DNA from: Gammaproteobacteria bacterium
GTDB lineage: Bacteria > Pseudomonadota > Gammaproteobacteria > Pseudomonadales > Azotimanducaceae
Direction: 5' to 3'
DNA: 64,000 nt
Assembly (NCBI GenBank): GCA_026705345.1
Contig: JAPPAV010000069.1
Location: 62,001 to 126,000, forward strand
Made by a program: the position numbers and the translations under genes. Shown one piece after another: positions 1 through 64,000 of this stretch (the stretch's first letter is position 1; every line of letters starts with the position of its first letter). The notes under the pieces were generated by a model, which saw only the letters and a program-made list of their open reading frames with translations, ran no database searches and had not been told where the DNA came from.

Positions 1-1
1 A

Positions 2-148
2 GTCCTCGGCAGTCGTTTGGCAAGCACTTCGGTCAGACCCCACGAGGTCGTCAAGGCGTTTACCCATAGCGCCGGAATCCGCGCCCACGTTGTCGCATCG
101 GGTCAGATCTCGGCCGGAGACGTCGTAACGGAGCACCTGACCGCTTAG
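2..148 (+). CDS. C-terminal fragment of an unidentified protein truncated by the window edge
   Basis: Open frame from base 2 to TAG at 146-148 (VLGSRLASTSVRPHEVVKAFTHSAGIRAHVVASGQISAGDVVTEHLTA); tail weakly resembles a MOSC-domain end. Confidence 0.4.
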   Translation, partial: VLGSRLASTSVRPHEVVKAFTHSAGIRAHVVASGQISAGDVVTEHLTA

Positions 149-171
149 GGCGTCGTCACGGGCGACGGACC

Positions 172-1056
172 ATGGACGTCGCTGCGCGGGAACGGCGCGC
201 TCTTGTCTACGCACTAGCGAGCGTCGTCCTGTGGTCCACCGTAGCCACGGGATTCAAGCTTGGTCTTCGCGACTTGGCCCCGGTGCAACTGCTCCTGCTC
301 GGTTGCGTCATCGCGTTCGTCTTCTTCGCTGCCGCCAGTGGGTTCGTGAGGGCGAAATTGAGCCTGCGCGAGCACCTTGCCGGTGCGGCGCTCGGGTTGG
401 TCAACCCGTTTGCCTACTACCTGATCCTGTTTGAAGCCTACGACCGGCTTCCGGCGCAGATCGCGCAACCGCTGAACTTCACTTGGGCGATCGCGCTGGC
501 GTTGTTGGCCATTCCACTGCTACGGCAAAGACTATCCGCCCGCGGCTGGGTCGGCGTCGTGATCGGCTACGTCGGGGTCGTGGTGATCCTGACCGAAGGA
601 CGGTTCGACGGCCTCGGCCACTTCGATCCGCTCGGCGTGGCCTTGGCTCTTGGCAGTGCCTTGATCTGGGCCTGGTACTGGATCATGACCGTTCGCCTTG
701 GCATTCACCCGGTGCCGCTCATGCGGAATGGGTTCGCCGTCGCCACCTGCTTTGTTGCCGTGGTCTGCTGGGCAACCGTTGGATTGCCGACATTGAACCT
801 CGAGACCGTTGGCTACGGCGCGTGGGTTGGCCTGGTCGAGACCGGGGTCGCCTTCCTGCTGTGGCAGCGCGCCATGGCCCTCACCGAACATGCGGGGAAA
901 CTCGGCGTGCTCATCTTCCTTGCGCCGTTCCTGTCACTGGTCCTGATCGCGACGGTGCTCCGGGAGGTCATTCATCCAAGCGCCGTGGTCGGACTGGCGC
1001 TGATTGCCGCCGGCCTCGTGCTCTCTCGCTGGCCATCGGCGCGGGACTCCGCGTAG
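172..1056 (+). CDS. DMT/EamA family transporter
   Basis: Ten hydrophobic segments in two EamA-like halves; ATG start. Confidence 0.85.
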   Translation: MDVAARERRALVYALASVVLWSTVATGFKLGLRDLAPVQLLLLGCVIAFVFFAAASGFVRAKLSLREHLAGAALGLVNPFAYYLILFEAYDRLPAQIAQPLNFTWAIALALLAIPLLRQRLSARGWVGVVIGYVGVVVILTEGRFDGLGHFDPLGVALALGSALIWAWYWIMTVRLGIHPVPLMRNGFAVATCFVAVVCWATVGLPTLNLETVGYGAWVGLVETGVAFLLWQRAMALTEHAGKLGVLIFLAPFLSLVLIATVLREVIHPSAVVGLALIAAGLVLSRWPSARDSA

Positions 1057-1091
1057 CGGGAAGCGGTCCAACGTACATCGCATTCCGGTGC

Positions 1092-1116
1092 GGGCGGGGA
1101 CAAGCCCCGCCCCTAC
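1092..1116 (-). repeat. REP-like hairpin with GTAG head (minus strand)
   Basis: GGGCGGGG-acaag-CCCCGCCC, perfect 8-bp arms, followed by CCTAC (GTAGG on minus strand); intergenic. Confidence 0.6.
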
Positions 1117-1185
1117 GAGGTCGCGACGAAAACGCGCAGTGGCGACCCTAGCGATCGCCCGAATCCCAACACCTGCGCCGGTCCC

Positions 1186-2736
1186 TCAGATCACCGCCTC
1201 GATCAGATGCGGGCCGCCTGCGGCCAACGCCTGGATCAGACTCGCATCGAACTCCTCGCAGGTCTCAGCCCGGGTTCCCGCGACGCCTTGCGCCTTGGCA
1301 AGGGCGACCCAATCCAGCTCCGGCCGGGACAGGTCGAAAAGGCCCGCGGCCCGTTCGCCGATCTCGTTGACGCCGAGACGCCGGTACTCGACTTCAAGGA
1401 TGTTGTACTGGCGGTTCGAGAAGATGACCGAGACCAGGTCGAGGTTCTCCCTGGCCGCTGTCCACAGGAACTGGTTGGTGTACATGGCGCCGCCGTCGCC
1501 GAGCAGTGCGAGTACCGGGCGGTCCGGACATGCCACGGCTGCGCCGACGGCCGCCGGCCCGCCCTGGCCGATGGAGCCCCCGGTTAGATTGAGCCAGGTA
1601 TGCCGCACGCAACGTTGCATCACGCCGTAGGCTGCGCCGCCGCCTCCGGAATCCACGGCGACGATGCAGTTGTCCGGTGCCCGAGCAGCGAGGATCGCCG
1701 CAATGCTGCGGGCCCGCAGAGGACCGTCAGGGACCTCCGGTCGTCGCTCGCCGGGTGTTTCGGCTGGGGGCGCATCCAACGTTTCGGCGATGTCGGCGAG
1801 CGCACGGGCCACGTCCTCGTGCCGGTGCGCGACGCGGATCACTTCGCAACCCTCAGGTACCAGATCGCTGGGCAGATTTTGGTACGCGAAGAAACTGACC
1901 GGACGTTCGGCACCGACAAGAACGAGTCTTCGCACCGTTGCCAATAGCTGCAGGATCTGTTCCGGGAAGTACGGTAGTCGGTTGACCACTGGGAGGTCCG
2001 GACCCGCCTCGACCCGTGCCGGGAACGTGGGCGAGTAGACCGAACAGCCCGTTTTCGCCGCGATGCGGCCAGCCGCCGTGACACCGGACACGCCGAGGCC
2101 GTTGCCGTCCACGAACAGCATCGTGTCCGCGTCGATCTGCCGTGCGGTCGACTCGATCACCTCGGTTGGCACTTGAGCCTTGGCAACCGCGACGTCGAAT
2201 CCCGTTGCCTTCGCGGCCAGGCGTCCCGGACCCCAAGCGCAGTCGGCGGGCAGGATCAGCGTCGAGATGCCGCCTCGGGGATCGGGGCTGGGAGCCAATG
2301 CCGCCCGAACGGCATCGGCGGCGTCGAGGCCGGCACCTTCGCTGGTGCGGGAAGTACGGATCCAATTCGACACGGGCTTCGCCACCGCTTCGATGTCCGA
2401 GGTCAGCGGAGCGTCGTAGGCAACGTGGTGGATCGCGTGGTCGCCGATGACGTTGACCAGCGGCGTGCCGGCCCGGCGGCAGTTATGCAGGTTGGCGATG
2501 CCGTTGCCAAGACCGGCGCCGAGATGCAACAACGTCGTCGCGGGCACGCCTTTCATACGCCCGTAGCCATCCGCCGCTCCGGTGCATACGCCCTCGAAAA
2601 GGCACAGAATGGCGCGCGACTCCGGTACGGCATCGATGGCCTGGACCAGATGCATCTCGGACGTGCCCGGGTTCGCGAAACAGGTGTCCACCCCGTGGGC
2701 CATAAGGGTTCGAATGACACTCTGGGCACCGTTCAC
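1186..2736 (-). CDS. Thiamine-pyrophosphate-dependent enzyme (acetolactate synthase / benzoylformate decarboxylase-like)
   Basis: N-terminal FANPGTSEMHLVQAID and C-terminal GDGGAMYTNQFLWTAARENLDLVSVIFSN TPP-binding motif. Confidence 0.88.
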   Translation of the reverse strand: MNGAQSVIRTLMAHGVDTCFANPGTSEMHLVQAIDAVPESRAILCLFEGVCTGAADGYGRMKGVPATTLLHLGAGLGNGIANLHNCRRAGTPLVNVIGDHAIHHVAYDAPLTSDIEAVAKPVSNWIRTSRTSEGAGLDAADAVRAALAPSPDPRGGISTLILPADCAWGPGRLAAKATGFDVAVAKAQVPTEVIESTARQIDADTMLFVDGNGLGVSGVTAAGRIAAKTGCSVYSPTFPARVEAGPDLPVVNRLPYFPEQILQLLATVRRLVLVGAERPVSFFAYQNLPSDLVPEGCEVIRVAHRHEDVARALADIAETLDAPPAETPGERRPEVPDGPLRARSIAAILAARAPDNCIVAVDSGGGGAAYGVMQRCVRHTWLNLTGGSIGQGGPAAVGAAVACPDRPVLALLGDGGAMYTNQFLWTAARENLDLVSVIFSNRQYNILEVEYRRLGVNEIGERAAGLFDLSRPELDWVALAKAQGVAGTRAETCEEFDASLIQALAAGGPHLIEAVI

Positions 2737-2810
2737 CGCGCACCTCCTCGCTCAAAGGGCGGAGAGTTTGCCATATACTCGACGGCCCGCGTCCCGACTA
2801 CGAGGAACCC

Positions 2811-3386
2811 ATGGCGTATGCGTTTACGCGACTCACTTGCGAAGGCCGCGACTACGGCGCCGGCCACCGTGCCATGCAGGCCAGCGGGTTGGGACCGGCC
2901 GATGTCTGGGGCTTTTTCCATGGTCTGTTCGGAGTCGCCTCCAACGAGCTAATCGTCGTTACCTATGGCGACGTCGCCCACGTCCACGACGCCATCGCCG
3001 GGATGGATGAAGTCGTCGCTGCAAACACGCTTCTGCTCGAGCCGACGGTACGGCCAACGGAATACGCGCCGCGCTCGCGGGAAGGGTTGTACGTGTTCCG
3101 GTTCTTCGAGGTCGAACACAAGGACGTGGACGAGATCGCCGCGCTGTCGTTCGAGGCGTGGAAGACCTTCGAGAATGTCGACGACTATCAGGCCGAGCCA
3201 CAGGGACTGTTTCGCCAGCAGGACACCACTGCGCCTACGGGTCGCACGTTGCTGTGCACCTGGTACGACGGCCTCAACTCCTGGCAGGCATCGCGCACCC
3301 CGCCCGCGACCGCCAGCGACAATTTCCGCCAACGACACACGCTGACCCGAAGCACGGTCGCCTACGCCACACGACTGCTTACATGA
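2811..3386 (+). CDS. Hypothetical protein
   Basis: ATG ORF, 191 aa; stop overlaps the next start (ATGA). Confidence 0.6.
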   Translation: MAYAFTRLTCEGRDYGAGHRAMQASGLGPADVWGFFHGLFGVASNELIVVTYGDVAHVHDAIAGMDEVVAANTLLLEPTVRPTEYAPRSREGLYVFRFFEVEHKDVDEIAALSFEAWKTFENVDDYQAEPQGLFRQQDTTAPTGRTLLCTWYDGLNSWQASRTPPATASDNFRQRHTLTRSTVAYATRLLT

Positions 3387-3775
3387 ACGCCGAAGAGCAT
3401 GCGCTGTTCGCCAACGACACGTTCTACATGGCGTTCGCGCAGAAGGACATCGAGGCGATGCAACGCCTGTGGGCGGCCGATCACGCGACCTTCTGCGTCC
3501 ATCCCGGGTGGCCGACCATCACCGGTCGTCGCGAGATACTCGATAGCTGGCGGCGAATCTTGGGCAATCCCGAGCAGCCCGGGATCGATTTCTACAACGC
3601 CAAGGCAATCGTGGTCGGCGACGTCGTGATGGTGACCTGCTACGAGGAACTCCCCGGGTCGATCTGCGCGGCCTCCAACGGCTTCATCGCCGAAGGCGGC
3701 GAGATGAAGCTGTTCCACCACCACTCCGGACCCTGCGCGAATCCGCCACCACCGAGCGGTGTGGGTTCCCAGTGA
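3383..3775 (+). CDS. SnoaL/NTF2-like nuclear-transport-factor fold protein
   Basis: ATG at 3383 overlaps previous stop; MNAEEHALFANDTFYMAFAQKDIEAMQRLWA...CVHPGWPTITGRREILDSWRRIL is SnoaL-like. Confidence 0.75.
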   Translation: MNAEEHALFANDTFYMAFAQKDIEAMQRLWAADHATFCVHPGWPTITGRREILDSWRRILGNPEQPGIDFYNAKAIVVGDVVMVTCYEELPGSICAASNGFIAEGGEMKLFHHHSGPCANPPPPSGVGSQ

Positions 3776-3905
3776 ACGATGTGGTTGCGTCATAGAGGGG
3801 ACGCTGCGCGAAGTCGCTGACCGGGAGTCGGGACACGGCGCACCCGATATCGTTTTGGGTACAATGCTGCGTTTTCTTGAACCACGAGAGATTCGAAGGG
3901 GAGTC

Positions 3906-4211
3906 ATGCCCACCTTGTCCGCCGGTAAACGTCTGAAGAGCGCCGTCTGCACCACGGAGATCATGGTGATCTCCGCCCCTGACGGCGATGTCGAACTGTC
4001 CTGCGGCGGCTCGCCGATGGTCGAAGGGGACGCGGCAAACGGCGGAGCCGTGGACCCGGGCTATTCCGACGGAACCGCGATCGGCAAACGCTACGTCAAT
4101 GGAGACGGTTCGCTGGAAGTTCTGTGCGTCAAGGCCGGAGACGGTTCGTTGTCGTCAGGCGACGCCGCGCTCACGGTCAAGGACGCAAAAAAGCTACCCA
4201 AGACCGACTGA
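3906..4211 (+). CDS. Small (~101 aa) conserved-looking protein upstream of acyl-CoA ligase
   Basis: ATG 3906; MPTLSAGKRLKSAVCTTEIMVISAPDGDVELSCGGSPM...; 35 nt upstream of the ligase start. Confidence 0.65.
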   Translation: MPTLSAGKRLKSAVCTTEIMVISAPDGDVELSCGGSPMVEGDAANGGAVDPGYSDGTAIGKRYVNGDGSLEVLCVKAGDGSLSSGDAALTVKDAKKLPKTD

Positions 4212-4246
4212 CTCCCACGCCCTCTTCTTTCCACGGAGCCTAGCCC

Positions 4247-6154
4247 GTGAACACCATGATGCTCCTCGAGATGGCCACGTCGGGGTTTGGCCATCGTATC
4301 GCCTTCACAGACCCTGCCGAAGGCACCTCGATCACCTACCAGGAACTCTACGACGCCGCCGGTGCCGCAGCCCATCACATCCGGGAGTCCGGCGCATCCC
4401 GGGTTGCGATGCTCGACGTCAGCAACCTGGCAGTGCCCGTCGCGCTGTTCGCGAGCGGCTGGGCCAACGTGCCGTACGTACCCATCAACTATCGCCTCAC
4501 CAGCGACGAGATCGACGCACTGTTGGCGCGGGTTCATCCCGCTTTCCTCATTACCGACGGCGACCGCTTGGCCGACTTCCAGGATCGCGAGGGCGTCGAG
4601 GCCGTCTCCCGGCAAGCTTTCCTCGACGTCGCCCGCACCGGCGGCGGCGAGCACGAGCAGCGGTCGATGGATCCCGACGACGTCGGCGTGTTGCTCTTCA
4701 CCAGCGGTACCACGGGTGTCCCCAAGGCGGCCGTGCTGCGCCACAAGCACCTGGTCTCGTACATCGTCAGTTCCGTGGAGTTCATGTCCGCCGACGAAAA
4801 CGAAGCGGCATTGGTTTGCGTCCCGCCCTACCACATCGCCGGCATCGCAGCGGCACTGAGCTCCGTCTACGCCGGGCGAAGGGTCGTGCAACTCGCCAAC
4901 TTCAGCGCCGACGGCTGGATCGAAACCGCGCGCCACGAACGCATCACCACGGCGTTCGTGGTGCCAACGATGCTCTCAAGGATCGTCGACGCCCTCGAAG
5001 GGGAAAGGACCGCCGGCATGGATCACCTTCAATCCCTGTCCTACGGCGGCGGCAAGATGCCGCTCGCAGTCATCGAAAAAGCCATGGCGCTGTTTCCCGA
5101 CACCGACTTCACCAACGCCTACGGGCTCACCGAGACGAGTTCCACGATCACCGTCCTCGGTCCCGACGAGCACCGCATCGCAGCCGCCAGCGAAGACCCC
5201 GATGCAAGACGGCGGCTTGTCTCCGTCGGCATTCCCCTACCCGGCATCGAGATCGAAATCCGCGACGAGGAAGGGGCGTTGCTCGGCACCGGAGAACGTG
5301 GCGAGATACACGTCCGCGGCGAGCAGGTGTCGGGCGAATACGAGGACCGCGGCAGCCTGGTGGATACGGAGGGTTGGTTTCCGACGCGGGATGCCGGTTT
5401 CATGGATGCCGACGGGTACCTGTTCCTGGACGGTCGGGCCGACGACGTCATCGTCCGCGGCGGCGAGAACATGTCACCCGGCGAAATCGAGGACATGCTG
5501 ATCGCCCACAAGGCGGTGACCGACGCGGCGGTGGTCGGCATCCCCAGCGAGGAGTGGGGCGAGGCCGTCGCCAGCGTGGTCGTCGTCAAAAGCGATACGC
5601 CCGCCAACGCGTTGCTGGCCGAGGAGCTCAAGGACTGGGTCAAGGACCACATGCGTTCCTCTCGGGTACCGGAGGTCATCGAGTTCTGGGGCGAACTGCC
5701 GTACAACGAGACCGGCAAGCTGCTGCGGCGGGTGGTCAAGGACAGGCTCACGTCAGCCAGAGAGAACGTCCACGCGTCCTTGCCGTTGCTTTTCACCAGC
5801 GACATCGAGCGCTCCCGCGCGTTCTACTGCGATCAACTCGGATTCACGCTAACGAACCGCTACGACCCGGACGGCAAACTGGCGTGGTGCATGCTCGCCA
5901 TGGAGGGCGCGCGGATCATGTTGGAGCAAGCCGAGAGGGAGCGCCTGGCAGGGCTGGCCGGGAACCGAAGCGACATCGCCCTGTATTTCCTCTGTGAGGA
6001 TGTGGACGTGCTGCACGAGCGGTTCACGGCGAACGGCGTCGACTCGGAGCCGCCCTTCGTCGCTTTCTATGGCATGAAGCAGCTGGAGGTCCGGGATCCC
6101 GACGGACGCTTCCTATGCTTCGAGCATCCGATTCGAGACGACGTGGACCTATAG
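4247..6154 (+). CDS. AMP-dependent acyl-CoA synthetase/ligase fused to C-terminal VOC (glyoxalase-like) domain
   Basis: LFTSGTTGVPKAAV, YGLTETSS, GRADDVIVRGGENMSPGEIED, ETGKLLRRVVKD; then SLPLLFTSDIERSRAFYCDQLGFTLTNRYD...LEVRDPDGRFLCFEHP. Confidence 0.9.
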   Translation: MNTMMLLEMATSGFGHRIAFTDPAEGTSITYQELYDAAGAAAHHIRESGASRVAMLDVSNLAVPVALFASGWANVPYVPINYRLTSDEIDALLARVHPAFLITDGDRLADFQDREGVEAVSRQAFLDVARTGGGEHEQRSMDPDDVGVLLFTSGTTGVPKAAVLRHKHLVSYIVSSVEFMSADENEAALVCVPPYHIAGIAAALSSVYAGRRVVQLANFSADGWIETARHERITTAFVVPTMLSRIVDALEGERTAGMDHLQSLSYGGGKMPLAVIEKAMALFPDTDFTNAYGLTETSSTITVLGPDEHRIAAASEDPDARRRLVSVGIPLPGIEIEIRDEEGALLGTGERGEIHVRGEQVSGEYEDRGSLVDTEGWFPTRDAGFMDADGYLFLDGRADDVIVRGGENMSPGEIEDMLIAHKAVTDAAVVGIPSEEWGEAVASVVVVKSDTPANALLAEELKDWVKDHMRSSRVPEVIEFWGELPYNETGKLLRRVVKDRLTSARENVHASLPLLFTSDIERSRAFYCDQLGFTLTNRYDPDGKLAWCMLAMEGARIMLEQAERERLAGLAGNRSDIALYFLCEDVDVLHERFTANGVDSEPPFVAFYGMKQLEVRDPDGRFLCFEHPIRDDVDL

Positions 6155-7135
6155 GCCAGGCCCCTCCTCCACGGCGTCGATCAACCCCCAGTCGAGGGCG
6201 GAGCGGACGTCGATCCTCGCTCCCGTCAACGCCATGTACGCCAGCCGGCGTCTGCCGATTCGGCGCAGGATGCTGGTCGTTCCACCAGCGCCCGGGATGA
6301 GCCCCATGCCGACTTCCGGAAGCTGAAAGAACGCGTTTTCCCTTGCCACCACCCGCCCCGCGAAGGCCGGCAACTCGATGCCCGCGCCGATGCACGCGCC
6401 ATGCAGCCTCGCCTCGACGCGGTCGCGCAGGCAATCGATCAGCGCACCCGCGTTGCGCGCCATCCGGGAAACGTGGGCGACACCCGCATCCGTCGCCTCG
6501 CCGAATTCGTCGAGGTCGCCGCCGGCGCTGAAGCAGGCACCGGCGCCATCGAGCACGACGTGTCGAACCGAGTCATCGACCATGGCGAGTTCCAAGGCTT
6601 CGCAAAGCCCATCGCGAAGGCTCGCGGAATAGGCGTTGCGCTTGTGGGGCCGATTGAGGGTGATGCGCAACGCGTCGTCCCGGCGTTCGATCAGCACCGC
6701 CGGCGCAGCCGGCTCGGGACGCGGCGAGCGGCTCTCCCGGCTGGCCAGCCAAGCCCGGAATTCCGCCCCGTGTTGCAGGGTTGAGTACGCCAGGGATTCG
6801 GCAAAGGCGGAATCCGGCGCGCCGACCCGGGTGTTGTGGCGGAGCAGGCGCACCAGGACGGAGGCGGCAACAGGATGGCGATCGATCGCGCCGGCGACGG
6901 TCGCCGCCTCTTCAGGTGCCGCGACGACGTCGACCACCTCGGGAACCTCCTGGGGCGGTTCGTTGCTCTCGACGATGCCGACCACGGGGCAATTCGGCTG
7001 GGCGTGAAACGAGGGCGACGGCTGTCCGTCGAGGCGGACAGCGACCCATGGCGTTCCCGCCGCGGTCGATAGGGACTCGTAACCCTCCGTTGAACCGAGG
7101 CGGGCGGCGAGTTCCACGAGCGTCATCGATCTCAC
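6149..7135 (-). CDS. Enoyl-CoA hydratase/isomerase family protein
   Basis: LNRPHKRNAYSASLRDGLCEAL, DGAGACFSAGGDLDEFG, GACIGAGIELPAFAGRVVA. Confidence 0.85.
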   Translation of the reverse strand: MRSMTLVELAARLGSTEGYESLSTAAGTPWVAVRLDGQPSPSFHAQPNCPVVGIVESNEPPQEVPEVVDVVAAPEEAATVAGAIDRHPVAASVLVRLLRHNTRVGAPDSAFAESLAYSTLQHGAEFRAWLASRESRSPRPEPAAPAVLIERRDDALRITLNRPHKRNAYSASLRDGLCEALELAMVDDSVRHVVLDGAGACFSAGGDLDEFGEATDAGVAHVSRMARNAGALIDCLRDRVEARLHGACIGAGIELPAFAGRVVARENAFFQLPEVGMGLIPGAGGTTSILRRIGRRRLAYMALTGARIDVRSALDWGLIDAVEEGPGL

Positions 7136-7278
7136 GACCGGCGTCCGATCCGCTTAGCTCCCGAGGATTGTACTCCCGAGACCGGGCGCTCCTAGTGGGT
7201 TGGTGGGTGGGTGTCCCATGGGTTTCGAGGCGCATGTGCTAAGCTCGCCGCCGTCCATCCGACCGAACCAGCAGGGCA

Positions 7279-8643
7279 ATGGCTCCGGGCGTTATCGGCG
7301 AACACCCACACACCCATCGCCGACCGCGCTTGCTGATCGTCAACGCCGAAGTCGGGGGTGTCACCAACCTGGATGTGCGCTGCCGGGACGGTCGGGTCGT
7401 CGAAATCGGTCGCGGTCTCGCCATCTCGGCCGGCGAAGACCGCTTCGACGCTCGCGGCGGAGCCTTGCTTCCAGCCCTGAACGACCACCACATCCACCTG
7501 TTCGCACTGGCCGCCGCACGGCGTTCCGTGGCGTGCGGACCACCGTCGGTAGCGACACGCACCGAACTTCAAACTGCTTTGGCGGTCGCGCCCGGCGAAG
7601 ACTGGATTCGCGGGGTCGGCTACCACGAGTCCGTCGCCGGGATGCTCGACAAGCATGGCCTCGACCAACTCCGAGACGACCGGCCGGTCCGTATCCAGCA
7701 CCGCTCGGGAAAGATGTGGTTCATCAACTCGCTCGCCAGCCGCAGGCTCGGCATCGAAACGACAGATGGGCAGCTGTTCAGGCTGGACGGGCTGTTGCGG
7801 GAACGGCTCGCCGAGGACGATGATCTCGTCCCTGCGGTGGAGGCGACGTCACGCCTGCTCGCCGGCTACGGCATCACCGGCGTCACGGACGCCACCTACA
7901 CAAACGACAAGACAACCGAATCGCTCTATCGGCAGCTCGACCTCCAACAACGCGTCAACCTGATGGGTGACGAGTCGCTTGACATCGGGTCAATGAAAAT
8001 CATGCTGGACGAGGCGGCCCTCCCCGACTTGGACGGCCTGCAAGAACGAGTTGCCCAAGTTCACCGCCGGCGGCGGCCGGTGGCATTTCACTGCGTGACG
8101 CGGACGGAACTGGTATTCGCCCTGGCTGCGTTGCGCAATGCCGGCACGCTGCCGGGGGATCGCATCGAACACGCCTCGGTCACCGACGCGCCGACCATGC
8201 GGCTCATGCAGGAAGTCTCGGGGGACCGAGGCAACGTCACAGTCGTCACGCAGCCGAACTTCATCGCCGAACGCGGCGAGGCGTACCTCCGGGACGTCCC
8301 TAGCGAAGACCACGACAACCTTTATCGATGTCGCAGCTTCCTGGAAGCAGGCATCCCCCTCGGCGGAGGAACCGACTCGCCCTACGGCGACCCCGATCCC
8401 TGGGCGGCCATGCGTGCAGCGGTTGAGCGGCGAACGGCCGACGGGCAAGTCCTTGGCGAAGACGAGAGGTTGAGCCCCGAGGAGGCGCTGTGTTTGTTCC
8501 TCACACCCCTCGACAACCCCGGCGGCGTTCCCCGCCGTGTAGTCGTCGGTGCGCCGGTGGACTTCTGCGTTCTGGCCAAGCCCTGGCACGAAGCACGCGA
8601 CTCGTTGGGCGCGGAACTGGTGACTCGGACGATTCGATACTGA
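7279..8643 (+). CDS. Amidohydrolase family protein
   Basis: LLPALNDHHIHLFA metal-binding motif; PVAFHCVTRTEL; GTDSPYGDPDPWAAMRAAVERRT. Confidence 0.85.
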   Translation: MAPGVIGEHPHTHRRPRLLIVNAEVGGVTNLDVRCRDGRVVEIGRGLAISAGEDRFDARGGALLPALNDHHIHLFALAAARRSVACGPPSVATRTELQTALAVAPGEDWIRGVGYHESVAGMLDKHGLDQLRDDRPVRIQHRSGKMWFINSLASRRLGIETTDGQLFRLDGLLRERLAEDDDLVPAVEATSRLLAGYGITGVTDATYTNDKTTESLYRQLDLQQRVNLMGDESLDIGSMKIMLDEAALPDLDGLQERVAQVHRRRRPVAFHCVTRTELVFALAALRNAGTLPGDRIEHASVTDAPTMRLMQEVSGDRGNVTVVTQPNFIAERGEAYLRDVPSEDHDNLYRCRSFLEAGIPLGGGTDSPYGDPDPWAAMRAAVERRTADGQVLGEDERLSPEEALCLFLTPLDNPGGVPRRVVVGAPVDFCVLAKPWHEARDSLGAELVTRTIRY

Positions 8644-8660
8644 CCCGTGTTCGAGACGCT

Positions 8661-9896
8661 CTACCACGTCCAGTCCAGCATCAACCAAAGCTTGGTGATG
8701 TCGCTGGCGTGTTCGTCCGCCGAGTACTGTGCCGTCTTGAACAGGAAGGACAGGTTGTCGCGCAGCGGGTAGGTCACCGCCAGACCGATCTCCGAACCGT
8801 AGTCCGCTCCGCCTTCGTCGGCTTGGAAATCGTGGAAGACACCCGTCACCGTGGCGTCGCCGACCTTTCCGGCGACGCTGAACCACGTGTCGCGAACGCC
8901 CATGGCCGGCGTCGCCAGGAAACGGTCCGTCCAGCCCTGGAACTTGTGAAGCGTCGCCACCGGCGTGCGGAAACCGGCCACGCCGGCGTCGCTACCGAGG
9001 ACTTCGAAGGCACCGGTCAACGTCAACGCGCCCAGGGCGGCAACGCCCTGCACCGAGTAGTAGAGCGCGTCGTAGGACATCGGGTTGTCGGCGTAGTCGC
9101 TCTGGCGCGCCAGGGCGGCGTTTACCGTCAGCGCCTCGAACTCGCCCTGGTAGTCGACCCCGTAGGTGGCGTTCGAGTTGGGCGGGCCGTTCGCGTTCGA
9201 CAGGTCGAACAGGTAGGCGAAGCCCGCCACGGTGTGGCCCTCTGCGGGTGATGCCGTGGCGCGGAAGGCGTGTGAATCGCCGTACCAGTCACCCGGTTGC
9301 GCCGCGTCGTCCGGGCCGAAGATCCGGTTGACGTTGTGGATGTAGCTGTAGTCGAGGTCGAGGTTGCCGGCCTTGCCTTGGATGCGCAGTGCATCGTAGG
9401 TCTGTTCGTTCTGGCGGTAGGCGACGCCGCCAAGGATGCGTTGGCCGCCGTGGTTAATGCGCTGCCGACCTACCGTCACCGCGGTGTCGCCGTTGCCGTA
9501 CTTGACGAACGCCTGGTTGAGGTCGAAGCCCTTCGGGTCGGCGACGACGGGATACTCGGTGCGCCCGTTGGCGGTGGAGTTGAAGTCCTCGATGCCGAGG
9601 ATCAAGGAGTAGTCGGTCTCGATGCCGAACGCGAAGTTGTCGGCTTCGGCCGAATTCCAAGTCAGTCGTGCCCGCGCCGTCGACGCCAGGGCATCCTCGT
9701 CGATGCCGTCCTGGGCGACGTGCTCTAGCCGGTAGCGGAACCCCAGCGATGTCTTGCCATCCGCGACCGCCTTCGCCAGATCCACGGCCGATGCCGTCGC
9801 GGCCAAGGTGACCGAACCGGCTACCAGCAGAACACCAAGGCTTCGTCGGGCCCAACCGGATCCACGCTGGCCGTCTATATCTGCGTTCCGTGCCAT
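8661..9896 (-). CDS. Outer-membrane porin, alginate-export-like
   Basis: Signal peptide after internal ATG 9896; GFRYRLEHV...GRQRINHGGQRILGGVAYRQNEQTYDALRIQGKA; C-terminal aromatic strand LWLMLDWTW. Confidence 0.8.
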   Translation of the reverse strand: MARNADIDGQRGSGWARRSLGVLLVAGSVTLAATASAVDLAKAVADGKTSLGFRYRLEHVAQDGIDEDALASTARARLTWNSAEADNFAFGIETDYSLILGIEDFNSTANGRTEYPVVADPKGFDLNQAFVKYGNGDTAVTVGRQRINHGGQRILGGVAYRQNEQTYDALRIQGKAGNLDLDYSYIHNVNRIFGPDDAAQPGDWYGDSHAFRATASPAEGHTVAGFAYLFDLSNANGPPNSNATYGVDYQGEFEALTVNAALARQSDYADNPMSYDALYYSVQGVAALGALTLTGAFEVLGSDAGVAGFRTPVATLHKFQGWTDRFLATPAMGVRDTWFSVAGKVGDATVTGVFHDFQADEGGADYGSEIGLAVTYPLRDNLSFLFKTAQYSADEHASDITKLWLMLDWTW

Positions 9897-10009
9897 GGCT
9901 TCGACCCGTTTCCCAACCGGCGTCGGCGTCATTTTACCGGACGCGCGGGCCAGAGTCCGTCCGTTCGTACTATGATCGTCGCGCCTTGGGGCTGAAGAGA
10001 ACAACAACC

Positions 10010-12430
10010 GTGCCACACGGCGCCCTGGACAACCTGCGGATCCTCGACCTCACCGACGAACGCGCCATCTACGGTGCCAAGATGCTGGCCGACCTCGGTG
10101 CCGAGGTAGTCCGGCCGGAACCTCCGGCCGGCGACCCGCTGCGCCAGCGCGGGCCGCGCCTGGAGGGCACCACGCCCCGTGCGTCGTTGTGGCATGCATT
10201 CTTCGCCTCGAGCCGCCGATTCGTGACTCTCGAACCGGACAAACAAGCCGGTCGCACCTTGTTGAGTAAGCTCGTCGATCGTGCTGATGTCGTGCTCGCA
10301 TCCACCGGTGCATTCGGCGTCGCCGAGGCGGGCCTGGACGAAGCGCGTCGACGGCGCCCAGAACTCGTCGTCATCGAGACCTCTTCGTTCGGTCCCGACG
10401 GGCCATGGCGCGACTACCTCGCTCCGGACCTGGTGGCCGGCGCGCTTGGCGGCGCGGTGGCAACCACGGGCGACGCCGACACGCCGCCGCTCAAGACCTT
10501 CGGCGAACTGTATTTCATCCTATCCGGCGCCTACACCGCCATCGCGACGCTTGCGGCGCTTTATCGCGTACGCGAGAGAGGCTCCGGACAACGCGTCCAC
10601 GTGTCCGTGCACGAGTGCATCGCATCCTGCCTCGAGCACGTTCTGCTTTGGTACTGGTACCACGACAAGATGCCGAATGCCGCCCATCCGGCGCTGGGAC
10701 GTCGCGGCAGCCTGCACTGGTCCAACGCCTACGTGGTCATGCCGGCCAAAGACGGGGCGATCATGGTCACGCCGACACCGAGTTTCGACAACCAACTGGT
10801 TTGGCTGATCGAGAAGGATGCCCAGGAGGATCTGCTCGACCCCAAGTACCAGGAACCCGAACACCGCCGCGACTACATCCGCCGGTTCATGGAGGTGCTG
10901 CGCAACTGGGTCGCGACCCGCGACGTGGAGGAGTTGTTCTTCGAAGCCCAGGACCACCATGCGCCATACGGCTGGGTGCTGCCGATCGACAAGGTGGCAG
11001 AGAATCCCCAGCTCGAAGCCCGGGACTGGTGGGTGGACTACCCCGTGGCCCAGGCTCCGGTTCGGGGACCCGGTGCGCCGTACCGGTTCGAAGATACGCC
11101 TTGGCGGCTTGGTGCCTACGGCGGCGCGGGTGCCGATACCGAGGCCGTCAATGAGCTTCTGCAATCGTCACCTGGGCAAACTGCTGACGCCAAACCATCT
11201 CCCGAAGCGACGCCGACGCAAAAGGACAGGCCCCTGACCGGCGTGAGAGTCCTGGACTTCACCCACGTCCTGGCAGGGCCGTTCGCCACCCGGCTGCTTG
11301 CGGACCTCGGTGCCGACGTGGTGAAGGTCGTCTCCGCCAACCGCGTGGGCGCCAACGCGCCGGACGGCGTGTACTACGTCACCTGGAACCGAAACAAGCG
11401 CTCCCTCGCGCTGGACATGTCCTTTGATGAGAGCCGGGCCACGTGCAAACGGCTCGCCGAAACCGCCGACGTCGTCATCGACAACTTCTCGGTGGGCGTG
11501 CTCGACCGCTGGGGAGTCGGATTCGACGCCGTCAGCCCCGGGAACCCGCGCGCAATCTACGTGCAGATGTCCGGCATGGGCGCCGGCGGGCCGTGGTCGA
11601 GTTTCGTGACCTACGCGCCGACCATCCACGCCTTGGCGGGCCTCACGCACTTGACGGGTGTGCCCGGCCGCCAGGACATCGGCATCGGCTTCTCCTACAA
11701 CGACCATTGCGCCGGACTGCACGGCGCGTTCGCCATCCTGGCGGCCCTGGAGGCGCGGCGGCACACCGGCCGCGGGCAGCGCATCGACCTTTCGCAGTTC
11801 GAAGTCGGCGTCGGCCTGGCCGGCCCGACGCTCCTCGACTACTTCGCCAACGGCCGTGCCGCCGAGCCGACGGGCAACAAGCTGCCGTACGAGCACGTGG
11901 CGCCCCACGGCTGCTATCCCTGTGCGGGAGCAAAGAGCGACGCCGTCGTCCACGAACGCTGGGTCGCCATCGCGTGCATGACCGATGACCAGTGGCGCGC
12001 CCTGGCCCGGGTAATGGGAGATCCCGCCTGGACACGTGACCCCGCCCTTGCAACCGCCCAGGGCCGCGCCGACGACGCCGACCTCGACGCCCACGTCGGC
12101 ACGTGGACACGAACCCTAACCGCGTCCCAGGCGATGGAACGCTGCCAGGCCGCGGGGGTCCCGGCCGGCGTCGTCCAGACCGGTGCCGACATGGGGGATG
12201 TCGATCCGCAACTGCGCCGCAGTGGATTCCTCTTTCCCATCGAGGAGCCGCACCCGGTGCTCGGACAAACCTACGCGGATCGGCTGCCGCTGGATTTCGA
12301 GGACACGCCATGCGACGTCTATCGGCGAACCCGTCGCCTCGGCGAGGACAACGTCGCGGTGCTGGCCGACTGGCTGGGAATGTCCGAGGAGGAGGTCAGG
12401 CGGGGCGAGGAGGATGGCTACTACGTCTAG
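10010..12430 (+). CDS. CaiB/BaiF family III CoA-transferase, two CoA-transferase domains fused in tandem
   Basis: GTG 10010; NLRILDLTDERAIYGAKMLADLGAEVVRPE (domain 1) and GVRVLDFTHVLAGPFATRLLADLGADVVKV (domain 2). Confidence 0.88.
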   Translation: MPHGALDNLRILDLTDERAIYGAKMLADLGAEVVRPEPPAGDPLRQRGPRLEGTTPRASLWHAFFASSRRFVTLEPDKQAGRTLLSKLVDRADVVLASTGAFGVAEAGLDEARRRRPELVVIETSSFGPDGPWRDYLAPDLVAGALGGAVATTGDADTPPLKTFGELYFILSGAYTAIATLAALYRVRERGSGQRVHVSVHECIASCLEHVLLWYWYHDKMPNAAHPALGRRGSLHWSNAYVVMPAKDGAIMVTPTPSFDNQLVWLIEKDAQEDLLDPKYQEPEHRRDYIRRFMEVLRNWVATRDVEELFFEAQDHHAPYGWVLPIDKVAENPQLEARDWWVDYPVAQAPVRGPGAPYRFEDTPWRLGAYGGAGADTEAVNELLQSSPGQTADAKPSPEATPTQKDRPLTGVRVLDFTHVLAGPFATRLLADLGADVVKVVSANRVGANAPDGVYYVTWNRNKRSLALDMSFDESRATCKRLAETADVVIDNFSVGVLDRWGVGFDAVSPGNPRAIYVQMSGMGAGGPWSSFVTYAPTIHALAGLTHLTGVPGRQDIGIGFSYNDHCAGLHGAFAILAALEARRHTGRGQRIDLSQFEVGVGLAGPTLLDYFANGRAAEPTGNKLPYEHVAPHGCYPCAGAKSDAVVHERWVAIACMTDDQWRALARVMGDPAWTRDPALATAQGRADDADLDAHVGTWTRTLTASQAMERCQAAGVPAGVVQTGADMGDVDPQLRRSGFLFPIEEPHPVLGQTYADRLPLDFEDTPCDVYRRTRRLGEDNVAVLADWLGMSEEEVRRGEEDGYYV

Positions 12431-12460
12431 TGGCCGTCAACCCGCAAACCGCGGGGCAAC

Positions 12461-12883
12461 TCAGGTGTTTCGCACTGTCACGATGAGCCGCTTGCCCAAG
12501 GTCGCCAATGCCGTCTCCACCTGATCCACATGGGACCGGTGGCGCAGATCGATCAACCGACGCACCGTGCCCTCCACGGTCTCGAGTTCACGTGCCATGG
12601 CGACATTCGAGAGCGCGTTCGCGACCATCGCCTGGTAGAGGGCAACCTTGGCGGCCACAAGCACAGGTGGCTCGACGCGTGGACAACCGTCCCTGCGCGA
12701 TGGCCTCGGAATACTGCGCCGCTCCCTGATGCACTGTCCCAGGACGTCGACGAGCAACTCACTCGCAGCCTCCCCTTCCTCGCCTTCGGCACACTCGGTC
12801 CAGGCGTCCTGGAAGTCCGGGAAGACCACCTCAACCATGCTGCGGTCATTCGTCGTGAACTCCACGGGATAGGCAATCTGCAT
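12461..12883 (-). CDS. HicB-like antitoxin/orphan HicB protein
   Basis: Internal ATG 12883: MQIAYPVEFTTNDRSMVEVVFPDFQDAWTECAEGEEGEAASELLVDVLGQCI... with C-terminal HTH-like segment; no HicA ORF adjacent. Confidence 0.7.
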   Translation of the reverse strand: MQIAYPVEFTTNDRSMVEVVFPDFQDAWTECAEGEEGEAASELLVDVLGQCIRERRSIPRPSRRDGCPRVEPPVLVAAKVALYQAMVANALSNVAMARELETVEGTVRRLIDLRHRSHVDQVETALATLGKRLIVTVRNT

Positions 12884-12998
12884 TGGCGGCTCGCGGTTGG
12901 ACTCTTCCACTAAGTGTGCCGCCTCGGATGCCTTCCCCATGTGCGTGATCGGCCTACCAAGATGTGCGAAATGTCGGAAACTCGTGTGCGAGATTTCC

Positions 12999-14291
12999 CT
13001 AGCGTGCATCGTCAAGGGGCGAACATCGACCCTCGATTTCGTCGAATACTTCAGCGTCGTGTTCGCCAAGCCTCGGTGCCCGCCGTGATATCGCCCAGGG
13101 GCTGGCCTTTAGGGCATACGGCGCCCCCGGATAGACGACCGTGCGGCGGAGGTCGTCGTGAACCACGCCAACCTGGAACCCCCGGGCCTTGAAGTGGGGA
13201 TCCTCGAAGGCCTCCTCCGGGGCGTTGACGACGCCAACCGCAAGCCCGGTGCGTTGGCAACCCAGGAAGAACGCCTGCGCCGAGACGCGCGAGGCGATGA
13301 GCTTCAGGGCATCGCGACCCGCACCGAAGATCGCCGTGACCGCATCGTCGCGACCGATCTTCGCCAGGTCGAACGGTCCTTCCCAGTTGGCGCCCATGGC
13401 AAGGAACACGGCCTCCGGCAACTCAGCGTCCAACCCCAGTTCCTTCAGCCACTTGTCCAGCGCCGCGAACTCGTGCGGACGCCGCGGCGGAACGCCGGTG
13501 TTGGCATATCGGCCGTCGGCGCAAAGCTGCTGCGTTTCCCGGGAAGGCGAGACCGACGCGTGGCGGCCCGTTTGGCGCTGCACGGTCCTCTGCGCCACGA
13601 GCCAGGTGTACGAAGCCGATTCGGTCGTCACGTTGTTGGCTGCGGTCATGCTCACGTCGACGAACTGTCCGCGTCCGGCGATGTCCCGGTGCAGGAGCGC
13701 CGTGAGCACGGACAGCACTGCGAAGTGGCTCGCCGTGTGATAGCCCTGCATCGGACCCCGAATGGGCGGCAGCGAGTGGTCGTCGTAGCCGCAGCTCCAA
13801 GGTGGACCCGAGGCCGCCATGATCGTCAGATCGGTGAACGGCAAGTCGCTCTTCGGGTCGTGACGCCCGTAGGGTGTGACCGCGACGTGGATCAGTTCCG
13901 GGCGGATGGCTTGTAGATCGTCGTAGTCCAGGCCGAGTGCGCCGAGCCGCGTCCGGGGTTCCGCTTCAAGCAGCACGTCGGCCGTGGCGACGAGCGAAAA
14001 AAAGCGGTCGCGGTCGCCAGAGTCGTCCAAATCGACAACGATCCCCCGCTTGCTGGTGTGGTAGTGCCACCAATAGAGGCTTCGGTTCTCGCCCGGTTGA
14101 TCGTCCAGGTACGGCGGGTAGTCGCGCGACGGATCGCCGCCCGGCGGTTCCACGAGAATGACGTCGGCACCCATGTCGGCCAGCAGCTTGCCCGCCCAGG
14201 CGATCGGCGCCCGCGCCAACTCGACGACCCTGACGCCGTCCAGCGCGCCAACGGACTTGGTGTCGTCATGGGTTTCCGGCGACGACGTCAA
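12999..14291 (-). CDS. CaiB/BaiF family III CoA-transferase
   Basis: GVRVVELARAPIAWAGKLLADMGADVILVEPPGGDPSRDYPPY; TTG start overlaps upstream stop. Confidence 0.85.
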   Translation of the reverse strand: MTSSPETHDDTKSVGALDGVRVVELARAPIAWAGKLLADMGADVILVEPPGGDPSRDYPPYLDDQPGENRSLYWWHYHTSKRGIVVDLDDSGDRDRFFSLVATADVLLEAEPRTRLGALGLDYDDLQAIRPELIHVAVTPYGRHDPKSDLPFTDLTIMAASGPPWSCGYDDHSLPPIRGPMQGYHTASHFAVLSVLTALLHRDIAGRGQFVDVSMTAANNVTTESASYTWLVAQRTVQRQTGRHASVSPSRETQQLCADGRYANTGVPPRRPHEFAALDKWLKELGLDAELPEAVFLAMGANWEGPFDLAKIGRDDAVTAIFGAGRDALKLIASRVSAQAFFLGCQRTGLAVGVVNAPEEAFEDPHFKARGFQVGVVHDDLRRTVVYPGAPYALKASPWAISRRAPRLGEHDAEVFDEIEGRCSPLDDAR

Positions 14292-15523
14292 AGCACGCCC
14301 TCCTCCTCCAACCGGGCAATTTCCTCCTCACCCAGACCGAGCAAGCGGGTGAGCACTTCCGCGTTGTGTTCGCCGAGGCACGGCCCGCCACGGGCGATGC
14401 GCCAGTTGGTCTCCGAGAAATGTACCGGCTGGCCATCCACCCGGACGTCGCCCATCTCGGGATGCGCAACACTCGGCCAGAGTCCGAAGTCGCCGGTGCT
14501 GGCATCCAAGTCGATGCGCTCCTCCGGCTTCATCACCGCGGAGACGGGAACGCCCGCCTCGCGCAACAGCGTCTCCACGTCGAACTTTCCCCGACGCACC
14601 GTCCAAGCGCCAACGAGTTGGTCGAGTTCGTCCTGGGCAGCCAATCGCGACGCCAGGCTCGCGTAGGCGGGCTCTCGACACCACGACTCGCCTACGACCT
14701 CGGCGAAGTGCCCCCAGTCGTCGGGGTCTCGGCAAGCGATGGCGACCCAGTCGTCGTCGCCTCGGCACGGATAGATGCCGTGGGGTGCCATCGGTGGCCA
14801 TTGGCTGCGGTTGGCGTGGGGTTGTCCGTCCCGACGCGTCGGCCGCCCGTTCACCGTCCAGTCGAGGAGCGCCGGACCGTGCAGGGTGAGCGCCGCTTCC
14901 GTACAGGCGAGGTCCACCCACTGGCCTTCGCCGGTGCGCTGACGATGGACGAGTGCCAGGAGGATCGCCATCGCCATGAAGTAGGCGCCGGTATGATCCA
15001 TGTAGGAATAGCCCCACCCCGCGGGTTCCCGGCCGGGCAGGCCGGACGTGAACGTCAATCCGGAGACCGCCTGGACGATGGGACCCCAGGTCTTGAAGTC
15101 GCTGTACGGCCCGGAGTGGCCGAACCCGCAATTGGAGACGTAGATGATGTCCGGCTTGATCTCTCTCAGGCGCTCGTAGCCGAAACCCCAACGCTCCATG
15201 ACGCCCTTGGCGAAGTTCTCGCTCACCACGTCCGAGACCTCGATCAGCTGCTCGAGAATCCGTTTCGCCTTGGCGGTGCGGAGATTGAGGGTGATGCCGT
15301 ACTTGCCGGCGTTGTGGTTGTTGAACGCGCCGCCGAGATTGATGCCGCGCCGCTCGTCCATGAACGGCGGCGACCCACGCAGGATGTCCCAGCGACCTTG
15401 TCGGACGGGATCCTCGATGCGGATGACCTCGGCGCCAAAGGAGGCCAGCCACTTGGTGGCCCCCGCCCCGGCGAGCTGGCCGGTGAAGTCGCAGACGCGG
15501 AACGCGGAGAGCGCTTCGGCCAT
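14288..15523 (-). CDS. CaiB/BaiF family III CoA-transferase
   Basis: ATG 15523; AFRVCDFTGQLAGAGATKWLASFGAEVIRIEDPVRQGRWD; GYSYMDHTGAYFMAMAILLALVHRQRTGEGQWVDL. Confidence 0.88.
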   Translation of the reverse strand: MAEALSAFRVCDFTGQLAGAGATKWLASFGAEVIRIEDPVRQGRWDILRGSPPFMDERRGINLGGAFNNHNAGKYGITLNLRTAKAKRILEQLIEVSDVVSENFAKGVMERWGFGYERLREIKPDIIYVSNCGFGHSGPYSDFKTWGPIVQAVSGLTFTSGLPGREPAGWGYSYMDHTGAYFMAMAILLALVHRQRTGEGQWVDLACTEAALTLHGPALLDWTVNGRPTRRDGQPHANRSQWPPMAPHGIYPCRGDDDWVAIACRDPDDWGHFAEVVGESWCREPAYASLASRLAAQDELDQLVGAWTVRRGKFDVETLLREAGVPVSAVMKPEERIDLDASTGDFGLWPSVAHPEMGDVRVDGQPVHFSETNWRIARGGPCLGEHNAEVLTRLLGLGEEEIARLEEEGVL

Positions 15524-15641
15524 GCTTCTGCCCGTCAAAAAACGCACGAGTGTAGTCGGAACGGTCGCTTCGGACACGCGCGGTGCCTATCGGGCTAGGG
15601 CGGTTTGCTAAGATGGTCCGCTTTCCTCAAGGAGCCTCCGA

Positions 15642-16739
15642 ATGCAAACCGATGCTTCCGCCTCCCGCGCCATCTCCCCTGCCGATGGACCCGTCGCCGT
15701 AACCGGTGCGAGCGGCTACATCGGCTCCTGGATCGTTCATGACCTGGTGGAGCAGGGCTACGAAGTGCGTTCGTGCGTTCGGGACGCCTCGCGATCCGAC
15801 AAGGTGGATCACCTTCTGGCGCTTAACGACGCGGCTCTGCGCGGTCGAACCACCCTGCACGAGGGCGACATCTTCGACGCCGGCAGCTACGATGCCGCGT
15901 TCGACGGCTGCAGCGCCGTCATCCACGCGGGCGCCGCCGTGGGCTACAACCGGGAGACGCCGCAGCAGGTCTACGACGGTTGTTTCACCGAGGTCCAGCA
16001 CGTGCTCGACTCGGCCCGCAAGTCCGGCGGGCTCAAACGCTTCGTGTTCACGAGTTCCTTTGCCGCGGTCGGTCACCCGCGCCCCGAGGGCTACGTCTTC
16101 ACCGAGAAGGACTGGTGCGGCGACAACGTCGACGGCTACCGGGGCGCCTGGACCGAGGAGAACATCCCGAAGAACCGGGACATCGCCTACGCGATGGCGA
16201 AGGCGCAGGCCGAGAAGATGCTCTACGCCGCCGCGGAAGAGGACGGCACCTTCGACGCCATGGCGATCCTGCCGTTGCACGTCATCGGTCCGCTCATGTG
16301 CGTCAACCACGACCAGGGCTGGAGTTGGCAGAACTGCATCCGCTACATGCTGATGGGCAAGCCCTACAAGAAATCCCGCGGCGGACGAATGCTCTGGAAC
16401 AACGTCGACGTCCGCGACACCGCCCGCGCCCATCGACTCTGCGCGGAGAGTATCGTCGCTCGGAACGGCTCCCGCTATATCCTCTCCGCCAGCGACCGCG
16501 CCGGCGAGTTGTTCACTTGGGAGATGCAGGCCAGGCTCAAGGAACTCTTTCCGTCGGTTCCCGACGTGGGTGGCGAGGAAATGCAGGGCGACAAGCCCAC
16601 GCAGAAGACCTACGACTCCCCGCGCTCGTACTGCCTGCTCGCGCAACAGGAACTCGGTCTCACGACGTACCCCATAGACGAAACCTTGAAGGCGACCGGC
16701 GACTCCTACTTCCGGCTCGGACTGCTGCCGGCGTCATGA
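15642..16739 (+). CDS. NAD-dependent epimerase/dehydratase (extended SDR, dihydroflavonol reductase-like)
   Basis: VAVTGASGYIGSWIVHDLVEQGYEV Rossmann motif; VIHAGAAV; FVFTSSFAAV. Confidence 0.87.
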   Translation: MQTDASASRAISPADGPVAVTGASGYIGSWIVHDLVEQGYEVRSCVRDASRSDKVDHLLALNDAALRGRTTLHEGDIFDAGSYDAAFDGCSAVIHAGAAVGYNRETPQQVYDGCFTEVQHVLDSARKSGGLKRFVFTSSFAAVGHPRPEGYVFTEKDWCGDNVDGYRGAWTEENIPKNRDIAYAMAKAQAEKMLYAAAEEDGTFDAMAILPLHVIGPLMCVNHDQGWSWQNCIRYMLMGKPYKKSRGGRMLWNNVDVRDTARAHRLCAESIVARNGSRYILSASDRAGELFTWEMQARLKELFPSVPDVGGEEMQGDKPTQKTYDSPRSYCLLAQQELGLTTYPIDETLKATGDSYFRLGLLPAS

Positions 16740-16746
16740 GCACCCC

Positions 16747-18108
16747 GTGAGCGCGGACCGACCCGGCCCGGCGAGGCGCCGCCGGGTCGGCCGCAACGCA
16801 CGGCCCAACAAGCCGCCAGCCGACTCTCCGGACCGCGGTGCCGAGGCCGCGGAAGTTGCCGCGCACCTGCGCCGCAACACGCTGATCCAGCTTGCCCACG
16901 GCCTGTTCGGACAGCCAGGCTTCCGGCTGGTTTCGGCGCCGACCTTCCTCCCAGCCTACCTGTTCATGCTCTCCGGATCCGACTTCGTCGTCGGCCTCGC
17001 GAGATCGCTGCAGGGGGCCGGCACGGTTGCCTCGCCCATGCTCGGCGCCTCCCTGATCGGTCACCGCAAGCGTTTTCTCGGCGTCACCCTCGCGTCGAGC
17101 GCGCTGATGCGGGCGCAGATACTCGGCGTCGCCCTTGCCGGCTTCGTGCTGGGGGGCACCAGCGGTTCCACCGGTTCGCCGGCGATTGCCGCGGTGGTCG
17201 CGATCACCGTGTTCCTCGCCTTCATGGGGTTCTTCCAAGGCGTCGCGCAGGTCACGATGAACGCATTGCGCGCGAAGGTGATCCCCATCAACCGGCGAGG
17301 CATCGTCAGCGGCGCCCGCCACTTCCTAGCCGGCTTGGTGTCTGCCGGCATCTCCTACGTGGCTGGCGCCTACCTCATCGAAACGAATGCGCTCGGCAAC
17401 GGCTACGCCTCGGTGTTCCTGCTCGCCTTCGGGATCACCTGCATCGGCCTGGTCGCCCTAGCGCTGACGCACGAGCCGACCGCCACCAGTCTCCGGCCGC
17501 GGGCATCGATGACCGAAACCTTCAAGGCCGTCGGGCCGATCCTCCGGGGTCAGCCGGCGTTCCGCCGGTTCTTCGTCGCCCGCGCATTGGCCTCCTGCGG
17601 CAGCATGGCGCTGCCGTTCTACGTCCTCTATGCGGGCACCCGGATGGAGCTCAGCGGTGCCAATCTCGGCTTGTTGACCACGGTCTGGATGCTGACATCC
17701 AGCACGGCAAACCTGATCTGGGGCGCACTTGCGGATCGCTACGGCTACAAGGTCGTCATGGTCGTGACGCTGGCCTGCTGGATCGCGTCCCACGTTCAAC
17801 TGCTGTTCGTCGAAGATGTCATTGGCGTGGTCGTGTTCTTCATGCTCATGGGCTCGGCGTACGGCGGTTTCAGCCAGTCCGGACAGAACATGGTGCTGGA
17901 ATTCGGTCGCCCGGCCGATATACCCATTCGGCTTGCCGCATCCGGTTCAGCCGTCAATCTCGTCGGCGCCATCGGGCCGTTCGTCGGCGGTGTCATGGTT
18001 GCCTTGACCGGCTACGTGGCCATGTTCGTGGCGACGACCGTGCTGCAGGTGGTCGCGCTGGCCATGATCCTGATCGCGGTGCCGGAACCCCGATACGGCG
18101 TCAGATAG
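16747..18108 (+). CDS. MFS transporter
   Basis: 12-TM-like hydrophobic profile; ADRYGYKVVMVVTL signature. Confidence 0.85.
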   Translation: MSADRPGPARRRRVGRNARPNKPPADSPDRGAEAAEVAAHLRRNTLIQLAHGLFGQPGFRLVSAPTFLPAYLFMLSGSDFVVGLARSLQGAGTVASPMLGASLIGHRKRFLGVTLASSALMRAQILGVALAGFVLGGTSGSTGSPAIAAVVAITVFLAFMGFFQGVAQVTMNALRAKVIPINRRGIVSGARHFLAGLVSAGISYVAGAYLIETNALGNGYASVFLLAFGITCIGLVALALTHEPTATSLRPRASMTETFKAVGPILRGQPAFRRFFVARALASCGSMALPFYVLYAGTRMELSGANLGLLTTVWMLTSSTANLIWGALADRYGYKVVMVVTLACWIASHVQLLFVEDVIGVVVFFMLMGSAYGGFSQSGQNMVLEFGRPADIPIRLAASGSAVNLVGAIGPFVGGVMVALTGYVAMFVATTVLQVVALAMILIAVPEPRYGVR

Positions 18109-18166
18109 TTGCATCGGCATTTTCTCGTATCATTTCCGTTGTGCCTGCAGCAATCGGAGACTATCA

Positions 18167-18541
18167 ATGGCTGAAGACCAACGGCCCGCGTTCGCGATCG
18201 GCCACATGCGACTGGGGGTTGAGGACGTCCCGACGGCCTACGGCTTCTTCGTCCGGCACGGCATGCGCGGAATCCTCGAGCGGGACAACTTCGCGATCCT
18301 GGAACTTCGAGGCGGTACGCACCTCATTCTCAACGAGGCCGAGGCGGCGATTCCGGAAGGCGAGCGGACGCCCTTCGACCTGATGGTGGACGACATCGAC
18401 GAGGCACACCGCCGCTTCGTTGAGGATGGCGTGGAGGCCACGTCGATCGAACGCGGCAACATCCACGACTCGTTCGCCGTCAAGGGTCCATCCGGGTATT
18501 CGATACCGATCAACTCGTCCCACGTCGCCGGCGTCGTCTGA
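18167..18541 (+). CDS. VOC family (glyoxalase-like) protein
   Basis: GHMRLGVEDVPTAYGFFVRHGMRGILERDNFAILELRGGTHLIL...VKGPSGYSIPI. Confidence 0.8.
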   Translation: MAEDQRPAFAIGHMRLGVEDVPTAYGFFVRHGMRGILERDNFAILELRGGTHLILNEAEAAIPEGERTPFDLMVDDIDEAHRRFVEDGVEATSIERGNIHDSFAVKGPSGYSIPINSSHVAGVV

Positions 18542-19744
18542 ATGGCCGACCACGTGTTCGACGGCCTTAGGGTCGTCGATGCCGCCACCGTCATAGCAGC
18601 ACCGGCCGCGGCCATGATCCTGGCCGACCTCGGCGCGGACGTCATCAAAGTCGAGCGTCCGGGCCGCGGCGACATGCTCCGCTCGCTGTCGCCTGTCCAG
18701 CCCCCGCACGAAGCCGGCAACGGCTGGTTCTGGCAGATGGACGCCCGCAACAAGCGAAGTTTGACCCTCGACCTCAAGACCGAGCGCGGCATGGAAGTCA
18801 TGCGCCGTCTGCTTGAGACCTGCGACGTCTTCATCACCAACCAGCCCTACGACTCGCGGGAAGCTATGCGGCTTGCCTACGAAGACGTCAAACCCTTGAA
18901 TCCGCGGATGATCTACGCCTCGCTGACCGCCTACGGCGAACACGGCACTGAACGCAACCGGAAGAGCTTCGATCAACTGGCGTACTGGGCGCGTAGCGGC
19001 TTGATGGACCTGATGCGCGAACGCGGCACGACCCCAACCCAGGGACTGCCGGGCATGGGCGACCATCCCACCGGCGTCGCCCTCTACGCGGGCATCGTGA
19101 CCGCATTGCTCAGACGCGGGCAAACCGGGGAAGGCGGCATGGTCCACACCTCGCTTCTCGCCAACGGGCTTTGGTCGGTGTCGGGAATCGCCGGCGCAGT
19201 CGTGGCTGGCGGCGACATGGAGCACTACCGAACCAGCCACCTGCGGTCGGCCATGATGCGCGTCTACCAAGCCGGCGACGGACGCTGGCTGCAACTCAAC
19301 ATGGTGCGCAACGACGAACTCCTGGCGCGCATGTTCACGGCCATGGACGCTTCCCACATTCTCGCGGACGAACGCTTCGCGACGCCCCGGGACATGTGGC
19401 AGAACCGCGGCGCGCTGGGCGACGCCATCGCCGAGATCATCGCCACGCGCACGTCGGACGAGTGGCTCGATGCATTCTCCTCCCTCGATGTGCCGGTTAA
19501 CCGTGTCGCCCTGGTCGAGGAGGTCGCGACCGATGAACAGGTGCTCGCCAACCAAATGGCGATCGCCCCCGGGAGCGAAACCGCCCTGCCCCGCGTCGTG
19601 ACGCATCCCATCAATTCCACCAACGCTCCGCCCGTACCTCCCAAACGGGCACCTCGTCTCGGCGAACACTCAGCCGAGATTCTCGGGGAACTGGGCTATG
19701 GGACCGAGGCGATTCGGGCAATGGCGGAAGATGGGGTGATTTGA
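18542..19744 (+). CDS. CaiB/BaiF family III CoA-transferase
   Basis: GLRVVDAATVIAAPAAAMILADLGADVIKVERPGRGDMLR; starts directly after the VOC stop (TGAATG). Confidence 0.9.
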   Translation: MADHVFDGLRVVDAATVIAAPAAAMILADLGADVIKVERPGRGDMLRSLSPVQPPHEAGNGWFWQMDARNKRSLTLDLKTERGMEVMRRLLETCDVFITNQPYDSREAMRLAYEDVKPLNPRMIYASLTAYGEHGTERNRKSFDQLAYWARSGLMDLMRERGTTPTQGLPGMGDHPTGVALYAGIVTALLRRGQTGEGGMVHTSLLANGLWSVSGIAGAVVAGGDMEHYRTSHLRSAMMRVYQAGDGRWLQLNMVRNDELLARMFTAMDASHILADERFATPRDMWQNRGALGDAIAEIIATRTSDEWLDAFSSLDVPVNRVALVEEVATDEQVLANQMAIAPGSETALPRVVTHPINSTNAPPVPPKRAPRLGEHSAEILGELGYGTEAIRAMAEDGVI

Positions 19745-19808
19745 CGGCACCGTGCGGAGCCACTAGCACCGGCGCATAATCACCCTACCTAAATCGGTGG
19801 GAAATGGC

Positions 19809-22343
19809 ATGAGCAATGCGCGCATGTTCTGTTTCCCCCTCGCCGGGTTGTTCGCACTAGCTGTACCCGCGACGGCAGCAGAGGGGACGCAGGAAAACTC
19901 AGAACCCGGGCGGCTCGAGGAAGTGGTAGTGATCGGCAGCCGCGCACGTATCGAGGTCGAAGCCAACGAACTGCCGGTCCCGGTGGACCTCTACCCCGAG
20001 ACCGATCTCGAACGCGTCGGCGAGGTGGACCTGGCCGCCGCCTTGACCAAGCTCGCGCCGTCGCTGAACTATTCGCGCACTTCCGTGGGAGACGGCGGAT
20101 CGCTGAATCCGGCGACATTGCGCGGGTTGAGTCCCGATCAGACCCTCGTGCTGGTCAACGGCAAGCGCCGACACGGCATGGCCTGGGTGCGCGTGCTCGA
20201 CGGCGTGATCGGCTGGGGCAGCGGCGGCACCGACCTTCGCGCCATTCCGTCGGCAGCCCTCGCCCGGGTCGAGGTGCTGCGCGACGGCGCCGCCGCGCAA
20301 TACGGTTCCGATGCGATCGCCGGCGTCATCAACCTCGTGCTACGCGAGAACACGGGCGGTCGGATCACCGCCTACGCGACCGGTGCCGGCGACGGCGACG
20401 GCGAACGTATCAACCTCTCGTTCAACGGCGGCGTCTCTCTCGGTACCAGCGGATTCCTGAACGTCACGGGCGAGTGGCACGACGAGGAAGCCTTGCGCCG
20501 CAACGGCGGCAACGGCGGCAACGACCCCGACTTCCAGGACGAGCTCATCGTCGACAGCGCACCGAGGCACGATCTCGCCTCGCTGTTCTTCAACGCCAGG
20601 ATTCCCGTCGGGGACACCGGCGAGATCTACGCCTTCGGCGGCCTCTCGAACCGCCAGGCGAGTTCCAGCGGCGCGTACCGGTTCCCGTACAACTACTGGG
20701 AGGGTCTCGAATCGGGCGACGACACCTGGGATTTCGTGGTCCCGAACTTCATCAACTTCCACGAACGCAACACGCATCCGGTCTACCCCGATGGCTTCCT
20801 GCCCTACGAGGAGTCGGACATCGAAGACCTCTCCATCGCCGGCGGCATGCGCAACGACGTAGCCGGTTGGGATCTCGACGTGAGCCTGTCCTACGGCGCC
20901 AACGAGTTCGCGTTCAGCGCCGCCAACACAATCAACGCCTCCATCGGCGCGCAGTACGTGGCCGACAATCCCGGTGCGGGCATCGCGGACATCGTCGCCA
21001 ACGCCGGTCCGCTCGGGGGCAAGAGCGGCAGCATCGAGTTCAGCCAACTCACGTTCAACGTGGATATCCAGCGCGAGGTCGAGGGCGCCTCGATTCGCGC
21101 CGTCGCTGCGGGCTTCGAGCACCGCACCGAGACCTATAGCCAAAACGCCGGTGACACCGCCGCCTGGTCGTGCGGCCTACCCCACGTCAGCGACTACGGC
21201 GCCTATGCCGTAGGACCCGACGGCAACCCCCTCGACGGGGTAGTCGCGGCATGCGGATTCCAGGGCTATCCCGGCTACAGTCCGACCAACGCCGAGTTGA
21301 GCGACGACGACCGCAACAGCCAGTCCGCCTATCTCGACGTCGAGTTCCAGCCGATCGGGAACCTCGAAGTCTCGGCGGCGCTACGTTTCGAGAACTACAG
21401 CGACGCCGGCGGCAACGCGACCGGCAAAGTCGCGGCGCGGTTGCCGATCAACGATCGCATTGCGCTGCGCGGCGCAGCGTCCAGTGGCTTCCGCGCCCCG
21501 AGCCTTTCCCAACGCCGCTTCAACTCCATCCTGTTCGTCGGCAGCGAGACCGGCCTCACGACGGTGCTCTCGGCCAACGAGGGACATCCCGTGGCCCGGG
21601 CGTTCGGCGTGGATTCGCTGGACCACGAGACTTCCGAGAACCTAAGCGGCGGGTTCGTGTACGCCGTCGGCGACTTCGACCTGACCGTCGACGCCTACCG
21701 CACCGCCATCGACAGCCGGATCGTCCGCTCCAAGGGCATCGGCTGCACCGGCGTCGCCGCGTGCGACGCGGCCGGCGTGGCCACGGCAGCCCTCTTCCTG
21801 AACGGTGTGGACACCGAGACCCAGGGCATCGACGTACGGGCCCGCTGGCGCACGACGCTCGCCGATGGACTGTTTTGGCTCTCCGCCAACGCGCATTCCA
21901 ACGAAACCGAGATCTCGGGGCGGCGAAAGCCTGCGGGTGCCCCGGCGAATCTGACCTTCGACGACTACTACGGCGGTTGGGCGGCCCAACTGCTGGTGGA
22001 AGGCCAGCCCAAACAGCAAGCCAACGTGACCGCCGACTGGCAACGCGGCGGTCTAGGTCTTCTGGGCCGCGTGAACTACTACGGCGAAACAACACAGAAT
22101 CCCGTCGACACGGGCACGGTCACAATCGAGGCGGCGAGCACGGTGGACCTTGAAGCCCGGTCCGCGATCGGCAGGACGGACTGGTCGCTAGGCATCAACA
22201 ACGTGTTCGACGAACTGCCCACCGAACTCGCCAAGACCCATCTGTCGAACATCCTCTGGGGCGTCCGCTACCCTATCGACACGCCCTTCGGAATCGCCGG
22301 GCGGTTCGCCTATCTGCGCCTAAGTTTCGAATTCGGGGAGTAA
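19809..22343 (+). CDS. TonB-dependent receptor
   Basis: Signal peptide; EEVVVIGSRARIE TonB-box-like; VEVLRDGAAAQYGSDAIAGVINLVL plug motif; C-terminal FAYLRLSFEFGE. Confidence 0.92.
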   Translation: MSNARMFCFPLAGLFALAVPATAAEGTQENSEPGRLEEVVVIGSRARIEVEANELPVPVDLYPETDLERVGEVDLAAALTKLAPSLNYSRTSVGDGGSLNPATLRGLSPDQTLVLVNGKRRHGMAWVRVLDGVIGWGSGGTDLRAIPSAALARVEVLRDGAAAQYGSDAIAGVINLVLRENTGGRITAYATGAGDGDGERINLSFNGGVSLGTSGFLNVTGEWHDEEALRRNGGNGGNDPDFQDELIVDSAPRHDLASLFFNARIPVGDTGEIYAFGGLSNRQASSSGAYRFPYNYWEGLESGDDTWDFVVPNFINFHERNTHPVYPDGFLPYEESDIEDLSIAGGMRNDVAGWDLDVSLSYGANEFAFSAANTINASIGAQYVADNPGAGIADIVANAGPLGGKSGSIEFSQLTFNVDIQREVEGASIRAVAAGFEHRTETYSQNAGDTAAWSCGLPHVSDYGAYAVGPDGNPLDGVVAACGFQGYPGYSPTNAELSDDDRNSQSAYLDVEFQPIGNLEVSAALRFENYSDAGGNATGKVAARLPINDRIALRGAASSGFRAPSLSQRRFNSILFVGSETGLTTVLSANEGHPVARAFGVDSLDHETSENLSGGFVYAVGDFDLTVDAYRTAIDSRIVRSKGIGCTGVAACDAAGVATAALFLNGVDTETQGIDVRARWRTTLADGLFWLSANAHSNETEISGRRKPAGAPANLTFDDYYGGWAAQLLVEGQPKQQANVTADWQRGGLGLLGRVNYYGETTQNPVDTGTVTIEAASTVDLEARSAIGRTDWSLGINNVFDELPTELAKTHLSNILWGVRYPIDTPFGIAGRFAYLRLSFEFGE

Positions 22344-22345
22344 GC

Positions 22346-23323
22346 ATGACTGAGGTCCTATCCCGTGCCGTGAAGGCGGCGCGCGACGGCAATTTGGATG
22401 CGTTGCGGGCGATCCTGTCGGACTCGCCGGGCGCATTGAAGGAAATCGACGGCGACGGTCGCGGCCTGCTTGACCACGCCTGCCGGGCGGCCACCGGCGA
22501 CATCGCCATTCCGCTCGACCCGGGTACGCCCGGGCAACATGCCGCAGTCAAGGCGATCCTCGCTGCAGGGGCCGACCCCTCGGCCGCCGACAACGATGGC
22601 TGGACTCCCCTGCATTCCGCCGGCATGGCCGGTCATACGGATCTCGGGGCTCGACTCGTCAAGGCAGGCGCGCGTCTCGACGCCGAGGCCTATGGCAAGG
22701 CGGGCGGCTCCGCGTTGTCGTATGCGCTGTTCTACGCCAAGGCGTACATGGCCGAAGTCCTGCGTCCGGTCTATCCGGACAACCTTCGCGCCGCCGCCGC
22801 GCTGGGCGCCGACATCGGTCGGTTCGTCGACGGCGACGGTCTCACACCCGAAGCCTACGACGGCCTCGACTTCTACGCCCCGGTGTTCTTCCCCGTCTGG
22901 GAGCGGACCAAAGATCGCCAGGAGGTACTCGACGAGGCCCTGTCCTGGGCGTCGCGCAACAACCAGTGCGAATCGATGGCGGCTCTCGTCGACCTCGGCG
23001 CCGACGTCAACGCCAGCGCGTTCCGCGGCACGCCGCTGCTCTGGGCCTGCTACGCCGACAAGGTCGACGCCGTGAGGTGGCTCTTGGACCACGGTGCAGA
23101 CCCTGATCTCCGCCACGATTGGGGCGGCGAAGGTCACGGTGTCGCGGCGGTGGCCATGCATCTCGCCGCGCAGAACGGCGCCGTCGGGTGCCTCACGTTG
23201 CTGCTCGAGGCGGGCGCCGACGCAACGATCATCGACAGCGCCCACGGTGGCGACCCCCTCGGCTGGGCCGAATACAGCGGCGCAACCGAGGCGGTCGAAA
23301 TACTCCGCCGGCGGCGGGCCTGA
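22346..23323 (+). CDS. Ankyrin-repeat protein
   Basis: Ankyrin-like units: AVKAILAAGADPSAADNDGWTPLHSAGMAGH, MAALVDLGADVNASAFRGTPLLWAC, VRWLLDHGADPDLRHDWG, LTLLLEAGADATIID. Confidence 0.9.
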   Translation: MTEVLSRAVKAARDGNLDALRAILSDSPGALKEIDGDGRGLLDHACRAATGDIAIPLDPGTPGQHAAVKAILAAGADPSAADNDGWTPLHSAGMAGHTDLGARLVKAGARLDAEAYGKAGGSALSYALFYAKAYMAEVLRPVYPDNLRAAAALGADIGRFVDGDGLTPEAYDGLDFYAPVFFPVWERTKDRQEVLDEALSWASRNNQCESMAALVDLGADVNASAFRGTPLLWACYADKVDAVRWLLDHGADPDLRHDWGGEGHGVAAVAMHLAAQNGAVGCLTLLLEAGADATIIDSAHGGDPLGWAEYSGATEAVEILRRRRA

Positions 23324-23392
23324 CGAAAGGAGAACGAGTATTTCCGGCCTTGGGACCCGAATCGAACGGGCATCCGTCGGGGCGAACAGATC

Positions 23393-24211
23393 CTACGTCA
23401 GGTATCCGCCCGGCACCCGGTTCCAGGTGAACGGCAGATCGGGCTCGCGTACGAGGATTTCCCGGGGAACCTCGCCCTCCCATCCTGTCGGCACGTCATT
23501 GGATCGCCGATAGAACCATCCCAAGAGCACCGTGCGCCGCTCGGCTGAGGCATTCGGATGGGTTCCGTGAAGCAGCCGAGCGTCAGCGACAAGGAGTTGA
23601 CCCACCGAGATCGGCACGTCCACCGCGTCCGGGTGGTTGTAGAACATCCACTCGTTGGTCTCCTCGACTTCGTAGCCGCCGCTCTCGTGGGGCGGGACCA
23701 GTTGTTCGTGTAGATCGAACCGGCGGAGGTGGCTTCCCGGTATCACGCGCAGGCAGCCGTTGGCGACATCGGTATCCGTGAGGTACCAGTTGAGGAATAC
23801 CTGCTGCGGCCAAGGGGACATGCTGATCGGGTCGTCCCAGCGCGCCCAGTCCTGGTGCCAATACAGTGCGGGTGCACCGGCGGGCTTCGAGATGATCTGG
23901 AACGTGCCACCGGAGCGGAAGTCGTTCAAGCCCAGCGCGGCCATGATCGCCCTTGGGTGTTCGATCAGGAAGTCCACGACGTCGTCCTGCGGTAGGTCGG
24001 GGTTCCGCTTCGAGACGTTCCGTACGCCACTGATGTGGATGTCCGATCCCTGGTACTTCCACTTGGGCGAGTGTTTCGTACTACGCAGCCACTCGTCCGA
24101 CCAGCCGCGCAAGTCCTTGAGCTTGCCTTCCGGGAGCCCGCCGTCGACGATGCAGTAGCCTTCCTCAAGCAGTTGCTTGCGGAATGACGCCAGGTGGCCG
24201 CTGTCTCGCAT
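23393..24211 (-). CDS. Phytanoyl-CoA dioxygenase (PhyH) family protein
   Basis: ALYWHQDWARWDD Fe(II) HxD motif, GCLRVIPGSHLRRFDLH, LVADARLLHGTHPN. Confidence 0.85.
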   Translation of the reverse strand: MRDSGHLASFRKQLLEEGYCIVDGGLPEGKLKDLRGWSDEWLRSTKHSPKWKYQGSDIHISGVRNVSKRNPDLPQDDVVDFLIEHPRAIMAALGLNDFRSGGTFQIISKPAGAPALYWHQDWARWDDPISMSPWPQQVFLNWYLTDTDVANGCLRVIPGSHLRRFDLHEQLVPPHESGGYEVEETNEWMFYNHPDAVDVPISVGQLLVADARLLHGTHPNASAERRTVLLGWFYRRSNDVPTGWEGEVPREILVREPDLPFTWNRVPGGYLT

Positions 24212-24231
24212 TCTTCCAGTATAGCGTGTGC

Positions 24232-25155
24232 TCAATTGAGCCTCGCGACCGCCGGCAGTACCTCATCGATGAGGCGGCGGGTTTGAGCAATCACATCGTC
24301 TGTCCCCGAGGCGATGGGGCGAAGCACGAACTTGTGAGCGCCCGCAATCCGGAACCTATTGAGCAACGCCATGATCTCGTCGCGACCGCCCACCGCGGTG
24401 AACGCATCCGGGGGTTTGCCCAATGAGCGGGTAAAGCCAGCGACATAGCGTTGCATGATGGGTTCGTCGAGGCTGCCGAAACGAAAGCCGAACCCCGCGC
24501 CGAAGTGGTCTTCGTCGATGCGGCGTCCAAATTCCCGGGTCTTCTCTTTGATGGCTCGGATCACCGGCCCGACTTTGTCCGCCGACTCGATGCCCGCCTG
24601 CCAACCTGTTCCCCATCGCGCCGTTCGCTCGATGGCCTGGCGCGCCGAACCGCCCACCCACAACGGCAGGGGTTGTTGCACCGGCTTCGGCGCGATCGAT
24701 GCCTCGTCCAGGCGAAAGAATTCCCCATCGGTGGAGACCGCCTCCTCCGACCAGAGCCGCGACAGGATTTCCAGGCACTCGTCCATCCGCTTGCCCCGAC
24801 GTCGAGTCGACGTGCCGGTAGCCGCGTAGTCCCGTGAACGGGTGCTGCCGAGACCGAACGCGGGCAGCAGGCGCCCTTCGGAGAGGACATCGATGGTCGC
24901 GCACTGCTTGGCGGTCAACACCGGATCCCGCACGCCCAGACTCGCCACGTTCATCCCGAACTTGATGCGCCGTGTCCGCCCGGCTAACGCGGCCATCACG
25001 CTCATGCACTCGAGGTTCGCATCCCGGGAAATCAGTCTGTCGGACTGCCAGATCGAGTCGATGCCGCCGTTGTCGCAGATATCGACCCACTTCCAGAAAC
25101 CCCGCGCATCGTCGAAGGCGAAGTTGGCTATGCCGATGCCGGCGCTGATGGTCAT
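24232..25155 (-). CDS. LLM-class flavin-dependent oxidoreductase
   Basis: Bacterial luciferase-like: FGMNVASLGVRDPVLTAKQCATIDVLSEGRLLPAFGLGSTRSRDYAATG. Confidence 0.85.
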   Translation of the reverse strand: MTISAGIGIANFAFDDARGFWKWVDICDNGGIDSIWQSDRLISRDANLECMSVMAALAGRTRRIKFGMNVASLGVRDPVLTAKQCATIDVLSEGRLLPAFGLGSTRSRDYAATGTSTRRRGKRMDECLEILSRLWSEEAVSTDGEFFRLDEASIAPKPVQQPLPLWVGGSARQAIERTARWGTGWQAGIESADKVGPVIRAIKEKTREFGRRIDEDHFGAGFGFRFGSLDEPIMQRYVAGFTRSLGKPPDAFTAVGGRDEIMALLNRFRIAGAHKFVLRPIASGTDDVIAQTRRLIDEVLPAVARLN

Positions 25156-25279
25156 GGCTTCTCCAAGCGGTGTCGACGAAGCTTAACCCGTCGTGCCCAG
25201 CGTTCACGCGGCATGGCAGTTGCGCTTATCGGTGGTCCGGCTAACATGCCGCGCCCCTAACCACCTTACCGACGCGATC

Positions 25280-26041
25280 ATGAATTTGGGACTCCACGGA
25301 TTGCGAGCCCTAGTAACCGGCGGCAGCCGCGGAATCGGGCGCGCGGTCGTCCAGGTGCTCGCCGAAGAGAACTGCCAGGTCGCCTTCTGTGCGCGAACGC
25401 CGAGGGCGGTGGCGGCCGCCGAGTCCGACCTAAGGCAGCAGGGTCTGGCCGTATCTGGCGCCGTGGTCGACATCACCGACGACCCAGCGGTCGAGGCGTG
25501 GACCAAAACATGTGCGGACTGCATGGGAGGCATCGACATTCTCGTCGCCAATGCCGGCGCGGTGGCGAACAAGCCCGAACTCTCGGCGTGGCAAGCCGGA
25601 TTCGAGACGGACGTGATGGGCACCGTCCGAACGGTCGAACAGGCGATTCCATTCCTCAGGGAATCCAACGCCGCGTCCGTGGTCGTGATGTCCAGCGTGG
25701 CCGCGCTTGAGATCTACGCCGGCGAACGCCCCTACAACGCCATCCAAGCGACTCTAACCGCCTATGCCGGTGGCTTGGCCCAGCGGCTTGCACCAGACGG
25801 CATTCGTGCCAACACCGTCTCCCCCGGTGCGATCATCTTCCCGGGCAGCGTTTGGGAACGGGCCCAGGTTGACCAACCGGGCATCTACAACGAGATCCTC
25901 TCTCGCACCGCATTGAACCGTCTCGGCACGGCGCACGAAGTTGCAACGGCAGTCGCCTTTCTTTCAAGTCCCGCCGCGGCCTATGTAACCGGATCCAACT
26001 TCGTCATCGACGGCGGCTTGACGAAACGCGTCCACTACTGA
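25280..26041 (+). CDS. SDR family oxidoreductase
   Basis: ATG 25280; GLRALVTGGSRGIGRAVV, LVANAG, YNAIQATLTAYAGGLAQ (atypical YxxxQ in place of YxxxK). Confidence 0.85.
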   Translation: MNLGLHGLRALVTGGSRGIGRAVVQVLAEENCQVAFCARTPRAVAAAESDLRQQGLAVSGAVVDITDDPAVEAWTKTCADCMGGIDILVANAGAVANKPELSAWQAGFETDVMGTVRTVEQAIPFLRESNAASVVVMSSVAALEIYAGERPYNAIQATLTAYAGGLAQRLAPDGIRANTVSPGAIIFPGSVWERAQVDQPGIYNEILSRTALNRLGTAHEVATAVAFLSSPAAAYVTGSNFVIDGGLTKRVHY

Positions 26042-26043
26042 GC

Positions 26044-26064
26044 GGGACGGGCCAAGCCCGTCCC
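26044..26064. terminator. Hairpin just after SDR stop (REP-like or terminator)
   Basis: GGGACGGGC-caa-GCCCGTCCC, perfect 9-bp arms, immediately 3' of TGA 26039-26041. Confidence 0.5.
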
Positions 26065-26114
26065 CGACGAAACGCGGCTATCATCGTTCAGCACCAGACG
26101 GACCGGGAGCATGA

Positions 26115-26981
26115 ATGAAAATCGGCGTCGTATTTCCTCACAACGAGGTCGGCACCGATCCCCTCGCCATCCGCGACTACGCCCAAGGTGCCGAAGCCTT
26201 GGGTGCCGACCACATCCTGACCTACGACCACGTGCTCGGCGCGGACCCGGACCGGCCCGGGGGTTGGAACGGACCCTACGACAAGGACGTTGCGTTCCAC
26301 GAGCCCTTCACGCTGTTCTCGTTCATGGCGGCGGCGACCAGCCGGGTCGGATTCTGCTCCTGCGTGATGATCCTGCCGCAACGCCAGACGGCCCTGATCG
26401 CCAAGCAGGCCGCCCAGCTTGCGATCCTCTCCGGCAACCGTTTCCGGCTCGGCATCGGCACGGGCTGGAACGAGGTCGAGTACGAAGCCCTCGACGTGCC
26501 GTTCGCCCGACGCGGTGCCCGGCAGGCCGAGCAGGTCGAATTGCTGCGGCGGCTGTGGACGGAGGATGTGGTCGACTTCCGAGGGGAATTCCATACGGTG
26601 CCCAAGGCCAGCATTCTCCCCAGGCCAACGGAGTCGGTGCCAATCTGGTTCGGCGGCGGTGCTCCGGCGCTGCTCCGTCGGTGTGGTCGACTGGGCGATG
26701 GCTGGGTACCGATCGGCGGGCCCAACGAGCAATCGCGCCGCGCCCTGCAGACCATCCGGGAAGCCCGGGAAGCAGTTGGACTTCCCTGGGAGGGGTTCGG
26801 CGTTCAGGCCCAAGCACAGACCCGTGGTGGCGATCCGGACAGGTGGAAGCGTCATCACGACCGGTGGCGTGACCTCGGCTGTACGCATCTCGCCATCGTC
26901 ACCCACTACGTCGGCCACGGTAGCGACGTTGACGCGCATCTCAAGTCCGCGCAGACCTATATCGAGGCGGTGCGCGGTTAG
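26115..26981 (+). CDS. LLM-class flavin/F420-dependent oxidoreductase
   Basis: MKIGVVFPHNEVGTDPLAIRDYAQGAEALGADHILTYDHVLG; QAAQLAILSGNRFRLGIGTGWNEVEYEAL. Confidence 0.87.
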   Translation: MKIGVVFPHNEVGTDPLAIRDYAQGAEALGADHILTYDHVLGADPDRPGGWNGPYDKDVAFHEPFTLFSFMAAATSRVGFCSCVMILPQRQTALIAKQAAQLAILSGNRFRLGIGTGWNEVEYEALDVPFARRGARQAEQVELLRRLWTEDVVDFRGEFHTVPKASILPRPTESVPIWFGGGAPALLRRCGRLGDGWVPIGGPNEQSRRALQTIREAREAVGLPWEGFGVQAQAQTRGGDPDRWKRHHDRWRDLGCTHLAIVTHYVGHGSDVDAHLKSAQTYIEAVRG

Positions 26982-27064
26982 CGGCACGACAAAGACCGAT
27001 CTGCGAGCCGGCGAGGCGTTTGGCGGCGCTAGCCGACCGCCACGGTATTGCCGATAATCGACCC

Positions 27065-27304
27065 ATGGACGTCCAAGCTCGAGCGCATTTCGAACGTCTA
27101 GGCCGGGCGTTGGCCCGTTCCCACGTTCCCGACCCTCGGCCTCGGAACTTCAGGGAACTCATCGACCGTATGTGTGCGATACATCCCGATTGCGGCATGG
27201 GAACGGAAGACCCGCTGGGCGGGGACCTGCCGTCCCATTTGGCGTACCTGCGCAACCGCGAGATCTTGATGAAGCGGAGACAAGGGCGTGGCTCGTCCCG
27301 ATGA
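27065..27304 (+). CDS. Small hypothetical protein
   Basis: ATG 27065; 79 aa; overlaps the 5' end of the decayed ORF downstream. Confidence 0.45.
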   Translation: MDVQARAHFERLGRALARSHVPDPRPRNFRELIDRMCAIHPDCGMGTEDPLGGDLPSHLAYLRNREILMKRRQGRGSSR

Positions 27305-27474
27305 GCCGTTCACGCCCGCCCTGCGGGACTTGGCGGACGCTCTAGACCCGAAAGGCATCGATTGGGCGGTTACAGGGGCGGTGGCTCGAGGAGTTCGACC
27401 TTGGCGAGCGGTTCAGGCGGATCGAGGACGGGGCGATCGACCAAGGCTTGCTGGCCAAAGCCCAGCCTCGCTAG
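27288..27474 (+). pseudogene. Remnant of a nucleotidyltransferase-like gene, frameshifted/deleted
   Basis: Frame 1 PFTPALRDLADALDPKGIDWAVTGAVA resembles nucleotidyltransferase N-terminus; shifted frame from 27379 gives RWLEEFDLGERFRRIEDGAIDQGLLAKAQPR*. Confidence 0.4.
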
Positions 27475-27506
27475 CTCACCTGGACTCCTAGGGCATACGC
27501 AGTCAA

Positions 27507-30086
27507 CTAGGGTGCGGTCACGGCCTCCACCGAACTGGCGGCCAACCAACCGCGCGTGCCGTCCGCCAAGGCGACGCGAACCCAGGCGTCGCGCACCTCG
27601 ACGATGCCGACCTCGGTTCCCGCCGGCAGGGGATTGGCGAAAGTGGGCGACGCACCGGTGCTGTCGGCGGACCGCAACGTTACGCCGTCGGTGACAACGA
27701 CGGCGTCGTCTGGGGCGTCACCCGTCAGTACTGCCGATCCCGCCGCCACAATCCACACCGCGAACGCCGGCACAGCGACCATGCCCAGCCATCTCGGTCG
27801 CCGGGGCCACGGCGTCAACAGCAAGACGCCGACGCCGAACGCCACGCCGCCGAGCAGGTGGAGTTGGGAAACGGAGAAACGATCACGCCAGAACAGCAGC
27901 GAGTCCAAGGCGCCACCGGCGGCCGGACGTGGCAACCACACCGGCAACCGGTCCCGCACCCAGGCCAGGTTGGCGAGCGCTCGCTCGTTGTCGGGTGCAA
28001 TGCTCAGCGCGCGGCGGTAGGCAAGCACGGCACGTCCCGCATCCTGCGTGCCCAGCGCGGCGTTGCCCCAATCCACCTGCAACTCGGGAGCGTCGACATG
28101 CGCGGCTGCCAGCTGACGAAACGCCCGCTCGGCACCCGCAAACAGTCGAACCCGGCGAAGGCGGTCGGACTCCTCGATGGCGGACCGGTACAGATCCCGC
28201 GCATCCTCGATGGCCCCCGGAGCCACCTCGGCCGCCTCGGATTCGGGCGAACCAATCAGAACAGCCAGCACGACGAGCGAAACGACCGCAGCCGATGGCT
28301 TGGCGGCGGCAGGTGCTTGGACCGCAGGCCGTCGTGCCCATCCGCGGGCGACTCGACGCAACTCCGCCGCGATTTCACCGGGAACGGTCTGATCCGCTGC
28401 CCCCGGATCGAACGCGCGGGTCTCGAGCCGTTCCACGATGCCGCTCGTCTCGCGCGGATCGTTGCCGGAGACGTCCGCCAACCGGCGCATTGCCGCGACG
28501 ATGCCCGGCGCTGCCTGCCGCGCCGGCTGTCCGGCGTCCAGGGCTTTCTCCAAGGCGCGTAGCGCTTGCCGAACCGTTCGGTTTCGAGTCCGTCGCCCGC
28601 CGCTCCGCGCCAGGGCAAATGCGACCAGTGCGGCGATCAGCGGCGCACCGTAGAGGGCACCGCGCAGCAAACGGGAGCCCTCCGTTCCCCAAGGCGTGGC
28701 AAGTGTTGCCTGCGGAGCGCTCAGCGACATGTCGGCGCCGACCAACGTGGCGATGGCCGCACCGGCGTCTGGCCGATCTTCGCGCGTGGCCTGGCTGACG
28801 ACCGTCGGCGACGCGACGACGTCGGCAACCCCCACGAGGTGCCCGGCGCCAACCGACAGCGCGACCGGTTCGCTGGTAACGGTCCGGTATTCGCCGCCTG
28901 CGGGATCGAAGAAGGAGAACGCCAGCGGTGGGATTTCCCGCACCTCGGCGCTCTTTACCCGAGCCGTGAACGTGAAGGTCTTGCTGTTGGTCTTCTCGTC
29001 GAGAGTCCCGGCGATGCTGCCTTCGGGGACGGTGAAGTGGGTCGCGGGCAACCCGCCGGGACCATCCAAGGGCGGCAAACTCAGTCCCACCAGTGGACCG
29101 TCGCCACGCAGACGGACCGTCAACTCCACCGGATCCCCTACCGATACCACGGTCCGGCTCGCCTGGACGTCGAGGGCAAAGCCACTGCCGATGGCGTTGA
29201 CGAAGGTTGGCGGTCGACCGGCCACGGGAAGTGGCCGAACCGTTAGCCGGCGGGACGCTCCCTCGGCATGGAACAGGTCGTACGTCGCGCGGCGGAAACC
29301 CCAACTGTCGCGACTGGCTCCCGACCGCAACTGCGCGACGACGCGCACGGGCGGAAGGTCCAGGGTCCCCGCCCGATTCAAGGTCACCCGGGCGTCAAAG
29401 GAGAACCGCTCGTAGCTCAGGCCGTCGCCTTCGTCGAGAAAAGTCGATTGGGACACGGGCAGTTCCACCTGCCGTGCTCCCGCGCTGAACGCAACCCGAC
29501 GGTCGCCAAGACCGCCCCGTCCGGGTGCCACGTCCGCACCCTCCAGATTGAACAGTGGTACCGAGAACTCGTAGTTCCTCGCATCCCGGGCGAGCAGCCA
29601 CTCCACCGACACATCGAACGTCTCGCCCACCCAGAGCGGACGTTCGGGCAACTCCATTCGCACGACCATGTGTTCCGTACTTGGAACCTCGGCGGCGTTG
29701 AACGATGCCGCCCGGCTATTCGCCTCCACGCCGGCCTGTGCCACCTTCAAGGGGGGAATCGTGTAACGTCCCGCGGCAGGCACCAGTACGCGCCACCGGT
29801 ACACGAAGGTGACTTCGCGCCATTCGGATCGCCGCCCGTTGATGATCTGGATGCTCGACGAGACATTGGGGCTAACGCCGAGGTAGGTAACCTCGCACCC
29901 CTCGATGGCGAGATCGGGCGGTGCCGGCGGCGGCTTCTCTTCGAACCCCTTGGCCGACAGCGAGAGCGTGAAGGGCATGTTGGCGTGGATCGCTTCCGAC
30001 TCCACGGACAGGGCCAACGTGGCAGCCCAAGCCGATTGGGCGACGGCGACCAATACCAAGGCAGTTGCGGCAAACCGGACGCTCAC
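27507..30086 (-). CDS. BatD/oxygen-tolerance family protein with C-terminal TPR and SH3-like domain
   Basis: Repeated BatD-type beta-sandwich segments, TPR-like DWGNAALGTQDAGRAVLAYRRALSIAPDNERALANLAW, SH3-like VTDGVTLRSADS...VRVALADGTRGWLAASSV. Confidence 0.8.
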   Translation of the reverse strand: MSVRFAATALVLVAVAQSAWAATLALSVESEAIHANMPFTLSLSAKGFEEKPPPAPPDLAIEGCEVTYLGVSPNVSSSIQIINGRRSEWREVTFVYRWRVLVPAAGRYTIPPLKVAQAGVEANSRAASFNAAEVPSTEHMVVRMELPERPLWVGETFDVSVEWLLARDARNYEFSVPLFNLEGADVAPGRGGLGDRRVAFSAGARQVELPVSQSTFLDEGDGLSYERFSFDARVTLNRAGTLDLPPVRVVAQLRSGASRDSWGFRRATYDLFHAEGASRRLTVRPLPVAGRPPTFVNAIGSGFALDVQASRTVVSVGDPVELTVRLRGDGPLVGLSLPPLDGPGGLPATHFTVPEGSIAGTLDEKTNSKTFTFTARVKSAEVREIPPLAFSFFDPAGGEYRTVTSEPVALSVGAGHLVGVADVVASPTVVSQATREDRPDAGAAIATLVGADMSLSAPQATLATPWGTEGSRLLRGALYGAPLIAALVAFALARSGGRRTRNRTVRQALRALEKALDAGQPARQAAPGIVAAMRRLADVSGNDPRETSGIVERLETRAFDPGAADQTVPGEIAAELRRVARGWARRPAVQAPAAAKPSAAVVSLVVLAVLIGSPESEAAEVAPGAIEDARDLYRSAIEESDRLRRVRLFAGAERAFRQLAAAHVDAPELQVDWGNAALGTQDAGRAVLAYRRALSIAPDNERALANLAWVRDRLPVWLPRPAAGGALDSLLFWRDRFSVSQLHLLGGVAFGVGVLLLTPWPRRPRWLGMVAVPAFAVWIVAAGSAVLTGDAPDDAVVVTDGVTLRSADSTGASPTFANPLPAGTEVGIVEVRDAWVRVALADGTRGWLAASSVEAVTAP

Positions 30087-32587
30087 CAGTCCTTCTCCAC
30101 GGGTTCCGCAGAAGTCTGCGCATCCCTCGATCGTTGCCGCTCGGCCTCCCGATCCCGGATGGCTTGGAGTCGCTTCAGGGCTTGTCGTTGGGACATCTGC
30201 TCGTCCTCGCCGGGTTGCGGCTGCGGCTGTTGGGCCTCGCGGCGCTGCTCGTCCTCCCCTTGCTGTTGCTGGCGCTGCTGGGGTGGCACCAACTCCTTCA
30301 AGGCGTTCTCGAGATGCTCCATGGCGGCCAATTGGTCTTCCAAAGCGGGCTCCAGGTCCGGCGACATCGTCGTGGCCCGGTTGGCACCATCGAGGAGGAT
30401 GGTAGCAGCGCTCAGCATGCGGCCACCGGCCTTGCGGACTTCGTCGGCGGCCTTGGCCAACCGTTCACCCGCGGCCGGATCCGTCGGTGCGCCGGTGGCA
30501 TTCGACTGCACCGTGGCATTCGCGGCATCAGCCTGTTGCGCCAACGCGGCTGCCAATTGGTCGCCCATCTGGGCATGTCGGCCTTGGCGCTCGGCTACCG
30601 CCCCCACGGCTGGGGCGAACTCGTCGCCCATCGCGGCCGACGACTCGGCTTGGAGTGTGGCCGTACCATCGTGCGTCTCGGCCTGGTCGGCGAGCAGGGC
30701 GGCCACGTGTTCGACGATGGAGAAGAACAAGCGACGCAAGTCCTCCAGGTAACCGAGGGTCTCAGCCGCACTGGTGCGGGCGTCGTCAACGGCATTGGCA
30801 TCCACGCTCACTGCCAGCGACGCGAGGCCTTGCGCGGCTCGGGCACGCAGATCCTCCGCCAATTCGTATCGTTTTTGCAGGGCCGCGCGCGTCTGCTCGT
30901 CCTGCTCTCCGGCTTCCTCGGTGGCCTGCGCGGCCTCTTCCTCAAGCAGGCCCTGCAACCGGGCGATGCGGCGCTGGTTGTCGGCGATGAGTTTGCCGGC
31001 AAGGGCAATCCGGTCAGCCGTGGCCATCGACTCGTCGTCGCCTTCTTCACCCGGTGTCAGCAGTTCCACAACGCCCTGCTGTGAACCGTAGGCAAGTTCG
31101 ATCAGGTTCTTGACGTCGGCGAACAGCTCGATGGCTTGGGCGACAGCGGCAATCGCCCGGTTCTCCTCGGGGAGTGCCGCGGTCGGGTTGCCGGATTCCA
31201 AGGTCGCCATGGCCGCGCGCATGGCTGCGAGGCCATCGTCGAGTATCGGTACGGCCTCGATGGCCGCCGCCAATACACGACGCCCGGCCGCATCCGCCTC
31301 CCGGAGAGTCGACGGATCGCTCGCCTCGACGGCCTCGAAACGACTCAGGATGCCGCCGGTCCGTACCGCGATGTCTTCTTGTCGCTCCGTTAAGTGTTTG
31401 TCGGTCAGCCACCGGGGCGATTGGCGTTCCAGGCTAATCGCACCGTCCGCGAATGCCGCCAAAACACCCGTATGGGCAATCAATTCCTGTTCGTCCCGGG
31501 CCACGGCCTTGAGTATCGTGATCGGGTCCAGCAATTGCTCACGGGCTCTCTTCAGTTCGGCGAGCGCCGCGTCCGCACGCCGATGGCCGCGTTCCCCCTC
31601 GAGGCGGCGCAACCTGCGGCGGGCATCGCTCAAGGACTGCCTGGCCCGTTCCAGGTAGCTGGTCATGGCGGCAAGTTGATGGGCACGGCTCTGCTGTTCG
31701 GGCGGCCGTTGCTCTTCCGGGGTCTGTTCGATGTAGAGGCGCTCCTCCGCCGCGAGATCGATGACGTCCCCGACTTCCGCCATCAACACCCGTTCCCGGC
31801 TCGCCAGGGTCTCGAATTCGGCGGTGAAGCCAACCGGTTCGGTACCCGCCCGTTCTACCACGATGTCCGTCATGAGCCGACGCACCTGGTCCCGCAAGCC
31901 GCGTTGGTCGTCGATCAGGCGGTCGAGACGGGCCTCCAAACGGTCGCCCTGGTTGAGTTGGTCGGCCAGTTGCAGGATCCACTTGGACACCAACTCCAGG
32001 TTGACTCGCGCGTCGTCGTCGCCGGGCGGCGCCAGGCGTACCGCGTCGTTGAACCACGCGGCACTCTGGCGGAGCGTCTCGATGACCTGTTCCGGGGCAG
32101 GCGGCTCCGCTTCGCTTGCGCCTACCTGCCCGGGAGACGCGGTTGCGTCGGCCGGTCCTGGATCGCTGTCGGTGCCGAAGCCAACCTGCCCCGCCAAGGA
32201 CATCCCTAGGTTGAACGCCGCCCGGTAGCGCAACTCGGGGTCCGGGCCGGCCTCGTCACGGGCCGCTAGGAACGCCGCCGCCGCGGCTTCGTAGTCACCG
32301 GCCCCAAAGTGCCCGAGACCTAGGTTGTACCGTCCGCGCGCAGTCGGTTGGGGGCCTTCGGAAACGGGATCCGCTTCCGTTTCGCCCCCGGCAACGTCGG
32401 TGTCCACGACCGGTGCGTCCGACCCGGCTCCGTCCGGAGGGGATTCATCTTCCGCCGGAGCACCAAGGCACGCTACGGCGAGCGTCAATGTCACGACGAG
32501 GAAGCCGAGGCGGGCGTTGGCGTGCCCGATCGGGCGCGATGGCCCCGCCCCTACGCATCGCATTCGAGCCAGCCATGGCGCGTTCAT
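30083..32587 (-). CDS. Large coiled-coil/TPR-like secreted protein in Bat operon
   Basis: ATG 32587; hydrophobic N-terminus LGFLVVTLTLAVACLGAP; RYNLGLGHFGAGDYEAAAAAFLAARDE TPR-like; long helical E/R/Q-rich region. Confidence 0.75.
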   Translation of the reverse strand: MNAPWLARMRCVGAGPSRPIGHANARLGFLVVTLTLAVACLGAPAEDESPPDGAGSDAPVVDTDVAGGETEADPVSEGPQPTARGRYNLGLGHFGAGDYEAAAAAFLAARDEAGPDPELRYRAAFNLGMSLAGQVGFGTDSDPGPADATASPGQVGASEAEPPAPEQVIETLRQSAAWFNDAVRLAPPGDDDARVNLELVSKWILQLADQLNQGDRLEARLDRLIDDQRGLRDQVRRLMTDIVVERAGTEPVGFTAEFETLASRERVLMAEVGDVIDLAAEERLYIEQTPEEQRPPEQQSRAHQLAAMTSYLERARQSLSDARRRLRRLEGERGHRRADAALAELKRAREQLLDPITILKAVARDEQELIAHTGVLAAFADGAISLERQSPRWLTDKHLTERQEDIAVRTGGILSRFEAVEASDPSTLREADAAGRRVLAAAIEAVPILDDGLAAMRAAMATLESGNPTAALPEENRAIAAVAQAIELFADVKNLIELAYGSQQGVVELLTPGEEGDDESMATADRIALAGKLIADNQRRIARLQGLLEEEAAQATEEAGEQDEQTRAALQKRYELAEDLRARAAQGLASLAVSVDANAVDDARTSAAETLGYLEDLRRLFFSIVEHVAALLADQAETHDGTATLQAESSAAMGDEFAPAVGAVAERQGRHAQMGDQLAAALAQQADAANATVQSNATGAPTDPAAGERLAKAADEVRKAGGRMLSAATILLDGANRATTMSPDLEPALEDQLAAMEHLENALKELVPPQQRQQQQGEDEQRREAQQPQPQPGEDEQMSQRQALKRLQAIRDREAERQRSRDAQTSAEPVEKDW
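32532..32554 (-). repeat. REP-like sequence with GTAG head (minus strand), inside 5' end of CDS
   Basis: GGGCGcgatggccCCGCCCCTAC; imperfect palindrome ending in CCCGCCCCTAC as at 1092-1116. Confidence 0.4.
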
Positions 32588-33639
32588 GCGGTCATCCTGT
32601 CGCGATACCCGGATTCCCACGACGACGCGCGGAAAGCCGACGCCCAGACCGCACCGATGAGGCAGACGATTGCGCCGAGCACGAGCCAGAAATAGTGCTC
32701 GGTGGGCGCCCGGCGTTGCAGACGGGCGGACGCATCGGTGACCAGGGGCTCGATGTGCGCCTCGACGATGGCGTCGAGGTCGATGGCCGCGGTGCCAGCG
32801 GGCACGTAGACGCCCTCCGTACGCAGCGCCAGTTCGCGCAACAGTTCGCCGTCCAAGCGCGAACGCACGACGACACCGTCCCGATCGGTAAGGAGCGTCT
32901 TGGCACCGGTGTCCGGATCGGTGAGCGTGATCTCGCTTCCTGTCTCGTCGCCGAATCCAATGGCAACGATTCGGATACCGGCGTCAACGGCTTCTTCGAC
33001 CGCGTCCATCGGATAGGAGTCGTGGTCCTCGCCATCCGTGATCAGCAGCATGACCCGGGAGACCCCGCGGTTGACGCCGAACGCCGCCACCGCCTTGTCA
33101 ATCGCGTCGCCAATGCGGGTGCCCCCACGCGATACGGACGACGTATCGACGCCCTTGAGAACGAGGTGGAAAAAGCCGTAGTCCGTGGTCAGCGGACTCA
33201 TGACGGCGGCACGACCCGCAAAGGCGATTAGGCCCACGCGGTGGCCCGTGACCCGATCGACGAACTCCGCGATGTCGGCCTTGGCCCGGGCAAGGCGATT
33301 CGGGGCGGCATCTTCGGCGAGCATGCTCTTCGACACGTCTAGCACCACCATGATGTCGGCGCTGACCCGACGCGCGGCGACGGCCTCGGTGCCCCCCGGC
33401 GTCTGTGGACGCATCAACGCCACCAAACCGAACAGCAGCGTCGCCAAGATGAAGACCAGTTTCGCAATGCGCCGCGTCGTCGAAGCGCCTTGGGCAAGAC
33501 GGGTCTGCATGGTTGCCGAAACGAAGCGGGCCAGGAGACCGCGACCGCGGAACTCCAGAAACGCCAAGGCGACCACCAGCGCCATCACCGGCCAGACGCC
33601 GTGTATCCAGTTCGGATTGGCGAAGACGATACCGTCCAC
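32584..33639 (-). CDS. VWA domain-containing protein (BatA/BatB type)
   Basis: MVVLDVSKSMLAEDAAPNRLARAKADIAEFVDRV MIDAS DxSxS; N- and C-terminal TM. Confidence 0.88.
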   Translation of the reverse strand: MDGIVFANPNWIHGVWPVMALVVALAFLEFRGRGLLARFVSATMQTRLAQGASTTRRIAKLVFILATLLFGLVALMRPQTPGGTEAVAARRVSADIMVVLDVSKSMLAEDAAPNRLARAKADIAEFVDRVTGHRVGLIAFAGRAAVMSPLTTDYGFFHLVLKGVDTSSVSRGGTRIGDAIDKAVAAFGVNRGVSRVMLLITDGEDHDSYPMDAVEEAVDAGIRIVAIGFGDETGSEITLTDPDTGAKTLLTDRDGVVVRSRLDGELLRELALRTEGVYVPAGTAAIDLDAIVEAHIEPLVTDASARLQRRAPTEHYFWLVLGAIVCLIGAVWASAFRASSWESGYRDRMTA

Positions 33640-34650
33640 TTAGGGCACCCGCGCGAATACGGCGCTGCGGCCCACCCAGCCGAGTACCATGAGCAGAAGC
33701 CCGAGGAGGAGCGGAAACGCGAACAGTTCCTCGTACTGACGCGAACGCTCCTCCGTGATCCGGGTACGCTCCAGACGATCGATCTCGGCGTAGACGTCGA
33801 CAAGCGCTTCGGCGTTGTCGGCACGGAAGTAGCGGCCGCCGGTCCGTTCCGCGATGTTGCGCAGGTTCGCTTCGTCGATCTGCACCGGGACCGAGCGCAG
33901 GACGCCGCGTAGGTCGCGCACCGGGGCGATACCCGTGGATCCCGCCCCGATGGTGTACACCTTGATGCCCTGCGAACGCGCCAGTTCGGCGGCAGAGGCC
34001 GGCGTCTCCACACCGGCATTGTTGACACCGTCGGTGAGCAGTACCGCAATGCGGGAGCGCGCCGGCGACTCGCGAAGTCGTTCGACCGCAAGTCCCAATG
34101 CATCGCCGATCGCGGTGCCGTCTTCCGTACGCAAACGGGTGATCTCCAGGTTGCGGGCCACCGCGACGAGGTTCTCATGGTCCAGGGTGAGGGGTGCGGC
34201 GGTGTCCGCGTATCCGGCAAAACTGACCACGCCGATGGCGTCGTCCGGCCGACCGGCGAGCGTGCCGCCGCCGAGCACGAACTGTTCGAAGACGTCCTGC
34301 ACCGCCTCGAGGCGCGTGCGTTCGCGTTCCGGCGTCAGGAGATCGAGAGCGGCCATCGAACCCGAAGTGTCGATGACCATCATGATCGCGATGCCCTCCC
34401 GTTGTACGCGGCTTGTCCGCTCGCCAATGCGAGGACCCGCTAGGGCGAGCACGAGTGCGATCAGCGACAACGCGAGGATCGCATCGGGCACCCAGGCCAG
34501 GCGGGCGCGCCAGCCGCGTCCACCGCTTGGCAACAGCTTGAAGGACGAGAACAACACCCGCCCCGGCGCCCGTCGCGCCAACAGGAAGACGGGAATGGCG
34601 AGCAACGCCAAGGAAAGAAGCGCCGGATCTCTGAACTCGATCGCCAACAT
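33640..34650 (-). CDS. VWA domain-containing protein (BatA type)
   Basis: MMVIDTSGSMAALDL MIDAS motif; TM segments at both ends. Confidence 0.88.
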   Translation of the reverse strand: MLAIEFRDPALLSLALLAIPVFLLARRAPGRVLFSSFKLLPSGGRGWRARLAWVPDAILALSLIALVLALAGPRIGERTSRVQREGIAIMMVIDTSGSMAALDLLTPERERTRLEAVQDVFEQFVLGGGTLAGRPDDAIGVVSFAGYADTAAPLTLDHENLVAVARNLEITRLRTEDGTAIGDALGLAVERLRESPARSRIAVLLTDGVNNAGVETPASAAELARSQGIKVYTIGAGSTGIAPVRDLRGVLRSVPVQIDEANLRNIAERTGGRYFRADNAEALVDVYAEIDRLERTRITEERSRQYEELFAFPLLLGLLLMVLGWVGRSAVFARVP

Positions 34651-34657
34651 CGTCGCG

Positions 34658-35725
34658 TCAGCCCGCCTCGGCCACCTGGGTGGCGGGACGGGTCGCTCGC
34701 GAGGCGCCCGCCGGTTCGTCGCGTGTGACAGCCGTCTCGTCGAGGAACCGCCTCGCCTCGTCTAGGGCCTGTTGGGACTCCTCCTCGCCCGGGCTGTAGC
34801 GGGCGAACTTCACGCGGTCGCAGGTGGCCAGGAAAGCGGACAGCAGTTCGCCGTGCGCGGCGGTCAACTCCGCCGAACGTCCGGCCTCGACCAGGAATTC
34901 CTCGGTGGTCAGTTCCGGTGCGCGTAGCGCGAAGCGTTCCTCGATGTAGCGCCGCACGATGTCGGACAGTTCGACGTACCAGGCATCCGCGGCGTCGGCG
35001 GTGGGCAGTCCGCGCTCTGCCAAGCGCTCGAGCCGAGCCACGGCCCGATCAAAGGCGGTCAAACGGGCCCGCTCCTCGGCGCGGCGCAACCACCCGGCGA
35101 CGCCCACCACCAACCCGACTGCGACAACCAGAACCAGGACGAGCCAAGGCCAGTGGTGCCGAAGCCAGGAGCCCTGAAGTTCCACCAGGGACCCGCGTGC
35201 CGGTCGCAATTCGCTGAGCGGTTGGCCTTCCGGCAACACCGAAGCCACCGTGAAGGCCAGTTCGTCGGTGAGCAGTTCCTTCGCCTTGCGATCGGCATCC
35301 GGGTCGCGCTCGTCGAGAAACTCCACCCGCAGCCGGGGTATCCGGTGCCGGCCACTTGTGGGAGCTTGCAGGGTATAGCGTTGCGTGAACAGCACACCGT
35401 CGCTGGCGGCCTCTTCCCGGGGCGCGAAGTCGATGATGGCGAACCGGCCAAGCGCCTCCCCGAACGCCGGCATCTCGATGGCAACGCCTGACTTCGCCGT
35501 TACCAGGAGGGTCAGGACAAGCGGGTCTCCCAAGCGCGGTGCCGGCGGCATCAGGGACACGGTTGCCGAGACCGGTCCTTCCCGGGTCTCCACGGCGAGT
35601 GGCGTTCCCTCGCTCGCCCCCGACTCGTCGCCCGCAGCCGATTCGTCCACCGAAGGACCGAGGTCGTCCGGCTGCGAACAGGAGGCCAGCACGGCGGAGA
35701 GACCCAGGGCGAGTGCGGCTCTCAT
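34658..35725 (-). CDS. BatD-like/DUF4381-like membrane protein with lipoprotein signal
   Basis: LGLSAVLASCSQPDD lipobox; central TM WPWLVLVLVVAVGLVVGVAGWL; overlaps DUF58 gene by 4 nt. Confidence 0.7.
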   Translation of the reverse strand: MRAALALGLSAVLASCSQPDDLGPSVDESAAGDESGASEGTPLAVETREGPVSATVSLMPPAPRLGDPLVLTLLVTAKSGVAIEMPAFGEALGRFAIIDFAPREEAASDGVLFTQRYTLQAPTSGRHRIPRLRVEFLDERDPDADRKAKELLTDELAFTVASVLPEGQPLSELRPARGSLVELQGSWLRHHWPWLVLVLVVAVGLVVGVAGWLRRAEERARLTAFDRAVARLERLAERGLPTADAADAWYVELSDIVRRYIEERFALRAPELTTEEFLVEAGRSAELTAAHGELLSAFLATCDRVKFARYSPGEEESQQALDEARRFLDETAVTRDEPAGASRATRPATQVAEAG

Positions 35726-36711
35726 CGCCGATTCCTCTTCTCGCGCATGCGGAAGAAACGCAGCAGGGGGTCAACCACCGATTGCGCGGCGTCGACGGTG
35801 ATCAGGTCGATGCCCACGCGCCCGAGCGCCCGTTCCAGGCTCTCCGCCCGATCTTCGGACCCGGCACGAACCGCGTCGCGAAACGCCGTCGAACCGGTGT
35901 CGACGAGACGCCGGGCACCGGTCTCCGCGTCTTCCACCGTTACCAGCCCGCCGCTGTCGATGGCCGACTCGCGGGGGTCGGCGACCCGCACCGCCACCAC
36001 GTCGTGCTTGCGGTTGGCGTTCGACAGCACGTCCAGGTAGTCGTCGTCGATGAAGTCCGAAACAAGGAACAGGATCGCCCGACGAGGCAGAACGCGGCGG
36101 CAGAACTCCAGCGCCGCCCCGATGTCGGTGCCGCGACGCGTCCCCGGGCCGTTGCGCTTCAGCAATTGTGCAAAGCGAACCGCAACCCGGCGCGGAAGCC
36201 GCGCCAATGACCGGGCCTGGCGCAGGGCACGCGCCTCGTCGGTCTCCTCCCGACCCCGGGCGAGGACCTCTCGAACGACCCGCAGGGCATGCTTCTGGCC
36301 CTTGCGGGGTGGAATGTACTCGTCGACCCCCGCGTGGAACAGCAGAAGGCCCACCTTGTCGTCGTTGTAGATCGCCGAGAAGGCGAGGAGCGCGGAGAGT
36401 TCCACCGCCGCCTCGCGCTTCGACCGATGCGCGGAGCCGAAGTCGAGGGATGCACTCATGTCCACCAGGAGCATCACCGTCAGTTGGCGCTCTTCGACGT
36501 AGCGCTTGACGTACGGAGCACCCACCCGGGCGGTCACGTTCCAGTCGATGGTTCGCACGTCGTCGCCGGGGACATAGGGCCGGACCTCGTCGAACTCGAC
36601 GCCCCGGCCCTTGAACACCGAGACGTAGGCACCGGCCAGCACGTCCGCCACCTGACGTCCCGTGGTGAGCTGGATGCGACGGACCTGGCTGACGATCTCG
36701 GCGGGAAGCAT
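35722..36711 (-). CDS. DUF58 domain-containing protein
   Basis: GRGVEFDEVRPYVPGDDVRTIDWNVTARVGAPYVKRYVEERQ DUF58 signature. Confidence 0.92.
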   Translation of the reverse strand: MLPAEIVSQVRRIQLTTGRQVADVLAGAYVSVFKGRGVEFDEVRPYVPGDDVRTIDWNVTARVGAPYVKRYVEERQLTVMLLVDMSASLDFGSAHRSKREAAVELSALLAFSAIYNDDKVGLLLFHAGVDEYIPPRKGQKHALRVVREVLARGREETDEARALRQARSLARLPRRVAVRFAQLLKRNGPGTRRGTDIGAALEFCRRVLPRRAILFLVSDFIDDDYLDVLSNANRKHDVVAVRVADPRESAIDSGGLVTVEDAETGARRLVDTGSTAFRDAVRAGSEDRAESLERALGRVGIDLITVDAAQSVVDPLLRFFRMREKRNRR

Positions 36712-36751
36712 GCCTCAATGGCCTTGTCGGAGCGTGGGAGCTAAACGGGGG

Positions 36752-37732
36752 CTAGGGCACCTCGACGTGGTCGAGAATCGTGGCGGCGAGATCGTCCGTA
36801 TCCCGACCTTCCGCCTCGGCTTCGTACGTGGCGACGATGCGGTGGCGCAGCACATCCGGGGCGATGCTCTTCACGTCGTGGGGACTGGCGTAGTTGCGTC
36901 CGGCCAGCAACGCGTGGGTCTTGGCCAGTTGGACGAGGCTCAACGATCCCCGCACCGACGCGCCGTACTCGATCAGATTGGCCAGTTCCGGCAGCCCCGC
37001 GTCGGCGGGGGCTCGCGTTGCGGCCACCAGGTCGACCGCGTAGCGCTTCACCTTGTCGTCCACGAACACCTGTCGCATTGCGTCCCTCGCATTGAGGATT
37101 GCCGCACCGGCCATGACCGGATTCGCCGTCGGCGCCGCGCCCTCCCCCGCCATTCGGTCGATGACGCGAACCTCGTCGTCGTTGGACAGATAGCCGACGC
37201 GAAGCTTCATCATGAAGCGGTCTAGCTGGGCTTCCGGAAGCGGATAGGTGCCTTCCTGCTCGATGGGATTCTGGGTCGCCATGACCAGGAACGGCTTGTC
37301 GAGAGGGAAGGTCTCCTCGCCCAGGGTGACCTGGCGCTCCTGCATGGCTTCGAGCAGGGCCGCCTGGACCTTGGCGGGGGCGCGGTTGATCTCGTCGGCG
37401 AGGATCAGGTTGCCGAACACCGGACCCTTGCGCACCGAATAGGTGCCTTCCCTCGGGTTGAAGATCTGGGTGCCGGTGACATCGCCGGGGAGCATGTCCG
37501 GGGTGAACTGGATGCGCGAGAACCGGCAGTCCACCGTCGCCGCCAACGTGCTGATGGCGAGAGTCTTGGCGAGACCGGGCACGCCCTCGAGCAGAACGTG
37601 CCCGTCGGCGATCAGCGCGAGGAGAAGCCGGTGGACCAGTTCGTCCTGGCCCACCAAGACCTTGCCGACCTCCGCCCTGACCGCATCGAACTGCGCCTTG
37701 ATCGTCGTGGTTTCCAGTCCCGCTTCCGCCAT
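36752..37732 (-). CDS. MoxR family AAA ATPase
   Basis: HVLLEGVPGLAKTLAISTLA Walker A; FGNLILADEINRAPAKVQAALLEAMQERQVTLG. Confidence 0.95.
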   Translation of the reverse strand: MAEAGLETTTIKAQFDAVRAEVGKVLVGQDELVHRLLLALIADGHVLLEGVPGLAKTLAISTLAATVDCRFSRIQFTPDMLPGDVTGTQIFNPREGTYSVRKGPVFGNLILADEINRAPAKVQAALLEAMQERQVTLGEETFPLDKPFLVMATQNPIEQEGTYPLPEAQLDRFMMKLRVGYLSNDDEVRVIDRMAGEGAAPTANPVMAGAAILNARDAMRQVFVDDKVKRYAVDLVAATRAPADAGLPELANLIEYGASVRGSLSLVQLAKTHALLAGRNYASPHDVKSIAPDVLRHRIVATYEAEAEGRDTDDLAATILDHVEVP

Positions 37733-37801
37733 CGTGCGTTCGCCCTCCAACTCCGCGAAAACCGCGGATTCTACGTCAGCGTCTTCGAATAGGGGTCCGC
37801 A

Positions 37802-39094
37802 TCACGGAACGACGCCGGATAGTTGCCAGTTGCCCCGCTGAAGCTGGATGGCGTAGGGAGTTCCCTCCGAGACTGCCCGCTCGAACTCGCCGACGTTGCC
37901 CACCGCGCGCCCGTCCACCGCCGTGATCACATCGCCGGACTCCAGCCCCAGCTCCCAGGCGCGACTGCCCCGGTCCACTTCGACGACCTCCACGCCATCT
38001 ACGCTACCGAAGAGACGATGTCGCCGCGAAAGGTCGCGGAATTTCGCACCCGCAAGAGTCGAAGCCGGCACCGTGCGGGGGGCATCGACCTGAACCACAC
38101 GACCAATCGTCGCTTCGATCGTCCGCTTCTTGCCGCCGCGGATGACAACGAGCTCCACGTCCTGGCCGGCAGAAGCCAAGGCGATCCGGTTGCGCAGGTC
38201 CTGCATGTTCACGACATCCTCGTCGTCCAAGCGCACGATGACGTCCTCGGCCTCGATGCCCGCGGCTTCCGCGGCCGATTCGGGGAGCACTCTTCCGACG
38301 ACCGCACCCTTGCCGGACTCGAGCCCGAGTTTCTCCATCGCGTCGGGAGTAACGTCGCCGATCAGCACGCCCAGCTGCCCACGATGCACCTCGCCGTGCT
38401 CGACGAGTTGGTCGGTAACCGCGCGGACGATGTTGGTCGGCACCGCGAATCCAAGACCCGCGCTGCCGCCGGATCGCGACACGATCACGGTGTTTATGCC
38501 CACCAGACTTCCCTCCAGATCGACGAGCGCGCCACCGGAATTGCCCTGGTTGATGGATGCGTCGGTCTGGATGAAGTCCTCGTAGCCGCCCCGGATGAAT
38601 CCGCTCCGTCCCAAGGCGCTGACAATCCCCGACGTGGCGGTCTGGCTAAGACCGAACGGGTTGCCGATCGCGACGACCAGATCCCCGACCGCCAGTTCAT
38701 CGGAGTCGCCAAGCGGCAGCGCCTGAAGGTCGTCCGCCGCGATCTTCAGAAGGCCGATGTCCGTGTCGGGATCGCTGCCGATCAGTTCCGCTTCGAACGT
38801 CCGTCTATCGTTGAGCGTCACCGTGATTCTTTCCGCACCATCGATCACATGGTGATTGGTGACGACATGTCCCTTTCGCGCATCGATGATGACGCCGGAA
38901 CCCGCCGACCCGCGATTCGACCAACGTCCTCTCCTTGCGCCTTGTTCCACCTGGATGCTGACAACCGCGGGAATCGCCTCGGCGAGAACGGGCGCGAACG
39001 TCAGCTTGCCGTCATGGGCTGCGGACGCAAGCGAAATCGCGACGATCACGGCACCCGTCAAGCCAACTGCGACGGTCTTCATGGCGAGTCTCAT
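37802..39094 (-). CDS. DegP/DegQ-type trypsin-like serine protease with PDZ domains
   Basis: VVTNHHVIDGA, DTDIGLLKI, TDASINQGNSGGALVDLEG catalytic triad; two PDZ segments. Confidence 0.92.
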   Translation of the reverse strand: MRLAMKTVAVGLTGAVIVAISLASAAHDGKLTFAPVLAEAIPAVVSIQVEQGARRGRWSNRGSAGSGVIIDARKGHVVTNHHVIDGAERITVTLNDRRTFEAELIGSDPDTDIGLLKIAADDLQALPLGDSDELAVGDLVVAIGNPFGLSQTATSGIVSALGRSGFIRGGYEDFIQTDASINQGNSGGALVDLEGSLVGINTVIVSRSGGSAGLGFAVPTNIVRAVTDQLVEHGEVHRGQLGVLIGDVTPDAMEKLGLESGKGAVVGRVLPESAAEAAGIEAEDVIVRLDDEDVVNMQDLRNRIALASAGQDVELVVIRGGKKRTIEATIGRVVQVDAPRTVPASTLAGAKFRDLSRRHRLFGSVDGVEVVEVDRGSRAWELGLESGDVITAVDGRAVGNVGEFERAVSEGTPYAIQLQRGNWQLSGVVP

Positions 39095-39187
39095 CTGGGT
39101 CTCCTGATCCTTTGATGCCATAGCGGGCAATAGCGTCTTTGATGGCGGCAACCGCCAAGAGTTCAAGACCCGCGCGACGCGACTCCC

Positions 39188-41494
39188 CTACGTTTGCGGC
39201 AGCAGCGTCTGCCGCGTCTCGGCCGCCGCCAGGATGTCGTTCCAATCCCAAAGCTGCGGGACGGTCTCGACATCGGCCCAAGGTTCGGCCTGGTCCGCGT
39301 AGTGCGGGCTGCCGGGGTGCCCGGATGCGCCAAGCGGGACGATCCACCGGGAGTTTCGCCAGTCGGACGGGTCGTGAATGTAGCGGTTGACGGACATCAC
39401 CGTTGCAGTGAAACGGTCGGTCGGGGCATAGGCGCCGGCCAACGGCGTATCGGCATCGCCGTGGGTGGCAAGCGCGGGCGGGTCGAGCAGCTCGGCCCAG
39501 TCCGGAAAGACGCGGGACAAAGGGTGCCGAGGACGTGTCCGGTGGATGGCGCCCCAGGTCCACTTTCGACTGTCCGTACCCAAGCGCGAACGAAGTTCGC
39601 GAACGGCGTGGGCCAGCGCGGACTCGATCGCCGTTGCCCAGCTTCGTCCGTCCGCCAGGCAGGCGTCGTCTCCCCTCGCGGCGGATCGAACGGCGTCCGC
39701 GTAGATCGACGCGGCATACGCGGCGCCTTCCGCGGCCATCTCGCCGAATGCGGCCTCGAGGACTTCGCGAAAGAGGTGGGCTCGCACCGTTCCGTAGACC
39801 GTCGCTGCCACCGACGAGCGGTCGATCCGGCAGTCCCAATCCCGGAGGATGTCTCGACCTTCGCGGGCGTCGGGATCCTCGGGATTCAACGCCGTTACTC
39901 GTTCGACGAGGATCCGGGCCGGAATCGACTCGCGGTCACCGTGGATCAACGCCATGTGATCCGTCGTGGCCGTCCCGAGGGGAATCTCCTCGATTCGCGC
40001 GGTGATGCGGCGAGCACGCCAGTCCGGCGCGAAGTTCGTGTTGATGTAGTGGGGATAGTCGGCTTGGGTCGGCGCGTTGTTGCAGGTCACGACGTACCCG
40101 GGTTGCGGGTTGCGGGCGCTCGGCATCTCCTCGAAGGGGATCCGGCCCCGCCACTCGTGCTCCCCGATCCACCCGGGCACCGGCGTCCAAGCGTTCGCCA
40201 TGGACCGGACGGGTATGCGACCCCGGTAGCGGTAGCCAAACTCGCCGTGGACATCGGCGTAGACGAAATTGTTGACAGGTTCCGTCCACTCCCGGAGCGC
40301 TTCTTCGGCCTCGTACGCCGACCGGGCGATAAGCAGTTCGTAAAGGGTATTGGGCCAGGCCGTACCACTCAGCGTGCCCGTGTGGCTGAACGCGATCCCC
40401 TGTCCGCGTTCCGGATCGCCGGCGATGATCGGACCGTGCCGAGTTCGAACGACGGGAAGCATCTCCGGTGAACCACCCCGAACGGATAGGACTTCCTGGG
40501 TGACCTCGGCCGGCAACCAGTTGTCGCGGTAGGCGTACTCGAGCCGGTCGCGTTCGGTGCGGAAACGCTCGATGTAGAGATCCTGGTAGTCCGCAACGCC
40601 GTGGGTCATCCCCCAGGCCACGTACTTGGTGTGGCTGAAGTGCGGCATGCCGGGTACGCCCGGAAGCGCGTACCCGCTGCAACGAAACGCCGGACAGTTG
40701 ATATGCACCTGGTAGTAGACGTTGGGCGTATCCAGGGCGCGGTGCGAATCCCCTGCCACGAGCGGTAAACCGGACGCGGTGCGCGACCCCGAGACCACCC
40801 AGGCGTTGCTGCCGCCCTCGTCCTCGACCGGCAGTTCCGCCACGGCTGCAATGAGATCCTCCAAGCCCTGCTGCTCGACGGTGCCGTAGGTATCCCCTGG
40901 CGGCACCGAAACGAGACCCTCATCCGGATATCCCCGAAACAGCGGCCTGGCACGCTCCGCTCCCAGCGTAGAAGCTAGCCGCGCACGCCACAGCTTCACC
41001 TGGTAGGTCCCCATCAGCATGTTGCGGACCTTGTAGACCGCCAGGCAGTGCCACGGCTGCCACGGTTCGGGGCCGGCATCGAGAAGCTTGTATTCGATGC
41101 CAAGCGAACCGGTCGTCTCGATGAACGCGTTGACCCCATCGGCGTAGGCTTCGAGCATCGCCTTGGCGGCATCGCTCGACACCGCGAGATCCGCCTTGGC
41201 GGCCGGTTCCACACCGAACGTCCGCATCAGGCGGTCTTCGGCGAGTCCCAACCTCCCGGCGAACTCCGACCAGCGCCCGAGCGCCCGGTGCCGGTCGTAA
41301 TCCATATGCCAGAGCCGATCCTGGGCGGTGACGAAGCCCTGCGCGAAGAACGCGTCGTGGACCGTGGCGGCACGGATGTGCGGAATGCCCCAGCCGTCCC
41401 GCACGACCTCCACGGCCTGTTCCAGACCGGGCAGACGGATCGTCGATGCCACGTCGGGCAGTGCCGCCTCGAGATCCACGCGGGTTATGGGCAC
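39188..41494 (-). CDS. Penicillin acylase family protein (Ntn hydrolase)
   Basis: VVRDGWGIPHIRA; predicted autoprocessing serine in EGGSNAWVVSGSRTASGLPLVAGDSHRA; C-terminal GASGHPGSPHYADQAEPW. Confidence 0.9.
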   Translation of the reverse strand: MPITRVDLEAALPDVASTIRLPGLEQAVEVVRDGWGIPHIRAATVHDAFFAQGFVTAQDRLWHMDYDRHRALGRWSEFAGRLGLAEDRLMRTFGVEPAAKADLAVSSDAAKAMLEAYADGVNAFIETTGSLGIEYKLLDAGPEPWQPWHCLAVYKVRNMLMGTYQVKLWRARLASTLGAERARPLFRGYPDEGLVSVPPGDTYGTVEQQGLEDLIAAVAELPVEDEGGSNAWVVSGSRTASGLPLVAGDSHRALDTPNVYYQVHINCPAFRCSGYALPGVPGMPHFSHTKYVAWGMTHGVADYQDLYIERFRTERDRLEYAYRDNWLPAEVTQEVLSVRGGSPEMLPVVRTRHGPIIAGDPERGQGIAFSHTGTLSGTAWPNTLYELLIARSAYEAEEALREWTEPVNNFVYADVHGEFGYRYRGRIPVRSMANAWTPVPGWIGEHEWRGRIPFEEMPSARNPQPGYVVTCNNAPTQADYPHYINTNFAPDWRARRITARIEEIPLGTATTDHMALIHGDRESIPARILVERVTALNPEDPDAREGRDILRDWDCRIDRSSVAATVYGTVRAHLFREVLEAAFGEMAAEGAAYAASIYADAVRSAARGDDACLADGRSWATAIESALAHAVRELRSRLGTDSRKWTWGAIHRTRPRHPLSRVFPDWAELLDPPALATHGDADTPLAGAYAPTDRFTATVMSVNRYIHDPSDWRNSRWIVPLGASGHPGSPHYADQAEPWADVETVPQLWDWNDILAAAETRQTLLPQT

Positions 41495-41614
41495 TTTCAC
41501 TGCTCCGTTCGAATGCCAGCGTCCAATGGTACCGGCAGATTGCGCCACCCTCGTCCGACGATCCCGGACAGGCTGATATGCTTGACTGTCAGGCATTGTC
41601 ACCACACCCAAGCC

Positions 41615-42676
41615 ATGACTTCACTACACCCGAGCACGCTCTCGGATCAGGAGCGGGACGTTCTCAAACGCGACGGGTTCGTCGTCCTGAAGAACGCCGT
41701 GCCACCCGACGTTCGAGACCGGGCCAAGGCGACAATCAACACTGAGCCCACGCGCATCGTCCACGGCGACAATCCCGCCATCAACGGGCTCTACAACGAC
41801 TCCGTGCTACGGGACATCATGCTGGAGGCCATGGGACCGCATACGGCCCCGATCAATGCCCAGGTCGCCGTGACGATGCCCAACTACTCGGACGCGGTGG
41901 TACGCCGCAAAGCCAACCCCGCGTATCGGCCGGGTGCCCACGTGGACGGCGGATGGGCCGGGCTCTGCCCGGTCAAGCGCAGCGAAATCCTCGCATCCGG
42001 ACAGACGCTCGAGACCTGGGGCAGTGACGGCGACCCACATTCCATGGGCCCGGCGGGCGGTGCGCCACTTTGGCAGGACCGCGAACGGACATTGGCGATC
42101 GGCAGCTACACGGCCTTGGTGGGCGTCTGCCTCAACGACCAGCGCAAACCCGGCAAGGGCCAGTTCTCGGTCAGGCGCGGCGCCCACGAAGCGGTGGAGG
42201 CGTTCTTCCGCCGGCAACGCGACCAGGGCGGCCCCCTCGGCGGCGGCGGACCCGACTGGCCAAGACTCCAGGCCATGGGCGAAGACGACGCCTTCGCGGG
42301 GATCATGCCGCCGGCGATGGTCGAGACCTATCCGGACACCCGCTTCGAGTCGGACGACTGGCCGTGGCCCGAGTTGACGCCGGTGTTGATGGAGGAAGGC
42401 GATGCAGTGATCGCGCTTCACGCTCTGCCGCACACGGCCACGCCGAACATGAGCGACGACCCGCGAATGAACGTGTTCTTCCGCATTCGCCGCCTCCGGC
42501 CGGAAAACCCCCACGAAGGCAACAAGCGTATCGGCTGGGGCGTATCAGACCACCCCGACAGGGCATTGAACGGCGACTTCCTCGACTATCCGGACGACTA
42601 CGACCCTTTCAAGACGTCCATAGACAAGCTGTGCGACCACTGGAGCGATTGGGACGGCATTCGGCAGCCGCGCTGA
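41615..42676 (+). CDS. Phytanoyl-CoA dioxygenase (PhyH)-like protein
   Basis: ATG 41615; LKRDGFVVLKNAVPPDVRDRAKATI; VCLNDQRKPGKGQFSVRRGAH; ALHALPHTATPNMSDDPRMNVFFRI. Confidence 0.75.
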   Translation: MTSLHPSTLSDQERDVLKRDGFVVLKNAVPPDVRDRAKATINTEPTRIVHGDNPAINGLYNDSVLRDIMLEAMGPHTAPINAQVAVTMPNYSDAVVRRKANPAYRPGAHVDGGWAGLCPVKRSEILASGQTLETWGSDGDPHSMGPAGGAPLWQDRERTLAIGSYTALVGVCLNDQRKPGKGQFSVRRGAHEAVEAFFRRQRDQGGPLGGGGPDWPRLQAMGEDDAFAGIMPPAMVETYPDTRFESDDWPWPELTPVLMEEGDAVIALHALPHTATPNMSDDPRMNVFFRIRRLRPENPHEGNKRIGWGVSDHPDRALNGDFLDYPDDYDPFKTSIDKLCDHWSDWDGIRQPR

Positions 42677-42827
42677 ATGCCAAGAGTTGACAGCACGGGC
42701 CTTCCAGACTTGGCAACGATGTCCTGACGGGGTCGTGAACCATTTCCTCTGTCAAGCTGCGATCACCCGGGGAAAAAAGGTGTTGATGGCGCAGATCCTC
42801 CCGGCTTCGGATACGACGCGCTGACCG

Positions 42828-44024
42828 TCACCGGTCGATCGACTGTTCGGCACCCAGGCTGGCGAGGATTTCCGGGAAGTTGTCCATCGTCACCATCACG
42901 GCTTCGGCGGCGTGGGGAAAAGCCTCGTAGAAGGCGTCGAGCGCGAGCAAGTGACGTTCGGTGGCAGCGACCGTAGTGATCTGGATGGGCGTGGGAACGC
43001 GGCCGGTCTGGACCACAAAGTCCACTTCGCCGGACTGGCGCCAATAGAACACGTCGCCGTAGCGCTTCTTCAGTTCGATGAAGGTCGCGCATTCCAGCGC
43101 CTTGCCGAGATCGCGGCCTGTACGTGACACCGCGACTCGCCGCAGGCCGGTGTCGACCGGATAGTATTTCCGGTTTCTCCGCGACCGCTTGCGTTCCGAG
43201 AAGGCGAACCACGGACACGCAAACAGCAGGTAGGCCTGCTCGCAGGCTTCCAGGTACGCGGACACGGTCTCGACCGCGACGCCGCTGGCGGCCGCGATCC
43301 TGCGCAGGCTGAGTTCGGATCCCGCCGACTCGAAGACCATTTGCACGATCTGCTTGAGCGCCAGCGAGGATCTCGCGCCGACCCGTTCACGCACATCCCG
43401 CTGCACGATGTCGACGAAGTACTGGCGCAATAGCAGGTCGCCGTCGTCGCGCGCAATGGGTTCCGGAAAGCCGCCGCGATCCAGGTAGTCTCGAATTGAC
43501 GCGCCAGGATGAGTACCGCGGAACTCGGACGCGTCGAACGGGAATAGTTCAACGGTGATGTGCCTGCCGGTCAGCACGGACGACAATTCGCCGGACAGGA
43601 GGCGCGAGTTGGAGCCGCTGACCACGAACTGAAAACGACCTGGCCGCTCCAGTTTTGTCCGCAGCCACCTCTCCCAGCCATCTACCCATTGGATCTCGTC
43701 CAGCATGACCGTCAGCGTCTTGGCCCCGGGCGAGCGCTCGCCGAAGGCTTTCGTGAGCCGTTCGAGTGTCTCGTAGCCTAGGCAACCCGCGAGACGAGGA
43801 TCCTCGAAATTCACGAACAGGCAGTGTTTCCTGTCTAGCCGATAGCGGTCGACCAACTGCGCAAGCAAGGTGGACTTCCCGCACCGCCGGACGCCCTGGA
43901 TCACGAGAACGGTGCGATTTGACAGCGACCCGGGCAGTTCCACGGTTCGGCGGATGGAGGGCGGGGGCGGCGACTCCCAGAAACTCCAGGTTCCGGCGAT
44001 CTCCAGAAGCTCATCATCAAGCAT
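42828..44024 (-). CDS. AAA ATPase with C-terminal DUF4143
   Basis: VLVIQGVRRCGKSTLLAQLV Walker A; LTVMLDEIQWVDGWERWLR; DUF4143-like KYYPVDTGLRRVAVSRTGRDLGKALECATFIELKKRYGDVFYWR. Confidence 0.92.
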   Translation of the reverse strand: MLDDELLEIAGTWSFWESPPPPSIRRTVELPGSLSNRTVLVIQGVRRCGKSTLLAQLVDRYRLDRKHCLFVNFEDPRLAGCLGYETLERLTKAFGERSPGAKTLTVMLDEIQWVDGWERWLRTKLERPGRFQFVVSGSNSRLLSGELSSVLTGRHITVELFPFDASEFRGTHPGASIRDYLDRGGFPEPIARDDGDLLLRQYFVDIVQRDVRERVGARSSLALKQIVQMVFESAGSELSLRRIAAASGVAVETVSAYLEACEQAYLLFACPWFAFSERKRSRRNRKYYPVDTGLRRVAVSRTGRDLGKALECATFIELKKRYGDVFYWRQSGEVDFVVQTGRVPTPIQITTVAATERHLLALDAFYEAFPHAAEAVMVTMDNFPEILASLGAEQSIDR

Positions 44025-44025
44025 C

Positions 44026-44043
44026 GTCGAATGAACTCGACAA
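44026..44043. promoter_or_regulatory. Palindromic operator-like site 1
   Basis: GTCGAATGAACTCGACAA directly next to the minus-strand start codon of the ATPase (44024). Confidence 0.65.
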
Positions 44044-44053
44044 ATTAGTTGCT

Positions 44054-44071
44054 GTCGAGTCTATTCGACAA
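44054..44071. promoter_or_regulatory. Palindromic operator-like site 2
   Basis: GTCGAGTCTATTCGACAA, 28 bp from site 1. Confidence 0.65.
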
Positions 44072-44082
44072 ATGGGCATCAT

Positions 44083-44100
44083 GTCGAATCTACTCGACAA
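44083..44100. promoter_or_regulatory. Palindromic operator-like site 3
   Basis: GTCGAATCTACTCGACAA, 29 bp from site 2. Confidence 0.65.
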
Positions 44101-44204
44101 TATTCGTCCCCTGGCGAGCCTTATTCGAGAGACCGAATTGTTGGTGAGCACGACGTGCTAGGGTCGCTTGCCTGTTGAGCGCGCTTTCCTGCCGTGGAGA
44201 TCCC

Positions 44205-44447
44205 ATGTCCAACTGGCTACTGTTTCTATTCGCGTCGGTCTTTCTGATTCTCATTCCCTTGGTCCCCAAACTGGTGCGGTTGAGGATTCGATTCATGAGG
44301 TGGATTCACTGGGAATGGGCAGCCAGAGTGCTTGAAGACCACTTCCAAGGGTGGTGCTGGTTCTTTCGTATCGTGTTTTTCGCAATTGCGGCCGCGTTGT
44401 TCTTTGGTGGACTGGCAAGGGCCAATGCGCTGGTAGCTTCCGTCTGA
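44205..44447 (+). CDS. Small membrane protein, hypothetical
   Basis: ATG 44205; two TM segments (LLFLFASVFLILIPLVP; FFRIVFFAIAAALFFGGLA). Confidence 0.6.
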   Translation: MSNWLLFLFASVFLILIPLVPKLVRLRIRFMRWIHWEWAARVLEDHFQGWCWFFRIVFFAIAAALFFGGLARANALVASV

Positions 44448-44525
44448 CTTTGGCCAGGCCGACACAGCCGTCGCGCCAACCGTCGCGACAACGTTCGGAA
44501 ATCAAAACTCGACCGCGGAAGTCGC

Positions 44526-45365
44526 CTACCGAAGCATGTGCAAAGCCAGGAACGCCCGGACTTGGTCGGCAAGTCGAGACGTCGCGGCGGACGCCTGGTA
44601 GGCGAAGCCGTGTGGCAGTCCCGGGTAGAAGAGGTAGTTGAGCGATCCCCCGGCGTCCTGGTACTCGCGTACCAGTTCGAGGGTCATCGGGCGCGGCACA
44701 TTGGCGTCTTCCCCGGGCTGAACCACCAAGGCCGCAGGTAGGCATTGCATTTCGCCCGCGCGAAGGGCCCGCTGCACGCTGGCCTGGCGCATGTGCGCCT
44801 CGTCACGGTAGTAGCGGCGATGGGCGGCAACAAGCTCCGCCCGGCCCGCGCGCTGCGCGTAGCGGTATCGAAACAACGGATCCGAGACCGGCCAAAGCGC
44901 GACCACGCAGCAAACGCGGGCGGACACCGATGCCGCGTCGACGTCCGCATGGATCGGCGTGCCGCGATGCGCGTCGATGTCAGGCTGGATAGCGGCAAGC
45001 AGAACCAGGTGACCACCGGAACTGCTGCCGATGAGACCGATCCGGTCGGGGTCGATGTCGAACGCCGCCGCCCTGGCGCGGACGTATCGGACGCCTGCGG
45101 TGATGTCCTGAACCGCGCAGGGGTGCTTGCCGTTGCGCCCGTCGCGGAAATCCAGCGAGAACACCGCGAACCCCCTCGACGCCAGATCCCGGCAAAGGAC
45201 CTCGGGTGCGTGTCGGTCGCCGGACGTCCAAGCGCCGCCGTGCACCATGACGACGGCCTTGCCGGACCGGTCGTCGGATGGGGCCGCGCGGTAGTGTTCC
45301 GCCAAGAGATCCAAGCCATCCGCGCGACCGTAGGTCAGCGTCTCGGACTCGACCGTCGGCAACAC
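44526..45365 (-). CDS. Alpha/beta hydrolase (esterase/lipase, HSL-like)
   Basis: VVMVHGGAWTSGDRH; IGLIGSSSGGHLVLLAA nucleophile elbow; GLPHGFAY. Confidence 0.87.
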   Translation of the reverse strand: MLPTVESETLTYGRADGLDLLAEHYRAAPSDDRSGKAVVMVHGGAWTSGDRHAPEVLCRDLASRGFAVFSLDFRDGRNGKHPCAVQDITAGVRYVRARAAAFDIDPDRIGLIGSSSGGHLVLLAAIQPDIDAHRGTPIHADVDAASVSARVCCVVALWPVSDPLFRYRYAQRAGRAELVAAHRRYYRDEAHMRQASVQRALRAGEMQCLPAALVVQPGEDANVPRPMTLELVREYQDAGGSLNYLFYPGLPHGFAYQASAATSRLADQVRAFLALHMLR

Positions 45366-45422
45366 GTCAGGTTCTTGCGTGACAGTCCTCGACCGAAGTC
45401 GACACCTCGGTCCATGCGAGAC

Positions 45423-45467
45423 GCGACCGCTTCGCGGTCGCCCCGAGAATTCGCTCCGCGAATTCTC
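45423..45467. repeat. Two adjacent perfect hairpins
   Basis: GCGACCGC-ttc-GCGGTCGC (45423-45441) and GAGAATTCGC-tcc-GCGAATTCTC (45445-45467). Confidence 0.65.
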
Positions 45468-45524
45468 CCGGCAGCGAGGCGGCGCTGACCGCCAGGTAAC
45501 AAAGGACGGATTTGTTCCATGCGA

Positions 45525-45548
45525 GGGCGACCGCAGGGTCGCCCCTAC
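45525..45548 (-). repeat. REP-like hairpin with GTAG head (minus strand)
   Basis: GGGCGACC-gcag-GGTCGCCC followed by CTAC; it supplies the TAG stop of the downstream minus-strand CDS. Confidence 0.6.
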
Positions 45549-46393
45549 GCGGCAACACTCGCCTGGGCGATCAGCACGACCGTGCCGTCCGCCTTCTCCA
45601 ACCAGACGAAGGCGCCGTGGCGGTCGCCCCCGTTGCCCGGTTCACCATCGACGGGGCCGGTGTCGACGCCGCGTGCGGTGATGTCGTCGTTCGGCCAGGT
45701 CGGATTGGTGAACTTGAGGTCCAAGGATCCGCTTTCCCACCACGCATCGCCGAAACGCTCTTCGAGAATGTGCGTCGTGTAGGCGAGCGTCATTCGACCG
45801 CCCACCACCACGTCGCGGAACCCCAACGCTTCGGATTCCTTCCTGTCGGTGTGGTAGTTCGCGTTGCCGTGGAAGAACTCGCCACACATCTCCAAGGTGA
45901 TCGTCCGGGTCAGGCCCCCGAAGCGTTCGCCCTCGGGAATGATGAACTTCCGCGCGCCGGGCTTCTTGGACGGATCCCGGAACTCGACTTGTCCACCGGC
46001 TGGCTTTTCGCGCAGGAAGCTCTGGTGATGATGGGTGCGAACGACCACGGATCCCGTCTCGTCGCGGGCTTCTGCCTCGTAGTAGACCACCGAACGGTCC
46101 CGGTGGGGATAGATGTCCCGGATCCGGCCACTTACGGCATAGGTCGCGCCCGGGTCCAAGACGCCGAAGCACTCCAAACCCTGCCGCATCCACAGGTGGC
46201 CGATGTGGTTGGGAAAAGCGATCTGCCCGAAGTAGGCGTTCTCGGCATCGGCCCCCAGCATGGACGGCACCTTGCCGCCATCCGGCCGGGCGAGCGCCAG
46301 GCCGCCGTAGTAGTCGGCAAGCATCGCGTCCGTGACCGTGAAGGTGCGCTCGGTCAATTGCTTGCCGATGTACGGTTGGGTCGCCTTGCTCAT
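45545..46393 (-). CDS. MaoC-like dehydratase/hot-dog fold protein
   Basis: ATG 46393; IGKQLTERTFTVTDAMLADYYGGL; FGDAWWESGSLDLKFTNPTWPNDDITARGV hot-dog-like halves. Confidence 0.75.
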   Translation of the reverse strand: MSKATQPYIGKQLTERTFTVTDAMLADYYGGLALARPDGGKVPSMLGADAENAYFGQIAFPNHIGHLWMRQGLECFGVLDPGATYAVSGRIRDIYPHRDRSVVYYEAEARDETGSVVVRTHHHQSFLREKPAGGQVEFRDPSKKPGARKFIIPEGERFGGLTRTITLEMCGEFFHGNANYHTDRKESEALGFRDVVVGGRMTLAYTTHILEERFGDAWWESGSLDLKFTNPTWPNDDITARGVDTGPVDGEPGNGGDRHGAFVWLEKADGTVVLIAQASVAA

Positions 46394-46539
46394 CTTGTCC
46401 CCGAATGTCGTCCAGATTCCCGTGCAGTTTAAGCCAGCGACTCGCCTCCTGTCGTCCGGGCTCCGGGAAGCCCGCGGAACATCCACGCGCCCGGGTCGAA
46501 CCGACAATCCGTGTGCGATGGGCGTAGGATTCCGCCACC

Positions 46540-47769
46540 GTGAGCACGAACCGCCCGCACACGTCCGACCCGGAGCCGCGAACCTCGCTCTTGATCGAGC
46601 TCTACGGCGACCGCCCCGGTGCCCTGGAAGCAGCCCTGAAACCCTTCGGCCGACACGGGGTCAGCCTCACGCACATCGAATCCCGCCCCCGCCTGGGGCA
46701 AACCTTCGACTTCTACGTCGACTGCGACGGCGAGAGCGGCGAATGCGCCATGGAAGCCGTTATCGCCGAGCTTCGCCAAGCCGCGGTGGGCGTCGTCGTC
46801 CTCGACCACCGGGATGTGCCGTGGTTTCCAAGGCATGCAGCCGAACTCGACCGTATCGCCAACCACACGTTGGACGCGGGCGATGCACTCGAGGCAGACC
46901 ACCCGGGTTTCGACGATCCCGCCTACCGGGCCCGACGCGCCCTGGTCGATGCCCTGGCCCGAGGTCATCGACACGGCGGCGAGTTCCCGGTGGTGGACTA
47001 CTCACCAACCGAGAACGCGACCTGGCGCGAAGTCTACGAGCGTCTCGATACGCTGCGGCGACAGTACGCCTGCAGGGAGTACCGCCGGGCGTTCGCCGAC
47101 TTCGAACGACATTGCGGGTTCGGCAAGGACTGCATCCCGGAGGGACGTACCGTCAGCGAGTTCCTGGAGTCCCGAACCGGCTTCCGGCTGCGTCCCGTCG
47201 CCGGACTGCTGAGCCCGCGGGATTTCCTGAACGGCCTCGCGTTTCGCGTGTTCTTCTCGACGCAGTACATCCGCCACGAATCGAAGCCCTTCTACACCCC
47301 GGAACCCGATGTCTGCCACGAGTTGCTCGGCCACGCGCCGATGTTCGCCGACCCCGCATTCGCGGATCTGTCCCAGGAAATCGGGTTGGCTAGCCTCGGT
47401 GCCAGCGACGAGGACATCGAGCGGCTCGCGCGCTGCTACTGGCATTCCGTCGAGTTCGGTCTGCTCCTCGAAGGCGGCGATCGGAAAGCGTACGGCGCGG
47501 GATTGCTGTCGAGCTACGGCGAACTGGACCACGCCTGCCGGGCGACATCCCGCGCGCGGTTCCTCGACTGGAACCCCGCCGTCGCGGCCAAACAACGCTA
47601 TCCCGTGACCGAATACCAGCCGGTCTACTTCGTGGCCGAATCGCTGCCCGATGCGAAGGCTCGCATGCGTGCGTTCTGCGAAGCCCTGCCGCGCCAGTTC
47701 TATGCTCGCTACAACCCTGCCACCGACAGCATCTGGGTAGATCGCGCGGTGCGCCGGAACACGGATTGA
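46540..47769 (+). CDS. Aromatic amino acid hydroxylase (phenylalanine 4-monooxygenase-like) with N-terminal ACT domain
   Basis: ACT: SLLIELYGDRPGALEAALKPFGRHGVSLTHIESRP; catalytic: TGFRLRPVAGLLSPRDFLNGLAFRVF, YTPEPDVCHELLGHAPMF, WHSVEFGLL, AYGAGLLSSYGEL (Fe ligands H, H, E). Confidence 0.93.
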   Translation: MSTNRPHTSDPEPRTSLLIELYGDRPGALEAALKPFGRHGVSLTHIESRPRLGQTFDFYVDCDGESGECAMEAVIAELRQAAVGVVVLDHRDVPWFPRHAAELDRIANHTLDAGDALEADHPGFDDPAYRARRALVDALARGHRHGGEFPVVDYSPTENATWREVYERLDTLRRQYACREYRRAFADFERHCGFGKDCIPEGRTVSEFLESRTGFRLRPVAGLLSPRDFLNGLAFRVFFSTQYIRHESKPFYTPEPDVCHELLGHAPMFADPAFADLSQEIGLASLGASDEDIERLARCYWHSVEFGLLLEGGDRKAYGAGLLSSYGELDHACRATSRARFLDWNPAVAAKQRYPVTEYQPVYFVAESLPDAKARMRAFCEALPRQFYARYNPATDSIWVDRAVRRNTD

Positions 47770-47783
47770 CGAGAGGGAGTCCC

Positions 47784-48245
47784 ATGTCCGAACAACCCAC
47801 CGAACCCGTCGGCCGGTTCGACCACATCGGTATCGCGGTTCACAGCATCGACAATGCTCGCGGCTTCTTCGAGGACGTTCTCGGCGCCAGGCACCGGCGC
47901 ACGGCGGATCATCACAGCGGCGACTTCCGCATCGCGTTGTTCGACCTGCACGATTTCTGCATCGAACTCCTGGAACCCATCAACCCGGAGGGGTTTCTGG
48001 CCAAGTTCCTGGACAAGCGCGGCGAGGGTTTCCATCACCTCACCTTGCAGACCCCGAATCTCGAGCGAAGGGTGGACGCGATGGAGAAGGCGGGGGTGCG
48101 CGTTGTCGACAAGAGCTTCGACGATCCGGCCTCCATCGACGCGTTCATCTCGCCCAAGAGCGCTCACGGTCTCCTGATCCAACTCGGCCAGACCCCCGGC
48201 CCGTTGAACAATCCGCCGTATTGGGAAAACGACGACGGAACCTAA
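47784..48245 (+). CDS. VOC family protein (methylmalonyl-CoA epimerase-like)
   Basis: RFDHIGIAVHSIDNARGFFEDVLGARH...GEGFHHLTLQTPNLERRVDAMEKAGVRVVD...SPKSAHGLLIQL. Confidence 0.82.
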   Translation: MSEQPTEPVGRFDHIGIAVHSIDNARGFFEDVLGARHRRTADHHSGDFRIALFDLHDFCIELLEPINPEGFLAKFLDKRGEGFHHLTLQTPNLERRVDAMEKAGVRVVDKSFDDPASIDAFISPKSAHGLLIQLGQTPGPLNNPPYWENDDGT

Positions 48246-48395
48246 GCGGTGCCGCCTGACGACTCGCGTGTGAAGGACACCCAAGTCAACCAACTGGGTA
48301 CCGTGTAGCGATACTCAACACCTTTCAGTTGTCTTTGCCCCCGAAAATGAGCGCCACTGTGCGGCACGTCACTCACACGACCGGGGAGAATCAGG

Positions 48396-49253
48396 ATGAA
48401 CTTCGGAATCCTGCTTCGCGTTGCCGCCGCGGCGGCGGTCACCACGCTTGTTGGCTGCTCCGCCGCGTTCTTCGGCATCGAGCACAGCACCCGTTCCAGC
48501 ACGGTGGACTACCTCTACCCGGACGGCGAACGCCCGGCGATCGACCCGGAAGTCACGCCCCGGCTTGAACTGCCGCTACGAGTGGGCATCGCCTTCGTCC
48601 CCACCACCGACCGTTCTTGGCGAGGGGGTCACCAGCGGGCCGAAGCCAGGCGAGTCGAGTTGCTCGAGATCGTAAAGGCTGCCTTCGAGGGGGTCGACTA
48701 CGTCGAAGAAATCCAGATTATTCCGTCGAGCTATCTTGGCAGCGCGGGCGGCTTCCAAGGACTCGAACAGATGGGCCGCATCTACGACCTCGATGTATTC
48801 GCCTTGGTGTCCTGGGACCAGGTCGCGAACACCAGGGACACGGTGTTCTCGATCCTCTACTGGACCATCGTCGGCGCCCACGTGATTCCCGCGTCCAAGA
48901 ACAGCGTCCACACCATGCTCGATACGGCCGTATTCGACATTCGAACGCGGAAACTCCTGCTCCGGGCACCCGGGTTCGACCAGGACAGTCAGCTGACTAC
49001 CGCGACCGCTTCAGGAGGCGACCAGAAGTGGCTCAGCGACTTGAGCTTCGAACGCGCCATCGCGGAGATGTCCAAGAACCTCGAAGCGGAAATCGGCGAG
49101 TTCGGCAAACGGGTCAAGGAGGACAAGTCGGTCGAGATCGCCTATTCCAAGGGCTACAAGGGTTCGTCGGCACCGCCGTGGCTACTCGGCGCACTCGCAC
49201 TCGTCGCCTGTTTCCCGCCGCGAGGCTCGCGCCGAAAGAAGCCCACGGCCTAG
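48396..49253 (+). CDS. Rhombotarget-type lipoprotein
   Basis: Lipobox TTLVGC; C-terminal tripartite tail GSSAPPWLLGALALVACFPPRGSRRKK; adjacent to rhombosortase. Confidence 0.8.
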   Translation: MNFGILLRVAAAAAVTTLVGCSAAFFGIEHSTRSSTVDYLYPDGERPAIDPEVTPRLELPLRVGIAFVPTTDRSWRGGHQRAEARRVELLEIVKAAFEGVDYVEEIQIIPSSYLGSAGGFQGLEQMGRIYDLDVFALVSWDQVANTRDTVFSILYWTIVGAHVIPASKNSVHTMLDTAVFDIRTRKLLLRAPGFDQDSQLTTATASGGDQKWLSDLSFERAIAEMSKNLEAEIGEFGKRVKEDKSVEIAYSKGYKGSSAPPWLLGALALVACFPPRGSRRKKPTA

Positions 49254-49285
49254 GGGGCATGGGTGGGCCGCTCTGCCCGCTACCC

Positions 49286-49837
49286 ATGATGCGCGTTCGT
49301 CTCCTACGCTTCCTTGTGGCAACGGTCACCGCTGCCGCCGTGTTCCTCGGCACATCCCGATGGCTAGACAGCTTGGCCTTCGACCGGATTGCGATCATCG
49401 AGGGGGAATACTGGCGGCTCGGAACTTCCCACCTCACTCATCTCGACAACATGCACGGGCTGATGAACGCGTTGGGTGTTGGCCTGGTGACAGCGGTGCT
49501 TCTCGACTTCCTGCGGCCCGCGAGGTTGCTCGCAAGCGCGGTGACGATCGCCGGAACGATCAGCGGGGCAAGCGTTCTGCTTGCCGTCGAGTCAACCTAC
49601 GCCGGTGCTTCGGGCATCCTGTACGGTCTCGCCGCGATCGCGGTGTTCGCACTCGCCAAGCGCACGCCGCGGCTCGCTACCGCAGTTGGCGTCGTTCTCA
49701 TGGCGGGGGTCGCGACGGCGTTCGCCGATTGGCACCGGGCCTGGACGGCCGACGTGGCCACTCACACCCACCTGATCGGCATGGCCGCAGGTGCCGCCAT
49801 CGGTGTCTGGGTTCGGCGGAGCGCCCCGGCACGCTAG
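49286..49837 (+). CDS. Rhombosortase (rhomboid-family intramembrane serine protease)
   Basis: YWRLGTSHLTHLDNMH; GASGILYGL (GxSG nucleophile); ATHTHLIGMAAGA (His); about six TM segments. Confidence 0.87.
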   Translation: MMRVRLLRFLVATVTAAAVFLGTSRWLDSLAFDRIAIIEGEYWRLGTSHLTHLDNMHGLMNALGVGLVTAVLLDFLRPARLLASAVTIAGTISGASVLLAVESTYAGASGILYGLAAIAVFALAKRTPRLATAVGVVLMAGVATAFADWHRAWTADVATHTHLIGMAAGAAIGVWVRRSAPAR

Positions 49838-49859
49838 TCCTGGCAAGGACCGAAACGCT

Positions 49860-51467
49860 CTACTGGCGCACGACCTCCTCGTCAGCCTCGAGGTCCAAGG
49901 CGGCGTGGAACAGCGCTTTCGTGTAGTCGCTGCTAGGATTCGTGAACACGTCGCGGGCGGGCCCCTGCTCGACGATGACGCCGTCGCGCATGACGATCAG
50001 CCAGTTGGCGAGCGCCCGGACCACCTTGAGGTCGTGGCTGACGAATAGGTAGCCGAGGTCGTGGGCAACCTGAAGATCGCGCAGGAGGTCGACGATCTGG
50101 GCCTGCACCGACATGTCGAGGGCGGAGGTCGGTTCGTCCAGGACGACGAACCTAGGCTTCAGCACCATGGCGCGTGCGATTGAGATGCGCTGACGCTGGC
50201 CACCCGAGAACTCGTGCGGATAGCGGTCCATGTGCTCCGGTTCCAAGCCGACCTCGTCCAGCACCTCTGCAACGCGATGACGCCGCTCGTCCTTGCCCAC
50301 GTCGGGCTCATGGATTCGAAGCCCCTCCTCGATGATCTGCAGCACCGAAAGCCGTGGCGAGAGGCTGCCGTAGGGATCCTGGAAGACGATCTGCATGTCC
50401 TTGCGCAGCGGTATCAAGTGCTTGCGTGGGACTTCGCTGATGTCGGCCCCGTCGAACCGCACGATGCCTTCGCTGGCCAGCAAGCGAAGCATTGCGAGTC
50501 CCAACGTGGTCTTGCCCGAGCCGGACTCGCCGACCACGCCAACGGTCTGGCCGGCTCGAACCTCGACGTCGACCGTTTCCACCGCCGTGAAGAACCGGCG
50601 ACCGCCGAACCAGCCCTTGCCGACCGGGTACTTGACGGTGAGGGCGTCGGCGGATGCGACGACGGGAGCCCGTCCGTTGGCGGCCGGTGGATCGCCCTTC
50701 GGCTCGGCCGCCAATAGGTGCCGCGTGTAGTCGTGCCGGGGTGCGGTGAAAATCTGGCGATTCGATCCCGACTCGACGATTTCACCCTCCGTCATCACGC
50801 AGACCCGCTTGGCCATATTGCGCACGATGCCGAGATCGTGGGTGATGAGCAGCATCGCCATGTTCAGTTCGCCCTGGAGATCCTTCAGGAGCTTCAGAAT
50901 CTGCGCCTGAATGGTGACGTCGAGCGCCGTCGTCGGTTCGTCGGCAATCAACAGTTGCGGTTCGTTGGCGAGCGCCATGGCGATCATCACCCGCTGCCGC
51001 TGGCCACCCGAGAGTTCGTGCGGGTAGGCGTTCAGGCGATCCGCGGCGTCCTGCAGCCCAACGAGATGAAGTAGCTCCAGGGTGCGTTCGTAGGCCATCC
51101 CCGGCGACAGCCGTTTGTGTACGACGAGCGCTTCGCCGACCTGCTTGGCGATGGTGTGCAACGGGTTAAGGGAGGTCATGGGTTCCTGGAAGATCATGCT
51201 CACCACGCCGCCGCGCACCTCGAGCAGGCGGGCCTTGTCGGCACCGAGCATCTCCTCGCCGTTGACCAAAACGTTCCCAGCGGGATGGTGTGCCTGGGGA
51301 TAGGGGAGAAGCTGCAGGATCGAGAGGGCCGTCACCGACTTGCCGGAACCCGACTCGCCGACCAGCGCGACGGTCTCGCCCGCTTCGATGTCGAAGGACA
51401 CGCCCCGCACCGCCGGCTCCTCGCCGAAGCTAACGTGCAGATTCCTCACTTCAAGCAGCGCCGCCAT
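49860..51467 (-). CDS. ABC transporter ATP-binding protein, two fused ATPase domains (dipeptide/oligopeptide YejF-like)
   Basis: Two Walker A ([24 protein letters not shown]) and two signature motifs ([30 protein letters not shown]). Confidence 0.93.
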
Positions 51468-51551
51468 TGCCTCCCCTCGGTGCCGAAGCCCGTGGCCTAC
51501 TCGGACCTCGCCACGATTCTAACCGCTAATCTCCGACGCGATGGCAGCCTT

Positions 51552-51587
51552 GCCACTCCCGCCACTCCCGCCACTCCCGCCACTCCC
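51552..51587. repeat. 9-bp tandem repeat, 4 copies
   Basis: GCCACTCCC x4, directly 3' of the exonuclease stop. Confidence 0.85.
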
Positions 51588-51588
51588 G

Positions 51589-52464
51589 TCAACTCGACCA
51601 ACGTTCGATTCGAGCCCAGAGATCGTTCGCCTCCGCCCGTGCCACGACCTTGCCGAGACGCGGGTGGTCCAGACCACGCCACTCGATTGCGGGCAACGTG
51701 CAGTCGAGAGGAAGGTCGTCGCGCAGGGTGGCCAAGCGCTTGACCAGGAACGCTTCGTCCCGACGAGCGGCGAACTCGGCGGCAAGTTGGTGCCGTCGCG
51801 GGAGCGTACGCCAAGCCGCCGTGTCGCATGGAAAGCTCTCGACCCGGCCATGGGCTGCAAGCATCCTCGCGGCGGACTTCGGTCCCCATCCCGGCACGCC
51901 GGGCAGACCCTTGGCGGGAGCGCCGACCAGTGCCAGGTAGTCCGGGAACTGCCACGGCGCGACACCGTACCGTTCCCGGAACCGCGCTTCGTCCGTGATC
52001 GCCTTGCGAATGCGGTCGAGGACAACGACGCGTTCAGCCCGAATGCACTGGAAGAGGTCGGTGTCCGTGGTGCAGATCACCACCTGGTTCACCTGCGCAT
52101 CGGCATCGAGCTTGCGCGCACCGGTGGCCAGCGCATCGTCCGCCTGGAAACGCACCATCGGCCAGAGCGGGATGCCGAGCGAGCGAACCGCATCGAGTGC
52201 CAACGCGCTCTGACGTCGAATGAGCGTGCCCGGATCCGTCGCGGAACCTCCCCGTGCCGCCGGCAGCGGGTCGAAGGCGACCGCGACGTACGCCGGCGTC
52301 GCATCGTCGGACCGGGCCTTCAAACCCTTCAGCAGCGACAGCAGCGTGTGCAGCAGGCCGCGCACGGCGCCGACCTCCTCGCCATCCACATTGGCGTGCC
52401 GCGGTGTCCCGTGGAAACACCGGAACAGCTCGAAGGTGCCGTCGACCAGGTGGACCTTGGTCAT
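51589..52464 (-). CDS. 5'-3' exonuclease (flap-nuclease/H3TH type)
   Basis: ATG 52464; VHLVDGTFELFRCFHG; FQADDALATGARKL; VICTTDTDLFQCI; LVGAPAKGLPGVPGWGPKSAARMLA. Confidence 0.87.
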   Translation of the reverse strand: MTKVHLVDGTFELFRCFHGTPRHANVDGEEVGAVRGLLHTLLSLLKGLKARSDDATPAYVAVAFDPLPAARGGSATDPGTLIRRQSALALDAVRSLGIPLWPMVRFQADDALATGARKLDADAQVNQVVICTTDTDLFQCIRAERVVVLDRIRKAITDEARFRERYGVAPWQFPDYLALVGAPAKGLPGVPGWGPKSAARMLAAHGRVESFPCDTAAWRTLPRRHQLAAEFAARRDEAFLVKRLATLRDDLPLDCTLPAIEWRGLDHPRLGKVVARAEANDLWARIERWSS

Positions 52465-52477
52465 GGCGGAGGACGGG

Positions 52478-53692
52478 TCAGGGGCCGCGGTCCAACACCT
52501 CCCGCCCGATGGCGCCGGCCTTTCGGAGCGCGGCGATGCCCCCATCGTCCAAACCCAGATCCTCGCCGAGAACTTCGTCGGTGTGTTCGCCAAGCAACGG
52601 AGCGGCTTCGATGTCGACCCGGCTCTTGGACATGCGGGCCGGCCAGCCGAGGAGCCGGATGTCGCCGTGGTCGGCGTGTTGCAGTTCGTGGATGAAGCCG
52701 CGCTCGAGGAGATGCGGATCGGCAAATAGCTCGCTGGTCTCGTAGACCTGGCTCGCGCATACCCCGGCTTGGGCCAACGCCGTCATGGCTTCGCGCTTGG
52801 TCTTCGTACGCGTCCAGGCCGCAATCTCCCCAGTGAGCAGGTCGCGGTTCGCGTGGCGACGCTCGGGATCGTCGAAACGCTCGTCGAGAAGCAGGTCCGG
52901 CTTGCCGATGGCCTTGCAGACGCCTGCCCACATGCGTGGGTTGACCGCCATGATGAACACGTAGTCGTTGGGGCCGTTGCCCTTGCAAGGATAGAGCGAC
53001 GTGAACGGGCCCATGCCGTTGCCGGAGCGTTGCGCGGGAAACTCGCCGTACCGAGTACGCGACACGGCGGTACGCAGGTAGTAGGTCATGGCCTCCTGCA
53101 TCGACAGCTCGATGAGCTGGCCCTCGCCGGTACGCTGCTTCTGCGCCCAGGCGGCAGTCACCGCCAGCGCCGCCTGCATGCCCGTCCCGGCATCGCCCAT
53201 GGTCGGCCCCGGCCGCATCGGCGGCCCGTCCGGCTCGCCCGTGATCGAGAATGCGCCAGCTGCGGCCTGGGCAACCATATCCATGCACTTGTAGTGGGCA
53301 TGGGGACCACTGGTGCCGAAACCCTTGATGCGCACGTAGATGATGTCCGGGTGTATCTCACGCATGACGTCGTAGCCGATGTCCAGTTTCTCGACCACGC
53401 CGGGCCCGTAGTTCTCCACGAAGACATCGTAGCGGGGAACCATTTTCAGCAGCACGTCCCGGCCTTCGGGCGTGTCGAGATGCAGCGTGATGCTGCGCTT
53501 GTTGCTGTTCCAAGCAACGAAATACTCCCGGTCGATCGTTCCGCCGCCAGCACGACCCCGGCCTGGGTCGCCGACTCCGGGGCGTTCCACCTTGACCACG
53601 TCCGCACCGAGAAAGGCAAGGCTCTGGGTGCAGCAGGTCCCCGCTTCATACTGGGTCATATCGAGGATGCGCATGCCGTCCAACGCTGCCAT
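52478..53692 (-). CDS. CaiB/BaiF family III CoA-transferase
   Basis: ATG 53692; GMRILDMTQYEAGTCCTQSLAFLGADVVKVERPGVGDPGR. Confidence 0.9.
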   Translation of the reverse strand: MAALDGMRILDMTQYEAGTCCTQSLAFLGADVVKVERPGVGDPGRGRAGGGTIDREYFVAWNSNKRSITLHLDTPEGRDVLLKMVPRYDVFVENYGPGVVEKLDIGYDVMREIHPDIIYVRIKGFGTSGPHAHYKCMDMVAQAAAGAFSITGEPDGPPMRPGPTMGDAGTGMQAALAVTAAWAQKQRTGEGQLIELSMQEAMTYYLRTAVSRTRYGEFPAQRSGNGMGPFTSLYPCKGNGPNDYVFIMAVNPRMWAGVCKAIGKPDLLLDERFDDPERRHANRDLLTGEIAAWTRTKTKREAMTALAQAGVCASQVYETSELFADPHLLERGFIHELQHADHGDIRLLGWPARMSKSRVDIEAAPLLGEHTDEVLGEDLGLDDGGIAALRKAGAIGREVLDRGP

Positions 53693-53834
53693 TGGGCTCT
53701 CTCCGGGCTGAACGCGGGCAGTATAGCGGACGTGCCGAAGCCGACCGACTCCGGCCGACCTGCAACGCCTCGGCGGTTCCAAGCAACCTGTCCATCCTGT
53801 ATAAGTGCCCGTTCGCTTATCGGTGAGGTTGCAG

Positions 53835-54149
53835 ATGTTCTACGAACTGAGGCGGTACAAGATCGCCGACGGCAAGATGGACGACTGGGTGGCGTTCATG
53901 GAAGGGGTGATCATTCCCTTTCAGGTGGCCCAGGGGATGGTCATTGCCGGCAGCTTCCGAGGCGAGGACGAAACCACCTACGTCTGGTTGCGCCGGTTCG
54001 CCTCCGAAGCCGAACGCGAAGAGCTCTATGCCAAGGTCTATCAAAGCGACCGATGGCGGGACGAAATCGCGCCGCGAGTGGCAGAGCTGATGTTGCCGGA
54101 CATCGAGGTGACGCGCATCGTGCCGACGCCGCACTCGGTGATCAGCTAG
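53835..54149 (+). CDS. NIPSNAP family protein
   Basis: MFYELRRYKIADGKMDDWVAFMEGVIIPFQVAQGMVIAGSFRGEDETTYVWLRRFASEAERE. Confidence 0.85.
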   Translation: MFYELRRYKIADGKMDDWVAFMEGVIIPFQVAQGMVIAGSFRGEDETTYVWLRRFASEAEREELYAKVYQSDRWRDEIAPRVAELMLPDIEVTRIVPTPHSVIS

Positions 54150-54166
54150 CGGGATTGGGGGATTCA

Positions 54167-55609
54167 ATGGCCGAACTGGCGTTTGCGAGCGCGACCGAAC
54201 TCGCACGCAGAATCAAGAACAAGGAGGTCGGCTGCGTCGAACTCCTGACCTACTTCCTCGACCGTGTCGACCGGTTCAATGCCGATCTCAACGCCATCAT
54301 CGTCGACATCCGCGATGAAGCCATGGCCCGGGCGAAGGAGGCGGATCAAGCCCTGGCGTCCGGCCGGGACTGGGGGCCGCTCCACGGCGTTCCAATGACC
54401 GTCAAGGAGTCCTACGACGTCACCGGCACGCCCACGACCTGGGGCGTGCCCGAGCTCAAGGACAGTATCGCCGGGAAGGACGCCCTGTCGATTGCCCGCC
54501 TGCGCGACGCAGGGGCCGTGATCTTCGGCAAGACCAACGTCCCGTACATGCTCTCGGATTTCCAGAGCTACAACGACATCTACGGCACCACCAACAACCC
54601 TTGGGATCTTGCGCGTGCGCCGGGAGGATCCTCCGGTGGTTCGGCGGCGTCCCTGGCGGCCGGGATGACGGGATTGGAGATGGGCTCCGACATCGGTGGA
54701 TCCATCCGCAATCCCGCGCACTTCTGCGGCGTATTCGGCCACAAGCCGACCTGGTTGCTGCTGCCGCCTCGCGGCCACGCGACACGGGGAGTTCTCAGTC
54801 CGTCGGATATCTCGGTGATCGGTCCGCTGGCGCGGTCGGCGACGGATCTGGCCCTCGCCGTGGGAATCTGCGGCGGGCCAGACGAGATCGCGTCCCGTGG
54901 CCTCTCGCTCGAACTGCCGAGACTCTCGAAATCGCCCGGCGAACTCCGGGTCGCCGTGTGGCGTGACGACGACATCGCCCGCGTGGACGCGAGCGTCGCC
55001 GCGCGGGTCGACGCGGTGGCCGGCGCGCTTGCCGAAACCGGCGCCGAGGTCGACTTCGATGCCCGGCCAGTCGACTCTGAACATTCCCACACGGTCTACC
55101 AGTGCTTGCTGCAGGCGACCATGTCGGCCCGCTTGCCCGAGGAGCGGTACGAGGCGGTCAGACAACAGGTCGAAGCCATGGACCCCGGCGACACCAGCCG
55201 CGGCGCAACGGTGCAGCGCTCGCAGGTAGCAAGATTCCGTGAGTGGACCGCCAACAACGAGCAGCGCACGCACTTGCGCTGGCAGTGGCACGACTTCTTC
55301 CAGCGTTTCGACGTGCTGGTCTCGCCGATCATGTCGACGTCCGCCATCCTTCACGACCACCGGCCCTTCGGCGACCGCACGTTGACGGTCAACGGCAAAC
55401 AGGAACCGTACTTCAACCAGGTATTCTGGGCGGGACTGGCGAGTGGCGCATACCTGCCGGCGACGGTGATTCCCACCGGCCTGGACGACCTCGGTTTGCC
55501 CATCGGCGTTCAGTTGACCGGCCCCGAGTACGGCGACCTCGTCACCATCGGCATCGCCGAGTTCCTGGAGCAGCAGGGCTTCGCGTTCCAGCCGCCGCCG
55601 GGGTACTGA
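54167..55609 (+). CDS. Amidase (amidase-signature family)
   Basis: ATG 54167; GVPMTVKESYDVTGTPTTWG; APGGSSGGSAASLAAGMTGLEMGSDIGGSIRNPAHFCGVFGHKPT. Confidence 0.93.
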   Translation: MAELAFASATELARRIKNKEVGCVELLTYFLDRVDRFNADLNAIIVDIRDEAMARAKEADQALASGRDWGPLHGVPMTVKESYDVTGTPTTWGVPELKDSIAGKDALSIARLRDAGAVIFGKTNVPYMLSDFQSYNDIYGTTNNPWDLARAPGGSSGGSAASLAAGMTGLEMGSDIGGSIRNPAHFCGVFGHKPTWLLLPPRGHATRGVLSPSDISVIGPLARSATDLALAVGICGGPDEIASRGLSLELPRLSKSPGELRVAVWRDDDIARVDASVAARVDAVAGALAETGAEVDFDARPVDSEHSHTVYQCLLQATMSARLPEERYEAVRQQVEAMDPGDTSRGATVQRSQVARFREWTANNEQRTHLRWQWHDFFQRFDVLVSPIMSTSAILHDHRPFGDRTLTVNGKQEPYFNQVFWAGLASGAYLPATVIPTGLDDLGLPIGVQLTGPEYGDLVTIGIAEFLEQQGFAFQPPPGY

Positions 55610-55709
55610 TATGCGTGAACGCGGCAAGAGGCTCTCACTCGATTCGGGTCGTGATGCCGCATTGACGTCATCACTCATCGGGCTTGGGTGTCACCGCTAG
55701 CCGCTCGAC

Positions 55710-56666
55710 ATGGCGACCGCCATCGCGCACCCGAACATCGCCCTGGTCAAGTACTGGGGTAAGCAAAGTGGTTCCGGCAATCTGCCCGCCACTCCGTCGG
55801 TGTCCGTCACCGTGGCCGGACTGACCACCACCACCCGGGTCGTGCCCGCCGAGCGGGACGCACTGCGCATCAACGGGGATATTCGACGGGAATCGAAGGT
55901 CAAGTCCCTGCTCGATGCCCTGCGGGACGACTTCGAGGTGCCGCCGGTCTCCATCGAGACCCGCAACGACTTCCCCACCGGGGCGGGGCTTGCCTCCTCC
56001 GCCTCCGGCTTTGCCGCCCTGGTCACCGCCATCGACGGCGAGTTCGATCTCGGCCTGACCCCTCGGGAACGTTCGGCGTGGTCGCGCCAAGGCTCGGCGT
56101 CTGCGGCTCGTTCGATCTTCGGCGGCTTCGCGACACTCGCCTCGCAGGACGGCGCCTGGACCGGTGCCGAGCTGCTGGCCAAAGACGCGTGGCCACTCGA
56201 AGTCGTCATCGCCGTAACCGCCGAGGAGCCCAAGCCGGTGTCGTCAAGCGAAGGCATGGAACGATCACGCTCCACGTCGCCCTTCTACGATGCCTGGTGC
56301 CGGCATGCCGACGCCGACTTCGACACCGCCTGCCGAGCGGTGGCGGAACGCGACTTCGAGTCCTTGTGCGAGGTGGCAGAACACAGTTGCCACAAGCTGC
56401 ATGCACTGATGCTGTCTTCCCGGCCGGCCCTTCTCTATTGGAATCAGGCCACCGTTGCGGCCATCGAGACCACTCGCCAACTCCGGCAGGCCGGAACGCC
56501 GGTCTTCTACACCATCGACGCCGGTCCGCAGGTAAAGGCCGTCTGCGCGCCCGGTTACGGTGCCGGCGTCGCCAAGCTACTGGCCAGGTCGCCGGGGGTG
56601 CTGCGTGTCGTGCGCGGCGAGCTCGGCGACGGAGCCCGCATTGTCGCCGAACCCCGACTATCGTGA
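55710..56666 (+). CDS. mvaD: Diphosphomevalonate decarboxylase
   Basis: AHPNIALVKYWGKQSGSGNLPATPSVSVTV; FPTGAGLASSASGFAAL; GSASAARSIFGGFA. Confidence 0.92.
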   Translation: MATAIAHPNIALVKYWGKQSGSGNLPATPSVSVTVAGLTTTTRVVPAERDALRINGDIRRESKVKSLLDALRDDFEVPPVSIETRNDFPTGAGLASSASGFAALVTAIDGEFDLGLTPRERSAWSRQGSASAARSIFGGFATLASQDGAWTGAELLAKDAWPLEVVIAVTAEEPKPVSSSEGMERSRSTSPFYDAWCRHADADFDTACRAVAERDFESLCEVAEHSCHKLHALMLSSRPALLYWNQATVAAIETTRQLRQAGTPVFYTIDAGPQVKAVCAPGYGAGVAKLLARSPGVLRVVRGELGDGARIVAEPRLS

Positions 56667-57616
56667 TCGAGGCATCCGCCCCCGGAAAGCTCGTCATCAG
56701 CGGCGAGTACGCCGTGCTGACCGGGGCTCCGGCCCTCGTTGCCGCAGTGGATCGGCGGGTCACGTGCGCCCTCAGGACGCGGGCCGCGGGTGGCTGGCGC
56801 TTCGCCAGCACCGGTTTCGATGCCAACCGGACGATCTCGAAGACAGAGGTTTTCGTCGCGCCGCCTACGACCATCCCGGGCATCGTCCGGCGCAGCATTG
56901 CCGAGCCCGACGCGCCGGACCACGTCGAAGTGCACATCGACTCAGCCTCCTGCTACCGCGACGGCGTCAAATTGGGGATCGGATCGAGCGCCGCCACGGT
57001 GACCGCATTGGCAACGGCGTTCGGGGTGATGACGGGCGGGGCTCCGCGTCTGACCGACCTCTACGATCTCCACGCCGACTTCCAAGGAGGCGGCAGCGGT
57101 CTCGACGTCGCTGCTGCGGTTACCGGCGGCGTGATCCGGTTCGAGGACCGTGTCGCGACGCCGGTCCGACTGCCGGGAGGCATTCACCTAGCGTTTGTGT
57201 TTACCGGTGCCGGCTCGCGAACAACCACGCTGCTCGCGGCCTTCGACGCGTGGCGCCAACGCGGTGCAACCGGCCCGCTCGAAAGACTCGCCGCCGCTGC
57301 CAGGGAAGTCGTCGACAGCACGACGCATCCCCGTGCCTTCCTGGATGCCCTCGGCGAATACACCGACCTACTTGAACGCTTCGACCAATCGACCCGCATC
57401 GGCATATTCGGACCCGGACATCGACGCGCCCGGGAGTTGTCGTCACGTCTCGGCGTCGTCTACAAGCCCTGCGGCGCCGGCGGTGGCGACACGGGTGTGG
57501 CCGTCTCCACCGACATCGATGAAATCAACGAATTCAAGGAGGGCGTGGAGGCTCTTGGACTCGTGGTTCTGGACATGAACATCTCTTACCGGGGCGTCCA
57601 GGCCCGGACCGGTTGA
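56663..57616 (+). CDS. Phosphomevalonate kinase-like GHMP kinase
   Basis: GTG 56663 overlaps mvaD stop (GTGA); IEASAPGKLVISGEYAVLTGAPALVAAV; LGIGSSAATVTALA; CGAGGGDTGVAV. Confidence 0.87.
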   Translation: MIEASAPGKLVISGEYAVLTGAPALVAAVDRRVTCALRTRAAGGWRFASTGFDANRTISKTEVFVAPPTTIPGIVRRSIAEPDAPDHVEVHIDSASCYRDGVKLGIGSSAATVTALATAFGVMTGGAPRLTDLYDLHADFQGGGSGLDVAAAVTGGVIRFEDRVATPVRLPGGIHLAFVFTGAGSRTTTLLAAFDAWRQRGATGPLERLAAAAREVVDSTTHPRAFLDALGEYTDLLERFDQSTRIGIFGPGHRRARELSSRLGVVYKPCGAGGGDTGVAVSTDIDEINEFKEGVEALGLVVLDMNISYRGVQARTG

Positions 57617-57698
57617 CCTAGGCCAATCACGCCGCCTTGCCAACGGCACTGTCACGGCGTCACACTCAAGCGTCGAAAGACTTGGTCTAGGGGGAAGC

Positions 57699-58790
57699 AT
57701 GGGGACACCCGCGCGGGTGGTGGTGATGCCAGGGGCACCCGGTCCGCTTGAAGTCCAAGAAATCACCCTGCCCGACCCGGAACCGGCACAGGTCGTGGTG
57801 CGTCAGTTCGCATCGGGGGTCTGCCACTCGCAACTGCACCAGATGCACGGCCCGCGTCGGCGGCCGGGGCTGCTTGGCCACGAGTCCACCGGCATCGTCC
57901 TGAAGAAGGGCTCCGCGGTCCGCCATGTGGATGAAGGCGATACGGTGCTCGTCACCTGGGTGCCAAGGGACGCCGCCAATGCAAGCGGTGCGCCGTCCCG
58001 TGCTTCAGTGGACATCGGCGGGGGCGAGTCGGTCTCGACGAGTGTATTCACCTGGGCCGACCACACCATCGCCGACGAGCAATACGTGGTCGGCGCGCCC
58101 AGCAACATCGCCACCGACGTGACGGCGATCATCGGCTGCGCGGTGATGACCGGCGCCGGCGCCGTGTTAAACACAGCCAATGTGCAAGAGGGGGATTCCG
58201 TGGCGATCTTCGGCGTCGGCGGCGTCGGCCTGTCTGCGGTTGTGGGTGCCAAGATGCGCGGCGCGAACCCGATCATCGCGGTGGATCTCGACGACGCCAA
58301 GCTCGAATTCGCCAAGCGCTTCGGCGCCACAGACGGCATCAATGCCGGCAAGGCGAACGCGGTGGAGGCAATCCACGCCATGACCGGCAAACCGGGGCAG
58401 ATCGCCTCGGGTGGCCTGCCCGTGACCGGGGTCGATTTCGCCTTCGACTGCATCGGGCTCAAGGTCACCATGGAGCAGATCGTGCCGGCCTGCCGAGGCG
58501 GGCACTTCGGCGCCTGCCAAGGTGGAACCGCGGTGCTCGTGGGCGTTCCGCAGACCACCGTGGAACTGAACGCCGGGCAAATGCTCGCCCAGGAGAAGCA
58601 GTTCCGGGGCTCCATCGGCGGTTCCTGTTCGCCGGATCGCGACTTCCCCATGTTCCTCGACTGGCATGCAAGCGGCGATCTGGATCTCGAGTCCATGGTC
58701 ACCGAGCGCTATACGATCGATGACATCAACGAGGCGACCACGGCGTTGGAGGAAGGGCGGATCAGCGGGCGGTCGATCCTGGAGTTCTGA
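57699..58790 (+). CDS. Zinc-type alcohol dehydrogenase (MDR family)
   Basis: ASGVCHSQLHQMHGPRRRPGLLGHESTG; VAIFGVGGVGLSAVVGAKMRGANPIIAVD. Confidence 0.88.
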   Translation: MGTPARVVVMPGAPGPLEVQEITLPDPEPAQVVVRQFASGVCHSQLHQMHGPRRRPGLLGHESTGIVLKKGSAVRHVDEGDTVLVTWVPRDAANASGAPSRASVDIGGGESVSTSVFTWADHTIADEQYVVGAPSNIATDVTAIIGCAVMTGAGAVLNTANVQEGDSVAIFGVGGVGLSAVVGAKMRGANPIIAVDLDDAKLEFAKRFGATDGINAGKANAVEAIHAMTGKPGQIASGGLPVTGVDFAFDCIGLKVTMEQIVPACRGGHFGACQGGTAVLVGVPQTTVELNAGQMLAQEKQFRGSIGGSCSPDRDFPMFLDWHASGDLDLESMVTERYTIDDINEATTALEEGRISGRSILEF

Positions 58791-58834
58791 GCACAGCCTG
58801 ACGCCATTGCCACGAAACCAAATGGGGAGGCGAC

Positions 58835-59704
58835 ATTAAGACGCTGCTGAACACCCGCCGCTACCGGGTCGCACCGGGCGAGAGAGTCGATCTCGGATCG
58901 CTTCCGACGGTGCCGTCGTTTGTCCGCCGCGGGAAGTCCGAACTTCGCGAGATGCTCGCCAACTACGTGGGGCGGTTCGCCGAACTCCAGGAAGCCATGT
59001 ACGCGGAAAGCCGCCAAGCGCTGCTTCTCGTGTTCCAGGGCATGGACGCTTCCGGCAAGGACAGCACCATCAAGCACGTCACGACCGGCGTGAACCCGCA
59101 GGGATTCCGGGTTTCGAACTTCCGCCAACCCACCTACAAGGACATGGAGTACAGCTACCTGCACCGTCACTGGATGACCCTGCCCGAACGCGGCCGTATC
59201 GGCATCTTCAACCGCTCCCACTACGAGGAAGTGGTCACCCTGCGGGTAAACCCGGATCTTCTGGCGGGCCGCAAACTCCCGCCGCGTCCCGTGGACGATG
59301 CGTTCTGGGCCGAGCGGCTGCGTGACATTGTCGCCTTCGAGCAGCACCTGGTCGGCAACGGCACGACGATCGTCAAGTTCTTCTTGAACATTTCCAAGAA
59401 GGAGCAAAGGGCTCGCCTTCTGCAACGCCTGAACGATCCCACCAAGCACTGGAAGTTCGACCCCGCCGACCTCGAAGCTCGGGCGCGGTGGGACGACTAC
59501 AAGCGGGCCTACGAGTCGGCTTTCGAAGCTACAAGCACGAAGCACGCGCCGTGGTACGTCATCCCCGGCGACAACAAGCCCGCCATGCGCGTCGCCGTCG
59601 CCGCCGTCATCGTCGACACCCTTGCCCGCATGAAGCCCCGCTACCCGGAACCCGATCCGGCAATGTCCCGGGCCCTCGAGGCGGCGAGGAAAGCCTTGGC
59701 GTAG
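58835..59704 (+). CDS. Polyphosphate kinase 2 family protein
   Basis: LVFQGMDASGKDSTIKHVTTGVNPQGFRVSNFRQPT Walker A; IFNRSHYEEVV; possible ATT start at 58835, otherwise GTG at 58910. Confidence 0.88.
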   Translation: MKTLLNTRRYRVAPGERVDLGSLPTVPSFVRRGKSELREMLANYVGRFAELQEAMYAESRQALLLVFQGMDASGKDSTIKHVTTGVNPQGFRVSNFRQPTYKDMEYSYLHRHWMTLPERGRIGIFNRSHYEEVVTLRVNPDLLAGRKLPPRPVDDAFWAERLRDIVAFEQHLVGNGTTIVKFFLNISKKEQRARLLQRLNDPTKHWKFDPADLEARARWDDYKRAYESAFEATSTKHAPWYVIPGDNKPAMRVAVAAVIVDTLARMKPRYPEPDPAMSRALEAARKALA

Positions 59705-59809
59705 ACCGCACGGTTACGACTCCTTCAAGGCGCCGACGGGCACGACCCGGCGCCAAGCCGAATTGGAAACCTAAAAGCCTGCACGTCGCCTGTGCCGCGG
59801 GCTCACAAA

Positions 59810-60217
59810 TCACCAACCGAATGTCGCCAGCATAAGGAGAATCCTGGCCACGACGAGCACGACAATCGGTGTTCCAACGATCAATATCAGGACGCCGAGG
59901 ATTGCGATGACGGTCTCGCGGCTAGGGCGGTTCAACCCGGGTTTGGCCAACGCCCTCGCGTTCGCAACCCTGTTGGCGTCTGCAATCGAGTCGAAGTAGC
60001 TCTTCGCCGTCGTTGTCTCGGGATACCTCTTCATGGCCCAGGCCATGGCGACGAACCATCCCACGAACGTCCAGCCAAGGAGCAGGTTCACCAGGAATAC
60101 CGGCCATAGTCTTGGATGCGACCGAAGTCCCGCGGCAATGGAGGGAACGAAGTATGCAAAGACGGACAGAATAATGCCGCCAAGGGAGAAGAGCGCAATG
60201 CCAAACTCAGGATCCAT
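59810..60217 (-). CDS. Superinfection-immunity-like (Imm_superinfect) small membrane protein
   Basis: ILSVFAYFVPSIAAGLRSHPRLWPVFLVNLLLGWTFVGWFVAMAWAM matches the family pattern; additional C-terminal TM. Confidence 0.7.
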   Translation of the reverse strand: MDPEFGIALFSLGGIILSVFAYFVPSIAAGLRSHPRLWPVFLVNLLLGWTFVGWFVAMAWAMKRYPETTTAKSYFDSIADANRVANARALAKPGLNRPSRETVIAILGVLILIVGTPIVVLVVARILLMLATFGW

Positions 60218-60334
60218 GCACCATGCGGCATCCATTCATGGTCCGAGCCTACCACCGTCGGGCCGGTTCAACGCCGACCGGCCAAGTCATCCGGTCGGGG
60301 TGAAGGCTATCCAATGAGTTGCGCAAGCACCCGG

Positions 60335-60679
60335 TCATAGAACCCGCATAGACGCGGATAGTCGATTTCCGGCGTCCGGTTTTGAGAGGGCGTCCCAAAG
60401 ACGTCCCGGGGTGACAGCGAACTCGCGGGCGATGCGAAACGTGCCAATGCCATCGAAGTGCCCCAAGCGCGGAACGAAGGCTGTGAGCGCAGCCCAGCTG
60501 CGGAAGCCGTACTCGCGTGCAAGGACGAGTTGCGCGGCCTAGAGCCCGAGGCGGGGCGCATCCGGAAAGCACGCGGCTACGCGATGCCGCGCATCGGCGT
60601 CGCCTAGTCGCCAGGCGCGTAGCAAGGCCTTCGCCTGCTTGCGCAGATTGTCAATGTTGGGGCCGAGGGTTGGGGACAT
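60335..60679 (-). pseudogene. Decayed gene with QLVLAREYGF-type N-terminal region and SRPBCC-like start
   Basis: MSPTLGPNIDNLRKQAKALLRAWRLGDADARHRVAACFPDAPRLGL*AAQLVLAREYGFRSWAALTAFV...TFRIAREFAVTPGRLWDALSKPD; in-frame TAG at 60539-60541 and premature end. Confidence 0.55.
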
Positions 60680-60838
60680 GGTCAACCTCCTTGGCGGGCG
60701 GCATCCGCGAACCGACCGCGAAAAGAAGGTCGCTGTTGAACTGGCGGAGGGGCTTTGCCCTTCCCGCGGATCGGGCACGTTCCGCCATACGCGCCGAGCC
60801 ATCGTAGCACAGTGCTCGCGCCGGTCGGGTTGTCCTAG

Positions 60839-60941
60839 GTGTCAATCGAAGGCGGCGGATGCCCGAAAGATCCCGTTGTGGTTCCTCCCGATACCGGAGC
60901 GCAAGGTGTTCGCCGGTGCAGTTTTCAGTTGCCATTGACAC
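60839..60941. mobile_element. ~100-bp MITE-like element with IS21-type-looking ends
   Basis: Terminal inverted repeat GTGTCAAT (60839-60846) / ATTGACAC (60934-60941); minus-strand left end TGTCAATGGCAACTGAAAACTGCACC. Confidence 0.45.
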
Positions 60942-61056
60942 ATGCGGTTCGGGGAACTATTCCGCGGCGGATGAAAGGGGCGATGTTCGCCCGCCGGGCC
61001 GCCATTCCCCGCGATCCGTCCCGCCGCCCGACCTCGAACAGAACGCCGCAGGCCGC

Positions 61057-61131
61057 GCGTTTTCCACGCTTCGTCCACGGCGCCGGTCCCCAGACGAACC
61101 GGAGGCGCGGTGGGCGAAGGGTGGAAAACGC
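61057..61131 (+). repeat. Hairpin unit copy 1
   Basis: GCGTTTTCCACGCTTCGTCCAC ... GTGGGCGAAGGGTGGAAAACGC, 22-nt arms pairing 20/22; inner stem GCGCCGGT/ACC-gga-GGCGC. Confidence 0.8.
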
Positions 61132-61347
61132 AACTCCGCCTTGATTGGGGCGATGTTTCCGTCGACGGTCCCGGCGAACGTTCCCCGGTTCTGAAACGGG
61201 CCATGTTCCTTTCCGACGGCGCCCCCGCCGTCGTCGCAGTCGCCGGCGCGCCTGCCGAGTTGAAAGGGGCGATGTTCCCCGTCGGACGGGACAGGGTCCA
61301 ACCCGCGTGTCGTCGTATCCCAAGACCGTTTCCGACGACCCGGCCCC

Positions 61348-61422
61348 GCGTTTCCCACCGCCTGCCCACCGCCGCTGTGCTTGTCTGGGGGATCGCGTCC
61401 GTGGACAGCCCGTGGAAAACGC
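61348..61422 (-). repeat. Hairpin unit copy 2 (inverted)
   Basis: On minus strand GCGTTTTCCACGGGCTGTCCAC ... GTGGGCAGGCGGTGGGAAACGC; apical CCCCCAGACAA similar to copy 1 CCCCAGACGAA. Confidence 0.7.
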
Positions 61423-61490
61423 TCCCTGCGAAGCCCGGCACAGAGCCGGTTCCCTCAGCCGCGCGTTTCGACCCCTGCTCCAGCGCCGGC

Positions 61491-61564
61491 GCGTTTTCCA
61501 CGCTTCGTCCACGACGCGCCGGTCCCGACAAACCGAGGCGCGGTGGGCGAAGGGTGGAAAACGC
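61491..61564 (+). repeat. Hairpin unit copy 3
   Basis: Arms identical to copy 1 (61491-61512, 61543-61564); loop diverged but keeps GCGCCGGT/ACC-ga-GGCGC. Confidence 0.8.
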
Positions 61565-61782
61565 AACTCCGCCTTTGGCTGGGGCGATGTTCCGTCGACT
61601 GGCCTCGGCGAACGTTCCCTGGTTTTTCGTAAAGGGCGATGTTTACCTCCCGACGGCATCCGACCGCCATCGCGACCACCGGCGAGCGTGCCGATTTTTG
61701 GATGGGGCGAAGTCCGGTTCAGACTGGACAGGTCGCGGTCTCCGCGTTTCAACCGCCCGCACACCTGCGGCCGTCCAAGATC

Positions 61783-62676
61783 TTAGGCAAGTCCTAGGCG
61801 TTCCATGAAATCGACCATCACCGCCACGCATTCCCTCGGCTTCTCAAGTTGCAGGAAGTGGGTGGCGCCCGACACGAAGTCGCAATCAAGACCGTCGAGC
61901 GCATCGAGATCGAGGCTCGACCCGAAAGGGGAACGCAGCGTCGGGTCGGCGCGAATCACCTTGACGGGACAGGCAAAGTCACGCGGGTCGGGGTTCAGGA
62001 GGTACGCCAGGGCCCAATCGCAGATTCGGGACTCGTACTCGGGCGGGCAGCGGAGTTCGTAGCCTCCACCCGCCTTCCGTCGAAGGGTCGTCTCGGCGAA
62101 CAGTTCCGGCACGCCGGGCAGCAATCGCGAGAACGCGGGCGCGTTGCGGACCCCGTCGGCGAGTTCTCGCGTCGACTCGAAATGCGTCTTCCGATGACGC
62201 GCACCTTGGCTCTGTCGTCCCCAACGGGCCTCCGCCCCAAGGATGTCCGCGTTCGGCGCGTACACCGGTGGGTCGAACAGCACGAGGGCTGCGAAGCCCT
62301 TGCCCGGCTTGTCGTCCACAAGCGCTGTGGTCGCGGACATGGAATGGAAGACGCCGACCCGGGGCTTCGAACCGAAAGTTCGGTCGATGCCCCTCGCGAT
62401 CGCATGGCCGTCGGCGACAAAGGTCGCGATGCTGTGTTCCGCGATGTCGCCCCGCTCGTTCCAGCCATGGTTGCGGACATCGTAGAGAACGAGATCGAAC
62501 CGACTCGCGAGCAACGACCAGAACGGGTAGTAGAGGTCGATGGCGAGTCCGTTGCCATGGCTAAGAACCAACCGGGTCCCCTCGGGGTTTCCATGACGGC
62601 GAAGGACCACGCGGGCGCCGTCGTCGAGTTCGACCTCGGCCGCGGCGTGTGGATCGGGTATCTGCCAGTGGACCAC
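61783..62676 (-). CDS. Alpha/beta hydrolase
   Basis: RLVLSHGNGLAIDLYYPFWSLLASRFDLVLYDVRNHGWNERG; GVFHSMSATTALV nucleophile region; C-terminal SGATHFLQLEKP. Confidence 0.85.
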   Translation of the reverse strand: MVHWQIPDPHAAAEVELDDGARVVLRRHGNPEGTRLVLSHGNGLAIDLYYPFWSLLASRFDLVLYDVRNHGWNERGDIAEHSIATFVADGHAIARGIDRTFGSKPRVGVFHSMSATTALVDDKPGKGFAALVLFDPPVYAPNADILGAEARWGRQSQGARHRKTHFESTRELADGVRNAPAFSRLLPGVPELFAETTLRRKAGGGYELRCPPEYESRICDWALAYLLNPDPRDFACPVKVIRADPTLRSPFGSSLDLDALDGLDCDFVSGATHFLQLEKPRECVAVMVDFMERLGLA

Positions 62677-62718
62677 GCGTTACCTTCGCCTTGGGAACCG
62701 CCTCGGTGCGGACTGTCG

Positions 62719-64000
62719 CTACCAGGTGTCGATATACGGGTACTTCTTCCCCGTCCGCGGCGCCTTGGGCGGCAGACGTTTCAGGCTGCTCGCGATCCAG
62801 CTCCGGGTGTCGGCGGGATCGATCACGTCGTCGAGTCCTCCGCCGACACCCGCATTGATCGCCTTCGCACCCTCGTAGGCGCGGGCCACGCGTCTTTCGA
62901 ACTCCAGGCGACGCTCCTCCGGATCCTCGATTCCCGCCAGTTCCTTGCGAAAGCCGAGTTTGACGGATCCTTCGATATTCATGCCTGCGAACTCCGCCGT
63001 CGGCCACGCCACGGTGAAGAAGCCGACCAAGGAACTCGCGCCGCACATGGCCTGGACGCCGAGACCGTAGGCCTTGCGGACCACGACCCCAAACAACGGC
63101 ACGGTCAGGTTCGCTCCGGCATTGAACATGCGCACGCAGTGCCGGACCAGCGCCGTCCGCTCGACGTCGGGCCCCACCATCATGCCGGGGCAGTCCATCA
63201 GGCTCAGCACCGGGATGTCGAAGGCATCGCAAAGCTGGATGAAGCGCGCCCCCTTGTCGGCGCCGTCTGAGTCGATGGCACCGGCGAGATGGTGCGGATT
63301 GTTGGCGATGACACCCATGGGATGACCTTCGACGCGGATGAAGGCGGTGATGACGCCGATGCCGAACTTCTCGCGGATCTCGAGCACCGATCCCACATCG
63401 GCGATGGTATGCACGATCTCCTTCATGTCGTAGAGGCGTAGGCGGTTCTCGGGCACCACGTGCCGCAGGCGGCGCTGGTCGTGGGCTTCCCACTCGGCCA
63501 CCGAGCCCTGGAAGTACGAGAGGTACTTCTTCGCCACGTCCACCGCTTCCTCTTCGTCCTTGGCAAGCAAGTCCACCACGCCGTTCGGGACCTGGAACGA
63601 CATCGGTCCCACCTCTTCGGGCGTGTAGATGCCGAGTCCACCACCCTCGATCATCGCGGGTCCGCCCATGGCGACGGTGGTTCGCTCGGTGGCGATGATG
63701 ACGTCGCAACAGGCCACGAGCGCCGTATTCCCCGCGAATGTCCGTCCGTTAATGATGCTGATCAACGGGACGAGGCCGGAGAGCTTCGAGAACTGGGTGA
63801 ACGTGTCGGTGTCGAAGGCGACCCCCGGGCCTTTGCCATCATCCCCCGGCCGACCGCCCCCGCCCTCGCCGAAGAGGACCAGCGGAATGCGGAACCGCTC
63901 GGCCAGTTCGTACATCCGATCCTGCTTGTAGTGGTTCCGGCCACCCTGGGTTCCGGCGAGCACGGTGTAGTCGTAGTGCACGAGCATGGCGCGAGCCGCT
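62719..64000 (-). CDS. Acyl-CoA carboxylase beta subunit-like carboxyltransferase, N-terminus beyond window edge
   Basis: Frame stays open to the right edge (AARAMLVHYDYTVLAGTQGGRNHYKQ); DCPGMMVGPDVERTALVRHCVRMF; RVEGHPMGVIANNPHHLAGAIDSDGADKGARFIQLCD. Confidence 0.9.
   Translation of the reverse strand, partial: AARAMLVHYDYTVLAGTQGGRNHYKQDRMYELAERFRIPLVLFGEGGGGRPGDDGKGPGVAFDTDTFTQFSKLSGLVPLISIINGRTFAGNTALVACCDVIIATERTTVAMGGPAMIEGGGLGIYTPEEVGPMSFQVPNGVVDLLAKDEEEAVDVAKKYLSYFQGSVAEWEAHDQRRLRHVVPENRLRLYDMKEIVHTIADVGSVLEIREKFGIGVITAFIRVEGHPMGVIANNPHHLAGAIDSDGADKGARFIQLCDAFDIPVLSLMDCPGMMVGPDVERTALVRHCVRMFNAGANLTVPLFGVVVRKAYGLGVQAMCGASSLVGFFTVAWPTAEFAGMNIEGSVKLGFRKELAGIEDPEERRLEFERRVARAYEGAKAINAGVGGGLDDVIDPADTRSWIASSLKRLPPKAPRTGKKYPYIDTW

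Follow-up and report, generated by a model that had tools for sequence, protein, structure and literature searches.

Insertion sequences of the IS200/IS605 group encode a Y1 transposase, carry imperfect hairpins near their ends, occur in several copies per genome and insert 3' of a short specific target. In the REP/RAYT systems (Nunvar 2010, PMC2817692; Quentin 2018, PMC6006769), an HUH/Y1 gene lies between two inverted palindromes, which are also found dispersed as well as clustered in alternating modules, the +,-,+ module being the basic BIME (Nunvar 2010, PMC2817692), and palindrome subtypes differ by position. TIRtrons have a RAYT-like transposase (TIRYT) between long inverted repeats that bear no relation to GTAG REPs; part of these repeats are self-complementary, and they form moderate families in dimers or clusters (Di Nocera 2013, PMC3733652). 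Given that REPs are short and old, RAYT-type hairpin movement and its cut site have so far been hard to show. Here, we describe an array from a window of 64,000 nucleotides (the whole stretch of DNA analysed), which belongs to an assembly of 5.07 Mb in 151 contigs. With a probability of about 0.83, we read it as transposon end signals in a BIME-like array that is non-autonomous, that is, as hairpins recognised by a transposase in the form of single-stranded DNA and not as regulatory RNA.

The array is a non-coding stretch of ~0.8 kb with three hairpins of ~75 nt in the order +,-,+ (Table 1). Folded as single-stranded DNA, hairpins 1 and 3 both reach -33.0 kcal/mol (z-scores -6.9 and -6.6, respectively) and hairpin 2 reaches -23.7 kcal/mol (z-score -4.3), and for each of them none of 200 shuffles was as stable; hairpin 2 exceeds its shuffles on one strand only. 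A direct duplication with an offset of 433-434 bp contains hairpins 1 and 3. The original prediction, made from the sequence of the window, had placed the hairpins, their strands and the duplication correctly. It had drawn the repeated element too narrowly, as the homology to other genomic copies reaches beyond the hairpins on both sides, and it had overlooked a second repeated motif of 18 nt, hereafter box A (consensus TTGAAWNGGGCGATGTTC), the core of which occurs six times in the array, either exactly or with one mismatch. Several copies of the element also have the sequence GTGCAGTTTTCAGTTGCCATTGACA or a close variant at their edge, in one orientation or the other (window 60916-60941; L074:4215-4240; L059:879-937); it is perhaps the terminus of another insertion sequence.

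Table 1. Features of the composite array (positions within the window)
Feature	Position	Strand	Evidence
Composite array, with homology to the other copies in the genome	60942..61735	.	outermost blastn matches to copies in the same genome, at 60942 and 61735
Box A core GGGCGATGTTC, 5' of hairpin 1	60978..60988	+	
Hairpin 1 (type 1)	61057..61131	+	covariance model, 97.7 bits
Box A core GGGCGATGTTT, at conserved distance 3' of hairpin 1	61148..61158	+	
Box A core, one mismatch (GGGCCATGTTC)	61198..61208	+	
Box A core GGGCGATGTTC	61267..61277	+	
Hairpin 2 (type 2, inverted; GGCTG/CAGGC mid-stem)	61348..61422	-	covariance model, 82.2 bits
Hairpin 3 (type 1)	61491..61564	+	covariance model, 76.7 bits
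Box A core GGGCGATGTTC, at conserved distance 3' of hairpin 3	61582..61592	+	
Box A core GGGCGATGTTT	61634..61644	+	
Decayed box A (GGGCGAAGTCC), near right edge	61705..61715	+	read from sequence; homology to L058 extends to 61735

Both strands have long open frames that run through the array (e.g., 279 codons at 60925-61764), as would be expected of a protein-coding gene with internal repeats. However, long chance frames are common at high G+C, no Pfam or NCBIfam match was obtained, the repeats alternate in strand, and both the hairpin lengths (71-76 nt) and the distances between hairpin and box (17-27 nt) vary by amounts not divisible by three. A coding gene is thus extremely unlikely, in agreement with what had been claimed at the outset.

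The hairpin belongs to a multi-copy family. A covariance model built from 41 hairpins retrieved 36 distinct ones on 19 contigs of the same genome, a count which is a lower bound since most of them sit within ~1 kb of a contig end; many of the breaks between contigs of this assembly are due to the element. Copies with up to 100% identity are dispersed over different contigs, and the +,-,+ module of the window recurs at L058, L061, L073 and L074. At one of these, between two array hairpins, a fragment reads like an IS21-type helper ATPase (L073:610-860, contig C123 of the same genome). Within the 41-hairpin alignment, 90% of the pair counts are standard pairs, and 13 of the 29 pairs vary on both sides (e.g., CG/AU/GC at column 4 and UA/GC/AU at column 8), giving 81 cells with both-side changes versus 23 in shuffles; none of 500 shuffles was as high in cells or score, and slid controls were far lower. 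The subtype of the middle hairpin (type 2, 10 of the 41 rows) contributes ten of the both-side changes at several columns, and this share of the covariation may go back to a single inherited event. The stem irregularities noticed in the window are kept throughout the family, with G opposite G in 38 of 41 copies and the two T:G wobbles in 36 and 33. The polarity proposed on their account also holds, the forward strand folding better than the reverse one in 39 of the 41.

The original prediction had pointed to a possible HUH/Y1 transposase, and such genes were found, in several copies and flanked by hairpins, both in this genome and in relatives. The product of the gene adjoining several hairpin copies carries the motifs DDHAHFLVEA and YVLLNARKH and matches Pfam Y1_Tnp above the cut-off; the matches to NCBIfam NF047646 (REP_Tyr_transpos) reach an E-value of 5e-11 with 42.6 and 45.8 bits, under the cut-off of 80. 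The YVLLNA motif is present in every transposase copy read, and a C-terminal tail of ~80 residues has no Pfam match. With a mean pLDDT of 51, the AlphaFold model is a weak one, and only the fold assignment was used; its best solved matches in Foldseek were ISDra2, IS608 and RAYT 4er8. A search of the PDB by sequence returned no match below E = 1. Approximately 20 copies or fragments of the transposase were counted in the genome, many of them cut by contig ends; one transposase gene is located at C132:37193-37969. A second, different Y1 transposase lies on another contig (C29; L078, ~900-1960; 37 bits to Y1_Tnp), adjoining tandem copies of a classical-looking REP (GTAGGGGACGGGCTTGTCCCGTCCC, GTAG head); it appears that this genome also carries a conventional REPtron.

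A scan of genome contigs found relatives, most of them in gammaproteobacterial MAGs with the names COS, RHO and SB0670, which, judging by these names, would come from sponge metagenomes. The transposase was found neither in the 95 order-mates (at 1e-10) nor in the 398 other genomes of a 399-genome phylum sample (at 1e-12), and plasmid searches with protein and DNA gave no match. Five transposase-bearing MAGs have 5-22 hairpins each, counted by place. In these as well as in the genome of the window, hairpin pairs in inverted orientation flank transposase genes or their remnants (e.g., L107, L112, L117, L152 and L163). In the relatives, an inverted hairpin with box A lies upstream of the transposase gene and a second hairpin, without box A, directly downstream. 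The hairpin family covaries, flanks multi-copy HUH/Y1 transposase genes related to RAYT and IS200, and occurs mainly in genomes that bear the transposase. Among the order-mates, only G077, from the same family, has hairpins (n = 3). Each lies just upstream of one of three paralogous DUF222 genes (L128, L129, L130; L222-L224), and the homology between these copies stops ~12 nt past the hairpin; the DUF222 genes are possibly other cargo using the same end.

It could be argued that the hairpins are old transposon ends that are no longer acted on, i.e., decayed IS remnants spread passively by recombination or amplification. Many of the transposase copies are indeed fragments or contain stops, several units are truncated or internally deleted, and no Y1 transposase was detected in G077 next to its hairpins. 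Against this, an intact open frame of 259 codons adjoins one array, hairpin copies are up to identical on different contigs, compensatory changes maintain the fold, and presence differs between close relatives, which makes passive spread unlikely.

The latter point can be seen at the locus of the window itself. The gene order ADH, PPK2, gap and alpha/beta hydrolase is conserved in relatives, with all three genes present in G099 (L182), and PPK2 and the hydrolase in G096 (L181) and G100 (L183), and in none of the three syntenic gaps was the array or any box A found. The homology with these relatives ends near 59761 and restarts at 61781, and therefore more than the array differs at this locus. 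The missing region also includes, in the window, a small membrane protein with the Pfam domain Imm_superinfect, a superinfection immunity domain (59810-60235, minus strand). Other insertions are common to several species, for instance near rpsL, as read from its translation, in L062, L155 and L164. The original prediction had left a choice between a repeat and a structured-RNA family. As an RNA, noncoding or cis-regulatory, the hairpins would be kept for their RNA function and the link with the transposase would be incidental; covarying stems with conserved wobbles suit RNA as well as single-stranded DNA, and the shared insertions next to genes such as rpsL could be read in the same way. Yet no Rfam family matched the window at the gathering score, the orientation alternates within one array, the hairpins are inverted around the Y1 gene, the copy number is high enough to break contigs, the array is absent from the three syntenic relatives and the distribution is very restricted. 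The repeat half of the claim is thus retained, while an RNA function appears very unlikely, more so than passive spread.

Box A provides a further element of the end signal. On the better-folding strand, it starts 17-27 nt 3' of the hairpin in 50 of 91 hairpins, and in none of the 91 does it start 28-70 nt after it. The spacer between the two is poorly conserved, and conservation drops after GATGTTC. A GAACA located ~16-25 nt 5' of the hairpin is the complement of the TGTTC with which box A ends, and it occurs in 21 of the 49 hairpins linked to a box versus 3 of 41 others; as a guide pairing with the box it was rejected, since whole subgroups lack it and its occurrence follows homology, and we keep it as a lead only.

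One clean site shows the junction. The empty orthologous site in G096 (L189) reads TTCGATGTTCCCTCCC, while in G099 (L157) the left flank ends in TTCGAT and is followed by ~285 bp with one hairpin, ending in TTGAATGGGGCGAT and followed by GTTCCCTCCC. In other words, CGAT^GTTC in the empty state corresponds in the occupied one to CGAT, a unit ending in GGGGCGAT, and GTTC. Since the unit ends in GGGGCGAT, the box A motif marks the unit end. The left part of this unit has no match to other units. Further orthologous sites were recovered by concatenated-flank searches, most of them diverged, decayed or deletion derivatives. By analogy with the IS200/IS605 scheme, the junction fits an insertion 3' of CGAT of a unit that itself ends in CGAT; a 4-bp CGAT target duplication may account for it equally well.

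Under our preferred reading of transposase-recognised end signals, a transposase encoded elsewhere in the genome would bind the hairpin folded from single-stranded DNA, probably while the DNA is being replicated, its tyrosine would cut at the CGAT within box A, and the unit would be rejoined 3' of a CGAT at another place. Repeated insertion, together with recombination at the boxes, could then have produced the tandem boxes and the +,-,+ array. A Y1 enzyme that acts in trans, recognises a polar single-stranded hairpin and cuts at a nearby box would explain why the hairpins are polar and covary, why they stand inverted around the gene, and how both the +,-,+ modules and the tandem boxes came about. 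From the one site, CGAT would presumably be the general target, and we infer that the system chooses its targets in this way and is active at present. Beyond this, we tentatively propose, at somewhat below even odds, an undescribed Y1 lineage (DHAH / Y---NA) with its own end signal, formed by a long polar hairpin and an 18-nt box 17-27 nt downstream that holds the cut site CGAT, spreading in a probably sponge-associated gammaproteobacterial clade. If this is true, it would be a natural system in which RAYT-like hairpin-mobility junctions can be read from genomes: the repeat is long, polar and still linked to multi-copy transposase genes, and the orthologous empty site offers CGAT^GTTC as a candidate junction.

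We found no report of this element among open-licence papers. The family had been called uncharacterised, which is right for the sequence family but not for its kind, as REP/BIME arrays with RAYT, and likewise TIRtrons, are known. Our best reading, by analogy, is that the element works like REP/RAYT or IS200/IS605. With REP/RAYT it has in common the gene between two inverted palindromes, their dispersed and clustered +,-,+ occurrence and the positional subtypes. However, the hairpin is 75 nt long with arms of ~28 nt (20-40 bp in REPs), the 5' GT[AG]G head of REPs is absent from the flanks of the 91 hairpins by inspection, DHAH and YVLLNA stand in place of the class 2 motif Y---NP, NF047646 is not reached at its cut-off, the transposase is multi-copy, and the hairpin is followed on its 3' side, within a narrow range of distances, by a separate box. 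The arrangement of TIRtrons, with a RAYT-like transposase between long, partly self-complementary repeats in dimers or clusters, is also shared, but their GGGGWSAS motif is absent, the box here being GGGGCGAT, and a long covarying hairpin with a box at a fixed distance is not described in PMC3733652; the TIRtron transposase is of subclass 2.1 with an HTH-like C-terminal domain, to which the tail of ~80 residues here, which has no Pfam match, may or may not correspond. As in IS200/IS605, there are a Y1 transposase, imperfect hairpins near the ends and several copies per genome; insertion 3' of a short specific target may also be shared, as a working model from one clean site. In contrast, the hairpins face in opposite orientations, the motifs DHAH and Y---NA differ from the DH[VI]H and Y---Q of TnpA subclass 1.1, a C-terminal extension is present and sequence similarity is far lower. 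Because GT[AG]G, Y---NP, the NCBIfam cut-off, GGGGWSAS and Y---Q all fail to apply, we set the element apart as a new variant, and not a member, of REP/RAYT, TIRtron or IS200.
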